Of a stretch of DNA of 54,183 bases, positions 1-54,183 are shown in pieces. The stretch covers positions 1-54,183 of the forward strand of contig NZ_MRCD01000064.1 of the NCBI RefSeq assembly GCF_001904745.1. Direction: 5' to 3'. The DNA comes from Calothrix sp. HK-06 (GTDB lineage Bacteria > Cyanobacteriota > Cyanobacteriia > Cyanobacteriales > Nostocaceae). Both the position numbers and the translations under genes were made by a program. The notes beneath the pieces were generated by a model that saw only the letters and a list, made by a program, of their open reading frames with translations, searched no databases and was not told where the DNA came from. Each line of letters opens with the position of its first letter. The stretch's first letter is position 1.

Positions 1-40
1 ATAAAACGTTGATTTTTCGTACAGAAGCCCGGTTTCTTTA

Positions 41-71
41 AGCTTATTGAGAATACTGCAAGATGTGAGTT
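41..71 (+). repeat. Direct repeat, copy 1 (second copy at 3169-3199)
   Basis: This 31-base stretch matches 3169-3199 at 28 of 31 positions in the same orientation. The two copies flank the CHAT-TPR gene and the pseudogene beside it. A GCCCGGTTTC half-palindrome, of the type seen near 25.2 kb and at the window end, lies just upstream (about 27-37). Confidence 0.6.
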
Positions 72-76
72 ACAAG

Positions 77-2617
77 TTAACGCCAATTACCTACTAAAAC
101 GAATCCAGACCAATAGTAAGGATGTTTGTATTGAGATGAGTTTAATAAAGATAATTGACTTTTACGTAATGCTTCGGCTTTAGTTATACCAGGTTGAGTA
201 AAATTGCGGTAAAACTCTGTAATAAGTTGTGATGTAGAATCATCTTGTACTGACCAAAGCGTTGCTAATGTACTTCTGGCGCCAGAGCGTATAGCAACTC
301 CTGCTAATCCCAAAGCTGCTCGGTCATCACCTTTGGCAGTTTGACAAGCACTTAAAACTAACAATTCAATTGGTTTACGAAGTCGTAAAGCAGCGTTTTT
401 ACCTTGTCCTCTCAGCACCTGGTCTAACTCTTTAACTTTAATACGACTGTCCCAAGTCAACAGAAAAGTATCTTCAGCTTTTGAACTAAATTGCCCGTGG
501 GTTGCAAGATGAACTATAGAATACGGTGAAGCTTCAACCTGCTTCTCAAAGTTAGCTGTTGTAAAATCTTGATTGAGTAAAGTTTTAGCCGAAACCTTAT
601 TCTTAACTTGTGCAATTTCTTTCTCAACACCAGGTAAAGCAGAAAAACCTTGTCGTGACTGCGCTAAACCTCCAGCAAACGCTGTTAATTGTTTTATGGT
701 TTGCGCGCGTGATTCTAAAAGCTGCAATCCTGGAGTTAGGGCAATATTATAACGCTCTACTATATATTGTTTACCATCGTGGAGAACAGCCATTGGTAAG
801 GAGCGCAAAAATCCATCAAGGACAAATACTAAAGTTTTAATACCTTGACGCTCCAGTTCTGCCATACCAGGACGTAGTAACCAATCATAAACTTTTTGTG
901 CAGCAGGTAATACTTCTTCTGGTAAAAAAAGAGGATTTAATGATTGCCGCAATTCCTCAAATACCTTCTCGGCTTCTTGCAATGATAAATTAGTACCATA
1001 ATGCTGTAAAGGTTTTCCAGGAATAGAAAGAACTACTTCTAAACGCCCCTCAAGAATAATAGGATATATTACTGCTGCTTTAGAGTCTATAGCATCAACT
1101 GGTTGAGCTTTATAAGTTAAGCACGCTTGACGAAAAAAGTTTTCTAACTCCGCAACTTGTAACCCCTCTATCAATTCTCTTGAACGTTGTAAGTGTTTTT
1201 GTCTTGTAGTTTCAGGCAAGCTATCTACATTTTGTAATAGTAACTGCACTAACTGCCGATATACAGGTTCTACTTCTTGCCTAAAGGAAAATTGCACATC
1301 AAAATTCACTCCTACCAAGTCTTGACGCAGCGACTGTAAAATATTAACTGCTTGGTCGTATGCTGTTATAGCTGATTGTAATTCCCCTTGCCTTGCTAGT
1401 ATTCGTCCTTGTTGCCAATAACTTGGCGCCGTAATATCTGTTGCCTGTATTGCAGTAGCTATAGAAAGTGCTTTTTCAGTCAATGAAAGTGCGTCTGACC
1501 ATTGCTGATTTTGTTCGTACAAGTGTCCTAACCCTCCTAAAGCATAAGCTTCTGCTCTAGAGTCTTGTAATGAGCGCGCTTGTTGCACCGATGTATATAA
1601 TACTTGTGCAGTCTTTGTCATTAATGATTTACCACTAATGATAGATGACAATTTCATCATGTTTTCTGCGAAGTTAACTTGAGCGTAAACAGTAGCGCGA
1701 CTTAGAGGCAAATTATAAAGATGCTTTTGAATTTGGGAAAGTAGCATTAGCGCTTTATCTGTTTGCTTGGTGCCAACAAAGATACTGAGTTGATTAAGTT
1801 CAGCTTCTACTCTTGTATAAGGATTTACTATTGCGTCAAGCGCTTTTTGGTAGAATTTTAACGCTGTTTCAGTATCCTCCATTGCAAGATACAAGTTTGC
1901 TAATCTAAAATTAGTTTCCCCGATATCAGGTGTCGAATTAAGCTTTTGGGCAATAGCTAAAGCTTCTTGCAAAACTACTTGGGACTTTTGCAAATTTCCC
2001 ATTAATTGTTCTGTAGCACCAAGACTATGTAACAAAGAGATTTTAAGCGTTGAGTCTTTTAAAACTGCCAAGTCTTGCGTTATCAACTCCAACACTGTTT
2101 GCGCGCGTCGATATACTCCTAAAGTTTGTAAAGCCTGAGCTTGGTTAATTTGTGCTAAAATAATCCCAGTTACATCTTTAAAAGAACGATAACGTTTCTC
2201 TGCTTGAATCCAAGTTAAAAGTGCTGCTTCTGAATTACCTGTTTTAAATTGAAAGCTTCCTTGGGTGTTAAGAACTTGGGCGTACAGTAACGAATCATTT
2301 ACTATTTTAAGAAGGTTTTGTGCAGTAGCTATAGCTTTTTGTGCAGCTTCCCATTTTCCTAAGTCTTGATAGACAATTGCAAGATAGTTATAAGTTAACG
2401 CTTGGTTACGTTGCTCTCCTGTTTGTTGAAATATTTTAACTGCTTGCTCCCAAGTTTGTGCTGATGCAGAAAATTTTCCTGCGTTATAAAGTAGTTTGCC
2501 TTGTTCAAGAAGTGGAAGTGAAGATTTTTGAAGCGGATATTCTGCTATGGCTGGTGATATAGTTACTATTACTAGAAAGGTCAGAAATATTAAGACTAAG
2601 CGATAATAAGTATTCAC
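77..2617 (-). CDS. Secreted TPR-CHAT domain protein
   Basis: The protein has 846 residues. A hydrophobic signal peptide (about residues 6-25, ending near AIAEYP) predicts export. Residues about 30-440 are helical tetratricopeptide repeats. The C-terminal third is a CHAT domain, a clan CD caspase-like fold, with the catalytic histidine in HLATHGQF (about residue 702), the cysteine in LSACQT (about 754) and the typical WSGFVLVGNW end. The His-Cys dyad is intact, so protease activity is plausible, although the substrate is unknown. TPR-CHAT proteins are common in filamentous cyanobacteria, often in stress or cell-death settings. The start chosen is GTG at 2615-2617, which gives a complete signal peptide. 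It is the last gene at the left edge, with no operon partner visible. Confidence 0.88.
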   Translation of the reverse strand: MNTYYRLVLIFLTFLVIVTISPAIAEYPLQKSSLPLLEQGKLLYNAGKFSASAQTWEQAVKIFQQTGEQRNQALTYNYLAIVYQDLGKWEAAQKAIATAQNLLKIVNDSLLYAQVLNTQGSFQFKTGNSEAALLTWIQAEKRYRSFKDVTGIILAQINQAQALQTLGVYRRAQTVLELITQDLAVLKDSTLKISLLHSLGATEQLMGNLQKSQVVLQEALAIAQKLNSTPDIGETNFRLANLYLAMEDTETALKFYQKALDAIVNPYTRVEAELNQLSIFVGTKQTDKALMLLSQIQKHLYNLPLSRATVYAQVNFAENMMKLSSIISGKSLMTKTAQVLYTSVQQARSLQDSRAEAYALGGLGHLYEQNQQWSDALSLTEKALSIATAIQATDITAPSYWQQGRILARQGELQSAITAYDQAVNILQSLRQDLVGVNFDVQFSFRQEVEPVYRQLVQLLLQNVDSLPETTRQKHLQRSRELIEGLQVAELENFFRQACLTYKAQPVDAIDSKAAVIYPIILEGRLEVVLSIPGKPLQHYGTNLSLQEAEKVFEELRQSLNPLFLPEEVLPAAQKVYDWLLRPGMAELERQGIKTLVFVLDGFLRSLPMAVLHDGKQYIVERYNIALTPGLQLLESRAQTIKQLTAFAGGLAQSRQGFSALPGVEKEIAQVKNKVSAKTLLNQDFTTANFEKQVEASPYSIVHLATHGQFSSKAEDTFLLTWDSRIKVKELDQVLRGQGKNAALRLRKPIELLVLSACQTAKGDDRAALGLAGVAIRSGARSTLATLWSVQDDSTSQLITEFYRNFTQPGITKAEALRKSQLSLLNSSQYKHPYYWSGFVLVGNWR

Positions 2618-2759
2618 AGATTTTATTTAATAGGTTTTAATAGACTTATTAATTATAAAATACTGCGTGAAGGCTTGGACTTTGAACAAAAAGTAATTAT
2701 TCGTACATTAGCAATAAGAACTATGTTTGAAATAACGTTACTTATATTTTTCAGCTTCT

Positions 2760-2986
2760 TCAATTAAATCGGTGTTTACCAAGAAGCAAGGTATCTATAG
2801 CTCGTTGCAACGCTTGAATATTAGCTCGTGTTGCGACTTGTTCGACTGTTACAAGGTAAGCTTTAATACCTGTTTTACCAAGATGTTCGTACAAGCGTGA
2901 GCTTTGAGATAAAAAGCTACATCTTGAATTTCTTCGTGTATAGGATACACGAACACATGCTTTTTTTCAAAGTCCAAAATTTTGAA
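2760..2986 (-). pseudogene. Frameshifted remnant of an unidentified gene
   Basis: Two adjacent minus-strand frames read as ordinary protein. The upstream frame gives ILDFEKKHVFVYP followed by HEEIQDVAFYLKAH. After a shift near 2895 the other frame gives RLYEHLGKTGIKAYLV, then TRANIQALQRAIDTLLLGK, then HRFN and a stop at 2760-2762. Neither frame is open far enough to be a gene alone. I do not recognise the family. The rest of the 2618-3706 gap holds a direct repeat, a small inverted-repeat element and AT-rich sequence. Confidence 0.5.
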
Positions 2987-3168
2987 CTATTGTAACGTTT
3001 TTGAATATAGCTATCAAGCGGTAAAAATTAGGGTTAACTAAAGATAATTTTGATTGACTTTAGTAGATGTTAGATGTAGAGACACCCTTATCTGACATCT
3101 TACACCTTGGGCATACAAAAAATAACATGATTAAACCTTTATTTTCCGTAAAAATTCCGCTTTGTTTG

Positions 3169-3199
3169 AGCTTGTTGAGAATGCTGCAAGATGTCAGTT
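3169..3199 (+). repeat. Direct repeat, copy 2
   Basis: It matches 41-71 at 28 of 31 bases. It lies inside a short spurious open frame (3067-3336) that appears to be repeat-derived. Confidence 0.6.
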
Positions 3200-3571
3200 C
3201 TTCTGTATCTAAAATTTGTAATACTGCAAAAAATAATTATCTAAATATCTACAATATGTTTGCTAAAAATATGATTGCAAAAAATACTTTTGCAGTCAAA
3301 ATTTTCAGTCAAAAAAATATTGAATCTGTCTGCTAGACGTTGAGCTTAGAGTCTTTATACATCAAGCCTTTAATTTAAAAATCCGATGTGGAAAAAAGGA
3401 CACAGTTTTTAAATACTCTAGAAAGTATAGCGATTATTTATCTTATACGAAAAAGCCTTAATTCTATAAGTATTGACGCTACGTTATGACTCCGAAATCT
3501 GGCAAAGTATTGTATGTAGAGAAGCATTTATTTTTTTTAATGCTGAAACAAATCTCAAGCATTCAAAAAAA

Positions 3572-3692
3572 CTAGAGCGGCAAAACTAACTTGAGAGGTT
3601 AAATTAAAGGCTTAGTTACGTAGGCGCCGTGAGGAATATCAAACGAGTTTATTATGCTTCCAACCTATATCTAGCAAGTTTTGCCACTCTAG
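3572..3692. repeat. MITE-like element with terminal inverted repeats
   Basis: The left end CTAGAGCGGCAAAACTA and the reverse complement of the right end, CTAGAGTGGCAAAACTT, agree at 15 of 17 positions. They enclose about 121 bp with no coding sequence. A GGCGCC hexamer lies near the middle. The right end followed by an A run sits just downstream of the outer-membrane protein gene (minus strand) and could also act in its 3' region. Confidence 0.5.
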
Positions 3693-3706
3693 AAAAAAAT
3701 AATTAT

Positions 3707-4330
3707 TTACAACCCGTTAAAGTTGTAACCGACACCCAGAACTAATCCGACATCAGTCTCGCTTAAAAAGGCAGCATTTACAGTTGCATTTGCAGTGAAG
3801 TTACTACTTAAGGGTACGTCAACACCACCTGTTAATAACAAGCCAACATCAGCATCTTCGCTGGTTTCTATTGCCACACCTGCTCCAACAAAAGGTGCTA
3901 TCGCCAATGTATCTTCAAAAGCATCTGCGGTGCGTGGAGTTAGGTCATATGTTAGGGGAACCAAAACTACAGGGTCATCCCCAATGACTACAGAAGGTCG
4001 TGCAGAAAATGTATTCGTCAATCCAATTTTACTAATTACAGTAAAGTTTGTATCACCTAACGCTGAATCTCCACCCAAACCAATATTACCTGCAACTCCG
4101 ATATAACTAGACACCCCACGTGTTGGACGACCTGGGTCAATGGTTTGTGCTACTTGAGTTTGTGTTACTTGTTGTACAGGCGCCTGTTTAGTATTATTTG
4201 AAGGTTGACCAACTAAATCTGCTGCACTAGTTGAAATAGTAGCGCTTGGGGTTTCTGCTTTAGCTGCCAAGGAACTTCCAAACACTGACATAGAAGCAAG
4301 AACTAATAATACAGAAAGCCGTTGCAACAT
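3707..4330 (-). CDS. Exported outer-membrane beta-barrel-like protein
   Basis: The protein has 207 residues. A clear signal peptide ends near SLAAKAETPS. After a low-complexity Ser/Thr/Gln linker (about residues 26-70), residues about 72-207 alternate hydrophobic and polar positions rich in Gly, Val, Thr and Ser (IGVAGNIGLGG, then VLGVGYNFNGL at the end), as expected for an outer-membrane barrel of about eight strands. The start ATG at 4328-4330 is preceded by a good AGGAG ribosome site. The specific function is unknown. Small barrel proteins of this kind occur widely in cyanobacteria, and a porin-like or structural role is only an inference. Confidence 0.7.
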   Translation of the reverse strand: MLQRLSVLLVLASMSVFGSSLAAKAETPSATISTSAADLVGQPSNNTKQAPVQQVTQTQVAQTIDPGRPTRGVSSYIGVAGNIGLGGDSALGDTNFTVISKIGLTNTFSARPSVVIGDDPVVLVPLTYDLTPRTADAFEDTLAIAPFVGAGVAIETSEDADVGLLLTGGVDVPLSSNFTANATVNAAFLSETDVGLVLGVGYNFNGL

Positions 4331-4589
4331 AAATATATTCTCCTAAATAGTTGTGCGACAAAAATATAAGCCCCCGCTTGTATGGCCGAGAACTGTGTAC
4401 TAATTACTATATAAACTCAAAAATTTGCTTAATAAATCTTTAAAATGGCAGATATTTGACTTAAAACTTTTATTACTAGCTGTATACTTAATTAGCTAAA
4501 ATTTTTAATATAATATTTGTAATTGTTGAAACATGACTTTTTTCCTAGTCCAATAGATATAGGCAACGGATAGTTTGTAATCAATAACT

Positions 4590-4619
4590 CATCCGTTACA
4601 TCTGTTACATCCGTTGCCT
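4590..4619. repeat. GCAACGGATGTAAC-type repeat overlapping a stop codon
   Basis: On the minus strand this reads GGCAACGGATGTAACAGATG and continues with another TAACGGATG unit. It is the same family as copies at 20606, 26760, 36216 and 43520. The TAA inside the first unit is the stop of the M48 peptidase gene. Confidence 0.7.
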
Positions 4620-6470
4620 GTGTTTGTTTAAGAATGGGGGGATAGGACAATCTAGGGTCATTGCAACCGCGCGTAGCAAGTCAGCTTCTTGACTCGTTAC
4701 TTTATTGTCTGTCAAAACTGTGTGCGCGCAAGCATCGACAACTGCTTGTTTAAGCTTACCGTTGGCAAGTCGTAGACGTTCAAGGCTTTTTTTAAGTTCC
4801 GCAAAATTACAGCTAACAAGTGTATTAGGTTTTTCGAGTTCACTTTGATTGGGTAGTCTATAAATTCCTGAACGAAATGCATATGTTGCCGTATCTATAT
4901 TAGAGTCACCAATTCGTGCTATTACTGATAGTACTAGTAAACAATCATTCCAAACGTCTTCGATTGAATTAATTTGTCTTGTCATCATATCGAAATTTAG
5001 GGGTGATTGTAAGCGATGCCACAGTACTAACTGTAATATAAAATCCCATAATTCTAGTCTACCGCTTGCTTTCGCTAAACCTTGAACCGTTTTACATACC
5101 CTTTGGCATTCAACAGTGGGTAGTTGTCGTAATGCTGGTATAGTTAAATCTACTAAGGGTAAACGAATGTTTTCATTTAATAGCCTGATTTTGATATTTA
5201 TTGTTAGGGTTTTTTCTACTATATTTTCTGGTTGTACTTGTCGCAGCCACTCTATTTGACTTTTTTGGTGAGCATCTGTAGTACTTAAAGCGAGTGCAAA
5301 TAAAATTGCCATTGCACTAGTAGTATCTCGAACTTCTGCGCGTAACGATTCTGGTAACTGTGCGAGTAAACCTTGAGCATGAGCTAAATTTTCTGGCGCC
5401 ACTGTTCCGACTTTGGCAACAACTTGAGATGGAGTAGTTGGTGTACTGCTCGCAAACCCCATAGTTAAAGAGTCTTGTGTTGCAAAATTACTTCTGGGTG
5501 TTCTAGCTGGCGCCTGTTTGACTTTCACTCCACGAACACGACGAATGCGTTCTTCAATTGATGGATGAGTTGCGAGCATTTCTTCCCAAAAGTAAATATT
5601 CGTGACTTTGCCGAAGAACATATGACTAGCAGCTTCAGCATGAGGTGAAATTAATCGTGTATCCATTCTTTGCAGCTTTTCCAAGGCGCCTGCGATAGCA
5701 TCTGGGTTACGGGTAAACTGTACAGAAGAAGCATCAGCAAGAAACTCTCTTTGCCGAGAAACAGCAGCTTTAATTAGGCGCCCACACAATAAACCAATAC
5801 CACCAATCGCCATTAGTATCAATCCTAACGCCCACAGAGGCATACCTTTATCGCGCGAACCACCACGAGTACGGAGTAACAACTCACCAGCGATGTAAAT
5901 AAATAAAATCCCGTGTAACAAGCCTACTAACCGCAAATTTATCCCCATATCACCATTTAAAATATGGCTAAATTCATGCCCAATTACACCTTGTAACTCA
6001 TCACGGTCAAAGCTATCCAAACAACCCTGAGTAACACCAATTACAGCATCATTGACTGTAAACCCAGCAGCAAACGCATTAATACTATATTCTTTATCCA
6101 GAACATAAACAGGTGGAACGGGAATACCCGATGCAATCGCCATTTCCTCAACAATATTCAATAGCTGACGCTCGCGTTCATTCGCCATGTCATCGAAAAT
6201 TTCGCGTCCACCTAATTGTTCGGCGATAACCCAACCACCTTCACGCAAACAAATAATTTTATAAGCACTCCCAAGTCCAATAGCAACAGTTGTTACACTT
6301 GCAACCACGAGAAACAACTGAGGATGCCACCAAACACGCGGCGCCAGACGAAAGAAAAACAACATGGCAATATAAACTGCCACAATCATAATAAAAATAG
6401 ACACACCAAAGAACACAAATAACTGCTGAGTATTTTGGCGTGCCTTATCCTGATTTTCAAAAAAATTCAT
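4605..6470 (-). CDS. M48 family (HtpX-like) membrane zinc metallopeptidase
   Basis: The protein has 621 residues. Two N-terminal membrane segments (about 20-45 and 52-73) precede an M48 peptidase domain. The zinc-binding HEFSH lies in GVIGHEFSHILNGDMG near residue 164, and the third ligand is probably the Glu of REFLADASSVQFTRNP. Two more hydrophobic segments follow HEFSH, as in HtpX. The 300-residue C-terminal extension beyond the family core ends in a helical region (DNKVTSQEADLLRAVA) that resembles TerB-type helices; that comparison is an inference. The last residues, RQRM and stop, are encoded by a dispersed repeat. It is transcribed six bases after lemA, a pairing seen widely in bacteria, which suggests joint membrane quality control. 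Confidence 0.9.
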   Translation of the reverse strand: MNFFENQDKARQNTQQLFVFFGVSIFIMIVAVYIAMLFFFRLAPRVWWHPQLFLVVASVTTVAIGLGSAYKIICLREGGWVIAEQLGGREIFDDMANERERQLLNIVEEMAIASGIPVPPVYVLDKEYSINAFAAGFTVNDAVIGVTQGCLDSFDRDELQGVIGHEFSHILNGDMGINLRLVGLLHGILFIYIAGELLLRTRGGSRDKGMPLWALGLILMAIGGIGLLCGRLIKAAVSRQREFLADASSVQFTRNPDAIAGALEKLQRMDTRLISPHAEAASHMFFGKVTNIYFWEEMLATHPSIEERIRRVRGVKVKQAPARTPRSNFATQDSLTMGFASSTPTTPSQVVAKVGTVAPENLAHAQGLLAQLPESLRAEVRDTTSAMAILFALALSTTDAHQKSQIEWLRQVQPENIVEKTLTINIKIRLLNENIRLPLVDLTIPALRQLPTVECQRVCKTVQGLAKASGRLELWDFILQLVLWHRLQSPLNFDMMTRQINSIEDVWNDCLLVLSVIARIGDSNIDTATYAFRSGIYRLPNQSELEKPNTLVSCNFAELKKSLERLRLANGKLKQAVVDACAHTVLTDNKVTSQEADLLRAVAMTLDCPIPPFLNKHRQRM

Positions 6471-6476
6471 AGCAAC

Positions 6477-7064
6477 TTAAAAAGATACGCGCGGAACATT
6501 TCTAACTTCGGGAGCAACTTCTTCTAATAAATTTGCAGAAGCAAAGTTAAACGAATCTGCAATTAAATTACTAGGAAAAACTTCGCGCTTAGTGTTATAC
6601 AAAGTCACTGCATCATTAAAAGCTTGACGTGCAAAAGCAACGCGGTTTTCTGTAGAAGAAAGCTCTTCCATAACATGTGCCATCGTTTGGTCTGCTTTGA
6701 GTTCAGGATAAGACTCAGTAATTACCATCAATCTACCCAAGGCGCCTGTTAGTGCAGCTTCCGCACTACCCAATTGTTGCATCGCTTCAGGGTCTCCGGG
6801 GTTACGCGCCGCATTACCACTAGCATTTATAGCAGAATTACGAGCATTAATTACAGCTTCAAGGGTTTCGCGTTCATGCTTAATATATCCTTTCGCTGTC
6901 TCCACCAAATTTGGAATTAAATCATAACGACGCTGCAACTGAACATCAATTTGAGAATAAGCATTTTTATAGCGATTCCGAAACTTCACCAAATCGTTAT
7001 AACAATTAATGAATATAACAGCAGCAGTTGCAAGTACAACAAGCAAAAAAATTATTAATCCCAT
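6477..7064 (-). CDS. lemA: LemA family protein
   Basis: The protein has 195 residues. One N-terminal membrane helix (about residues 2-22) is followed by the long helical LemA domain, with the family hallmarks YSQIDVQLQRRYDLIPNLVE near residues 37-56 and the FPSNLIADSFNF segment near the end. LemA proteins are membrane-anchored coiled helical bundles of unclear biochemical role that often accompany M48 peptidases or TPM-domain proteins. Here lemA is the first gene of a two-gene unit, six bases ahead of the M48 peptidase. The ATG lies at 7062-7064. Confidence 0.92.
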   Translation of the reverse strand: MGLIIFLLVVLATAAVIFINCYNDLVKFRNRYKNAYSQIDVQLQRRYDLIPNLVETAKGYIKHERETLEAVINARNSAINASGNAARNPGDPEAMQQLGSAEAALTGALGRLMVITESYPELKADQTMAHVMEELSSTENRVAFARQAFNDAVTLYNTKREVFPSNLIADSFNFASANLLEEVAPEVRNVPRVSF

Positions 7065-7688
7065 ATATACCTGATAAACTAAAAGAGTTTTTTATTACAG
7101 AGCCGTGGCGCCGTTTGTAACAAATTCTACCTCAGTAAAAGCTATCTGTCGCCTGTAAAAACAATTACGTAAATATACCAAACTGGCAACGGATGATAAA
7201 CGGTGAGACCACTTGGCGGTGAGATGTACTTGTATTTATTATTCCGATGATAAAACAGTAATCATTGAAATCAGCCGAAGTTTACTAAAACCTTAAAAGT
7301 AACAACTAAACGTTCGCCTTGTTCGGTTTAACGTACTTATTGTTTCGGTTATTACGACAAGATAGCAAGAAATCAAGTTTATCAATAATATTACTAATAA
7401 AATCGCAAGAAAGTTCATAAATTCTTACAAATGTAACTTTTAAACAATTGCAATTAAAGCCGAAATGCTGTAGTTTAACTTTGTATGTGGTTATTGCATC
7501 TACGTGTGTTGTTAAAATTGCTGCCGATTATATTACGTGTTTCTGAAGGCTAGAGACTGATTTTTAAAGAAGAAGCTATTTAGTTAAGAACTACAATACT
7601 TTGTTCTACTGAACTGTGTACGCACCCCGTTAACAGTTCGGTTTTATACATTTTTTAGGTTCTCATTGTACGAAAGGTAAGAGAAAAG
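7065..7688. other. Intergenic gap between divergent genes, no gene seen
   Basis: This 624-bp AT-rich stretch separates lemA (minus) from the helicase (plus), so both promoters should lie here. I found no convincing open frame. A fragment of the CAACGGAT repeat occurs near 7187-7203, and there is one GGCGCC near 7106. The helicase has AAGGTAAGAG as a possible ribosome site before its ATG. Confidence 0.5.
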
Positions 7689-10391
7689 ATGGAAATATTA
7701 CCACTTATTGATTTAGCATATACTTATGTTGACTTAGAGGTTGGTGCCCAAGAAGATGAATATTATTTAAGATTCGCATCTGACTATGATATAGCAGACA
7801 AGTTGGCTATTGAGAATTTAGTCCAAGCTTTTGAAAAACTTACTTGTCCCGAAAGTTTTAGTTTAAGAGTTTGCGGACATAATTTTCGCCGGGAGCATTA
7901 TCCACGTTTAGTTGACGTTGCACCTCAATTATCTAATTGTCAAATTATTGATACTTTAGAACTATCTGTTTTGGCATTTCCTCTCGAACCTACATTTAAA
8001 TTAAATAATTTCAGTAAATCAGGTCAATATTATTGTAGTAGTCCATTGGAAAATGCACGTGCGACTAAATTAATGCTATACGAACAAATCCAGACGCTTT
8101 CAATGCAACCCGAATTTTGCCAAGAATTGATAACTTGGTTACTTGGTTGTGGGGTCGATTCTAGCAGTATTGCATATCGGCAACTATTTTGTGATATGCT
8201 AGATTGGAATATGGCGCCGATAGGAATTGAAAAACTGCCAGGAGAGATGCTAGCAGGAATAAATGAATCATATTTACAAAAATTATTATTAAATGCCCAG
8301 TTTTATGACTTTGACACGCGACTATGTGTAGCTGCATTATTAATGTGGAATTATGAGAATAATGTAACTCAATCAAAAATAGCTTATTCTAATTGGCTTT
8401 CAAACTTGCCACCCTTTGAAGTAGTGCTAAATAACCTGTTCGGACAAAGTTTTAATGATATTCCAATTCAATTTAATTTAAAACAAGAATATTCTTGCAT
8501 TTCTGACTTGGAGACTTTTTGCTATAGTTTGCCAGACTATATCTTTCAACCCGATAACGATATAGAAGATTATCAAAATATAATAGAGCCACTTGACGAT
8601 TATCAAAAACAAATTGTTTTATCTGATGACCAAACATTAGCTGTTATTGGTAATCCGGGTTCAGGTAAAACAATGACTCTTGTTCACCGCATTGCGTATT
8701 TAGTGAAAATAAAGCTTATTGACCCGCAAAGTATATTAGTGTTAGTCCCTAACCGCAACTCTATTACAGAAATGCGAGTCAAATTACAAAAACTAATTGG
8801 TGACTTTGCCACGCAAGTTCGTATTTTTACCTTCCAAAAATTATCTCTAGCTCTTTTAGGTCGAACATTAAACGAAAATTATAAAGCTCAATTCGGTTTT
8901 GATAAATTAATAATCGAAGCTTGTTTGCTTTTTGAAGAGAATGCTAAATGTAACTCTTTACAACACAGGATTGAATTGGTTGGTACTCTTGAATATTTAT
9001 TTATTGATGAATATCAAGATATCAATGATAGCGAGTATAATTTGATTAAATTAATTTCTGGTTTAAATTATACTCGCGAATTATTGCAAACAAATATTTT
9101 TGTTATTGGAGATAATGACCGCAGTGGTATATATCAGAAATTTGAGCAAGATTATCAAGCCAAACGATTACTAATTTATGAAAATTATCGTTCGAGTGAA
9201 TCAATTATTTCTGCTGCTAATAAATTAATTAGTCATAATCAAGGACAAGAAAGTTTTACTGTTAATGAACAAGTACGGTTAGACACAATGCGCCAGTCTT
9301 ATAAAGGTTTTCCAATAGAGGCTTACATATTTGATAGTACAAAAAGCCAAGCAATATGGATACAGCAACGTATTTGTTCTCGTATTGAACAAGGCGCCAG
9401 TTTAAAAGACATAGCTGTTTTCGCTTCGTCTTGGAATAACTTAGACGTAATTCAATTACTTTTAGAAAAAGCAGGTATTCCAACTTGTAATTTGAGGCAA
9501 GATAATATAGAGCTTGTAAAAAATTACGTAACTTGCAAGCTAATCGATGAATTACAACTTAAACGGAATCAACTTTTTCTACCAGATAAATCAGTTTTAG
9601 AATGGTTTGAAACTTGTTTCCATATGTGGGGGCGCCAATTAAATGAACCCACAGTACAAATTTTGCTTAGAATTGCCCATGATATTGATATCGAGCGCGG
9701 ATATGGTATTACTGATTTTGCACGACCTATCAATACCGTTGAGGTTTTAGATGCACTGTTTGAATACAATGCGAACTTTGAAGCAGTTAGAGATGAAAAT
9801 GCACTTTTAGTTACAACTTGTCACGGTGCCAAAAGGTTTGAATATGAAAAAGTTATATTATTAGCCAACGACTTTAGCACTGATGTTAATAAAATTGAAG
9901 CAGAACGAAGATTGTTTTATCTCGCAATGACCCGTGCTAAATCTGAACTTGTAATGTGTGCGACTGAACAATCACAGTTTATTAATGAAACAGGTGCCGA
10001 ATTAGAGCATTTGAATGTCAAAATCGACTTTTTACCAGAACTAATGTTCTGCTTGGACTTAACTCCTAATGATATTTTTCTAGGACATTACAGCACCAAA
10101 AAAAATCAGGAAGTAATTATAAATTTAACAGAAGGCGCCGAACTGTCAGTAAAAGTAAACTCATATTTTAACGGTTGGGATATTTTTACAGTAGATGAGC
10201 AAAAAGTCGGCGCCTTATCCCAGCAAGGAAATAGTAATTTAGCATTTGTTGGGTGCATTCCAGGAGAATTTGAATTCCGTTCAGGTGAGGTAAAAGTTAA
10301 AAACATATACCGTCATTTACAAATAGATGATGCATCAGGTATTGTAGAAGATTGGTTTATCGTTATTCCACAACTCCGAGTCTGTAGATAA
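7689..10391 (+). CDS. UvrD/PcrA-like SF1 helicase with degenerate DEDD exonuclease-like N-terminus
   Basis: The protein has 900 residues. Superfamily I helicase motifs are complete and in order: Walker A GNPGSGKT (about 321), Walker B FIDEYQD (about 440), IGDNDRSGIYQKF, ENYRSSESI (about 497), VTTCHGAKRFEYEKV (about 710) and RRLFYLAMTRAK (about 740). DNA unwinding or translocation is therefore expected. Residues 1-130 resemble the DEDD exonuclease-like domain fused to some RecQ-type proteins: YVDLEVG carries Asp15 and Glu17 of motif I, and GHNFRREHYPRL and IDTLELSVLAFP match the following blocks. The later catalytic aspartates appear replaced by His70 and Asn122, so this domain is probably inactive or DNA-binding. 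It looks monocistronic. A defence or repair role is inferred only. Confidence 0.87.
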   Translation: MEILPLIDLAYTYVDLEVGAQEDEYYLRFASDYDIADKLAIENLVQAFEKLTCPESFSLRVCGHNFRREHYPRLVDVAPQLSNCQIIDTLELSVLAFPLEPTFKLNNFSKSGQYYCSSPLENARATKLMLYEQIQTLSMQPEFCQELITWLLGCGVDSSSIAYRQLFCDMLDWNMAPIGIEKLPGEMLAGINESYLQKLLLNAQFYDFDTRLCVAALLMWNYENNVTQSKIAYSNWLSNLPPFEVVLNNLFGQSFNDIPIQFNLKQEYSCISDLETFCYSLPDYIFQPDNDIEDYQNIIEPLDDYQKQIVLSDDQTLAVIGNPGSGKTMTLVHRIAYLVKIKLIDPQSILVLVPNRNSITEMRVKLQKLIGDFATQVRIFTFQKLSLALLGRTLNENYKAQFGFDKLIIEACLLFEENAKCNSLQHRIELVGTLEYLFIDEYQDINDSEYNLIKLISGLNYTRELLQTNIFVIGDNDRSGIYQKFEQDYQAKRLLIYENYRSSESIISAANKLISHNQGQESFTVNEQVRLDTMRQSYKGFPIEAYIFDSTKSQAIWIQQRICSRIEQGASLKDIAVFASSWNNLDVIQLLLEKAGIPTCNLRQDNIELVKNYVTCKLIDELQLKRNQLFLPDKSVLEWFETCFHMWGRQLNEPTVQILLRIAHDIDIERGYGITDFARPINTVEVLDALFEYNANFEAVRDENALLVTTCHGAKRFEYEKVILLANDFSTDVNKIEAERRLFYLAMTRAKSELVMCATEQSQFINETGAELEHLNVKIDFLPELMFCLDLTPNDIFLGHYSTKKNQEVIINLTEGAELSVKVNSYFNGWDIFTVDEQKVGALSQQGNSNLAFVGCIPGEFEFRSGEVKVKNIYRHLQIDDASGIVEDWFIVIPQLRVCR

Positions 10392-10470
10392 TTGTTGCTG
10401 TTAATTTACACAGGCGATTATCTGATAAGCTGAAAGCACTTGTTTGCGATAAAGCAAGTTTTTAAATCTA

Positions 10471-11574
10471 ATGAAGTGGAAACAAGAGTTAATAGAAAGT
10501 ATTAAAATGTCTCAGCAGGCAGAGAGTGTATTACCTTTGTCTACTGTGGAGCGTGCAAGGATATCTCAAGCAAAGCAGCAGTTTCCCATGATGGTTCCTA
10601 TTGGTTATGCTGATTTGGTTGACTGGGAAAACCCTGATGACCCTTTGCGTCGATTGTTACTTCCTTCGGAATGGGAGCTTGATGATGCTGGTAGTTTTGA
10701 TACTAGTGGAGAAGAGTTTTCAACTGTTGTTCAAGGTTTGCAGCATAAATATCACCAAACAGCAGTATTAATTGTAACTCAGGCTTGTGCTGGACACTGC
10801 CGTTATTGCTTTCGTCGGCGCCTAATGAGTCGTGATATTTTGGTAAAAGAGACCATAGAAGATTTACAAGAAGCGATTACTTATATTTCGGTTCACCCAG
10901 AAATTGATAATGTGTTACTTTCTGGGGGAGACCCAATGATTTGCCATACCAATCGTTTGAAAAATATTTTGAAGTCTCTAGCTGCAATCCCTCATATTTG
11001 GCAAGTTCGTATTAGTAGTAAATTACCTGCATTTTTGCCCAGTCGATTTACTAGCGACCCAGAATTATTAGAGGTATTACAGTATTATCAAGCGAGATTT
11101 CAAATTGTAATTCAGTGTCATTACGACCACCCACGGGAGCTTACAGCAGGGTCAATAGAAGCTCTAGAAGTATTACAGAAAGCTGGTTGCTCGCTGACTT
11201 CTCAAATTGCTTTGATGAAAGGTGTTAATAATTCTGTAGAGACGTTAACAAAACTTTTTAAACGTTTGCATCGCTATGGTGTAATACCCCAGTATTTATT
11301 TCATCCCCGTCCTGTTAAGCGCGCTACTCATTTTCAATTTCCGATAGTTGAAGGAATTGAGTTAGTAGAAGCTGTGAGAAAAAATTGTAATGGTTCTGTA
11401 AAACGCTTTCGCTATATTTTAACTCATGCTGACGGCAAATTAGAATTAGTAGGTATCATACCTGGAGCATCTACGCAGTTGGTAACAAAATGGCAGCAAG
11501 TTAGAATAGGTGTGGACAAACCTGAGTTAATGCTTGTTAATATCGATAAAGATACTTGCTGGCTTGATAATTAA
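10471..11574 (+). CDS. KamA-family radical SAM protein (lysine 2,3-aminomutase/EpmB-like)
   Basis: The protein has 367 residues. The radical-SAM cluster motif is CAGHCRYC near residue 109, in the context characteristic of the KamA/EpmB family (GLQHKYHQTAVLIVT before it, FRRRLMSRD after). LLSGGDPM and the later HPRPVKRATHF segment also fit. Known members convert L-lysine, glutamate or arginine to beta-amino acids using PLP, or make beta-lysine for EF-P modification. The glycine-rich PLP-lysine loop of classic lysine aminomutases is replaced here by THADGKLEL, which still offers a lysine. The substrate therefore cannot be named. It is followed by an ATP-grasp ligase gene 16 bp later, suggesting that a beta-amino acid may be ligated to something. 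Confidence 0.85.
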   Translation: MKWKQELIESIKMSQQAESVLPLSTVERARISQAKQQFPMMVPIGYADLVDWENPDDPLRRLLLPSEWELDDAGSFDTSGEEFSTVVQGLQHKYHQTAVLIVTQACAGHCRYCFRRRLMSRDILVKETIEDLQEAITYISVHPEIDNVLLSGGDPMICHTNRLKNILKSLAAIPHIWQVRISSKLPAFLPSRFTSDPELLEVLQYYQARFQIVIQCHYDHPRELTAGSIEALEVLQKAGCSLTSQIALMKGVNNSVETLTKLFKRLHRYGVIPQYLFHPRPVKRATHFQFPIVEGIELVEAVRKNCNGSVKRFRYILTHADGKLELVGIIPGASTQLVTKWQQVRIGVDKPELMLVNIDKDTCWLDN

Positions 11575-11590
11575 ATTTAAGTTAATTATT

Positions 11591-12598
11591 GTGAATCAAA
11601 ATCGTAAACATCCCATTAAAATTGGATTATTATTTGAAAGCAAAGCTGACATTATGTCGCTGCCGAATGCTAATGAAGCAACTCATTATCATTGGCGAGA
11701 ATTAGAAGAAGTGGAAGCAGTGGCAGAAAGTTTAACTGCTTTAGGTCATCAAGTTGATAAAATTGGTACTTTAGATGCTTTACTCAAACTCAATCGAAAT
11801 GTAGAAGAGTTACCTGATTTTGTCTGGAATCTTTCTGTAGGAGTTGTTTCGCGCAATCGCACTGCTTTGGCGCCTGCTATATTAGAACAATTAAATATTC
11901 CTTATACTGGTGGTGATGCAACGGTGAAAAGTTTAACTCTTAACAAAGATTTTCTTAAACCTTTGTTACACTGGAATGGAATTATTACACCTAGTTGGTA
12001 TCGCTATGACTCACCAGAAGATATTAAATCTTTACCGAGTTGGTCATTTTCGATTTTAAAGCCTAGTTGTGAAGGTTATTCTTTAGGTTTACAATGCTTT
12101 GATACTCAACAGGGGTTAACAAAGCTTCAACAAATTGTTGGTGAAATGAGAGAATTATTTTCGGCGCCGATATTATGTGAAGAATTTATAGTTGGTCGAG
12201 AAATTACCGTAGGTGTTGTTGGTAATAGGTTGCCTTTACTTTTGGGAGGAGTAGAAACAGTAAATGCTGAAGGTGAATCATTACAATCAGAAATTTTAGA
12301 TTTGACAGCTAAACGTCAGGGTAAATATAAAAAAGTTGGTGTCGATTTATCTTCACCTGATTTAGAAAACTTAAATCAAATCGTTTTGCAATTAATGCAG
12401 CTTTTAAGACCATTAGATTATGCTACTTTTGATTTTCGCATCTCGACTTCGGGACTACCTTATTTATTAGATATCAATGCTGACGCAACTTTACACCCTC
12501 AACGTTCTTTAGCTCAGGTTGCTTATGCAAATGGCTCATCATATCAAGAATTGATAGAGATGATTTTTAATGTTTCTTGGGAAAGGTGGCAAAAATGA
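11591..12598 (+). CDS. ATP-grasp ligase, D-alanine--D-alanine ligase-like
   Basis: About 335 residues from a GTG at 11591. A longer frame reaches back to 11534, but that extension overlaps the upstream gene's end and reads as non-conserved hydrophobic sequence. Visible blocks are IGLLFESKAD at the N-terminus, IPYTGGDATVKSLTLNKDF, ILKPSCEGYSLG, CEEFIVGREITVGVVG and the magnesium-site region LLDINADATLHPQRS. This order is that of Ddl-type ATP-grasp enzymes, which join two amino or hydroxy acids through an acyl phosphate. The usual Ddl NTLPG-type motif is replaced by INADATLHP, so the substrate is probably not plain D-alanine. It lies between the aminomutase-like gene and murJ, and its TGA overlaps the murJ ATG. 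Confidence 0.82.
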   Translation: MNQNRKHPIKIGLLFESKADIMSLPNANEATHYHWRELEEVEAVAESLTALGHQVDKIGTLDALLKLNRNVEELPDFVWNLSVGVVSRNRTALAPAILEQLNIPYTGGDATVKSLTLNKDFLKPLLHWNGIITPSWYRYDSPEDIKSLPSWSFSILKPSCEGYSLGLQCFDTQQGLTKLQQIVGEMRELFSAPILCEEFIVGREITVGVVGNRLPLLLGGVETVNAEGESLQSEILDLTAKRQGKYKKVGVDLSSPDLENLNQIVLQLMQLLRPLDYATFDFRISTSGLPYLLDINADATLHPQRSLAQVAYANGSSYQELIEMIFNVSWERWQK

Positions 12599-14169
12599 AG
12601 CGGTCACTTTTTAGCATTGCTGGTATTGTTGCAATTGCCACCACGATTAGCAAATTTTTTGGTTTGTTGAGGGCAACGATTATTGCAGCTGTATTTGGTG
12701 TGGGGGTTGTTGCGGATGCTTATAACTACGCTTATATAATCCCTGGATTTTTATTAGTGATTCTTGGTGGAATTAATGGCCCTTTACATAGTGCTTTAGT
12801 TAGTGTTTTGGCAAAACGCGCGCGCGATGATGTAGCTCCTTTAGTGGAAACAATTACCACCATTATTGGTACTATATTAATAGTCGTTACGGTTGGTTTG
12901 ATGTTGGGTGCTGGGTTAGTGATTGATATCATAGCACCTGGTTTACAGCCTCAAATCAGAGAAATTACCATTCTTCAATTACAAATTATGGCGCCTATTG
13001 CCTTACTATCAGGGTTAATTGGGATTGGTTTTGGAACTCTAAATGTAGCGCAACATTATTGGCTTCCTTCTGTGAGTCCAATGTTTTCTAGTTTGGCTGT
13101 AATATTAGGGTTAGGGTGGTTTGCCCTGCAACTGGGAAACAAAATTAACTCTCCCGAATATTGGCATCTTGGAGCTTGGATATTAGCGCTCGGAACTTTA
13201 GCTGGTGCAATGTGGCAATGGTTAATGCAGTTAATTGTTCAATGGCGCCAAGGAATGGGAACACTACATATAAGCTTCAACTGGAATTTACCGGGTGTCA
13301 AAGAAGCACTTGCGCTGATGCTTCCTGCAACTATTTCCACAGGCATGACTCAAATTAATATATATATAGATTTATTTTTTGCTTCCTATATTCCCCATGC
13401 CGCTGCTGGCTTAAACTACGGAGGATTAATTGCTCAAACTCCCAAAGGTATTATTACCAGCGCAATCTTAATTCCTTACATGAGTCTATTTTCCCAGTTA
13501 TCAGCAACAGAAAAATGGGCGGACTTGAAACAAAAAATTCGCCAGAGCCTAATTCTTACAGCCTTGACAATGTTGCCCTTGGGTGCATTACTGGCAGCTT
13601 TAGCTCTGCCAATTACAAAGATAGTTTACGAACGTCAAGCATTTGATGAAGAAGCATCTCAACTAGTGGCATCGATATTAGTCGCATATGGTTTAGGAGC
13701 ATTTACCAGTGTAGGGGTTGGTGTATTGGTTCGTGTGTTTTATGCTTTGGAAGATGGAAAAACACCATTGAAAATTTCGTTGGTGAATATCTTATTGAAT
13801 ATAATTTTAGATTACTTTTTGGTAAATAGATTTGGGGCGCCTGGGTTAGTTTTAGCATCAATGGGAGTAAACGTAACCGCCATGCTAATGATGTTATGGT
13901 GTTTACACCGTCGTTTAAATGGCTTGGCTTTGAGAGAATGGGGTTTGTTAATTTTAAAATTAATTGGAGCTTCTGGACTTGCAGGATTTATAACTTGGGG
14001 ATTTGTTAAGGTTTGGGAAGGGTTTTTAAGTAGTCAGGGTCTGGGATGGCAACTTTTAGAGGTTAGTATCGCTAGTTGTATGGTGTTAGGAATTTTTGCA
14101 GTGTTGGCAAGTTTGTTACGATTACCAGAAGTAGATTTATTGGTAAGACGCTTGAAGCGGAAAAGTTAG
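12595..14169 (+). CDS. murJ: MurJ/MviN lipid II flippase family protein
   Basis: About 524 residues, starting at the ATG that overlaps the preceding TGA (ATGA) with GGAAAGGTGG as ribosome site. A longer TTG frame begins at 12577 but is less likely. It is a polytopic membrane protein with about 14 segments. The N-terminus (SISKFFGLLR-type motif, ATTISKFFGLLRATIIAAVF; then DAYNYAYIIPG) is diagnostic of the MurJ family, which flips lipid II across the inner membrane in peptidoglycan synthesis. Translational coupling to a Ddl-like ligase supports a cell-wall theme. It converges with the ldh-like gene, and the two overlap by four bases at their stops. Confidence 0.93.
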   Translation: MKRSLFSIAGIVAIATTISKFFGLLRATIIAAVFGVGVVADAYNYAYIIPGFLLVILGGINGPLHSALVSVLAKRARDDVAPLVETITTIIGTILIVVTVGLMLGAGLVIDIIAPGLQPQIREITILQLQIMAPIALLSGLIGIGFGTLNVAQHYWLPSVSPMFSSLAVILGLGWFALQLGNKINSPEYWHLGAWILALGTLAGAMWQWLMQLIVQWRQGMGTLHISFNWNLPGVKEALALMLPATISTGMTQINIYIDLFFASYIPHAAAGLNYGGLIAQTPKGIITSAILIPYMSLFSQLSATEKWADLKQKIRQSLILTALTMLPLGALLAALALPITKIVYERQAFDEEASQLVASILVAYGLGAFTSVGVGVLVRVFYALEDGKTPLKISLVNILLNIILDYFLVNRFGAPGLVLASMGVNVTAMLMMLWCLHRRLNGLALREWGLLILKLIGASGLAGFITWGFVKVWEGFLSSQGLGWQLLEVSIASCMVLGIFAVLASLLRLPEVDLLVRRLKRKS

Positions 14170-15194
14170 CTCAATTCTTCACCTAACACATTCTTTAATT
14201 CATCAACTAAACTTCGAGGAACGGGAACACCTGCTACTAAACGATGTTCCCGTGTAATTGCCTCTAATTCTCCTGGATAATAAATAGGTTGTTTCTCATC
14301 TAAAAGTGGTGTTTCCTTTAAAGATGCAATTGCCTTTTCAACCTGTTGCATAAATTCCTCTCGTTCCGTCCAAGCTTCAATATCTAACACCCAGAAAAAA
14401 TGCCCAGTTCCATTTGCCGCATCGTGAATTGCCTTTTGTTTGAACATCGAAGCAGCAGTACCAAGTAGAGGCCCACATAATAAATCTGTAATAAATGCTA
14501 AACCCGCACCTTTGTAAGAAGCAGGCAAATTTACCGCTACCTCTTTGGGGTTTTGAGTTGATTGTCCTGTCGCTGTAATTCCCCAACCTTCTGGTATCGG
14601 TAATCCTTGATATTTAAAGTGGTTTATTTTACCACCACTTACCGTTCCTGCTGCCATATCCAACACTATCGGATGAGACGTAAGTGTAGGAATTCCCACA
14701 GAAATGGGATTATTCCCAATTTTAGCTACTCGTCCTCCATAAGGCGCCAAGTCTACAGCATTAGTATCACTAGTTGCAAAACCTACCATTCCCGCAGTTG
14801 CTGCCATCCGGGTATAATAACCTGCCATGCCAAAATGATTGCTATTATTTACTCCAACCACTGCCATACCTAACTGAGTCGCTTGGGTAATAGCAGTTTC
14901 CATCGCCACTTTACCAGCATAGTGACCAGGGGCACCATCTCCATCAATCCGAATCATTGCCGGACGCTTGGAATTTATTTGTATTTGTGGTTTAGGATTA
15001 ATTCGTCCATTTTCAAGACTTTTTACATAACCAAAAATTTGCTGCAAACCATGCGAGTCCATACCACAAAGATTTGCCTCGATCAAATGAGTTGTCAAAG
15101 CACTCAAAACTTCTGGCAATAACTCATAGGGTGACAATACCCGTTCGAGAAAATTATGGAGAGATAAAGCTGAAACCGTAATATATTCAGACAT
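14166..15194 (-). CDS. Ldh family (type 2 malate/L-lactate dehydrogenase) oxidoreductase
   Basis: About 342 residues from the ATG at 15192-15194. A longer frame to 15263 merely overlaps the upstream gene. Family landmarks are the MDSHGLQQIFGYV region, VAMETAITQATQLGMAVVG, VNNSNHFGMAGYYTRMA with its catalytic histidine, and the NNPISVGIP and VLDMAAGTVSGGKI blocks. Members of this NAD(P)H-dependent group reduce 2-keto acids or cyclic imino acids (malate, lactate, ureidoglycolate, delta-1-piperideine-2-carboxylate), so the substrate is undefined. Its ATG lies inside the end of the vanW-like gene (8-base overlap), indicating translational coupling. Confidence 0.88.
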   Translation of the reverse strand: MSEYITVSALSLHNFLERVLSPYELLPEVLSALTTHLIEANLCGMDSHGLQQIFGYVKSLENGRINPKPQIQINSKRPAMIRIDGDGAPGHYAGKVAMETAITQATQLGMAVVGVNNSNHFGMAGYYTRMAATAGMVGFATSDTNAVDLAPYGGRVAKIGNNPISVGIPTLTSHPIVLDMAAGTVSGGKINHFKYQGLPIPEGWGITATGQSTQNPKEVAVNLPASYKGAGLAFITDLLCGPLLGTAASMFKQKAIHDAANGTGHFFWVLDIEAWTEREEFMQQVEKAIASLKETPLLDEKQPIYYPGELEAITREHRLVAGVPVPRSLVDELKNVLGEELS

Positions 15195-15969
15195 GAGGAT
15201 GGTAAATATCAATCGTGCGGTAATTAACTTGCCATTCGCTGGTAGGAGAAGTATTTGTAGCAACCCGGACAGTTTCTACTCGCCAACCAGGCTTTCCATT
15301 ATCGCAAGAAGGCGCCAATTTTTCTGAAACAGTAGAAGAAATATTTACACTGAAAGGTTTTGGAGCGGTTCCCCAAACGCTAGCAACAACTCTTAATTCT
15401 TCAGGCAATACCTCTAAACGTAGCTGTAGCGAAGTTTGAGTATAGTTACGGGCAATTAAGTTTTTATACCCATAAGCCACCGTAGCATCTTGCCCTAAAG
15501 TAAAAAAACGTCCTTCTCCATGAGCATCGATTGAATGGTTAGAACGTTCTAAAATTTCCAAATTAGCCCATAGCATAGCTTGGAAAACATTAGTAGAAAT
15601 TTGACATAATCCACCACCAACATCATACTTTAATTCATTTCCAACTAAAGTCGGCCCTTCTTTATAACCATTAGCAAGAATTGGACGGGGAATACAGTGC
15701 CAAAAATCAAAAATTTGTCCCGGTGCCAACATTAAGCCGTGAATGTGTTTTGCGGCTAATTTCATATTCCAAATTCTATTTTCATTTATTTCTGGCAATC
15801 CAGAACGTTTTTTAATATCAGTGCTAATTTCGCTCCATTGATAAAAATAATCAGCAAAATTATCTAAGTCCCTGAAATTTGAATAATTTGCTGCATAACC
15901 ACGCCAAATAGAATTTGTATCTTTCAGCCTTTGACGAATTAATGCCTTTAAATTTTTACTAAATTTCAT
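15187..15969 (-). CDS. VanW family protein
   Basis: About 260 residues from ATG at 15967-15969; a TTG one codon earlier also exists. The VanW core is clear: APGQIFDFWHCIPRP, NGYKEGPTLVGNELKYDVGG then GLCQISTNVFQAMLWA, and SIDAHGEGRFFTLGQDATVAY. VanW was named from an accessory gene of a vancomycin-resistance cluster. Its biochemical role remains unknown, and no signal peptide is evident here. It is the first gene of a two-gene unit with the overlapping ldh-like gene, and the unit faces a plus-strand run that contains a Ddl-like ligase and murJ. Confidence 0.9.
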   Translation of the reverse strand: MKFSKNLKALIRQRLKDTNSIWRGYAANYSNFRDLDNFADYFYQWSEISTDIKKRSGLPEINENRIWNMKLAAKHIHGLMLAPGQIFDFWHCIPRPILANGYKEGPTLVGNELKYDVGGGLCQISTNVFQAMLWANLEILERSNHSIDAHGEGRFFTLGQDATVAYGYKNLIARNYTQTSLQLRLEVLPEELRVVASVWGTAPKPFSVNISSTVSEKLAPSCDNGKPGWRVETVRVATNTSPTSEWQVNYRTIDIYHPHV

Positions 15970-16371
15970 CAAAGTAATTATAAGTAGGTGAGTGGAAATA
16001 AACCAAACTATGTAACAGAATGTAAATTTAAGTAAAAAGCTTATTTGGTTTTGACTTTGAGCTTATTTACAAAACTAAACATAGTTGTGTCTTTAAAGCA
16101 AACTTACTTAAATTAAATAAGTGAATTTTCAGCAGCTAAATACAACTGTTTATATAATAATCACTTTCTAGACACGAATTGTAGCATTTTTTATTGATAC
16201 ATATAGGTGAATTTATGTAAATATTATGATAACTCTATAAATGTAAAGAAAAATGCTAAAATAATTAATTAGTACTGTTTAAGTATAAACAATTCTGAGC
16301 GGCTATAGCAATTTGATTCGAGGTCATTGCGCTTCTGTTGCCAAAATGAGAACAAAAGCGCACATTCTTAA
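15970..16371. other. Intergenic gap, no gene seen
   Basis: About 400 bp of very AT-rich sequence between two minus-strand genes. It should contain the promoter of the vanW-ldh unit. I saw no conserved open frame and no strong hairpin. Confidence 0.4.
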
Positions 16372-16683
16372 TTACCGCACAACTAATCTAGCTGAGTCAC
16401 GTCTTGCATTCCAAACACAAGTAACAACATCACGTCTATCCCCTCTGCCTACTCTGTTTCTTCTGTTATTATTATTCCGAACATTGTAGACATAAGTATA
16501 ATTAACAACCCGTCCATTTCTGTTATAAACAGGTTCACCACCTCGTCTGCGAACTACAGAATAACCATTGTCTCTGACTAGAGAATCACAAGCAATCTCA
16601 CCATTTGCTGCCATTGCAGGAAGTTGAGGTAACATACCGAAACTTAGGGCAGCAGCAGCAAATAAAATTTTTGCGCTTTTCAT
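16372..16683 (-). CDS. Small secreted basic protein, unknown function
   Basis: The protein has 103 residues. A signal peptide (hydrophobic core about residues 5-20) ends near LPAMAANGE. The mature part is strongly basic, rich in Arg and Asn (VRNNNNRRNRVGRGDRRD), with two cysteines (IACDSLVRDNG and VTCVWNARRD) that could form a disulfide after export. I do not recognise the family. The next minus-strand gene upstream is another small secreted protein with CRVP and KVCG cysteines, so the two may be functionally related. The basic mature chain could bind polyanions; that is an inference. Confidence 0.65.
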   Translation of the reverse strand: MKSAKILFAAAALSFGMLPQLPAMAANGEIACDSLVRDNGYSVVRRRGGEPVYNRNGRVVNYTYVYNVRNNNNRRNRVGRGDRRDVVTCVWNARRDSARLVVR

Positions 16684-16845
16684 TGCTTTACAAACCTACA
16701 TTCATTAAAATTTGCTATGTAGGCTTATTTTAGAAACTAGGTTTACACTATACATGAATCGAAAGTCAGATTTAATAAGCATGACTATAATCATGCTACT
16801 TTGATGCTGATACGTGACTAAAGTCATGTATCACAACGAAAATTA

Positions 16846-16873
16846 GTAGAGACTGAACATGTTTAGTCTCTAC
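16846..16873. repeat. GTAGAGAC-family hairpin
   Basis: A near-perfect 28-base palindrome, GTAGAGACTGAACA and its complement with one mismatch pair. It lies ten bases beyond the stop of the minus-strand gene 16883-17374 and may act as its 3' hairpin. Related hairpins are at 18405, 21236, 26506, 41748, 48719 and 51222. Confidence 0.65.
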
Positions 16874-16882
16874 ATGCGTTAA

Positions 16883-17374
16883 CTATGTAGCATCAATCAC
16901 CGTCAAGATACTTGTTGTATGTACTGGTTTTGGAATAATATGGGTTAGAGTTTGAGTACCTAGTACAGAAACATTTACTGATTTTCCATTTAAGAAATTA
17001 AACTTAAGACCTGGAAAATCTGAGGTTTGTTGAACATTTCCACAGACTTTGATGTTAGCAACGTTGCGACCTCTTCTGTCTGTAGAATAGTTCAAATCTA
17101 CACGTCCTACAATATTCTGCTTTTCTGACTCTATAACAAGATAAGTAAAACGTCTATTTCCTGCACTATACGCTGTACTACTATATTTGGCACCGTTGGT
17201 TTTTCTCTCTATAATAGGAACTTCGCCTAATTTGCGATATCCAGAGCTTAAAGTAGGTACTCTGCAAACTTTTGTTGTTTGAGCATTGGCACTTTGAATT
17301 TCAAAGTTTTGAGCAAAACCCAAAATTAGACTAACGAAGCTAAACAATAACACGGACTTACTAATTTTTTTCAC
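16883..17374 (-). CDS. Small secreted protein, unknown function
   Basis: The protein has 163 residues and starts with GTG at 17372-17374. A typical signal peptide runs from KKISKSVLLFS to about QSANAQTTK. The mature part is mostly beta-type sequence with two cysteines (TKVCRVP and IKVCGNV) and an internal GRVDLNYSTDRRGRNVANIK segment. No known domain was recognised. Its neighbours are other small exported unknowns. A GTAGAGAC hairpin follows the stop codon. Confidence 0.6.
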   Translation of the reverse strand: MKKISKSVLLFSFVSLILGFAQNFEIQSANAQTTKVCRVPTLSSGYRKLGEVPIIERKTNGAKYSSTAYSAGNRRFTYLVIESEKQNIVGRVDLNYSTDRRGRNVANIKVCGNVQQTSDFPGLKFNFLNGKSVNVSVLGTQTLTHIIPKPVHTTSILTVIDAT

Positions 17375-17604
17375 TTTATTAATTCCTGCGTATCATTTTA
17401 ACAGTGTCGATAATTATATATACCACGTACTATTAATTTATTCCGCATATCTACTGATATTGCTTACAATCATATTTTGTCGGTGGCGGAGAGAATATGA
17501 GCTTCATTAATATTTAATAAATATTTAATATTTGTATTACATATTTATGCAGCGCAAGTGAATACACTTAAAATAAAGTTAATACTACCAATCGCTGTTT
17601 TCAA

Positions 17605-18408
17605 GTGACAACTTCTTTTAACTCGGCAGAAATAGTCAAAGCCTCAACTTTATCAGGAGTGTTTAGAACACCTGATATCAAAATAGTGCAATATATAGAG
17701 GATTTTTCGGTTCTAAGTTGTACTCAAGAGTTATCAAAAACTATTTTAGACCCAATCAATGCTGCGATTGCTTGCGCTGCGTTAAATGCATCTGCTAATC
17801 ATAAACCCGCAGATTCTTTTAGTGATAGTTCTTGGAATGTTTTTAAGAACAGCAAGGATTATAGAGGGTTTAGTCATATACCTTCTGTTGAAGTTAATTG
17901 TAATAATGGCTTAATAGTTAGTTACGCAATACCTACGATTGAATTTAGTTATGGCTATACTAATATAGCTATTTTTGGGTACGAGGCATCAGAACCTTAT
18001 ACTGCTTCAGAGTTTAATGGTTTTAATGTCACAACAAATAGTCAAAATGATGCGTTAGTGGTACAAGAGCAACGAGCAGCAAGGCTTTCAAGAACTGCAC
18101 GAATTGGGCAAGCTACTATTACTGCTTACGATGTTCCATTTATTTATATCAAACTTAATGGAAATTTTAAATTTGATGGTTCTTCAAGCGTTATTAACAT
18201 AGATAGCGCGACATTTCCAACTATAAGAGTTTATATAAATAACGAATTAAGAGTAAGCCGTCCACAAGCAAATCTTGCTAATTTTATAAAAAGTGGCGGG
18301 AAAGTCAAAAATTTTGGTCTAGGCGCCTTTGATCTATCCGCTCCAGGTGAAGGTAATTGGGCGCCTGCTGGTGAACCAATACAGTTAATAATTCTTCCAT
18401 TAAAGTAG
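17605..18408 (+). CDS. Hypothetical protein, unknown function
   Basis: The protein has 267 residues, with GTG at 17605 as the likely start. There is no signal peptide or membrane segment. Composition is Ser/Asn-rich with many predicted strands (VSYAIPTIEFSYGYTNIAIF, FPTIRVYINNELRVSRP), suggesting a beta-sandwich. I do not recognise the family. The stop TAG lies within a GTAGAGAC hairpin repeat followed by a T run, so the repeat supplies both the end of the reading frame and a probable terminator. Confidence 0.55.
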   Translation: MTTSFNSAEIVKASTLSGVFRTPDIKIVQYIEDFSVLSCTQELSKTILDPINAAIACAALNASANHKPADSFSDSSWNVFKNSKDYRGFSHIPSVEVNCNNGLIVSYAIPTIEFSYGYTNIAIFGYEASEPYTASEFNGFNVTTNSQNDALVVQEQRAARLSRTARIGQATITAYDVPFIYIKLNGNFKFDGSSSVINIDSATFPTIRVYINNELRVSRPQANLANFIKSGGKVKNFGLGAFDLSAPGEGNWAPAGEPIQLIILPLK

Positions 18409-18442
18409 AGACGCGATTAATCGCATCTCTATAATTTTTTTT
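18405..18442 (+). terminator. Hairpin plus T-run, GTAGAGAC repeat family
   Basis: AGAGACGCGATT pairs with AATCGCATCTCT (one G-T pair) and is followed by ATAA and eight T. It begins inside the stop codon of the preceding gene and has the form of an intrinsic terminator. Confidence 0.75.
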
Positions 18443-18566
18443 GCATCTATCTATAGGTATGTATATTTGATTGTGTGGTATGAATTTAGATTCTATCTTA
18501 TTGTAGTGAAGTAAATAGACAATATTTCTTAATCTAGTTGAGAATCGGCAAAATGTAGAATTAATT

Positions 18567-20618
18567 ATGTTGTCTTCTCCTAAATCTCAGCAAAGTAACA
18601 AATCTGAAACATCTAGTACTAGCTGGTTAAATAGTGCTGCATTGCGTCGAACTGCAATTTTGGTGTTTTTAATGTCTTTTATTGTATTTTGGGGTTTCCA
18701 AATTGACATTACACTGCCCAATACACCAAGTTTGCAGAAAACTTTAACACCATCTATTCAACCAACTGCACAAGAAATAGGTTCATACGATGTGTTAGGA
18801 CAAACAGTTAGTAAAGATGAAGTTGCTAGTTTATTACAAACTGATGCAGGTAAAGCATTTTTATCTCCTGGTAATGCTGCTGTTGAAATTAACAAAGATT
18901 TAATTAAACTCGGACGTGATAGTTTCTATAAGGAAACTTTTGGTAATGAAGTTTTTGTTACCGATGTTACTGGTATATTAAACGGCCCTCTCAATATTGG
19001 TAATTTAACTAAAGCTATTTTAGCTTTGCGAGGTGGGCATACCACTAACCTGCAAGTTGAAATGGACAGAGATATGCAGGTTGGTAATCATGAGTTTAAG
19101 AAGGGTGATATTATCAATACTGGACTCGATGTTGCTACTGGTTCTCTGTTTCCTGTGGGTGTTGTTGCTAATATCAATAATGGTAAGGTACGTATTGGTA
19201 TTACTTGTGCTGCGTGTCATGCAAAAGTTAATGGCGAAGGCAAAATTATCGAAGGCGCTCCAAATAATGATTTAGACACTGGTACAATACTAGCGCTAGC
19301 AAGTAATTCTGCGGCTTGGTTTCGACAGACTGGTGTAAATCCAACACAAATTGCTAGTGGTAATAATACTTATATAGATGCCAATGGAAAAACAGAGCAT
19401 TTACCTAATGTAGAAGCATTAGAACGTGCAGTTGACGAACATTTACTCAGTTGGGCACCTGGAAATTTTGATTCATCGGGGGATAATAGAAATAATCCTG
19501 CCCAAAATCCATCATCCTACACATTAGGCGCCCATCCATATGGATGGAGTGGTTTCTCAGCAATTGGTTGGTTCAAAGGATTAACAACACTCAATAGTAA
19601 CGTTCATGCCACAAATTCTGATTTAACAACAGGTGGCGATTCGAGTCAAGATTTACTAGGCATCGACAAAGAAACCTATTTAGGGATTCTGCTACAAAAC
19701 TCGGCGAACTCCAAATTTAGATTACCATCCGGCGCCAAACCTTCGCAATTTCTAAATAAAATAGACCCAACACCTGGAACACCTGCGATAAACGAAGTTA
19801 TCAAAATGCCAGGTTTTCCTCTTGGTTCAAGATTTATACTCGATGGGTTAATGGCAAACAGTCCCGGAATGCCAGTAGCTTCACAACTCAACGGTATGTC
19901 AGCATATCAAAACTCATTGGCACCACCAGCTTATAAATCCAATAATCCAGAATCAATACAACAAGGAGCTAAAATTTTCAGTAACGCAGGTTGTGTAACT
20001 TGCCATAGCGGACGCTACTTTACCAATAATCACGTTATAGCCGAAGACGAAATTCAATCACAACCTTCACGTGCGCTTGCTTTAGCCAAATTTCCAAAAG
20101 TCTTTGCCAAACCTCAAACTTACACACCAGACACAATAACTCCGCTACCAGCTAATTTATCTATACTCAACATTCCAACAGATACTGTATCTGAAGAAGA
20201 TTACAAACTAGCATATGCAATTGGTAACTCAGGAGGCTATAAAGTACCTAGTTTAATCGGTTTGCATGTAACAGCGCCATATTTACACGATGGGGGAGTT
20301 GCCGTAAGTAAAGACGCACTACAAATCAACGAAAACGATTATCAAATAGTCAACCCAAACCAACTAGGACTAGCAGGAACCTCATTAAATAATATAGTAC
20401 CGGATGCAGGTGCCAGCTTACGCGCATTAATCGACCGTAACCTGCGAAACCAAGTAATAGCAGCAAACCGCGCGAACTCAGACCTAGTATTATCCAACGC
20501 AGATGGTAGCGGACACAACTACTGGGTAGACCAACAAGCAGGTTTTAGCATCCAAGACCAAAACAACCTCATTGAATTTTTACTCTCATTAGACGACAAC
20601 CCTAACAACGGATTATAA
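18567..20618 (+). CDS. Di-haem c-type cytochrome, RoxA/MauG/cytochrome c peroxidase-like
   Basis: The protein has 683 residues. One N-terminal membrane segment (about residues 32-47, ILVFLMSFIVFWGFQ) predicts export or anchoring. Two haem-binding motifs are visible: CAACH in GITCAACHAKVNGEGK (about residue 215) and CVTCH in NAGCVTCHSGRYF (about 477). The segment VTAPYLHDGGVAV near residue 570 is typical of the di-haem peroxidase superfamily. Length and motif spacing resemble the rubber oxygenase RoxA more than the shorter bacterial peroxidases, but a peroxidase role cannot be excluded. The last codons run into a CAACGGAT repeat. No partner gene is adjacent. Confidence 0.82.
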   Translation: MLSSPKSQQSNKSETSSTSWLNSAALRRTAILVFLMSFIVFWGFQIDITLPNTPSLQKTLTPSIQPTAQEIGSYDVLGQTVSKDEVASLLQTDAGKAFLSPGNAAVEINKDLIKLGRDSFYKETFGNEVFVTDVTGILNGPLNIGNLTKAILALRGGHTTNLQVEMDRDMQVGNHEFKKGDIINTGLDVATGSLFPVGVVANINNGKVRIGITCAACHAKVNGEGKIIEGAPNNDLDTGTILALASNSAAWFRQTGVNPTQIASGNNTYIDANGKTEHLPNVEALERAVDEHLLSWAPGNFDSSGDNRNNPAQNPSSYTLGAHPYGWSGFSAIGWFKGLTTLNSNVHATNSDLTTGGDSSQDLLGIDKETYLGILLQNSANSKFRLPSGAKPSQFLNKIDPTPGTPAINEVIKMPGFPLGSRFILDGLMANSPGMPVASQLNGMSAYQNSLAPPAYKSNNPESIQQGAKIFSNAGCVTCHSGRYFTNNHVIAEDEIQSQPSRALALAKFPKVFAKPQTYTPDTITPLPANLSILNIPTDTVSEEDYKLAYAIGNSGGYKVPSLIGLHVTAPYLHDGGVAVSKDALQINENDYQIVNPNQLGLAGTSLNNIVPDAGASLRALIDRNLRNQVIAANRANSDLVLSNADGSGHNYWVDQQAGFSIQDQNNLIEFLLSLDDNPNNGL

Positions 20619-20635
20619 ACGGATGTAACGGATAA
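20606..20635. repeat. CAACGGATGTAAC-type repeat at a gene end
   Basis: CAACGGATTATAA followed by ACGGATGTAACGGAT. The first unit contains the last codons and TAA of the cytochrome gene. Confidence 0.65.
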
Positions 20636-20638
20636 GTA

Positions 20639-20697
20639 GGGTGCGTGATGCCACGAAAAATTAACCCACCCATTACAACCTAAAAGCATCACGCACC
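20639..20697. repeat. GGTGCGTGATGC hairpin element
   Basis: GGTGCGTGATGC at 20640-20651 pairs perfectly with GCATCACGCACC at 20686-20697, enclosing about 34 bp. Similar elements lie at 26629, 42613 and 43963. Confidence 0.75.
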
Positions 20698-20869
20698 ATT
20701 TAACAGTTCAAAAGTAATTTACAATACATTCATTTCTACCAAAAACACTCAAAAATTGCGATAGGAAAGCACTACATAAAAAAGAGTAAAACCCGCGCTC
20801 TTAATACATCACAACTCTTTCTTAAAGCATTAAAATAGAATTATAAGAAATAAAGAACTTTGTATACAT

Positions 20870-21226
20870 ATGAAAATACAGTCTTCAGTATTAGTTCATC
20901 TCGGATTTGGTAAATATGTGCGTTCCGACCAAGTTACAGCAGTTGTACCTATCGAAGAAGACCGAGGGCCAGGGCGCCGGACATTTGTTTATCTAGAAGG
21001 CGACGATGACCCTATAATTGCATCAAGAGCCGAAGATACAATCGTGCGTGACCTAGTGCAAGAACCACGCGAAGTTACCCAAGCAAGACAACAGCAAGAA
21101 ATTCTCCAAGACTTATTAGTAGATTTAGGTAACGTAAACTCAACAGTTAGACGAATTAGTCGTGACGAAGGCAGTTTAGACCTAGACTTACTCGAACGAC
21201 GCATCCGACAAGTATTAGAGAAATAG
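20870..21226 (+). CDS. DUF370/RemA-like protein
   Basis: The protein has 118 residues. The first 65 (LVHLGFGKYVRSDQVTAVVP, then GPGRRTFVYLEGDDDPIIAS and RAEDTIVRDLV) resemble the DUF370/RemA family, DNA-binding proteins that regulate matrix genes in Bacillus. A charged helical tail follows (QARQQQEILQDLLVDLGNVN, then RRISRDEGSLDLDLLERRI) and may be a coiled coil for oligomerisation; RemA itself lacks it. Regulatory function is inferred. It has its own upstream gap and a strong terminator, so it is probably monocistronic. Confidence 0.7.
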   Translation: MKIQSSVLVHLGFGKYVRSDQVTAVVPIEEDRGPGRRTFVYLEGDDDPIIASRAEDTIVRDLVQEPREVTQARQQQEILQDLLVDLGNVNSTVRRISRDEGSLDLDLLERRIRQVLEK

Positions 21227-21235
21227 AACGGCAGT

Positions 21236-21261
21236 GAGACGCACCAGCGTCTCTTTTTTTT
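21236..21261 (+). terminator. Intrinsic terminator of the RemA-like gene
   Basis: GAGACGC, loop ACCA, GCGTCTC, then eight T. The stem is a member of the GAGACG hairpin family. Confidence 0.9.
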
Positions 21262-21297
21262 ACCAACCAACATATGAGTCAAGTTTTAGAGTTAACC

Positions 21298-21415
21298 AGG
21301 ACTTACGCATGAAAACCTAGAAACCTGGAATATATATTAATAACATGTAATAAAAATGACGATTTGTCTGCGACAATGAAATGCGTAGAAACTAGGTTAC
21401 GAGAGCGTAAGTCTT
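21298..21415. repeat. MITE-like element with AGGACTTACGC ends
   Basis: It begins AGGACTTACGCATGAAAACC and ends with GCGTAAGTCTT, giving imperfect terminal inverted repeats of about 11 bases. The left part and the internal TTTGTCTGCGACAATGAA segment recur in inverted orientation at 25174-25340. It fills most of the 21262-21563 gap, in which I saw no gene. Confidence 0.7.
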
Positions 21416-21563
21416 ATTAACATTAAAGTTGTGTTTAAGTTAACCTTCGTAGCTGTAATATCAATTTTTCATATTTTACTTATTTACGTCTATTGGAAGA
21501 TGATGCAACAAGTAAAGTTTTAAAAGATGAATAGTAATATACTTTGCTTCTATTAAAATTTTA

Positions 21564-22103
21564 ATGTCTAAGCCATTACTTATTGTTGACGTACAAGTTG
21601 GTTTTATCAACTCTTTTACACATCACATTCCACAACGTATTGCAGCGTTAATTAATTCTGGTAACTATTCAAAGCTGATTTTTACTCGCTTCATCAATTC
21701 GACTGATGGGCCGTATCAACGATTTCTCGATTGGCATAATTGTGATTGTGAGCCAGAAATTAACATCGCAGCAGAACTGCAACCGTTTGTTGAGCAAAAT
21801 TTGGTATTTTCTAAACCTGGACTTTGTGGCATAACGGATGAACTAGCTTCTTATCTTCGTGAAAACCATGTTGAACGAGTTTTTATTGTTGGAATTGATA
21901 CTGATATGTGCGTATTAAAAATAGCTATGGATATTTTTGATATTGGTATTGAGCCAGTTGTACTTACTGATTGTTGTGCTAGTACAGCAGGTTTACAAGC
22001 TCACTTAGCCGGGTTAGCAGTACTTAGTCGAAATATTGGCGCCCAAAGATTGCTTGAAGGTGGTGTTGGTAATGGTTCACTTGCTGCACCACCACAAAAT
22101 TGA
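21564..22103 (+). CDS. Isochorismatase-family cysteine hydrolase
   Basis: The protein has 179 residues. The catalytic triad of the family is visible: Asp in LLIVDVQVGF (residue 9), Lys in VFSKPGLCG (about 84) and the nucleophile Cys in GIDTDMCVL (about 117). Relatives include nicotinamidases, N-carbamoylsarcosine amidases and isochorismatases. The substrate cannot be set from sequence alone, and the expected nicotinamidase metal-binding DxHxxxH is not apparent. The gene is short but complete and converges with sodA 37 bp downstream. Confidence 0.85.
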   Translation: MSKPLLIVDVQVGFINSFTHHIPQRIAALINSGNYSKLIFTRFINSTDGPYQRFLDWHNCDCEPEINIAAELQPFVEQNLVFSKPGLCGITDELASYLRENHVERVFIVGIDTDMCVLKIAMDIFDIGIEPVVLTDCCASTAGLQAHLAGLAVLSRNIGAQRLLEGGVGNGSLAAPPQN

Positions 22104-22140
22104 TGCGATAAAGGTGTTTTTAGAGACACCATTATCTTAA

Positions 22141-22929
22141 TTAAGTTGAAGAACGTGAAGCTTGTGCGCGTTTGTTCACCTCATTCCAATTAACTACATT
22201 CCACCAATTACTCAAATACTCTGCACGACGATTTTGGTATCTTAAGTAGTAAGCGTGTTCCCATACATCATTTCCCATAATTGGATATAAACCATCCATA
22301 ATAGGACTATCTTGATTTGCTGTATTCGTAATTTCAAGTTGACCTTTGGGGTTACGCACTAACCATACCCATCCACTACCAAAACGTTGTCCACCTGCGG
22401 TATTAAACTGTTTTTGGAAATTTTCAAAGCTTCCAAAAGTTTTGTTAATTTCTTGAGCAATATTTCCTGTGGGTAGACCTCCACCTGTAGGACTCATAAT
22501 TTCCCAGAACATGGTGTGGTTGAGATGTCCACCACCATTATTACGTACAGTAGTACGAATTTCTTCTGGTATACTATTTAAATCACGTAACATTGCTTCT
22601 ATAGTTCTACCTTGTAATTGCGGGTACTTTTTCAAGGCATTATTCAAATTATCGACATATGCTTTATGATGTTTATCGTGATGTAGTTTCATCGTTTCTG
22701 CATCTATAGCTTTTTCTAATGCATTATAAGCATATGGTAATGGAGGTAGCTGTGCAGGATTTGCACTTAATCCTTGGCTTATTACCGATTGTACTTGATT
22801 ACCTTGAGCTATAGATACTGGTGCAGGCGCCGCAGCTATTTGTTGTGGTTGAAAAATAGTTACAACAACTAATACAATTCCTGCAATAAACCAAATTAAT
22901 GGTTTTATAAAAATTGAAATCATAGTCAC
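22141..22929 (-). CDS. sodA: Membrane-associated/exported manganese superoxide dismutase
   Basis: The protein has 262 residues, about 60 more than cytosolic SODs because of an N-terminal hydrophobic anchor or signal (about residues 8-28, ending QIAAAPAP). The SOD core starts at [16 protein letters not shown]. Metal ligands are His in [10 protein letters not shown], His in [11 protein letters not shown], and Asp and His in [11 protein letters not shown]. The segment TANQDSPIM with Gln points to Mn rather than Fe use. It dismutates superoxide, here probably at the thylakoid, plasma membrane or periplasm, as for anchored SodA of other filamentous cyanobacteria. GTG at 22929 follows a CGGAG ribosome site with suitable spacing; ATG at 22923 is the alternative. 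Confidence 0.93.
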
Positions 22930-23330
22930 GTGTACTCCGGAAGATAATATGTGTAATCTTCTATTACAGTAAAGATACAGCTAATAACTGTAATTATTGT
23001 AAAAATAATTACATCGAATATTGCGGTATAAAATTTAATGCTTGTACATCAATACAATACATTATTTAGTTAATAATATACAAGTAAGAGACGCTAATAA
23101 TGTTGTTTTTAATTCCCATATTCCAAAAAAATATCAATAACTAGTATTACAATTTACCTTATTTTTGTTGATTTACTATCTTGAACTAGTTTTTATTTTT
23201 ACCTCTTTAGATAGATGCGCTCATTCACGGTTATTAGGGCGAATATACTTAGAAAGGCGCCTGTTGGTTGGGTGCCTAGCTTTGTGTAACATTAATTTCC
23301 GATTCTTAAAGCCCACCCCACAAGAGGAGT
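22930..23330. other. Intergenic gap, no gene supported
   Basis: About 400 bp upstream of sodA (minus) and beyond the end of the ABC transporter gene (minus). It is AT-rich with one GGCGCC near 23256. Short open frames here lack a ribosome site or recognisable sequence. The sodA promoter should lie at the left side. Confidence 0.4.
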
Positions 23331-25145
23331 TTATCTATATCCAGATGCTTGTAATGTAAATAACTCAGCATATCTGGCGCCTTTTTTAAGAAGTTGTTCG
23401 TGGGTTCCTTCTTCGATAAGTTCTCCACCTTCAATAACGATGATTTTGTTTGCCATTCGCACGGTGGAAAAGCGGTGTGATATTAAAAAGACCATTTGGT
23501 GTTTGGTCAAAGTTCGCAGTCGTTCAAATATTTCAAACTCTGCTTGGGCATCGATGGCAGAAGTTGGTTCGTCTAATACTAGAATATCTGCATCGGTTCG
23601 CATGAAGGCGCGTGCAAGGGCTATTTTCTGCCATTGTCCACCCGATAGTTCTTGTCCGTCTTTAAACCATTTACCCAACTGGGTAGAAAAATTATCGGGC
23701 AATTTTTCAATAAAAGGTGTCGCCATACCCTTTGAAGCTGCCATTTCCCATAGTTTTTTGTCATCAATGCGCTGCACATCTCCAACACCGATGTTCTCAC
23801 CGACTGTAAACTGATAGCGAACAAAGTTCTGGAAAATAACTCCAATACGTTGGCGTAATATATCTACATCCCACTCTTGTAAATCCAAACCATCGAGTAA
23901 AATTCTTCCAGAGTCAGGATTATATAGTCGAGTTAGAAGTTTGATTAAAGTTGTCTTACCTGAACCGTTTTCTCCGACAATTGCCAGCTTTTCCCCTGGT
24001 TTGAGGTGAAAAGATATGTTTTTAAGCGCTGGTTGATTATTTCCTGGGTAAGTAAAGCTGACGTTTTCAAATCGAATTCCGTCGTTTCGCTTAACTCCCT
24101 TGGTGGCTTTACCTATTCGTGTTGGAACTTCCGCTTCCAAAAACTCATACAAGTTTGATAGATATAAATTATCTTCGTACATTCCGCCTATCGAAGTTAA
24201 GGCACCTGAAAAAGTTGCTTGTCCTTGGCGAAACACGGTGATATACATCGTCATATCTCCCAAAGATATTCGTCCTGCTACCGTCTCAATAACTATCCAC
24301 GCATAAGTAATATAGAAAGTAACGTTACTAAGCAACCCTAATAAGTACCCCCATAATCCTCGTCGCAACGTTAAATCTCTGTCTTCATAAAAAAGTTGGT
24401 GGAAGTTATTGCGGTAACGTCGCAGCAACATATCTCCCAATTGGTATAATTTTACTTCTTTGGCAAAATCTTCGCGTGCTACTAAAGTTTCTAAATAAGA
24501 TTGTTGCCTAGTTTCAGGCGCCCTCCAACTAAAAAGGCGAAAAGCTTGGGAAGCGAATTTGGTTTCACCGACAAATGAAGGAATAGCGGCAATGACTAAT
24601 ATGATTACAGCCCATATCGAAAATTTGACTAATAAGGCGCCGAATGTTAAAAGCGAAAGAGCATTTTGAACTAACCCAAAAGTCCGAGTCACCAAAGATA
24701 GCGGACGTGATGAAGCTTCACGACGCGCATTAGTCATCTTGTCATAAAACTCTGAATCTTCAAACTGGGGTAACTCTAAAGTTAGAGCCTTACTTAATAT
24801 AAGCTCATTAACTCGTTGTCCTAGCATTGCCCGTAATAAAGACTGGCAAATACTTTGTCCACGTTGACTTGCTGCCAGTAATATAACAGCTATAGCTTCC
24901 AACCCAACAAACATCAACGGACGATAGATATCATTATTTGACTGTGCTGCTACAACTACTGCATCTACAATGAACTTACCGATATAAGCCATTGCAGCAG
25001 GCAATATACCTCCAGCCAGTGTCAAAACTCCAAAAATAATAGTAAGATTTCTGCTCGTCGTCCATACCAAATTTATAGCACGCCCACTATAGCGAAAGAC
25101 ACCCAGAGATTGGCGCAGCAAGTTCCCAATGTTACTATTTCTCAT
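23331..25145 (-). CDS. ABC transporter, fused permease and ATPase (half-transporter)
   Basis: About 604 residues from ATG at 25143-25145. An open frame reaching 25193 runs into a repeat element and is not used. The N-terminal half is a six-helix exporter-type membrane domain. The C-terminal half is a nucleotide-binding domain with Walker A GENGSGKTTL, signature LSGGQWQKIALARAF, Walker B ADILVLDEPTSAID and the H-loop LISHRFSTVRMA. It should act as a homodimer exporting an unknown substrate (lipid, peptide or drug-like). No substrate gene is adjacent. MITE-like sequence lies directly upstream of the start and may contribute promoter sequence. Confidence 0.9.
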   Translation of the reverse strand: MRNSNIGNLLRQSLGVFRYSGRAINLVWTTSRNLTIIFGVLTLAGGILPAAMAYIGKFIVDAVVVAAQSNNDIYRPLMFVGLEAIAVILLAASQRGQSICQSLLRAMLGQRVNELILSKALTLELPQFEDSEFYDKMTNARREASSRPLSLVTRTFGLVQNALSLLTFGALLVKFSIWAVIILVIAAIPSFVGETKFASQAFRLFSWRAPETRQQSYLETLVAREDFAKEVKLYQLGDMLLRRYRNNFHQLFYEDRDLTLRRGLWGYLLGLLSNVTFYITYAWIVIETVAGRISLGDMTMYITVFRQGQATFSGALTSIGGMYEDNLYLSNLYEFLEAEVPTRIGKATKGVKRNDGIRFENVSFTYPGNNQPALKNISFHLKPGEKLAIVGENGSGKTTLIKLLTRLYNPDSGRILLDGLDLQEWDVDILRQRIGVIFQNFVRYQFTVGENIGVGDVQRIDDKKLWEMAASKGMATPFIEKLPDNFSTQLGKWFKDGQELSGGQWQKIALARAFMRTDADILVLDEPTSAIDAQAEFEIFERLRTLTKHQMVFLISHRFSTVRMANKIIVIEGGELIEEGTHEQLLKKGARYAELFTLQASGYR

Positions 25146-25173
25146 ATCTCTAATTGTAGTACAAAACTTCAAC

Positions 25174-25340
25174 GAAACCGGGTTTCTACCCATTCATTGT
25201 CGCAGACAAATCCTCGTTTTGATTACAATTTATTAACATAGGACTTACGCAAAGGAACCTGGTTTCTATGCAAATTCGTCATTTTTATTACATGCTATCA
25301 ACGAAGAAACCAGGTTTCTAGGTTTTCATGCGTAAGTCCT
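25174..25340. repeat. Nested MITE-like repeat, inverted relative to 21298-21415
   Basis: AGGACTTACGC at 25240-25250 and GCGTAAGTCCT at 25330-25340 form perfect 11-base terminal inverted repeats. Read on the minus strand, the right end matches the left end of the 21298 element over its first 31 bases. The palindrome GAAACCGGGTTTC is at 25174-25186 and GAAACCAGGTTTC near 25306. The remaining gap to 25554 holds a terminator and no gene. Confidence 0.75.
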
Positions 25341-25497
25341 GTTAACAGAAACCCGGTTTTTAGATAAGTAAGTTGGCGCCAATTGTTACAAACAATTTAC
25401 AAGCTTAAGATTATTGACTCATTTGCGGTATTGCTGGCCTATTGCCAAGCTACAAAAACAAAATTATGAGTGAGTTTGAATCATATTTATAAAGCAT

Positions 25498-25532
25498 AAA
25501 AAAAGAGATACTTAAATTAAGTATCTCTTTTT
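25498..25532. terminator. Bidirectional terminator hairpin
   Basis: AGAGATACTTAA, one A, TTAAGTATCTCT, flanked by an A run on the left and a T run on the right. On the minus strand it lies 22 bases beyond the stop of the 25555-25929 gene. Confidence 0.88.
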
Positions 25533-25554
25533 AGGATATATCGTAATTTAAAAT

Positions 25555-25929
25555 CTAGCCCATTGAATCTAAATCTAAAGAACTCATTCCGCGTGTTTCA
25601 ACGAAGGTCATCATGCTGCCAAGCTGTACCCACATAAGTAAACACGTCAACAGCGCAATAGGTAAACCTATAGCTAATGCAGGACTTGGAGGAAACCCAA
25701 ATATTTCTAAACCTGACACTAAAAACGACACGAGACCAATGGTTACACCCAAAAATGGGAATAATAAAGCTTTTTTCGATAAAGCAGTGCCAGACTTCTC
25801 AGCGCCATCGCTTTGCCATTTAGTAACAACTGTTTTTAGAGTTCCAGCGAGTGCTGCACCCGATGTTACAGCCGCAAATAATCCAAATACAAGTACAAAA
25901 TATGGCGGGTAGGTTGGATAATAGTACAC
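25555..25929 (-). CDS. Small membrane protein, unknown function
   Basis: The protein has 124 residues and starts with GTG at 25927-25929, preceded by AGGAG at good spacing. Three hydrophobic segments are visible: about residues 10-28 (FVLVFGLFAAVTSGAALAG), about 54-73 (LFPFLGVTIGLVSFLVSGL) and about 80-103. The N-terminus is tyrosine/proline-rich (MYYYPTYPPYF) and the short tail is acidic. I do not recognise the family. It has its own ribosome site and terminator and so is a single-gene unit. Confidence 0.72.
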   Translation of the reverse strand: MYYYPTYPPYFVLVFGLFAAVTSGAALAGTLKTVVTKWQSDGAEKSGTALSKKALLFPFLGVTIGLVSFLVSGLEIFGFPPSPALAIGLPIALLTCLLMWVQLGSMMTFVETRGMSSLDLDSMG

Positions 25930-26160
25930 GCAGGACTCCTGTTTAAATTCTGAACGTTAAATAAATTATGCCTTTGTAACAATAGTTTACTGTACAAGGC
26001 ACCACACCTTACCAAGTACCAAGCTAAAATTCCGAAATTTCATAGGCGCTACTGTATATAAATATATGACAGGGCTGCATAAACACGACAAGCCAAACAT
26101 ATAGACAAGTGAAATCGAAAAAAGTACATCCAGTATTTTAAGATACAAGGAGGCTCATAT

Positions 26161-26493
26161 ATGATTAAGCATTTTGCAATAGGAATAGTTGTACTCCTAG
26201 GAAGCGCTACAGTAAGTTTTGCTGGTGAAGTTGCTCAAACCAATACCTTACAGCAAGCACAAAAAGTCAATGTTGACACCCACGTAAATATTCCCACATC
26301 TACAGGTGCCAACCTAAGTGGTGGGATACCACATACCACAAAACCAAAACCACCTGGGCCCGGTGGAACTAATCCATCACAAACACGACCAGGAATAAAT
26401 TCAAATATTGATATGCGAATACGTCCAAGACCCAAAGGTCCCGGTGGTACTGAAGCATTACCTCAAATTAATTCTATTAATCAGGCACGATAG
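26161..26493 (+). CDS. Small secreted proline/glycine-rich protein, unknown function
   Basis: The protein has 110 residues. A signal peptide (IGIVVLLGSATVSFAGE) is followed by an unstructured chain with two similar blocks, PKPPGPGGTN (about residues 63-72) and RPRPKGPGGTE (about 88-98). There is no cysteine and no known domain. A very strong ribosome site (AAGGAGG) and a following palindromic hairpin suggest a well-expressed single-gene unit. It could be an exported matrix or sheath component; that is only an inference from composition. Confidence 0.62.
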   Translation: MIKHFAIGIVVLLGSATVSFAGEVAQTNTLQQAQKVNVDTHVNIPTSTGANLSGGIPHTTKPKPPGPGGTNPSQTRPGINSNIDMRIRPRPKGPGGTEALPQINSINQAR

Positions 26494-26505
26494 AACAGCA
26501 AATGT

Positions 26506-26529
26506 AGAGACGTTACATGTAACGTCTCT
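26506..26529. terminator. Perfect 24-base palindrome, GAGACG hairpin family
   Basis: AGAGACGTTACA followed directly by TGTAACGTCTCT. It lies 13 bases beyond the preceding stop. There is no long T run, so it may stabilise the 3' end rather than terminate alone. Confidence 0.6.
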
Positions 26530-26628
26530 CTATTTACCACAAAGATTCTGACGGGGCGCGCCTGCTATCAAACTAACCGTGTAAACCCGTAAAAAACAGC
26601 AAAAAATAAAACAATTATAATTGTTGAT

Positions 26629-26691
26629 GGTGCGTAAAAGCAGCAGCTAATTTTACGTTTCATTGATAAATAGTAAAGGCTTTTACGCACC
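26629..26691. repeat. GGTGCGTAAAAG hairpin element
   Basis: GGTGCGTAAAAG at 26629-26640 pairs perfectly with CTTTTACGCACC at 26680-26691. It is the same class as the element at 20639. Confidence 0.75.
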
Positions 26692-26775
26692 CTACTCTTT
26701 TTATCCATTGCAAATATTATCCTACGCTCAGAATTACATTTGGAAATTATATAATAACAATCCGTTACATCGATT

Positions 26776-29700
26776 TTATCCGTTGCAAAGTTTATCTTCC
26801 AACATAACTTTAGAATTATTGCTTAAATAATCTTTAACCCATTGACACCCATTATTAATTAACTGATTAACTTCTAAAGTCTTTATTTGATTATTATCAA
26901 ACCGCCAAATTTTTACGCTATTATCTATACTACCTGATACTATTGTTTTATTATCAGGACTAAAATTTACGCTCATGACTCCGGCGCCTAATTCTGGTAA
27001 TGTAGTTATTAGGTGCCCATCGATATGCCAAAGTTTGATTGTTTTATCTTCAGATGCTGAGGCTATAGTTTTACCATCTTTTGAAAAGTCTACTTTATAC
27101 ACTTCTGCTGTATGTCCTCTGAGAGTATGAAGCAATTTCCCATCGGCACGGCGCCATAGTTTTATCGTTTTATCTGCACTCGTTGAAGCTATAATTTTAT
27201 TGTCTGGACTAAAGACCACGCTGTACACCCAGTCTTTATGACCCAAAAGCGTATTTAATAATTTACCATCACTACGGCGCCAAAATTTTATTGTTTTATC
27301 TACGCTGGCAGATGCTATTATTTGTCCATCTCTACTAAAGCTTACTCCATATACTTCTGCTGTATGTTCTAATGTAGAAAGTAATTTACCTGTACTAACT
27401 TCCCAAATTTTTACAGTGTTGTCTTTACTAGCAGAGGCAATTAATTTGTTGTCTGGACTAAAAGTTATATGGTTAATTTCTGCACTGTGAGCGTTTATAG
27501 TTTGAATTAATTTATCATCTTGCCATATCTTGATGGTGCCATCACTACCTGCGGTAGCAAATTTATCTTTACTAACAGCTATACTATATATTTCTTTACT
27601 ATGTGCAGCAAAACTTTTTAATAATATTCCATTACGGTTCCATACTTTGACGTATCCATCACCACTGGCTGATATTATTTTACTACCATCAACACTATAA
27701 GCAACTGTATAAACTCCGTTACTGTGTCCACTCAATACATCTAATAGTGAAATGTCTCGGCGCCGCCATAGTTTTAGTGTACCATCTAAGCTAGCGGATG
27801 CTATATTTTTGCCGTCTGGACTAAAGACTGCGTTATAAACACCGTTATTATGTCCTTTGAATTCTTCTAATATACTGCCATTACGGTTCCAAAGTTTAAT
27901 CGTTCTGTCCCGACTTGCAGAAATTATCATTTTATCATCGGAACTAAAGCTAACACCCCAAACTGATGCTGTATGTCCTGGTATTGTTTTGATTAACTTG
28001 CCGTCGGCGACGTTCCAAAGGATAATATTTTTATCGGCACTTCCAGAAACAAGACTTTTACCGTCTTTACTATAACTAAGACTGTTTACCCATCCTTGGT
28101 GTCCTAATAATGTTTTTAGCAGGTGCCCATCGTTAATATCCCAGATTTTTATCGTTTTGTCTTCACCACCCGCAGCTATATTTTTACTATCTGGACTAAA
28201 TGCCACACTGATAATAGGGTAATTATATCCTGTTATCGTTTTGAGTAGGTGCCCGTCTGAACGACTCCATATTTTAATCGTTTTATCAGAACTTGCTGAC
28301 GCAATAATTTGTCCCGAAGGACTAAATTTCACATTATTAACGGTTTGAGTATGTCCTTTTAGGGTTGTTATCAAACTTCCATCTTCGATATTCCATAATT
28401 TTATTGTTTTATCAACGCTACCACTAGCAAGAATTTTTCCATCGGGCGCCAAGCTAACACTGTATACTGGTTCGGTATGTCCAGTTAAAGTTTTGAGAAG
28501 TTTTCCGTTGATATTCCACAGCTTTATCGTTTTATCTAAACTGCCACTTGCGATAATTTGACCATCTTTACTAAAAGCAACGCTGATAACTCCGTCTTCG
28601 TGTCCCTCGAAACGGTTACGTTCTTGAATTTGCGAAATCGATTGTTCAAGTGTGGCAATTGTCGCTACTCTAAGATGAGATGGTAAGGCAAAAGTGTTTT
28701 TTAATTGTTTTCCTGCTTTGATACTGGCAACTAACGCTTCTAACTGTTGATTCAATAATAAATTTGCTTTCGATGATTGATTTAATGCTTGAATTTCACT
28801 TATCCGTGCTTCCCTACGTTGCCAGTAAGCTAAACCACCAAAACTACATGCAGCAATACCTAATATACTGAGGGCAATAACTGCTCTTTGTGCTTGTCGA
28901 AGTCTTCGTTTTTCTTGATATTCCAGTCTTTTACGTTCAACTAAACAAGCTTCGATAAATCTTTGAATATCAAATGAAAGTTCATCTGTATACTTAATAT
29001 AAATATCTTCTGCTTCTGCTAAACGTACACCTTGAAGTAAAAAGTCACTATTTTCGTGATTCTGTAACCATAATTTTGCAGCTTGTTCGATTTGACGATG
29101 CGTTCTAATTCTGCTGCGATTCTCTTCTAACCACCATCGTAAAGTTGACCAGTGACGTATTAAGATTTCGTGGATAACTTCAACGCTCGGTTGTAAAGAC
29201 ATTATATCTGGTTCGGCGCCCTCCCCTTTACTGGTGCCTAATGATTCCTCAACATTCACAACTACTAATTTTGCCGTCGTTAAAGCTTGTAAAGTACTCT
29301 CTACTAAAGCTTGCGAAAACTTTTTCACTATTAATTCAGATTTTAATATACGTCGTCGCGTATCTTCGGTACCTTCACCCAACTGAGTTAAAGCAAGAAA
29401 AATCCATTTAGCACATTCTTTACTTTCATCATCTAAACCAGCATAAACCGAATTCGCTTTTCTTTCTAGGGCACCTGCAATACCTCCCAAATGTTGCTGA
29501 TATGCTGATAAAGTTAATTTACCTTCACAGCGATGATGCCATAATTCTTCCAAGACAAATTCTAATAAAGGTAAATCTCCTGCTGAATGCTGAAGTTCTT
29601 GCAATAAAACTTCAACTAAACTTGGTTCAACTTGTAGTCCAACTTTTTCTGCTGGGTGAATAATAACGCTACGATATTCGTCGTCGTTAAGATGGGGAGG

Positions 29701-31761
29701 AACAAATACACTCGATTTTTGGAGTAATGTAGCAAGAGTAGGAATTTCTAAGCAAGACCCGATAAAGTCAGCACGAAGTGTAATTACGAGTTTAAACTTA
29801 TCGCTGGCATATTCCAATACTCTCAAGATTAATTCTATAAAATGCTGTGTATCTTGAGTTGGCGCCAGTGTAAAAAGTTCTTCAAATTGGTCTATAACTA
29901 AGACTACCATTGCTTCTTTACTTCGCAACCAGTAAACGAAACCTTCGACACCTTGATAAAGTAGTGCTTCGAGAATATTATTTCTGTCTTCTAACTTTTT
30001 GACTAAAGTATCGAGAGGATTGGCGCCGGGACGGATACAATAAATAAGCCAGTCACCAGAAGGTAAATGTTTACCTTGTCGTAGTTGTGCAATTAACCCA
30101 GCTTGAACGACAGACGATTTTCCACTACCAGAGACGCCGACGACAGCAAGAAATGATTGCGACGCGATATGATTGAGTAGCTGCTGCGTTAAAGCTTCAC
30201 GACCATAAAAGTATTGACTATCGTTTTCACTAAAAGCGTGTAAACCTAAATAAGGGCAAATTCCTAAGTCTGTATTTTGAATTAAAGTATGTTCTTGTAC
30301 AGGGACAACTTCGATAACACCCTGCACACCAGATAACCATATATACAGTGGAGCAGTGCTAATAACTTGTAACTGTGTTAACCATCCTGCTGCGGTTAAC
30401 CCGGTGTCTTGGTCAACTGCTTGTAGAGTTTCAATTAAAGAATTGGCAAAATCGTGATTGGGAGAGGTGCCTGCTATAATACATAAACCTTTCTCTGTAT
30501 CTATCTGTAAATCATCGACCCAATCAGAAATATAGGCTTCACTGTGAGGACAATCTAGGATAATAATAAGGTGTAAACAACGAGAATGACGTAACTGTTG
30601 TCGTAACCAGTCACGACTCAAACAAATATTTTCCTCAACCGTTAATACTGCATCCTGTAACTTACCGCGTAAATATAGTAGTACAGTAGTGTTGAGATTA
30701 TCTTGTAAACACGCTTGGATAGAACTGGTTATATTTATAGGCGCCGGAGAGTGTGTAGTATCATGTGCAGATAGATATTCAATATTGAAACTACCTTGAG
30801 TTCGTAACAACTTACTCAAAGTCAAGGTTGTATTATTCGTTAAACCTTCGATAACTAAAGCAACTCGACGAGAGTTTTCGATAATTGATTGATTTCCTAA
30901 AATAATTTCTCCCACACCTTCGACTATACGCTTTGGTGTTTGCAAAGGATATTCACTATATAGATGTGTGTCTCCCTTACTGCGTCGTTGCTGGTTAATT
31001 AAACGTAACTGTTGATTAGTTTTATCTATATATCTTAGAGTTTGATGATAAACATAGCGATAAAGTCCATCTGCTGTCACAATACCACGACGAGAAGCGG
31101 CTTCACCTCGTAACCCTCGCATCAGGTAGTATGTAAACACACCATGTCCTAACTCTGGAAATTCCCAAGACTGTTGGTTATTATCGCACGAAAGCATGGC
31201 ATAGAAACCATTACTAGCTGCGGCAGCGTTTTGTAAGACTTGTAATAATTGAGGTGTTGGGTTTAAAGTACTTCCCCGTAGTGTCATACCTCCACTATGA
31301 CAAGCATCTAACCAAACAAGCTGATGACGTGCAGACGAAATTTCTAATAGCTGTAATAATTCCTGAAGTGCAAAAGCGGTATTTTCTAAATTATCCTTAC
31401 GAGTATCGCGTAAACACAAATAAGTCTGTTGTGTCGCGGCATCTATTATACCATGTCCAGAGAAATAAAATAAAATAGTGTCAGATGCTTTGGCGCCTTT
31501 GCTTATCGTCGTTAAAGACTGTCGGACATTTTCTAAAACAGGTAATTGACCAAAGTCATGATAAGTAGCAATATAAATATCAGAAAATTGTCGTGTCGCA
31601 GTTTCTAACGCTTCAGCTAAACCTTGACAATCAAGTGCAGGATACCGCAAACTAGGTAACTCTTCATCCATGTACTGATTAACCCCCAGTAGCAACAGCC
31701 ATATTTTGGGAGTTGTATTTTGCTTATGCTTAGTACTGGCGCCTACACTGACAGGAGACAT
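26776..31761 (-). CDS. Caspase-like protease / STAND NTPase / WD40 protein
   Basis: The protein has 1661 residues. Residues about 18-260 form a peptidase C14 caspase domain with the dyad His103 (FYFSGHG) and Cys154 (LDACHSGG) intact. Residues about 500-860 are a STAND-type NTPase beginning CPYLGLHAF, with FYGRE, Walker [10 protein letters not shown] (about 546) and Walker [12 protein letters not shown] membrane helix ([19 protein letters not shown], about 963-983) follows. I count 14 WD40 repeats from about 1047 to 1625, each with a GH near its start and a DKTIKLW-type end, enough for two seven-bladed propellers. The architecture suggests a sensor whose NTPase gates protease activity, as in prokaryotic NLR-like or cell-death proteins. 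The final Cys-Asn-Gly and stop derive from a dispersed repeat. Confidence 0.92.
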
Positions 31762-31837
31762 ATTTAAGTAAATATTTAGTTTTACACCTAATATATCTTC
31801 TCTGTGTGTACTCTGTGTCTCTGTGGTAACAAAAATA

Positions 31838-31861
31838 AAACCCCCTTAAAACAGAGGGTTT
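31838..31861 (-). terminator. Probable terminator of the ABC1 kinase gene
   Basis: On the minus strand AAACCC and GGGTTT flank a 12-base loop, followed by TTATTTTTG, about 22 bases past the stop. The adjacent 31800-31831 sequence (CTCTGTGTGTACTCTGTG) is a short direct repeat. Confidence 0.65.
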
Positions 31862-31882
31862 ATTATAATCCTTGACAGTACG

Positions 31883-33601
31883 TTATTTAGCTTTTGGTTT
31901 ATCAAACACGGCAAAAATAGGTGCCTTTGGTAAAATAGCAGCAACACCTTCGCGTGAAAACTCAGTCAACACTCCAATTGCTGCGCTTAATATCTTGTCA
32001 GGTTGTAAATCATCCTTGACTAAATTCCACAAACGTTGCACTTCTTCGGTGTGTAAACGGTCGTCTTCAGTTAACGCTAACACTAACTGGCGCCGTAAAA
32101 AGTTACCTTCATCCGACATTAAATATCGGATACCAAGTTTTGCTGTGGGTAATACGTCAAAGCTGTTATCGGTACGCGCAATACTAATTAAATTTTCTAA
32201 ACGTTCCCACTGGAATTTACCGTCTTTAAATAGTATATTCAACAAGCGGCGCCGTAGTTGAGGAGATTCACCCGTTAATAACCGACGTGCTACATATGGA
32301 TATGCGACTTCAATTATTTTAAAGTTATGGTTGAGACTAAGCGCTATACCTTCTTGTGTTACTAAGGAACGAATAATTAAAGCAAACTTAGCAGGAACTC
32401 GGAAGGGATACTCATACATTAACTCAGAGAACTGGTCGGTAACAGTTTTAAAGTTGAAGTCACCAACGTTTTTACCTATAGCATCTCCCAATACTGTTTC
32501 GAGTGCAGGAATAATTGGACGAATGTCAGTATCGGATGTTAAGAAACCTAAATTAACAAAGTCAATGGCTAAGTCTGTGTACTCTTTATTAGTCAAATGT
32601 ACCACCGAATCAACCAACGTCTCTTTTGTGGTTTCATCGAGTTGATCCATCATCCCAAAGTCAATATAAGCCATGCGACCATCGGGAGTTGCAAACAAGT
32701 TACCTGGATGAGGGTCTGCATGAAAGAAACCATGTTCGAGTAACTGTTGTAACCCAGCAGTTACACCTATTTGAACTATTGCTTCTGGGTCTAAACCAGC
32801 TTCACGAATAGATTTTGTATCATTCAACTTAAACCCGTTTATCCACTCTAAAGTTAAAACGCGGTTCGTTGTATGATGCCAGTAAATTTTTGGAACCTTT
32901 ACAGTGGGTTCATTACGAAAATTACTAGCAAACTTCTCAGCGTTGCGTGCTTCATTAAGATAGTCAATTTCTTCAAATAGCTTTATTCCAAATTCGTCTA
33001 CTATCAAAGTTAAATCGTGCCCAAGGTTGAGAGGTAACCACGGAGATAGCCAACTTGCTGCCCACCGCATTAAATATAAGTCAAGCGTTAGTGTGGGACG
33101 AAGATTGGGACGTTGCACTTTTACCGCTACTTCTTCTCCTGTAGAGGCGAGGCGCCCACGGTATACTTGACCTAGAGAAGCTGCTGCAACAGGAGTAGGG
33201 GACAACTCACTATAAATTTTAGATATTGACTCACCAAGTTGAGCTTCAATAATACGATAAGCAAGATTACTATCGAATGGTGGTAACTGGTCTTGCAGTT
33301 TTATCAATTCTTCGAGAAAATCCTTACGTATCAAGTCAGGACGAGTTGAAAGCGCTTGACCAACCTTAATAAAAGTTGGACCCAACTTTGTCAACATCAT
33401 CCTTAACTGGGTAGCCCGCTTCAACTTATTTTGTTCAACACGGTCAAACCATTCATCGGACTTTAAACCAAGAATAAACCCAACAAAATTCCATATTATC
33501 TTAATTGCCCTTGCCCAAACGCGCCAAGGACGGAACCGATAATAACTAGCTACAGCATCCGGACTGTAGCGAATAAGCTGAGTAGGTTGATACTGACCCA
33601 C
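31883..33601 (-). CDS. ABC1/UbiB (AarF) atypical kinase family protein
   Basis: The protein has 572 residues and starts with GTG at 33599-33601. Hallmarks are the KxGQ motif in FIKVGQALSTRPDLI (about residue 77), AAASLGQVYRGRL, VAVKVQRPNL with the ATP-site lysine, HADPHPGNLFA and YIDFGMMDQ. The family are ATPases needed for quinone (plastoquinone, tocopherol) homeostasis; cyanobacteria carry several paralogues, and the substrate here is unknown. There is no membrane segment at the extreme C-terminus, unlike UbiB. It lies upstream of the caspase gene on the same strand, with a terminator between them. Confidence 0.92.
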   Translation of the reverse strand: MGQYQPTQLIRYSPDAVASYYRFRPWRVWARAIKIIWNFVGFILGLKSDEWFDRVEQNKLKRATQLRMMLTKLGPTFIKVGQALSTRPDLIRKDFLEELIKLQDQLPPFDSNLAYRIIEAQLGESISKIYSELSPTPVAAASLGQVYRGRLASTGEEVAVKVQRPNLRPTLTLDLYLMRWAASWLSPWLPLNLGHDLTLIVDEFGIKLFEEIDYLNEARNAEKFASNFRNEPTVKVPKIYWHHTTNRVLTLEWINGFKLNDTKSIREAGLDPEAIVQIGVTAGLQQLLEHGFFHADPHPGNLFATPDGRMAYIDFGMMDQLDETTKETLVDSVVHLTNKEYTDLAIDFVNLGFLTSDTDIRPIIPALETVLGDAIGKNVGDFNFKTVTDQFSELMYEYPFRVPAKFALIIRSLVTQEGIALSLNHNFKIIEVAYPYVARRLLTGESPQLRRRLLNILFKDGKFQWERLENLISIARTDNSFDVLPTAKLGIRYLMSDEGNFLRRQLVLALTEDDRLHTEEVQRLWNLVKDDLQPDKILSAAIGVLTEFSREGVAAILPKAPIFAVFDKPKAK

Positions 33602-34044
33602 AAAGACCTTTGCCTCTCAAACCAATAAATTTACAATCTGCAAAACGCACTTGCATCCAAAGGATACTCGTTGCCTTTTCTTAAAACAACTTGAATATGT
33701 ACATTTCCGGTTAATATACAAGAGGTAAGTAACAAAAATTAACTACCTACGTATATATCTCTTCATTCTTAATTATACTTCATAAAAGTACAACTTATGC
33801 AGTATTGACAAACGCTTTAAGTATAATTAAAAATGGCTTCAACTTAGCATCATCAAAAATCTCAAATGTAATCACTGAGCCATTTTTGGGTTTGGTAGCA
33901 GTACTTGCTCTTGAAGAAAGCTAGCCGCCATACCATAAAGTAAGTATTTGTATGTAAAGAAATATTTTTAACTTTTCTTAATATTTTTGGTAATTAAAAC
34001 AACCAGAATATCAATTAATTTACTGTTAGCATAGATTTTATCTT
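33602..34044. other. Intergenic gap between divergent genes, no gene seen
   Basis: 443 bp between the kinase gene (minus) and alkB (plus). No open frame with a plausible product, no strong hairpin and no repeat family member was noticed. Promoters for both genes should be here. Confidence 0.4.
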
Positions 34045-34632
34045 ATGGTCTTATCACCAACGGACACAAATCCACCAATCGAATATATACCGGACTTTTT
34101 AACACCAAGTCAGGCTTTGGAACTGTATAATCATTGCGAAACTTTAGCATGGCGCCAGAACACAATTAAAATTATTGGTAAAACTATGCCCGTACCGCGA
34201 TTAGAATGTATGTACGGAGATTATGGATGTGATTATCTCTACTCAAAATCAGTATTATTACAGCCAATTGCTTGGACACCAGAACTTCAACAACTGCGAT
34301 TACATATTGAATCAAGTACAGGTTATCGATTTAATGTAGTGTTATGTAACCGTTATAGAGATGGTCGCGACTCAAATGGATGGCACGCAGACAATGAGAA
34401 AAGTATGGGTAGGTCTCCTGCTATTGCATCAATAACGCTTGGGCAAAAGCGCAAATTCCAAATGCGACAAGGAAAAAAGGGTAAACCAGTAGATATTTGG
34501 TTAGAACATGGGAGTTTATTGGTGATGCACCCAGGATGTCAGGAAAGCTGGGTTCATCAGTTGCCGAAAACTACTCAACCTGTAGCAGAACGTATTAACT
34601 TGACTTTTCGACCACATGTGAATGGTGCCTAA
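34045..34632 (+). CDS. alkB: AlkB-family 2-oxoglutarate/Fe(II) dioxygenase
   Basis: The protein has 195 residues. The iron ligands are His and Asp of GWHADNEKS (about residue 114) and the distal His of WVHQLPK (about 174). The 2-oxoglutarate-binding arginines are in ERINLTFRPH. NRYRDGRDSNGWHAD is a signature of the ALKBH2/3-like group. It should remove alkyl lesions from DNA or RNA oxidatively. The gene is complete, with no obvious operon partner, in front of the sulfur-related block. Confidence 0.92.
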   Translation: MVLSPTDTNPPIEYIPDFLTPSQALELYNHCETLAWRQNTIKIIGKTMPVPRLECMYGDYGCDYLYSKSVLLQPIAWTPELQQLRLHIESSTGYRFNVVLCNRYRDGRDSNGWHADNEKSMGRSPAIASITLGQKRKFQMRQGKKGKPVDIWLEHGSLLVMHPGCQESWVHQLPKTTQPVAERINLTFRPHVNGA

Positions 34633-34699
34633 ATATTAAAAATTAAGCTGCATATGCTGCCGGGAAACCTTTTGCGTCTTTTGGTTTAACAAAGACTTT

Positions 34700-34870
34700 T
34701 TATTGCAGTTGTAAATTAAATTTATCATACTGCTCGCGCTATAAGTTAGCGGTGATAGTAGTATTTTCATCATCGAATACCAACTCAGCTAGAATTTCCC
34801 AACCTAAGTGAATTAAACGACTTATCTTAGCTAGTACACCACCTTCTATTCTTGAAGTTTCTATTATAAG
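34700..34870 (-). pseudogene. Relic of an unidentified gene with internal stop
   Basis: The minus strand reads SRIEGGVLAKISRLIHLGWE, then LAELVFDDENTTITANL, then a TAG at 34739-34741, then REQYDKFNLQLQ and a TAA. There is no start codon or full-length frame. Sequence quality looks protein-like rather than random, but I do not recognise the family. The remainder of the 34633-35071 gap holds nothing else identifiable. Confidence 0.4.
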
Positions 34871-35071
34871 TCATGTGGTCGCACAAAAACATTAGGCGCC
34901 GTCTAAGTCAACAACCGTAGTATAAGAAAAATATATACTATAAATACTAAAAGCTGATAGACGAATCGTATTATTTAGTCGTTTTTATGGAATGCTAGAT
35001 ACTAAGTGCAGTATTCCGACTGATTTGCAGTAGTTTGTTGAAAAGTTCATATCTTCGGTTAGAGGATAATT

Positions 35072-36025
35072 ATGAAATTAAAGTCATTACAAATACTCAA
35101 GAAGCCTAAGTTTTTTGTGCTTCTATCGACTCTTATCGCTTGCCTCGTAATTATTCCATTTATCGCTTTTCCAGCATTTTCTGCTACTCAAAAAGCAAAT
35201 ATCCAATTTGTCTCACCAGCTTGGGTGGCTCAAAATATTAAAAATGCAAATTTACGAATTCTGGATGTGCGAAATGTGCCGTTAGACTATATATCTGGAC
35301 ACCTTCCGAATGCAGTGAATATTGCAGACAGTGCTTTTCGTGGCCCACGAGAAGGATTACCAGTGCAGTATTGGAATAACCAAAAGCTGGGAGAGATTTT
35401 TACTAACTCTGGAGTAAATAATAACAGTCGTGTCTTAGTTTACTCAGATGGTAGAGATATTTTAGGCGCCACAATGGTTGCTTATTTGTTAGAGCGCTCT
35501 GGATTACGTGATATTGCGGTATTGGATGGAGGTTACAAAGACTATAAAGCTACACAACCTGTAACGAGAGAATTTCCTAAGTACAAACCGAGTAAATTCG
35601 TAGTTAAAGATAATCCTTCTGTCCGGGTAAGTCTTGATGAAATCAAGAAATCAATTGGTAAACCAGGTATATCAATGATTGACCCTAGACCAGAAAAACT
35701 ATTTCGGGGAGAAGAGGATGTATTTATTCGGAATGGACATATTCCAGGCGCCGTAAATATTCCTTGGGTGACATTTACACAACCAGATAATCCTCACAAA
35801 TTAAAGCCATTAGAAGAAATCAAGCAAATTCTAGCGCAAAAAAGAATTAACCCATCGAGTGACATTATCGTCACTTGCAGCACTGGCAGAGAAGCTACAT
35901 TACAGTACATCGTCTTAAAACACTTGCTCGGATATCCCAAAGTCAGAATTTACGAAGGTTCTTGGACTGAATATAGCTCTTACCCTGATTTACCTATAGC
36001 AACAGGTGCCGGACAAATCAGTTAA
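35072..36025 (+). CDS. Exported tandem-rhodanese sulfurtransferase
   Basis: The protein has 317 residues. An N-terminal signal or anchor (about residues 15-37, FVLLSTLIACLVIIPFIAF) directs it to the periplasm or membrane. The first rhodanese domain (LDVRNVPLDYISGHLPNAVN) lacks a loop cysteine. The second (MIDPRPEKLF, then NGHIPGAVNIPW) carries the active-site Cys in VTCSTGREA (about residue 270). This is the standard layout of thiosulfate or 3-mercaptopyruvate sulfurtransferases, which move sulfane sulfur from donor to acceptor. AGAGGAT precedes the ATG. It leads a run with a small peptide gene and a YeeE/YedE transporter, so thiosulfate handling is the likely job. Confidence 0.9.
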   Translation: MKLKSLQILKKPKFFVLLSTLIACLVIIPFIAFPAFSATQKANIQFVSPAWVAQNIKNANLRILDVRNVPLDYISGHLPNAVNIADSAFRGPREGLPVQYWNNQKLGEIFTNSGVNNNSRVLVYSDGRDILGATMVAYLLERSGLRDIAVLDGGYKDYKATQPVTREFPKYKPSKFVVKDNPSVRVSLDEIKKSIGKPGISMIDPRPEKLFRGEEDVFIRNGHIPGAVNIPWVTFTQPDNPHKLKPLEEIKQILAQKRINPSSDIIVTCSTGREATLQYIVLKHLLGYPKVRIYEGSWTEYSSYPDLPIATGAGQIS

Positions 36026-36055
36026 TAATTTTGAAATGAAAGGGAGAATATCTAC

Positions 36056-36217
36056 ATGAAGTTAGGAGTTTTAGCGCTTTTTTTATTACTCATCAGTTTT
36101 GCTTACAAAGATATAAGACTTACAGATTACGCAAGTCAAACTTTAATAAGTTGCACTACTAGCGAACCACCTCCACAGAAAAATAGTGGAGGCAATAAAG
36201 ACTGGCAACAGATTTAA
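36056..36217 (+). CDS. Small secreted or membrane peptide, 53 residues
   Basis: An ATG follows a good AAAGGGAG ribosome site 30 bp after the rhodanese stop. The product begins MKLGVLALFLLLISFAYKD, a hydrophobic leader, and continues as a polar tail with one cysteine (TLISCTTSEPPPQ) and a C-terminal SGGNKDWQQI. Its stop TAA is the first part of a CGGATGTAAC repeat. No family is recognised. Position between a periplasmic sulfurtransferase and a thiosulfate transporter suggests a small accessory of that system; this is an inference. Confidence 0.5.
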   Translation: MKLGVLALFLLLISFAYKDIRLTDYASQTLISCTTSEPPPQKNSGGNKDWQQI

Positions 36218-36272
36218 CGGATGTAACGGATGTAACTAATAGACTATCCGTTACATCCGTTCTATCCGTTGC
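36216..36272. repeat. CGGATGTAAC repeat forming a hairpin
   Basis: AACGGATGTAACGG at 36216-36229 pairs perfectly with CCGTTACATCCGTT at 36248-36261. Extra units lie on both sides (TGTAAC; TATCCGTTGCA). This is the largest copy of the family in the window. Confidence 0.8.
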
Positions 36273-36298
36273 AAGGCACACTTTCATAAATAATAGCT

Positions 36299-37453
36299 AT
36301 GAACAGTAATATTACAAAATACTCGCAAAAAGCACCAAAGAGACGCGCGCAAAAGTCAATTGTTTTGCTCGCTTTGGTGTTATTTACTTTTGGAACAGTT
36401 GCTTTGAGTAGTTACGGTTGGCGCCAAAGTGTATTATTTTTAATTGGTGGGTTATTTGGAATAACTTTATATTATTCGAGTTTTGGTTTTACTTCAGCTT
36501 ACCGAAAGTTTTTATTTAAACGCGAAGTCAATGGAATTTATGCTCAGTTGTTAATGTTAGCTGTTGCGACAGTTTTATTTGCTCCGATTCTTGCTTCTGG
36601 AACAGCTTTTGGACAAGAAGTTAAAGGGTCTATAGCTCCTGTTGGAATTCAAGGAGCTATTGGTGCTTTACTATTTGGTATTGGAATGCAGATAGCTTCT
36701 GGTTGTGGTTGTGGTTCTCTCTATACTGTTGGTAGCGGTAGTCTCTCAATGATTTTTACCGTGATAGCTTTTTGTGTTGGTTCGTTTTGGGCAAGTTTAA
36801 ATCGTCATGTATGGGCTAATTTACCATCTGTTCCTCCAATTATACTAGGACAGAGCTTAGGTTGGACAGGCGCCGTCTTTTTACAGTTAGCAATATTTAT
36901 ATTACTTGCTGGTTTACTGTGGGTATGGAGTAGAACAATAACGAATAAACCACCAATACCGAATTCGCTTTTATATGGCGCCGTGACTTTAGCTGTTCTA
37001 AATTTTCTCACTTTAATAATTTCTGGTCAACCTTGGCGAATAACTTGGGGTTTTGCTTTATGGAGTGCCAAAATAGCTACTATCTTTGGTTGGAATCCAT
37101 CTAATACTCCATTTTGGACTGGTAAAGCACAGCAAGCAGCATTATCGCAAAGTGTATTTGCCGATATTACCTCTGTTATGAATATTGGTATTATTCTAGG
37201 AGCATTTTTAGCAGCAGCATTTGCAGGTAGACTAATTCCCAAAACCCAAATAACTTTTAATGTCATTGCAGCAACATTCTTAGGTGGACTACTAATGGGT
37301 TATGGTGCCTTAAATGCTTTTGGTTGTAATGTTAATGCCTTTTTTGGCGGTATTGCTTCTACTAGTTTACACGGTTGGGTTTGGATTGTTTTTGCTTTAT
37401 TGGGAAGTTGTATTGGTGTTAACTTACGTCCTGTGTTTAAATTAGATAATTAG
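36299..37453 (+). CDS. YeeE/YedE (TsuA-like) thiosulfate transporter family protein
   Basis: The protein has 384 residues and about ten membrane segments. The conserved cysteine-bearing loops are GMQIASGCGCGSLYTVG (about residue 130) and GYGALNAFGCNVNAFFGG (about 345). In TsuA such cysteines relay thiosulfate across the membrane. The N-terminus is basic and cytoplasmic (SQKAPKRRAQK). It follows the rhodanese and small peptide genes on the same strand, separated only by the CGGATGTAAC hairpin. Uptake of thiosulfate or a related sulfur species is the best reading. Confidence 0.88.
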   Translation: MNSNITKYSQKAPKRRAQKSIVLLALVLFTFGTVALSSYGWRQSVLFLIGGLFGITLYYSSFGFTSAYRKFLFKREVNGIYAQLLMLAVATVLFAPILASGTAFGQEVKGSIAPVGIQGAIGALLFGIGMQIASGCGCGSLYTVGSGSLSMIFTVIAFCVGSFWASLNRHVWANLPSVPPIILGQSLGWTGAVFLQLAIFILLAGLLWVWSRTITNKPPIPNSLLYGAVTLAVLNFLTLIISGQPWRITWGFALWSAKIATIFGWNPSNTPFWTGKAQQAALSQSVFADITSVMNIGIILGAFLAAAFAGRLIPKTQITFNVIAATFLGGLLMGYGALNAFGCNVNAFFGGIASTSLHGWVWIVFALLGSCIGVNLRPVFKLDN

Positions 37454-37486
37454 TAAAAATTGATTTTTTTATTATTAATAGTAAGA

Positions 37487-37512
37487 GATGGGACAGTTCG
37501 GGATGCCCATCC
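37487..37512. terminator. Hairpin between convergent genes
   Basis: GATGGG and CCCATC arms, with an inner GGGATG/CATCCC, lie between the transporter stop (37453) and the flavoprotein stop (37520). It resembles the GGGATGCCC repeats common in filamentous cyanobacteria and could serve both genes. Confidence 0.5.
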
Positions 37513-37519
37513 CACAATT

Positions 37520-38620
37520 TTAGATTTGCTTGAATGCACTGGCGCCTAGTCCTGGTAAAATATTAGTTGTTTTTTGGAGTTCTTGTTCAAGGTGTAGAAG
37601 AGTTGGCGCCATTACTGGTAAAAATGCGACTTCGCGTAGTCGTCTTGCGGTTCCACTGGGTTTTAAGTAAGCGTTGACGCCTTTGGCTTCTAACTCTAAC
37701 CAAACTGAGTCTAGTGCTAGTCTAGTTAAAGCTACTCGCAGTTCTAATATTTCACGTTTTGATGAGTTGAAGTTTTGTAAAGTACCTAGTTTCCAAATTT
37801 GGGCTTCTAACTGAGTTAATGTAAAAGCATTGTATCTAAGACGGTTGATTAATGCTTCTTCGTTGTCTCCGTCTGTACTTTGTAATGTTTCTTGTAGTGA
37901 CCGTCGTGTTATTCCTAGTCCTAAAGCACATTGCATTAATATTAATTTAGGACGAATTTGTGATAAGAATAAATCGGCGTTTTCACTAATAATCCATTGA
38001 CGAGATAAGCATACTTTATTGAGACGCAATGTACTTGTCCATGATGCTTGCAACCCTAGTAGTTGTAAATCATCTCCCCGTTGTATTCCTTTGGCTTTGG
38101 AGGGAACAGCGACTATCAATTTTTTTCCATCATCAGTTTTTGCTGTCACCACTACATAAAAGTTTTTTGGTTGCAAATTAGACACCCACGGTAAGAAACC
38201 TTGTAGAGTTACTGTGTCTCCTCGCAATGATGCATGTATTGGCGCCGAGTCCACAAAATCTTCGTTAACAAAATTTTCTAAGGCTGTGGCGCCAGAGCAT
38301 TCCGCTCGTAAAATTTTGGGCAGTATTTGCAAATTTAACCAACGGTTGGAACTTGATATTAAGTATTCAATAAATGTTCGTTGGCACCAAAATACAAATC
38401 CGCTTGTCAAGCATTGCTCTGAAACGGTTGCTATTTCTTCGACTGCGCTTAGTAATGTTCCACCTGAACCACCAAGATTCTCTGGTACACCGTGCGCTAA
38501 CCGTCCTGAAGAAGAAAGCAGTGAGAGCGATGAAGCAACACTGCACCCAGATACACCTTCATTCAGCCATCCTGCTTGTTCTGCCAAAGACAATTCGATA
38601 GTTCTATGCTGACTAACCAT
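37520..38620 (-). CDS. Acyl-CoA dehydrogenase-like flavoprotein, possibly desulfurisation-type
   Basis: The protein has 366 residues. The acyl-CoA dehydrogenase fold is indicated by GVPENLGGSGGTLLSAVEEI (about residues 39-58), ILPKILRAECSGATAL, LRGDTVTLQGFLPWVSN in the middle beta domain, and a helical C-terminal half. The sequence is divergent, and the typical catalytic glutamate context is not obvious. FMN/FAD monooxygenases of this superfamily (DszC/SfnB-like) act in organosulfur use. That role is inferred from the neighbouring sulfur genes and the divergently transcribed sulfur-poor phycocyanin. The start ATG has AGGAG at good spacing. Only three methionines occur in the chain. Confidence 0.72.
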   Translation of the reverse strand: MVSQHRTIELSLAEQAGWLNEGVSGCSVASSLSLLSSSGRLAHGVPENLGGSGGTLLSAVEEIATVSEQCLTSGFVFWCQRTFIEYLISSSNRWLNLQILPKILRAECSGATALENFVNEDFVDSAPIHASLRGDTVTLQGFLPWVSNLQPKNFYVVVTAKTDDGKKLIVAVPSKAKGIQRGDDLQLLGLQASWTSTLRLNKVCLSRQWIISENADLFLSQIRPKLILMQCALGLGITRRSLQETLQSTDGDNEEALINRLRYNAFTLTQLEAQIWKLGTLQNFNSSKREILELRVALTRLALDSVWLELEAKGVNAYLKPSGTARRLREVAFLPVMAPTLLHLEQELQKTTNILPGLGASAFKQI

Positions 38621-39010
38621 TGATGATTCTCCTTGAATGTAAGTTTGATGACATGACGAAGATAATGGGCGCCCTGACTATACACAATGCCCATCACTTT
38701 ATTAAAGTACACTTCATCGATAGAGTTTAAGTACTTTTATGATATTCACTTTGTCACGAGTTTCTCTAAAACGCAAGTGGATAAAATCAACAAATATTCG
38801 GGGCTAGATGGCGCCAGTCTTGCTTATTCGTGAGTTTGCGCCATTTAAAAACAAATTGAAAACAAATTCCTTAATAAAACTTTACAAAAAGAGGTGGTTG
38901 TGTTTGCACACTTCATGTGGCATACTAGCTTTCATAAAATACGGTAACTCGATAGGGATATTGTATTTACAAGTTAGTGACTAGAGATTCATAATTAGGA
39001 GATTGAAACA
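38621..39010. promoter_or_regulatory. Shared divergent promoter region of the flavoprotein and phycocyanin genes
   Basis: 390 bp between two divergent starts. A possible plus-strand promoter is TTGTGT at about 38898 with ATACTA 18 bases further on; the match is loose. AATTAGGAG precedes the cpcB ATG. Two GGCGCC sites are present. No known sulfur-response operator was recognised, but divergent control of both genes from this stretch is plausible. Confidence 0.45.
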
Positions 39011-39532
39011 ATGGTACTAGATGCATTCACCAAGGTTGTTGCTCAAGCAGATACACGCGGGGAGTACCTGAATAATTCGCAGTTAGATGCTTTGCTCAAC
39101 CTTGTCAGAGAAGGAAATAAGCGTGTAGATATTGTGAATCGTATTTCGAGCAATGCTTCAGCAATTGTTTCTAATGCTGCACGTTCATTGTTTGAAGAGC
39201 AACCCCAACTGATTGCTCCTGGTGGTAATGCATATACTAATCGTCGTGCAGCAGCTTGCTTACGAGATTTAGAAATTATTTTGCGCTATGTGACTTATGC
39301 CATATTTGCAGGTGATACGAGCGTGTTAGATGACCGTGCTTTAAACGGTTTGCGAGAAACTTATTTGGCACTTGGAACTCCAGGAGCTTCAGTAGCAGTT
39401 GGAATTCAAAAGCTCAAAGAAGCTTCACTTGCAATTGCAGGTGACCCAAATGGAATTACTCGTGGAGATTGCAGCGCTTTACTTGCTGAAGTGGCTAGTT
39501 ACTTTGACCGTGCAGCATCAGCAGTTGCATAA
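39011..39532 (+). CDS. cpcB: Phycocyanin beta subunit, methionine/cysteine-depleted (PC-3 type)
   Basis: The protein has 173 residues and is collinear with CpcB ([20 protein letters not shown] region; GGNAY with the Asn that is usually methylated). The chromophore cysteines are Cys83 and Cys154. They are the only cysteines; the third one usual in CpcB (VLDDRCLNGL) is Ala110 here. The only methionine is the initiator. Positions that are normally Met read Ala (RRAAAC), Leu (RDLEII) and Leu (QKLKE). This matches the phycocyanin-3 that Calothrix PCC 7601 makes under sulfur starvation. It absorbs light in phycobilisome rods. It is the first gene of a two-gene operon with cpcA. Confidence 0.95.
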
Positions 39533-39594
39533 ATTAATTAGAAACTTAAACCTTCTTTTCTTTGTACACAAACTTTGCAGGGAGATTACAAATC

Positions 39595-40086
39595 ATGTCC
39601 AAAACACCTTTAACAGAAGCAATTGCAACAGCAGATTCACAAGGTCGCTTTTTGAGCAGCACAGAATTCCAAGTTGCTTTTGGACGATTTAGACAAGCAG
39701 CAGCATCACTCGAAGCAGTGAAAACTTTGTCTGGTAAAGCGCAAAGTCTTGCTGAAGCAGCAGCAAACGCTGTGTACCAGAAATATCCTTATACCACTCA
39801 ATTACAAGGTCCCAACTATGCATCAGATGCACGTGGTAAGCAAAAATGCGTGCGTGACATTGGTTACTACTTGCGAATCATTACATATGCATTAGTTGCA
39901 GGTGGTACAGGGCCAATTGATGATTATTTGATTGCTGGTTTAACTGAAATTAACAAATCTTTTGAATTGTCACCTAGCTGGTATGTCGAAGCTCTGAAAT
40001 ACATTAAAGCTAATCATGGTCTGAGTGGCGACCCTGCTGTAGAAGCCAATTCTTACATTGATTATGTAATTAATTCCTTGAGCTAG
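39595..40086 (+). CDS. cpcA: Phycocyanin alpha subunit, methionine/cysteine-depleted (PC-3 type)
   Basis: The protein has 163 residues, the canonical CpcA length, from ATG at 39595 with AGGGAG as ribosome site. A longer frame to 39562 has no such site. Chromophore Cys85 lies in [20 protein letters not shown] and is the only cysteine; the initiator is the only methionine. The C-terminus [20 protein letters not shown] is standard. It pairs with the beta subunit, 62 bp upstream. No rod-linker or rod-cap gene follows; a terminator and then an MFS carrier come next. Linkers from another cpc operon would therefore be needed. Confidence 0.95.
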
Positions 40087-40148
40087 TTTTTCGTCGTCTT
40101 CCAGAAATTTCCTTAATTCCGATAAAGTTCTCCTATTTCTGCTTGATG

Positions 40149-40193
40149 GGTAGTGGATAGTTCTAAGCGTTACTATCTACTACCTGTTTTTTT
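40149..40193 (+). terminator. Intrinsic terminator of the cpcBA unit
   Basis: GGTAGTGGATAGT and ACTATCTACTACC pair with one G-T position around a ten-base loop, followed by TG and a run of seven T. Confidence 0.88.
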
Positions 40194-40301
40194 ATCAATA
40201 TTGATGGGAAAAAGTTGATTTCTGATTCCAATGCGTGCGTGGGAACGTTTATCCTAGGAAAAAGATGATAAAACTTTTATTCCTCGGAATTTATAAGCAC
40301 A

Positions 40302-41729
40302 ATGGCTAGCGGAAATTTATCAAGTTCACAGTCCGATGCACACAGTCTACCAAAGGTCGATACTTTAACGATGTTTCGACTGGGCTTTTTTCAAATGGCT
40401 TTAGGGATAATGTCGGTTTTGACGTTAGGTGTGCTTAACCGCATCATGATTGATGAGTTGAAGGTTCCTGCGTTTATAACAGCACTGGCTATTGCAATGC
40501 ATCAATTTGTTGCTCCGGTTCGCATATGGTTTGGACAGATTTCTGACTCAAAGCCATTTTTAGGACATCATCGTACGGGTTATATATGGTTAGGCGCCGC
40601 TTTATTTGCTTCTTCAGCTTTTTTGGCAGTACAAGTTGTTTGGCAGGTTGGTAATAGTTTACAACCAGGAGGCGCCTGGACAAGTCAAACTACAATGTGG
40701 GTAGCACTGCTAGGGTTAGTATTTGCCATATATGGAGTTGCATTAAGCGCTAGTTCTACACCTTTCACTGCACTATTAGTAGATATCTCTGATCAAGACA
40801 ACCGTTCCAAAATAGTTGGTATTGTTTGGTCAATGTTGATGGTGGGCATTATTATCGGCGCCATAACTAGTAGTGGGTTGCTTAGACAAATTCAACTAAA
40901 CGCACCAATTGAAGTTATTCAAACTCAAGTTAACCGCTTATTTACCATAATACCAGGGGTTGCATTTTTGCTGTGCTTTATTGGGACAGTTGGTGTTGAG
41001 AAAAAATACTCGCGTATGAGTACACGTTCTGCACCAACTGTTCGAGAAGATAAAATTACCCTAGGTCATGCGTTGACAATATTAACAGCTAGTCGCCAAA
41101 CAGGAATATTTTTTACTTTCTTACTAGTAATGACCATCAGCTTATTTATGCAAGATGCAGTGATGGAACCTTATGGGGGCGAAGTATTTAAAATGACCAT
41201 TGCTGAGACAACTAAGTTAAATGCATTTTTTGGAACCGGTACACTGCTTGGCTTAGGACTAACGGGTATTTTAATCGCACCACGTATTGGTAAAAAAACT
41301 ACTACCAAACTTGGATGTATTGGCGTTGCTATTTGCTTCATACTACTAATCTTTGCTGGAGTAACCGCTAATCCAAAAGTGCTGCAATTGTGTTTAATCT
41401 TATTTGGGTTTGCTTCAGGTGTCACTACAACAGGCGCCCTTAGTTTAATGTTAGACTTAACCGCCGCCGAAGCCGCAGGAACATTTGTAGGCGCCTGGGG
41501 TCTAGCACAAGCAATGTCACGTGCATTTGCAACAGTATCAGGAGGGGCAGTATTGAATTTTGGCAAATACTTATTTAGTACACCCCTAATGTCATATAGC
41601 TTAGTCTTTACAGTCCAAGCAATTGGTATGATAGTAGCGCTATCATTTTTAGCGCGCGTCAACGTCAGTGAATTTCAACGCGACGCAAAAGATACAATGT
41701 CTTCAATCTTAGAACAAGAATTAGATTAA
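40302..41729 (+). CDS. PucC/BCH-family MFS carrier
   Basis: The protein has 475 residues and about twelve membrane segments. The N-terminal block MFRLGFFQMALGIMSVLTLG, then NRIMIDELKVPAF and VRIWFGQISDSKPFLGHHRT, is diagnostic of the PucC/LhaA family, implicated in assembly of (bacterio)chlorophyll light-harvesting proteins. Cyanobacterial members may deliver chlorophyll or pigment. It contains about twenty methionines, so the sulfur-sparing composition of cpcBA does not extend to it, and a terminator separates the two. A functional link to the antenna is possible but unproven. Confidence 0.88.
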   Translation: MASGNLSSSQSDAHSLPKVDTLTMFRLGFFQMALGIMSVLTLGVLNRIMIDELKVPAFITALAIAMHQFVAPVRIWFGQISDSKPFLGHHRTGYIWLGAALFASSAFLAVQVVWQVGNSLQPGGAWTSQTTMWVALLGLVFAIYGVALSASSTPFTALLVDISDQDNRSKIVGIVWSMLMVGIIIGAITSSGLLRQIQLNAPIEVIQTQVNRLFTIIPGVAFLLCFIGTVGVEKKYSRMSTRSAPTVREDKITLGHALTILTASRQTGIFFTFLLVMTISLFMQDAVMEPYGGEVFKMTIAETTKLNAFFGTGTLLGLGLTGILIAPRIGKKTTTKLGCIGVAICFILLIFAGVTANPKVLQLCLILFGFASGVTTTGALSLMLDLTAAEAAGTFVGAWGLAQAMSRAFATVSGGAVLNFGKYLFSTPLMSYSLVFTVQAIGMIVALSFLARVNVSEFQRDAKDTMSSILEQELD

Positions 41730-41747
41730 CATTTATGGGTTAGGTAA

Positions 41748-41769
41748 AGACGCGATGTTCCTCGCGTCT
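41748..41769. terminator. Hairpin, GAGACG family
   Basis: AGACGCGA and TCGCGTCT around TGTTCC, 19 bases past the MFS stop. There is no long T run. Confidence 0.55.
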
Positions 41770-41804
41770 CTACTGGTAACTCATAACTCCTAACTTTTAC
41801 ACTT

Positions 41805-42599
41805 ATGATGGATTTTTGGACGACGATTCTCGAATTTGCTCAAACAACTTGTGAAAACGTTGGCAGTCAACTTATTCAAGATTTTGGAAAGGTAAGCTCA
41901 GAGCAAAAAGCTGATGGTAGTTTGGTTACAAAGGCTGATAAGTGGGCAGACCAAGTTATTCGCGATGCAATTATTGCTAGTTTTAATGGTTATGGAATTC
42001 TAACTGAAGAGGGTAATAAGATATTGCCTGATACTGAGTGGTGTTGGGTAGTTGACCCGTTAGATGGTACTACTAACTTTGCACGTGGTCTTCCACTTTG
42101 GTCTATTTCTTTAGGTTTACTGTATAAAGGCACACCTATTTTTGGTTTTGTTTATGTGCCTACACTGAAAGAGTCTTATTATGGATTTTACTCTGGTGAT
42201 TCTGGATTGGAGACACCTACAGGCGCCTTTCGTAATAATCACCCGATACATACAAGTAATGATGACAAGAGTGGAAATCATTTTTTCAACGTTTGTTCGC
42301 GTAGTACTTCGGTAATTCAAAAAGATTTTCCGTGTAAAATTAGGATGCTAGGGGTAGCAAGCTATAATTTTCTCACTGTTGCTACTGGCGCCGTATTGGG
42401 TGGTATTGAAGCTACACCTAAAATTTGGGATATCGCAGCAGCATGGGTTATTGTTCAAGCAGCAGGTGGAACTTGGATATCATTAGATTCAAAACCTTTC
42501 CCTGCTAAACCAGGAGTTGATTATAGTAATATTTCTTATCCAACTCTTGTTTTGAGTCGTTCGGAATTATTACCTGTATTTAAACCATTTTTGGATTGA
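41805..42599 (+). CDS. Inositol monophosphatase family protein
   Basis: The protein has 264 residues. Metal-binding and phosphatase motifs are present: LTEEGNK (about residue 67, Glu ligand), VVDPLDGTTNFARGLPLW (about 83, Asp ligands) and WDIAAAWVIVQAAGG (about 208). The family hydrolyses inositol-1-phosphate, histidinol phosphate, 3'-phosphoadenosine 5'-phosphate or related substrates, and the sequence does not discriminate between them. PAP recycling would fit sulfur metabolism, but there is no direct support. Two ATGs are adjacent at the start. It appears to be a single-gene unit. Confidence 0.9.
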   Translation: MMDFWTTILEFAQTTCENVGSQLIQDFGKVSSEQKADGSLVTKADKWADQVIRDAIIASFNGYGILTEEGNKILPDTEWCWVVDPLDGTTNFARGLPLWSISLGLLYKGTPIFGFVYVPTLKESYYGFYSGDSGLETPTGAFRNNHPIHTSNDDKSGNHFFNVCSRSTSVIQKDFPCKIRMLGVASYNFLTVATGAVLGGIEATPKIWDIAAAWVIVQAAGGTWISLDSKPFPAKPGVDYSNISYPTLVLSRSELLPVFKPFLD

Positions 42600-42612
42600 A
42601 CGCGCGGATATT

Positions 42613-42644
42613 GGATGCGTGACACCACTTTTTCACGCACCCTA
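42613..42644. repeat. Short TGCGTGA/TCACGCA hairpin element
   Basis: TGCGTGA at 42616-42622 and TCACGCA at 42633-42639, followed by CCCTAC. A compact member of the GGTGCGTGACGC family, lying between convergent gene ends. Confidence 0.6.
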
Positions 42645-42652
42645 CGAAGATT

Positions 42653-43333
42653 CTACCCTCCGAGTTGTCGCAATGTTGCGTCAATACGGGTGACGTTTTC
42701 TTGTTTCCCTTGTTTTGCGTATATTTCGCGCGCTCTTCTGAACAAAGTGACTGCATCCCCTCGTTTGCCTTGTTTCATTAAGAATGTACCCCGTAATTCA
42801 AAGACTTGAGGATTGTTTCTATCTAAATTCATTGCTTGCTCGGTTGCCCACATTGCGTTACTTGTTTCCCCTAAACGCAGTAACACTGTTGCTAGTCCTA
42901 AATAAGCATCAACACTATTGCGGTTGAGTTGAATAGCTTTACGATACGCATCCTTTGCTGTACGGTTATCGCCTAAGTTACCACTAATGTAAGCTAATGC
43001 ATATTGATAGTCACCGTTATTAGGGTTGAGTGATACTGCCCGACGATAAGATGATAATGCAGCTTGGAGATTTCCTTGTAATGCTTGTAAGTAACCTATT
43101 CCCGACTGAATTGAGGCATTTTTTGGTTCTAAGGTTGCTGCTTGTTGATAAACGCTTATTGCCCCATTATAGTCGCCTGAATCAACCATCCGGCGCCCGT
43201 CCTCTAAAAGCTGTTTAACCTCTTGGTTTGTACGTTGCGCTACAACAACCTGCGCGGAAGCTACCGTGGGTACTGTTACCGCAATGCTTCCCAGTAAGAG
43301 AACGCTTAAAATAAATGCTGTTCGATTATACAC
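42653..43333 (-). CDS. Exported TPR-repeat protein
   Basis: The protein has 226 residues and starts with GTG at 43331-43333. A signal peptide (AFILSVLLLGSIAVTVPTVASAQ) is followed by about five tetratricopeptide repeats, for example SGDYNGAISVYQQAATLEPK, GNLQAALSSYRRAVSLNPN and NRTAKDAYRKAIQLNRN. It is probably a periplasmic scaffold for protein contacts. The partner is unknown and neighbouring genes give no clue. Confidence 0.85.
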   Translation of the reverse strand: MYNRTAFILSVLLLGSIAVTVPTVASAQVVVAQRTNQEVKQLLEDGRRMVDSGDYNGAISVYQQAATLEPKNASIQSGIGYLQALQGNLQAALSSYRRAVSLNPNNGDYQYALAYISGNLGDNRTAKDAYRKAIQLNRNSVDAYLGLATVLLRLGETSNAMWATEQAMNLDRNNPQVFELRGTFLMKQGKRGDAVTLFRRAREIYAKQGKQENVTRIDATLRQLGG

Positions 43334-43609
43334 AGTAAATTTCCTGAAAGTTTTTTGCCAATGTTATGATTCAAAATTTCCGTAATTGCTTGTACATTAA
43401 AACAAAAATATTCAGTTTTGAAAACTCCATTACTCAACTTTTACAAAAGATTTACTATTGAGACAGTATGTTCCCTGTTTCCAAATCTTAAATAAAGGCT
43501 TAGGAACGTTACAGTTACATGTTATACGGATGTAACAAATACTGATTCTTACATTTTGAGTCAATTTGACTTAAAACTCAGCCTTATTCACATTTTCGAG
43601 GATAATGCA

Positions 43610-43933
43610 ATGATTTTAACGACTACAGATGTTATTCAAGGTACGGTGGTTCAGTCTTACCTGGGTGTTGTTACTGCACAGGTTGTTTATGGCAGCAATT
43701 TCCTGCGTGATTTTTTTGCGGGCATTCGCGATATTATTGGTGGACGCACTGCTAGTTATGAGAGATTGTTTGAAGAAGGACAACAGAAAGCTCTTAATGA
43801 ACTTGAACAACGAGCTAGGCGCCTGGGAGCTAATGCTGTTGTTGGTATAGAAATTGACACAGGTACTATTAATGTTGACCAATCTGGGGTTCTTTTGCTT
43901 ATAACTGCTAGTGGGACTGCGGTTAGAGTTTGA
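43610..43933 (+). CDS. YbjQ/UPF0145 family protein
   Basis: The protein has 107 residues from ATG at 43610, preceded by GAGGATAA. A frame reaching 43556 is longer than the family norm. VIQGTVVQSYLGVVTAQVVYG at the start, the central DIIGGRTASYERLFEEG block and the ANAVVGIEIDTGTI strand match the YbjQ family, small proteins forming pentameric beta-rich rings of unknown role. It has normal family length and a single-gene layout. Confidence 0.9.
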   Translation: MILTTTDVIQGTVVQSYLGVVTAQVVYGSNFLRDFFAGIRDIIGGRTASYERLFEEGQQKALNELEQRARRLGANAVVGIEIDTGTINVDQSGVLLLITASGTAVRV

Positions 43934-43962
43934 TTGGTGGAATGATTTAATGTGAATTAAAT

Positions 43963-44025
43963 GGTGCGTGACGCTATGAGGTTATTGGCTTCGTTGTTAG
44001 GTTTTAATGGCGTTACGCACCCTAC
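43963..44025. repeat. GGTGCGTGACGC hairpin element
   Basis: GGTGCGTGACGC at 43963-43974 pairs with GCGTTACGCACC at 44010-44021 with one mismatch, followed by CTAC. Same family as 20639 and 26629. Confidence 0.75.
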
Positions 44026-44190
44026 GTGTTAATTTTTAATTTCAATTTAATCAATTATTTTTTTCTGACTGTGGATAGATTACATAAGTATTTCTAGTGA
44101 TAGATTTGTTTGGGCTTGATATAGCTTTAAATCATAGACATCATCGGAAAGCAAGACAAAAAATTTACTTCAGAGGTAAGGAGAAAGGCG

Positions 44191-44820
44191 ATGTCATATG
44201 TAAATCGAGTTGGTGATGATGTTATTCAAGAACCTGCTGTGGTTGGGCGTGTCGCCGATTACCATGACCGCGTTCGCTGGGGTCCTATCATATCTGGTTT
44301 ATTGGTCGCATTGGCTACTCAATTGATTTTAAGTGCGATGTTTTCTGCTATCGGCGCCGGTACTGTTGAAGGTTCTGGCAGACCTAGAACAATTGCAGGA
44401 GATGTTGCTGGTAATGTTGGTATTTGGTCTACTATTGGTTTATTAATTTCTTTATTTACTGGTGGTTGGGTAACTGCACGCGCTTGTGGTCCCATGAATC
44501 GTAATACTGCGTTACTTAATGGCGCCATTCTTTGGGCAACAACTTTAGCTGTTAGTTCTTGGTTGCTAGCAAGCGGTGTGTCTGGTGCTTTTGGTGTTGC
44601 TGCTTCAAATGCTGGCGAAGTTATTAACCAAGTACAGCAACAAGGTGGTGTTAATAATGTTCCTCAACCCAATGTCAGCGCACAACAAGCTCGCGAAACT
44701 GCTGCTGCTGTTCGTCAAGGTTTATGGTGGTTCGTGTTTGGTTCGCTGCTTGGACTTCTCGCTTCTATGATAGGCGCCGCAGCTGGTACACGCAGTCCAC
44801 GCAATAATAATTACGCTTAA
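44191..44820 (+). CDS. Integral membrane protein, unknown function
   Basis: The protein has 209 residues. A strong ribosome site (GGTAAGGAG) precedes ATG 44191. Four hydrophobic segments are visible: about residues 30-52 (WGPIISGLLVALATQLILSA), 77-95, 106-128 and 172-197. A Gln/Asn-rich soluble loop lies between the last two. It has a glycine/alanine-rich helix pattern like small cyanobacterial membrane proteins of unknown role. A terminator follows. I do not recognise a named family. Confidence 0.7.
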   Translation: MSYVNRVGDDVIQEPAVVGRVADYHDRVRWGPIISGLLVALATQLILSAMFSAIGAGTVEGSGRPRTIAGDVAGNVGIWSTIGLLISLFTGGWVTARACGPMNRNTALLNGAILWATTLAVSSWLLASGVSGAFGVAASNAGEVINQVQQQGGVNNVPQPNVSAQQARETAAAVRQGLWWFVFGSLLGLLASMIGAAAGTRSPRNNNYA

Positions 44821-44854
44821 TATTTTTCTACAATCAGCAATCACTTCCTTAAAG

Positions 44855-44874
44855 CACCCGTTTGGGTGTTTTTT
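44855..44874 (+). terminator. Intrinsic terminator
   Basis: CACCC, loop GTTT, GGGTG, then six T, 34 bases past the membrane protein stop. Confidence 0.85.
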
Positions 44875-44889
44875 ATGTTGTGGGAGTGA

Positions 44890-45144
44890 TTACCATTGTA
44901 AATAGGCTGCTTCGAGTCCTTGTTCGCGACGGATTTTTCCATCTTTTTCAAACCAGGCTATTATTTGCTGTGTGGTTAGTTCTTCAACGGGGATACCGTG
45001 TTCTTTAGCTATGTGTATGAGTAGTTTGTGGGAGGAAAGCGTTATACGGGCTAAGAATTTTTCTGGTGAAGATAGCAACGCTGCGTCTACTTTGCCAGAG
45101 TCTTCTACCGTTAGAAATTGCGCTCCTGGTTGTGGTGTGTTCAT
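44890..45144 (-). CDS. Small conserved-looking soluble protein, unknown function
   Basis: 84 residues from ATG at 45142-45144; a TTG further out at 45159 is less likely. The chain is helical and charged (SSPEKFLARITLSSHKLLIH, then AKEHGIPVEELTTQQIIAW and FEKDGKIRREQGLEAAYLQW). There is no signal peptide or membrane segment. It lies upstream of sufR's 3' end on the same strand, 77 bp away. Function is unknown. Confidence 0.65.
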   Translation of the reverse strand: MNTPQPGAQFLTVEDSGKVDAALLSSPEKFLARITLSSHKLLIHIAKEHGIPVEELTTQQIIAWFEKDGKIRREQGLEAAYLQW

Positions 45145-45221
45145 AGTTTTGTAGTTCAAATTACTAATTACTCAACAATTTTCATATAAACTAAATGTTT
45201 AGTAATAAATCTTAATTCATT

Positions 45222-45890
45222 TTACTTCATCTTTCGTGACTGAACTAAATAACCACAGCGGTGTTCTCCATTGATTATCCAATGAGTACGCTCGACTGTA
45301 CAATCTGGCAAAACTGCGGCAAACATTTCTAATTCGTGACCGCATATGCTGGGGAATGACTCTGCGACGTTCGATATGGCACAATTATGCTCTGCGATTA
45401 TAAAACGTTCATCCGATAAATCATTTGATTCTACCGGATGCCACTCTGCCATATAACCTTCGGCTTTTCGCAACTCCACCAGCATTGCTACCCGGTCTTT
45501 TAATGGTGCCATCCCTAGTTTTTGATGATATTCGACTGCTTTACGCTGCCACTGTAAACGTAGTATTGTACTTACCTGGTCGTGTCCCACTGTTTGAGCT
45601 AAGGTGTCTAACAGTGACACGGCAAAGTCCCCATAGCTATCGACAAATTCCTTTCGTAAGCTATCGCGTCCCTGCTGACTTAATTTATATATATGTTGCG
45701 GGCGCCCTGTTCCAGTTTGTACTGACGCTGAATTTACTATCAACTCCAAACCTTCTAAATCCTTCAAATGGCGCCTAACCGCTTGGACACTAATCTCCAA
45801 CGCATCAGCAAGTTCGAGTGCGGATGCTTTAGTATGTTTCAAAAGATACTCTAGGATATCTTGTTTAGAGGACTGCTGCGCTGTTTGCAT
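45222..45890 (-). CDS. sufR: SufR, iron-sulfur cluster repressor of the suf operon
   Basis: About 222 residues from ATG at 45888-45890. The frame can extend to 45911 only with a TTG. The N-terminal winged helix (KQDILEYLLKHTKASALELA, then DALEISVQAVRRHLKDLEG) is DeoR/ArsR-like. The C-terminal region carries four cysteines in EHNCAIS, SICGHELEMF, PDCTVERTH and EHRCGYL, which fit the Fe-S ligand set of SufR. It represses sufBCDS when it holds a cluster. It is divergent from sufB, and two predicted operators lie between them. Confidence 0.95.
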   Translation of the reverse strand: MQTAQQSSKQDILEYLLKHTKASALELADALEISVQAVRRHLKDLEGLELIVNSASVQTGTGRPQHIYKLSQQGRDSLRKEFVDSYGDFAVSLLDTLAQTVGHDQVSTILRLQWQRKAVEYHQKLGMAPLKDRVAMLVELRKAEGYMAEWHPVESNDLSDERFIIAEHNCAISNVAESFPSICGHELEMFAAVLPDCTVERTHWIINGEHRCGYLVQSRKMK

Positions 45891-45952
45891 TATCGTCCTG
45901 GTTGGGTTCAAAAATAAAATTCAGAAAATTGATCCAGAAAATTTGACTTTAA

Positions 45953-45966
45953 CAACATTCTTGTTG
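45953..45966. promoter_or_regulatory. Predicted SufR operator 1
   Basis: CAAC, six bases, GTTG: the inverted repeat known for SufR binding. It lies within a longer AACAA/TTGTT symmetry between sufR and sufB, on the sufR side. Confidence 0.85.
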
Positions 45967-45988
45967 TTAATTTAGCGTAAAATAAAGA

Positions 45989-45994
45989 TATATT
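45989..45994 (+). promoter_or_regulatory. Candidate -10 box of the sufB promoter
   Basis: TATATT lies between the two SufR operators, with TTGTTA 19 bases upstream as a weak -35. A repressor on both operators would cover it. Confidence 0.5.
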
Positions 45995-45997
45995 AAA

Positions 45998-46011
45998 CAA
46001 CATCTTTGTTG
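45998..46011. promoter_or_regulatory. Predicted SufR operator 2
   Basis: CAAC, six bases, GTTG, centred 45 bp from operator 1, about 130 bp before the sufB ATG. Confidence 0.85.
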
Positions 46012-46138
46012 TTTTACTCTTAAATATATTCTAACAGCCCTGTTGCCCCGTGGTAACAAAAACCTAAAATCAGCCTTATAAAGCTGATTAGCCCGTCGAA
46101 CACCCTTAAAGAGAACGCATAGGACAAGAGAACTACCA

Positions 46139-47578
46139 ATGAGTGCTACTGTCAAAACCCTAGTCAACCAACCCTACAAGTATGGCTTCGTCACCGATAT
46201 AGAGGCGGACACTATACCGCGTGGGTTAAGCGAAGACATTGTCCGCCTCATCTCCGAAAAAAAGAATGAACCGGAGTTCATGCTGGAGTTTCGTCTGCGA
46301 GCGTATCGCCAGTGGTTAAAGATGACTGAGCCAGATTGGTCTGGTCTAAATTACCCACCCATCAATTACCAAGACATTATCTACTACTCGGCGCCAAAGC
46401 AAGCCAAGAAAAAATTAAATAGTTTGGATGAGGTAGACCCAACGTTGCTAGAAACGTTTGAAAAGTTGGGTATTCCTTTAACTGAGCAGAAGCGTTTGGC
46501 GAACGTAGCAGTAGATGCGATTTTTGATAGCGTATCGGTTGCAACTACTTTTAAAGATAAGCTCGCTAAAGACGGTGTAATATTCTGTTCCATTTCTGAA
46601 GCATTACACGAGCATCCCGAACTTGTGAAGAAATATTTGGGTAGCGTCGTTCCTCCTGCTGACAACTATTTTGCGGCTTTGAATGCTGCCGTGTTCAGCG
46701 ATGGTTCGTTTGTGTATATTCCGAAGGGTGTAAAGTGCCCAATGGAATTATCTACTTACTTCCGTATTAACAGTGGTGATACTGGACAATTTGAGCGCAC
46801 CTTAATTGTCGCCGAAGAAGGTAGCTATGTATCGTACCTCGAAGGCTGTACGGCGCCGATGTATGATAGCAATCAATTACACGCCGCAGTTGTAGAGTTA
46901 GTAGCTCTCGACAATGCCGAAATTAAATATTCCACTGTGCAAAACTGGTATGCAGGAGATGTTAACGGTAAAGGTGGTATTTACAACTTCGTTACCAAGC
47001 GCGGTTTGTGCCAAGGTGTTAACTCCAAAATTTCTTGGACACAAGTAGAAACAGGTTCAGCTATTACTTGGAAATATCCAAGCTGTGTATTAGTTGGTGA
47101 TAACTCTGTTGGAGAGTTTTATTCTGTAGCGCTAACCAATAACATGCAGAAAGCGGACACTGGAAGCAAAATGGTTCACGTTGGCAAAAATACCCGTAGC
47201 ACAATTATCTCTAAAGGAATTTCTGCCGGAAAATCTAGTAACAGCTACCGTGGTTTAGTCAAAGTTAACCCCACAGCAAAAGGCGCCAGAAATTACTCAC
47301 AGTGCGACTCAATGTTAATTGGGGATAATGCCCACGCGAACACTTTTCCATATATCCAGGTACAAAACCACACCGCCAAAGTCGAACACGAAGCATCGAC
47401 ATCAAAGATTGGAGAAGACCAACTATTTTACTTCACACAGCGGGGTATTTCATCTGAAGACGCAATATCAATGATGATAAGCGGCTTCTGTAAAGATGTA
47501 TTTAACCAATTACCAATGGAGTTTGCCGTCGAAGCAGACAAATTACTCAGCCTCAAACTCGAAGGCAGCGTCGGCTAA
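46139..47578 (+). CDS. sufB: SufB, Fe-S cluster scaffold subunit
   Basis: The protein has 479 residues, the usual length. Sequence blocks [60 protein letters not shown] and [15 protein letters not shown] are highly characteristic. With SufC and SufD it forms the SufBC2D complex that assembles Fe-S clusters in the cytoplasm from sulfur delivered by SufS. It is the first gene of sufBCDS, under SufR control. A nested hairpin repeat separates it from sufC. Confidence 0.97.
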
Positions 47579-47586
47579 TTTTACAT

Positions 47587-47657
47587 CTTGTGGGGTGGGC
47601 ATCCTTGCCCGCCCACAGACAAATACAAATCACAGGCAGGGATGCCTGTTCCACAAG
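47587..47657. repeat. Nested hairpin repeat between sufB and sufC
   Basis: Outer arms CTTGTGG (47587-47593) and CCACAAG (47651-47657) enclose GGGTGGGC/GCCCGCCC and CAGGCA/TGCCTG stems. This GGGCATCC/GGATGCC type is common in filamentous cyanobacteria. It lies in the operon mRNA, eight bases after the sufB stop. Confidence 0.75.
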
Positions 47658-47676
47658 ACAGATAACAACAGGAAAC

Positions 47677-48465
47677 ATGATTATTGAAAACAGTGAAGTA
47701 GTGCTGTCAGTGCGTGACTTGACGGCAAGCGTTGATGAAACTCCAATCCTCAAAGGTGTAAACTTAGAAGTCCGCGCGGGCGAAATTCACGCCATAATGG
47801 GACCCAACGGTTCCGGCAAAAGCACTCTCTCCAAAGTACTAGCAGGACACCCAGCATACGAAGTCACAGGTGGCGAAGTTATTTTTAAAGGGCAAAACCT
47901 ATTAGAAATGGAACCCGAAGACCGCGCGCGTAATGGTGTATTTCTTGCTTTCCAATATCCTTTAGAAATTCCAGGTGTCACAAATTTAGACTTTTTGCGC
48001 GTAGCATATAACTCAAAGCTTAAAGCACAAGGTTTGGAAGAATTAGAACCTTTTGACTTTGAAGATTTGATTTACGAAAAGCTGGATGTCGTCAAAATGG
48101 ACGCAGCATTTTTAAACCGCAGCGTTAACGAAGGGTTTTCCGGTGGTGAGAAAAAGCGTAACGAAATATTACAAATGGCGCTTTTAGAACCAGCAGTAGC
48201 AATTTTAGATGAAACAGACTCAGGTCTAGATATTGATGCCCTCAAAATTGTATCGAGTGGGGTAAATCAATTAGCTAAACCAGAAAACGCCACAATTATG
48301 ATTACCCACTATCAGCGGCTGCTTAATTATATAGTTCCCGATTATGTGCATGTCATGGCGCGTGGAAAAATTCTAACTTCTGGTGGTAAAGAATTAGCGT
48401 TGAAATTAGAAGAACGCGGTTACGACTGGGTTTTAGAAGAATTTTCTGAAACTGTGGGGGTGTAA
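47677..48465 (+). CDS. sufC: SufC, ATPase of the Suf complex
   Basis: 262 residues from ATG at 47677 with AGGAAA before it. A longer frame to 47590 runs through the repeat and is rejected. ABC-type ATPase motifs are Walker [10 protein letters not shown] (about residue 39), signature [10 protein letters not shown] (about 155) and Walker [15 protein letters not shown]. SufC energises cluster assembly on SufBD. Its stop is one base before the sufD ATG. Confidence 0.97.
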
Positions 48466-48466
48466 G

Positions 48467-49816
48467 ATGATAACACAAGTTTCTCCTAGTCCTATTCCAA
48501 ATTCCAATGTTGTTAGTTTAACGTCTACTTTGTTAGATAGAGATGATTATTTGACAGGGTTATTAAACAACGTTGTCGTTGGGGAGACGCAACATTGGTT
48601 ACAAGAAATTAAACAGCGTGCAGCAAATTCGGTACGTCATTCAATTTTACCAACCAACCGTGACGAAGAATGGCGTTTTACAGATTTATCCAAATTAAAA
48701 CAGATAAATTTCAAAAGTGTAGAGACCGAATTAATACGGTCTCTACAACCCCAAATTATACCCGAAGCCCAAAACAGCCGTTTGGTCTTTATTAACGGTG
48801 TATACGCACCCGAACTATCAGCAATATCAGGTTTACCCGAAGGAATATTAGTTACAAATTTAGCTAATTTACCTGAAGAATATACTGTAAAAGCACAAGA
48901 ATACCTAGCTCAAGCAGAAGGTGCCTTAGAGGTATTTACAGCTTTGAACACTGCGGGTATGCAGGATGCTGCGGTTATTTGGGTGTCGAAAAATGTAGTA
49001 GTAGAAACACCAATTCATTTGGTATATATTACTGCTGGTGAGAGTGCTATTTCTTTGCCGCGTTGTTTGGTAGTGGCTGATACTGGTTCACAAGTAAGTT
49101 TTGTAGAAGAATATGTGACAGGCAAGATGCCTGTAGAACAAGAGAGTAGTTATTTCACCAATGCAGTTACAGAAATCTGGATTTCTGATAATGCTAGTGT
49201 GAGTCATACTAGAGTACAGAAGGAAGATTTTTCAGCGTTTCATGTTGGTAAGACTGCTGTTACTCAAGCACGTTATAGTCGCTATACCTGTAATGCTATT
49301 AATATTGGTGCGAGCTTAGGACGCCATAATTTAGAGATTTTACAAACTGGTGAGCAAACAGAGACTACTCTGAATGGGTTAAGCATTATAAAAGGTACAC
49401 AAGTAGCGGATATGCACAGCGCTATTGCTTTAAATCATCCTAATGGTGTTTGTAAACAACTACAAAAGAATATTGTTGGTGATAAAGCGCACGCTATTTT
49501 TAATGGTAAAGTATTCGTTCCTAAACCAGCACAGCAAACCGATGCAGCACAATTAAACCGTAACTTAATGTTAACGAGTAAAGCGCGAGTTGACACAAAA
49601 CCTCAACTAGAAATAACCGCCGATAACGTCAAATGTGCCCACGGCGCCACAGTTAGTCAGTTAGAAGATGATGAAATTTTCTACCTGCAAAGTCGAGGTA
49701 TTGATGAGAATAGTTCGCGTCATCTTTTAATCAATGCCTTTGCTACTGAGATAATTAATAATATTTCTGTTACCTCTTTACGCGATAATCTTTTAAACGA
49801 AGTCAAACAATTTTAA
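48467..49816 (+). CDS. sufD: SufD, Fe-S assembly complex subunit
   Basis: The protein has 449 residues. DEEWRFTDLSKLKQINF near the N-terminus and TVSQLEDDEIFYLQSRGIDE with HLLINAFATEI at the end are SufD hallmarks. It partners SufB and SufC. Two palindromic repeats are inside the reading frame: 48719-48746 (encoding VETELIRSLQ) and 49118-49134 (encoding TGKMPV), both in poorly conserved parts. The protein therefore carries repeat-derived peptide without losing its frame. Spacing to sufC is one base; sufS follows after 62 bp. Confidence 0.96.
   Translation: MITQVSPSPIPNSNVVSLTSTLLDRDDYLTGLLNNVVVGETQHWLQEIKQRAANSVRHSILPTNRDEEWRFTDLSKLKQINFKSVETELIRSLQPQIIPEAQNSRLVFINGVYAPELSAISGLPEGILVTNLANLPEEYTVKAQEYLAQAEGALEVFTALNTAGMQDAAVIWVSKNVVVETPIHLVYITAGESAISLPRCLVVADTGSQVSFVEEYVTGKMPVEQESSYFTNAVTEIWISDNASVSHTRVQKEDFSAFHVGKTAVTQARYSRYTCNAINIGASLGRHNLEILQTGEQTETTLNGLSIIKGTQVADMHSAIALNHPNGVCKQLQKNIVGDKAHAIFNGKVFVPKPAQQTDAAQLNRNLMLTSKARVDTKPQLEITADNVKCAHGATVSQLEDDEIFYLQSRGIDENSSRHLLINAFATEIINNISVTSLRDNLLNEVKQF
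48719..48746. repeat. GTAGAGAC hairpin inside the sufD reading frame
   Basis: GTAGAGACCG, loop AATTAATA, CGGTCTCTAC: a perfect ten-base stem of the intergenic GTAGAGAC family, here fully translated. Confidence 0.85.
49118..49134. repeat. ACAGGCA/TGCCTGT hairpin inside sufD
   Basis: ACAGGCA, AGA, TGCCTGT, followed by AGAACAAGAG. It resembles the CAGGCAGGGATGCCTGTTCC part of the 47587 repeat. Confidence 0.7.
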
Positions 49817-49822
49817 GCACAC

Positions 49823-49874
49823 AACTAGGAGTTAGATACAAACAACTCCTAACTCCCAACTCCTAACTTCTAAC
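49823..49874. repeat. Short tandem heptamer repeat (AACTCCT type)
   Basis: Several AACTCCT/AACTCCC units from 49843, preceded by the inverted AGGAGTTAG, between sufD and sufS. A single related unit is near 41780. Confidence 0.65.
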
Positions 49875-49878
49875 TATT

Positions 49879-51144
49879 ATGACTCTTGCACAAGACATTA
49901 CCATTGCCCACAGAGTACGTCGTGACTTCCCTATTCTCCACCAAGAAGTTAACGGCAAGCCTCTTGTTTATTTAGACAGTGCAGCTACTTCGCAAAAACC
50001 GCTGTTTGTTCTCGATACATGGCGCCAATACTACGAAGGCTACAACGCTAACGTTCACCGTGGCGCCCATACTCTTAGCGCTAAAGCAACAGACGCTTAC
50101 GAAGCAGCGCGCGATAAAATAGCAGCTTTCGTAAATGCCAACTCGCGCAACGAAATCATTTATACCCGCAATGCTTCTGAGGCTATTAACTTGGTAGCTT
50201 ATAGCTGGGCAATGAATAACTTAAAAGCAGGGGATGAAATAATTCTCTCGGTGATGGAACACCACAGCAACTTAGTACCTTGGCATTTTGTCGCTCAGAA
50301 AACGGGTGCGGTGTTAAAGCATGTGGAACTAACAGAAGAAGAAACTTTTGATTTTGAACACTTTAAGACATTAATTTCAGAAAAAACTAAATTAGTATCA
50401 GTAGTGCATGTCTCAAACACCTTGGGATGCATTAACCCCGTCCAAGAAATTTGCGCGCTCGCTCATAAATATGGCGCCAAAGTTTTAATTGATGCTTGCC
50501 AAAGTGTTCCTCATATGCCTGTAGACGTACAAGAAATAGATTGTGATTGGCTAGTAGCCTCCGGTCATAAAATGTGTGCCCCTACTGGTATTGGTTTCTT
50601 ATACGGAAAAGAAGAAATACTCAACGCTATGCCACCCTTCTTAGGCGGTGGAGAAATGATCGCCGATGTATATTTAGACCATTCCACCTACGCAGAACTA
50701 CCACATAAATTTGAAGCTGGCACACCCGCTATTGGTGAAGCTATTGCATTAGGCGCCGCAGTAGATTATTTAACTAAACTAGGTATGGATCAAATACATG
50801 CCTACGAAGCCGAATTAACATCATACTTATTTGAACAACTCGAAACCATCCCCGATATAACCATACATGGCCCCAAACCCAACGCCAACGGATTTGGAAG
50901 AGCAGCACTAGCATCCTTCACAGCAGGAGACATCCACCCCAACGACCTATCAGCATTACTAGACCAAGAAGGTGTAGCAATACGTTCCGGACACCACTGT
51001 ACACAACCCTTACACCGTTACTTAAACCTAACAAGCGGAACAGCACGCGCGAGTTTAGCCTTCTACAACACCCACCAAGAAATCGACGTATTTATCAAAG
51101 CCCTAAAAGACACAATCGACTTCTTCACCAGCATGTTAGGGTAA
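49879..51144 (+). CDS. sufS: SufS, group II cysteine desulfurase
   Basis: The protein has 421 residues. The PLP lysine is in [18 protein letters not shown] (about residue 236) and the catalytic cysteine in [14 protein letters not shown] (about 374). HHSNLVPW and the N-terminal [11 protein letters not shown] are typical of SufS. It removes sulfur from cysteine and passes it as a persulfide to the SufBCD scaffold, usually through SufE, which is not in this window. It is the last gene of the suf operon. Confidence 0.97.
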
Positions 51145-51170
51145 TTTTGAATGGCACTCACTCAAAAATC

Positions 51171-51202
51171 GTAGGTTGGGTGGAGCGCCAGCACAACCCA
51201 AG
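51171..51202. repeat. GTAGGTTGGGTGGAGCG repeat
   Basis: TTGGGT and ACCCAA-like arms (GGTTGGGT ... ACAACCCAAG) around a GGAGCGCCAGC loop, 26 bases after the sufS stop. This type of intergenic repeat is widespread in cyanobacteria. Confidence 0.6.
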
Positions 51203-51221
51203 ATAAACACAACAATGCAGT

Positions 51222-51246
51222 AGAGACATTTTACAAGAATGTCTCT
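51222..51246. terminator. Hairpin, GAGACG family, after sufS
   Basis: AGAGACATT and AATGTCTCT around a seven-base loop, about 80 bases beyond the suf operon. Confidence 0.55.
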
Positions 51247-51290
51247 AATATTTATATATAACAGTATATTAATACGGCACAATATAAAAC

Positions 51291-51340
51291 TGTCATTCTG
51301 AGCGTAGCGTAAACGGAGTTTTCCCGCAGGGAAGAATCTC
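51291..51340. repeat. TGTCATTCTGAGCG dispersed repeat
   Basis: TGTCATTCTGAGCGTAGCG, then CGGGAAAACT-like arms and GAAGAATCTC, a repeat form seen between genes in many bacteria. The 51145-51555 gap contains only this repeat, the two before it and the brnT relic. Confidence 0.6.
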
Positions 51341-51473
51341 CAAAAGCTTCACTTATATCTAAGCTTTTCCATTACGATAAGTATTTCCCATACTAGAAAA
51401 TATGCTGACTACAGATGCTTAATTTGAACTCTACAGTTATTTATACGGTCATATCTAAAATATGAATGCCTAA

Positions 51474-51566
51474 AAAATTTTGAGTATCGAGCGTGAGGAG
51501 AATATAATTCGGATTATTTCAGCACGTAAAGCTACTCGTCAGGAGCGAGCAGAGTATGAAAATTGA
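51474..51566 (+). pseudogene. C-terminal remnant of a BrnT toxin
   Basis: Following a TAA, the frame reads KILSIEREENIIRIISARKA then TRQERAEYEN and a TGA. RIISARKATRQERAEYE is the conserved C-terminus of BrnT RNase toxins. The N-terminal two thirds, including the catalytic part, are missing, and no start is present. The last bases overlap the antitoxin ATG, as in an intact brnTA operon. Confidence 0.72.
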
Positions 51567-51840
51567 AGCATTAAAAAAGCGGTTAGATCGAAATCGTCCT
51601 ATGACCAGCGTGACGATTCGCATTCCCGAAGATGTTATTGAAGACTTAAAGCGGCTTGCACCATTGTTGGGCTTTTCTGGGTATCAGCCATTAATTCGCG
51701 CTTATATCGGTCAAGGATTACGTGCGGATTTAGAACGATTTGAAAGCGAAACCGTGACAGCGTTAATTGCGAGTTTGAAACGGCGGGGAGTAAGTGATGA
51801 AATAATTGATGAAGCATTAAATGAAGTGGTTCAAAGTTAG
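51556..51840 (+). CDS. Ribbon-helix-helix (CopG/BrnA-type) antitoxin, apparently orphan
   Basis: The protein has 94 residues. PMTSVTIRIPEDVIEDLKRL (about residues 15-34) followed by LGFSGYQPLIRAYIGQGL is a ribbon-helix-helix DNA-binding unit. The acidic helical C-terminus (ERFESETVTALIASLKRRG) would neutralise a toxin. Its ATG overlaps the end of a decayed brnT gene, so the cognate toxin is no longer made here. It may persist as an anti-toxin against paralogues or as a repressor. Confidence 0.78.
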   Translation: MKIEALKKRLDRNRPMTSVTIRIPEDVIEDLKRLAPLLGFSGYQPLIRAYIGQGLRADLERFESETVTALIASLKRRGVSDEIIDEALNEVVQS

Positions 51841-51947
51841 TTTTTTGCTGCTAACCGCAAAAACTAACTTCTTATAAACTACATCTTAAGAAACCCCATA
51901 ACATATTGGAAAATAAAGATAAAAACAAGGTAACAGTGAATCGGCAC

Positions 51948-52064
51948 CTATTTCCTACACTTTAATAGTACAGAGATTAAATGTTCTGGAATCCCGTCTA
52001 ATCGAATAATAATACTACATCCAAGTTTATAAGCAAACTCTACAGACTCCCTGGCGCCCGATAA
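51948..52064 (-). pseudogene. Relic of an unidentified gene
   Basis: The minus strand reads LSGARESVEFAYKLGCSIII then RLDGIPEHLISVLLKCRK and a TAG at 51948-51950, with a stop just upstream and no start codon. It looks like the C-terminal end of a former gene; family not recognised. The rest of the 51841-52257 gap holds AT-rich sequence that should contain the promoter of the next gene. Confidence 0.4.
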
Positions 52065-52257
52065 TTATGCTCGTACTATACACAGTTTATGCTGTTATTA
52101 TTAGTATCATTTGTACTGATTATTTTAAGTTTACACCGTATATACTATTAGAGTTGAATGTGATAAGGTATATATAGTAAGCGCGTATATGAAATTTTCC
52201 GTTTTCAGTTTTTCTGACAAGGTAAGCTGATTTCAGTTCAATTCTAGCAAAAAAAAG

Positions 52258-53985
52258 ATGAAAGGTTTTAAAAAAAAGTATTGGCTGTGTTCTCTTCTGT
52301 TAACGGGGAGTTTTTATCTATTCAAACAAGGATTAGCTCAAGCCGCTCCATCTGTTCTAGTACCACCATCACCGTTCAAAGGCTTAAACGGTCTAAATTT
52401 TGATGCACAAGGACAGCTATATGTAGGTAGTGTACTCGATCAGAAAATATATCAGGTTAATGTAGAGACGGGGGAGTATCAAACATTTATAGATCGCCCC
52501 TTTGGTCAAGCGGATGATTTATTTTTTACACCTAGTGGTCAGATTTTTTACACAGCTTTATTTAGCGGCGAGGTCAGAACCTTAGACTCGGTAACAGGTA
52601 ATTTTAAGACGATTGCGAATGGCATACCAGCTGTCAATCCTATTGCACAAAATGCGAGTGGTCGCATCTTTGTTGGTCAAAGTTTAAGTTTGCAAAATAC
52701 AGGACTTTATGAGATAGACCCAACAGGACTGACTCCCCCACGTTTAATTCTTAATCAACCTGGGTTAAATGCATTTGAGTTTGGCTCTGACGGGCTTTTG
52801 TATAGTCCCCTTCAATTTACAGGGGAAATTGTCAAAATCAACGTTGATACTGGCGCCACGCAAAAGGTTGCTTCAGGCTTAGTAAGTCCAACAGCTGTTA
52901 AGTTTAATTCTAAAGGTGAGCTATTTGCACTTGACGCTGCGACGGGTCAAGTTGTGCAAATAAATACAACAAACGGTCAAACTCGGTCAGTAGCTCAGTT
53001 GCAACCGGGATTGGATAATCTAGCTTTTAGTCCTAACGATTTGTTATATGCAAGCAACTACGTAGATAGTGATATCAATGAAGTTAATACACAAACTGGC
53101 ACAGTTCGCAAAGTTGTGCAAAGTGGAGGATTAGCAATACCAGGTGGAATCGCTGTCTATGGTAATTCTCTTTATGTTGCTGATACATTTTCTTACCGGG
53201 TTCTAGATAGAGAAACCGGAGCTATACAGGAAACTGCACGCATTATTGCTACGCCAGTTCAAACCCCGCTAACTGTCTCTGTTAATGACCAAAATGCAAT
53301 TGTTAGTAGTTGGTTTTCTGGAGTTGTACAGCGACTTAACCGGGAAACGGGAGATGTGCTAGATACTTACACAGGCTTTAGTGTACCTTACGATGCCATT
53401 GAACTTTCTGATGGCAGTATTTTGGTAGCTGATTGTGCTAACGGTCAGCTGACTCAGATTTTAGATAAAACTGGTAGCAATCGACGTATAGTAGCATCTG
53501 GTTTATTATGCCCCACTGGTTTAGCACGAGTTTCGGATGAGAGCGTCTTAGTTACAGAGTTTTTGGGCAATCAACTCTCGCGCGTTAACTTAACAACTGG
53601 GGAGCGTCAAGTCGTTGCAACAAATTTGTCTTCTCCAGAGGGTATAGCTTATAGTCCTGATGGAATAGCAGTCGTTGCCCTTACTGGAACGCAAAGTCTC
53701 AGAGCCATTGACATTAATACCGGAAATGGTGTTACTCTACTCTCGAATTTACCGATTGGCTTACAAGGGTTTTCTGGTGGACCTCCTCCTTTTACACTAA
53801 CAGGGGTGGCAATCTCTGGTGACACAGTTTACGTAAGTGGGGATATTGATAACTCCATTCGCACAATCAAGCTTTCTTCAAAGATTTTTTCTATCCCAGA
53901 AGCCTCCAGTCCATTAAGTCTACTTGCCCTAAGTATTCTTAGTATCATTTATAAGCTTCATAGTGCAAAAACTAAAGCAGGTTAG
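52258..53985 (+). CDS. Exported beta-propeller (NHL/SMP-30-like) with PEP-CTERM-like tail
   Basis: The protein has 575 residues. A signal peptide (LLLTGSFYLFKQGLAQAAPS) is followed by repeated four-strand blades, each with a motif like FDAQGQLYVGS, FTPSGQIFYTA or YSPDGIAVVA and a TGxxxxV turn, as in SMP-30/gluconolactonase or NHL propellers. Probably ten or more repeats, enough for one or two propellers. The C-terminus has IPEASSPLSLLALSILSII then YKLHSAK: a Pro-Glu motif, a hydrophobic helix and a basic end, as in PEP-CTERM sorting tails, although Ala replaces the second Pro. It is probably surface-exposed or matrix-associated. No enzyme residues could be assigned. Confidence 0.8.
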   Translation: MKGFKKKYWLCSLLLTGSFYLFKQGLAQAAPSVLVPPSPFKGLNGLNFDAQGQLYVGSVLDQKIYQVNVETGEYQTFIDRPFGQADDLFFTPSGQIFYTALFSGEVRTLDSVTGNFKTIANGIPAVNPIAQNASGRIFVGQSLSLQNTGLYEIDPTGLTPPRLILNQPGLNAFEFGSDGLLYSPLQFTGEIVKINVDTGATQKVASGLVSPTAVKFNSKGELFALDAATGQVVQINTTNGQTRSVAQLQPGLDNLAFSPNDLLYASNYVDSDINEVNTQTGTVRKVVQSGGLAIPGGIAVYGNSLYVADTFSYRVLDRETGAIQETARIIATPVQTPLTVSVNDQNAIVSSWFSGVVQRLNRETGDVLDTYTGFSVPYDAIELSDGSILVADCANGQLTQILDKTGSNRRIVASGLLCPTGLARVSDESVLVTEFLGNQLSRVNLTTGERQVVATNLSSPEGIAYSPDGIAVVALTGTQSLRAIDINTGNGVTLLSNLPIGLQGFSGGPPPFTLTGVAISGDTVYVSGDIDNSIRTIKLSSKIFSIPEASSPLSLLALSILSIIYKLHSAKTKAG

Positions 53986-54152
53986 GCTGGTTAATAGAGT
54001 GACATGGCAAACAGAGTAAGTAAGCATATTTAGGCTTTTACATAGACGTGATAATGTTAATATGTCTAATGATCTTCTACTTAATGTACTGTATTGATTT
54101 TTTTATACAAGTAAATATACTGTTACTATAATTAAATTATATTAAAAATCTA

Positions 54153-54165
54153 GAAACCTGGTTTC
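54153..54165. repeat. GAAACCTGGTTTC palindrome at the window end
   Basis: GAAACC, T, GGTTTC; it matches the palindromes inside the repeat at 25174-25340 and the half-site near base 30. Confidence 0.6.
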
Positions 54166-54183
54166 TTTACAATTTTAATTCTT

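Follow-up and report, generated by a model that had tools for sequence, protein, structure and literature searches.

Calothrix sp. HK-06 carries, in addition to an ordinary phycocyanin, a phycocyanin pair whose two subunits contain no methionine beyond the start residue and no cysteine beyond the chromophore sites (hereafter sulfur-free). We interpret this pair, which lies in the window (the whole stretch of 54,183 nucleotides that we analyzed), as an accessory sulfur-sparing phycocyanin of the phycocyanin-3 (PC-3) type that would be repressed by an Rrf2-family protein through an operator-like repeat and, when made, would rebuild the antenna on ordinary linkers. To this explanation as a whole we assign a probability of about 0.82. 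The pair consists of the following genes.

39011..39532, plus strand: cpcB, PC-3 type beta subunit, 173 aa; Met1 is its only Met, and Cys83 and Cys154 are its only Cys
39595..40086, plus strand: cpcA, PC-3 type alpha subunit, 163 aa; Met1 is its only Met and Cys85 its only Cys

We placed the start of cpcA at the ATG at 39595 and not at the listed TTG at 39562. Both products exceed the NCBIfam equivalog cut-offs for phycocyanin subunits (CpcB, 295.2 bits against 279.3 for the beta model; CpcA, 296.3 bits against 269.45 for the alpha model), and residue counts bear out the first-pass annotation, which had reported that only the initiator Met and the three chromophore Cys remain. A phage origin was considered and ruled out, the pair having no match in the phage collection searched. 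The pair is very likely an accessory sulfur-sparing antenna of the PC-3 type, and the recurrence of its likely control site beside sulfur-scavenging genes makes production under sulfur exhaustion very probable.

A family search of the genome (9.99 Mb, 243 contigs) found one other phycocyanin pair, on contig C189, where it is followed by ordinary linkers and cpcE/F. This is the ordinary, Met- and Cys-containing phycocyanin of the strain: its CpcB has 7 internal Met and 3 Cys and its CpcA 4 internal Met and 2 Cys, or 11 internal Met and 5 Cys for the pair. Rather than being equally poor in these residues, an outcome that had been named as counting against sulfur sparing, the C189 copy is thus rich in them. 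The two pairs differ at 61 of 332 aligned sites with the start columns excluded (63 of 334 with them). The proposed same-genome alignment revealed that every one of the 13 Met and Cys sites of C189 without a chromophore (11 internal Met, 2 Cys) is replaced in the window pair, as follows (C189 to window, C189 numbering).

Beta subunit: M28L, M30L, M38V, M79A, M86L, C109A, M134L, M157L
Alpha subunit: M24F, M69L, M94I, C98A, M107I

Ala and Leu do occur at such sites, as had been claimed, but not exclusively, as Ile, Val and Phe are also found there. The window pair gained no Met or Cys and kept the three chromophore Cys, and all 28 Leu, 14 Ile and 10 Pro positions of the C189 pair are unchanged in it. 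Were the changes placed at random, a loss of Met and Cys of this extent would have P = 1e-10. With the start Met excluded, an alpha-beta pair contains 3 sulfur atoms in the window version and 16 in the C189 version.

No linker-domain match was found in the window. The genome as a whole gave eight such matches, of which C189 and C111 hold two each and apcE on C209 four, in proteins that have 3 to 17 Met each, the start counted, and the linker-domain search found no sulfur-free rod linker. Because every linker found in this strain contains Met and none adjoins the pair, the sulfur-free subunits would have to use ordinary linkers or none. Linker genes adjoin the pair at 12 of the 31 accessory loci that we compared, and at five of the loci with linkers (L085 and L087-L090) the start Met is the sole Met of every linker found. 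The PC-3 operon of PCC 7601 has its own sulfur-poor linkers, which the window locus lacks; since there are no linker genes at the locus, the window encodes a PC-3-type protein and not a PC-3-type operon.

Sulfur-free pairs are shared by many relatives. A scan of named genomes, in which the best 80 of 231 relatives were kept, found such a pair in 34 of those 80; among the loci, L091 has no cpcA on its contig and L081, from a metagenome-assembled genome, carries an additional Cys in CpcB. We also drew 195 genomes evenly from the order and read the 10 with a best match of at least 80% identity, which yielded at least 5 with sulfur-free pairs, HK-06 included. We collected 117 pairs with a sulfur-free query, so the set is enriched in sulfur-free pairs; their internal Met number 0 in 38 pairs, 1 in 1, 2 in 6, 3 in 8, 4 in 12 and 5-11 in 52. 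The distribution has a sharp peak at zero, and the intermediates are mostly Nostoc-type main operons. Most carriers examined also have an ordinary phycocyanin; Calothrix sp. PCC 7103 and PCC 7716 are among the carriers that can be cultured. Six plasmid records matched, and the two best differ, the pair from Kovacikia being sulfur-free and that from Pseudanabaena not; the former is carried by Kovacikia minuta CCNUW1 on a plasmid of 1.2 Mb (L376, 9001-10204), where a homologue of CysK (72%) lies some 1.4 kb upstream of it.

Maximum-likelihood analysis of 102 unique pairs placed the sulfur-free ones in two groups. Thirty of them, including the window pair, constitute one clade with support 95, which remained at 83 once every column with any Met or Cys had been removed. 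Those of Nostoc T09 and Nostoc 106C fall within the main-operon pairs linked to phycoerythrocyanin (support 100); because they are placed there, outside the 30-member clade, they are best read as having arisen independently.

We turned to the genes around these pairs. In the window, the pair has the neighbors listed here.

35072..36025, plus strand: two-domain rhodanese/sulfurtransferase, a homologue of which also adjoins Microcystis sulfur-free pairs
36299..37453, plus strand: sulfur transporter of the YedE/YeeE kind (PF04143, Sulf_transp)
37520..38620, minus strand: divergent SfnB-like gene; closest NCBIfam model, at 36.7 bits (cut-off 430.9), SfnB (sulfur acquisition oxidoreductase)
40302..41729, plus strand: PUCC-family membrane protein, found after the pair in 4 loci; a candidate member of the system only

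With a score so far below the cut-off, the SfnB name is a lead only. The product has no Pfam match, and a gene of this kind is divergent to sulfur-free cpcB at 7 loci, the window included. Elsewhere in the window, sufR is divergent to sufBCDS (45222-51144), an arrangement also present in L080 and probably part of an ordinary chromosomal flank outside the system, and 26776-31761 encodes a 1661-aa protein that by eye resembles a protease of the caspase type combined with an ATPase part and WD40 repeats.

To count sulfur genes near the pairs, we used 18 queries across -6/+7.5 kb. SbpA, CysA, CysW, CysK, SsuA, SsuC, SsuD, MetY and an NtaA-type monooxygenase lay above their NCBIfam cut-offs; SsuB, TauD, DszC/SfnB and a Crp-type regulator lay below them, and CysT was taken without a family scan. 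Repeats of named genomes (L061, L062, L063, L064, L067, L068 and L078) were dropped beforehand, and pairs with at least 7 Cys (phycoerythrocyanin) were excluded. At least one sulfur gene was present at 20 of 31 accessory sulfur-free loci (60 genes), compared with none of the 63 ordinary loci and none of 20 control windows, a comparison biased in favor of the sulfur-free loci in that the queries were drawn from them. The control windows were hand-picked at arbitrary, non-random places in 7 genomes, and an enlarged control set (40 windows, 668 kb) likewise had no sulfur genes. Counted by upstream-sequence cluster, with the upstream of L128 skipped, sulfur neighbors occur in 12 of 18. The other 11 accessory loci lack a neighboring sulfur gene, four of them lying on stretches shortened by contig ends (L091, L092, L107 and L117).

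The contexts comprise SfnB-like/YedE/rhodanese, SsuA/SsuB, TauD/FMN-monooxygenase, SbpA-CysTWA with Ssu, CysK with a Crp-type regulator and rhodanese, and MetX/MetY; because they vary between lineages, the association is not a single inherited gene order. The Microcystis pairs (L067, L130-L134) adjoin CysK, a Crp-type regulator, an MgtC-family protein and a rhodanese, though not all of these are present on the short contig of L134. Separately, we observed a protein of about 607-625 aa at L086 934-2811, with homologues in L085, L088, L089 and L090, that matches nothing in Pfam (E 0.001) or NCBIfam (E 1e-10); in L085 and L088-L090 it adjoins ssuA.

Upstream of cpcB, two elements stand out.

38898..38926, plus strand: promoter-like block, TTGTGT-N17-CATACT, conserved upstream of cpcB
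38940..38965, no strand assigned: operator-like inverted repeat of 26 bp, TACGGTA-NNTCGATNNNNN-TACCGTA, with 2 mismatches in the window

The first occurs, with some base changes, at eight sulfur-free loci (the window, L080, L081, L082, L083, L084, L086, which is from Fischerella, and L094). A consensus scan of 38600-40320 did not call it as a promoter and found no terminator, and it is by its conservation that we regard it as promoter-like. At these loci, as in the window, the inverted repeat comes just 3' of it, its half-sites ACGGTA and TACCGT being 12 bases apart. A loose version of the pattern (ACGGTA-N9..13-TACCGTA), run on seven genomes, was rejected, giving 2+2 hits in the HK-06 genome and 2+2 in the reversed control. 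We therefore refined the pattern to 19 letters with a fixed spacer, allowing up to 3 mismatches and using the reversed pattern as control. It returned 28 strand rows in the HK-06 genome, corresponding to 21 distinct places, against 1 row for the control, a count that is in part circular in that the pattern was shaped partly from cpcB upstreams and HK-06 ssuA upstreams. Six relatives gave 5, 23, 6, 18, 12 and 18 rows, against 2, 3, 0, 3, 3 and 1 in the reversed control.

The window contig, together with C192, C218, C112, C243, C22 and C233, which carry homologues of a sulfur island in Calothrix PCC 7716 (below), accounts for 19 of the 21 HK-06 sites; the stretches read of C17 and C220 contain no such homologues. 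The contig of the pair is a different one from that of most sites. One site sits just upstream of ssuA (C218), another upstream of an oxidoreductase-ssuA pair (C192), and three more are within an ssu gene cluster (C112), while the stretches examined at a fifth ssuA locus (C22) and at the HK-06 sbpA loci have none save one weak hit with other spacing. Within 400 bp upstream of cpcB, a site with up to 4 mismatches was found at 8 of 35 sulfur-free loci and at 0 of 62 ordinary ones. From this distribution, the window pair is likely under an operator common to sulfur-scavenging genes; because only 8 of the 35 have the site, the other sulfur-free loci must be regulated otherwise. Together, the Met- and Cys-rich paralogue, the adjoining sulfur genes, their enrichment at accessory loci and an operator-like site common to sulfonate-transport genes support the sulfur-sparing antenna that the first-pass annotation had proposed.

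The sites also cluster in three relatives, where the clustering is free of the circularity mentioned above save for the cpcB sites themselves. In Calothrix PCC 7716 (G200), 16 of 18 sites fall in a 153.6-kb sulfur stretch with the sulfur-free pair near its edge, compared with none in 65 kb of its flanks and none in 668 kb of control DNA; of the two outside, one is located ahead of an Rrf2 gene. In G202, 9 of 12 sites are in 116 kb that include the sulfur-free pair, and in G203, 6 of 7 are on an 89-kb contig with it. The PCC 7716 stretch contains genes for rhodanese, YedE, SfnB-like protein, cpcB3A3, SbpA, CysT, CysW, CysA, a Crp-type regulator, several SsuA, SsuB, SsuC, SsuD, TauD, DszC, NtaA-type monooxygenases, a sulfatase-like protein and CysK, together with many genes that have no evident sulfur link. 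One further segment of it (L318 9718-13301) encodes two flavoproteins with a small ferredoxin-like protein between them, as judged by eye and with no family match; the flavoprotein scanned resembled fumarate-reductase-type models far below cut-off, and a similar flavoprotein-ferredoxin pair lies near 10098000 on the same chromosome.

Many of the scavenging proteins of this island are themselves poor in sulfur. Sulfur-annotated proteins of at least 200 aa in the PCC 7716 stretch have a median Met+Cys content of 1.47% (28 proteins), compared with 2.56% for 330 control-window ORFs (p = 1.6e-7). Three have no Met or Cys beyond the start.

G200, L316 16944-18125: DszC-like protein, 393 aa
G200, L316 5217-6326: SbpA, 369 aa
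G200, L316 14253-15116: TauD-like protein, 287 aa

SsuB, SsuC and CysK of the stretch have ordinary Met+Cys contents. Sulfur-assimilation proteins low in sulfur are known from other organisms, and the low content here agrees with the same sulfur-saving pressure.

Which protein reads the repeat? On C233, a site with 2 mismatches lies between a 417-aa gene and an Rrf2-family gene (C233 29368-29829), adjoining metY and metX. The product of the latter scored 113.8 bits with the Rrf2 superfamily model (cut-off 73.3), which places it in that family; its best equivalog is CymR, at 104.5 bits and below the cut-off of 195, so we call it CymR-like only. We examined 30 Rrf2 loci and found a site with up to 3 mismatches upstream in 5 of the 6 that are at least 70% identical to the HK-06 protein and in 0 of the 24 below 70%, a count in which L365 and L369, with no ORF recognized, were taken as lacking the site and L368, L372 and L374 have it only at 4 mismatches. 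The five are in HK-06, G199, G200, G201 and G202, each with the site some 270-360 bp ahead of the gene; the remaining one, another copy in G200 at 77% identity, is without it. G203 has a site upstream of an mgtC-rrf2 gene pair, and cysK is close to repeat sites on HK-06 C218 and in PCC 7716. These arrangements suggest that the Rrf2 protein is, on balance, the reader of the repeat, and it is likely a repressor of the site-bearing genes.

A different assignment, possible but to our minds less likely, would keep the sulfur-sparing antenna and have the repeat read by a non-Rrf2 regulator acting as activator, such as the Crp-type protein of the PCC 7716 island. A Crp-family gene does lie within that island, and one is found beside CysK at 4 of the 5 named Microcystis sulfur-free loci. 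Against it stand the repeats upstream of Rrf2 genes in five genomes and the location of the repeat downstream of the -10-like block, a position usual for repressors. Moreover, the Microcystis sulfur-free loci, those with the Crp-type gene included, show no repeat within 400 bp upstream of cpcB.

Sulfur-free phycocyanin is not always an accessory. In five genomes (G163, Nostoc ATCC 43529, N. linckia z4, Nostoc T09 and Nostoc 106C; loci L071, L112, L113, L125 and L142, respectively) the sulfur-free CpcB is the only one of its kind among the matches listed. The next matches have at most 62% identity and are presumably phycoerythrocyanin, phycoerythrin or allophycocyanin, and each sole copy is part of a cpc operon that also has linkers and cpcE/F. 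Such genomes, four of them Nostoc, speak for the idea that Met and Cys loss protects the antenna from oxidation (methionine sulfoxide and disulfides under light or desiccation stress), with sulfur saving as a by-product: a permanent sulfur shortage is not obvious there, and none of the five loci has adjoining sulfur genes. We nonetheless hold oxidation to be improbable as the cause, as it leaves unexplained the sulfur genes beside accessory pairs, the operator common to sulfonate-transport genes and the low Met and Cys of sulfur-scavenging proteins. That the window pair is a silent or decaying duplicate of drifted composition, as the absence of the adjacent linkers of the PC-3 operon might hint, is scarcely credible given its intact open frames, chromophore Cys and family scores, the improbability of its Met and Cys loss under random change and the retention of that loss across a 30-member clade.

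The closest known system is PC-3 of PCC 7601, in which alpha and beta subunits without Met or Cys beyond the start and the chromophores form a paralogue beside an ordinary phycocyanin; elemental sparing in this antenna is a well-known case. We take its operon layout to be cpcB3A3H3I3D3. PC-3 of this strain, which goes by the names Calothrix, Tolypothrix and Fremyella PCC 7601, is reportedly the subject of Mazel and Marliere 1989 and Gutu et al. 2011. The window pair resembles it in residue content and in being a paralogue of ordinary phycocyanin, and differs most clearly in having no adjacent sulfur-poor linkers. PCC 7601 was not among the named loci compared; four that have the PC-3 layout (L085 and L088-L090, L090 being an identical copy of L089) belong to the 30-member clade, and these have ssuA/ssuB neighbors and no repeat, whereas the window pair has SfnB-like, YedE and rhodanese neighbors and the repeat. 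At low sulfate, according to PMC4424289, PCC 7601 produces antenna proteins poor in sulfur amino acids.

CymR, in Bacillus and Staphylococcus, is described in PMC2869319 as a repressor of cysteine genes that acts in complex with CysK. Our candidate is similar in being an Rrf2 protein with CymR as its best equivalog, in having its gene beside metX-metY and in the presence of cysK near repeat sites. It differs in falling below the CymR cut-off and in a presumed regulon that holds a light-harvesting protein.

The replacements in the window also bear on a phycocyanin of known structure. For that of Nostoc R76DM (PDB 6JPR), the portion of PMC6614406 consulted reports 12 conserved substitutions and explains them through packing and linker binding. 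Five of the 12 are Met or Cys losses at sites also lost in the window pair (alpha C98A; beta M79A, M86L, C109A and M134L); the table of that report prints the first two beta sites as 179 and 186, and its text as 79 and 86. The words methionine and sulfur were not found in the main text of PMC6614406. Our analysis thus offers a sulfur-saving reading for substitutions otherwise explained.

In the literature searched, which mostly did not extend to subscription papers, we found no description of the operator, the island or the Rrf2 regulator, nor was the regulator of sparing in PCC 7601 named. The protein type is already on record; what looks new within that literature is the locus without linkers, along with the operator, the island and the genomes in which the sulfur-free copy is the sole one.

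We propose the following mechanism. While sulfur is in supply, the Rrf2 (CymR-like) protein would bind the repeat just downstream of the promoter and block transcription. When cysteine or its precursor is low, it would release the repeat, and the scavenging genes and cpcB3A3 would come on together. Rods would then be rebuilt with sulfur-free subunits on ordinary linkers, and the Met and Cys of the old antenna would become reusable. More broadly, and with moderate confidence, we suggest that one Rrf2 (CymR-like) repressor governs a large sulfur-starvation island in cyanobacteria of the Calothrix type (some 150 kb long in PCC 7716), an island that couples organosulfur scavenging, by proteins with few or no Met and Cys residues, to the exchange of the main antenna protein for a sulfur-free copy on ordinary linkers, and that some Nostoc lineages have come to rely on the sulfur-free form only, two strains independently. 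Sulfur-free phycocyanin is found across Calothrix, Microcystis and Leptolyngbyaceae, and the DNA site, the candidate repressor and the set of likely co-regulated genes defined here can be tested in culturable strains.
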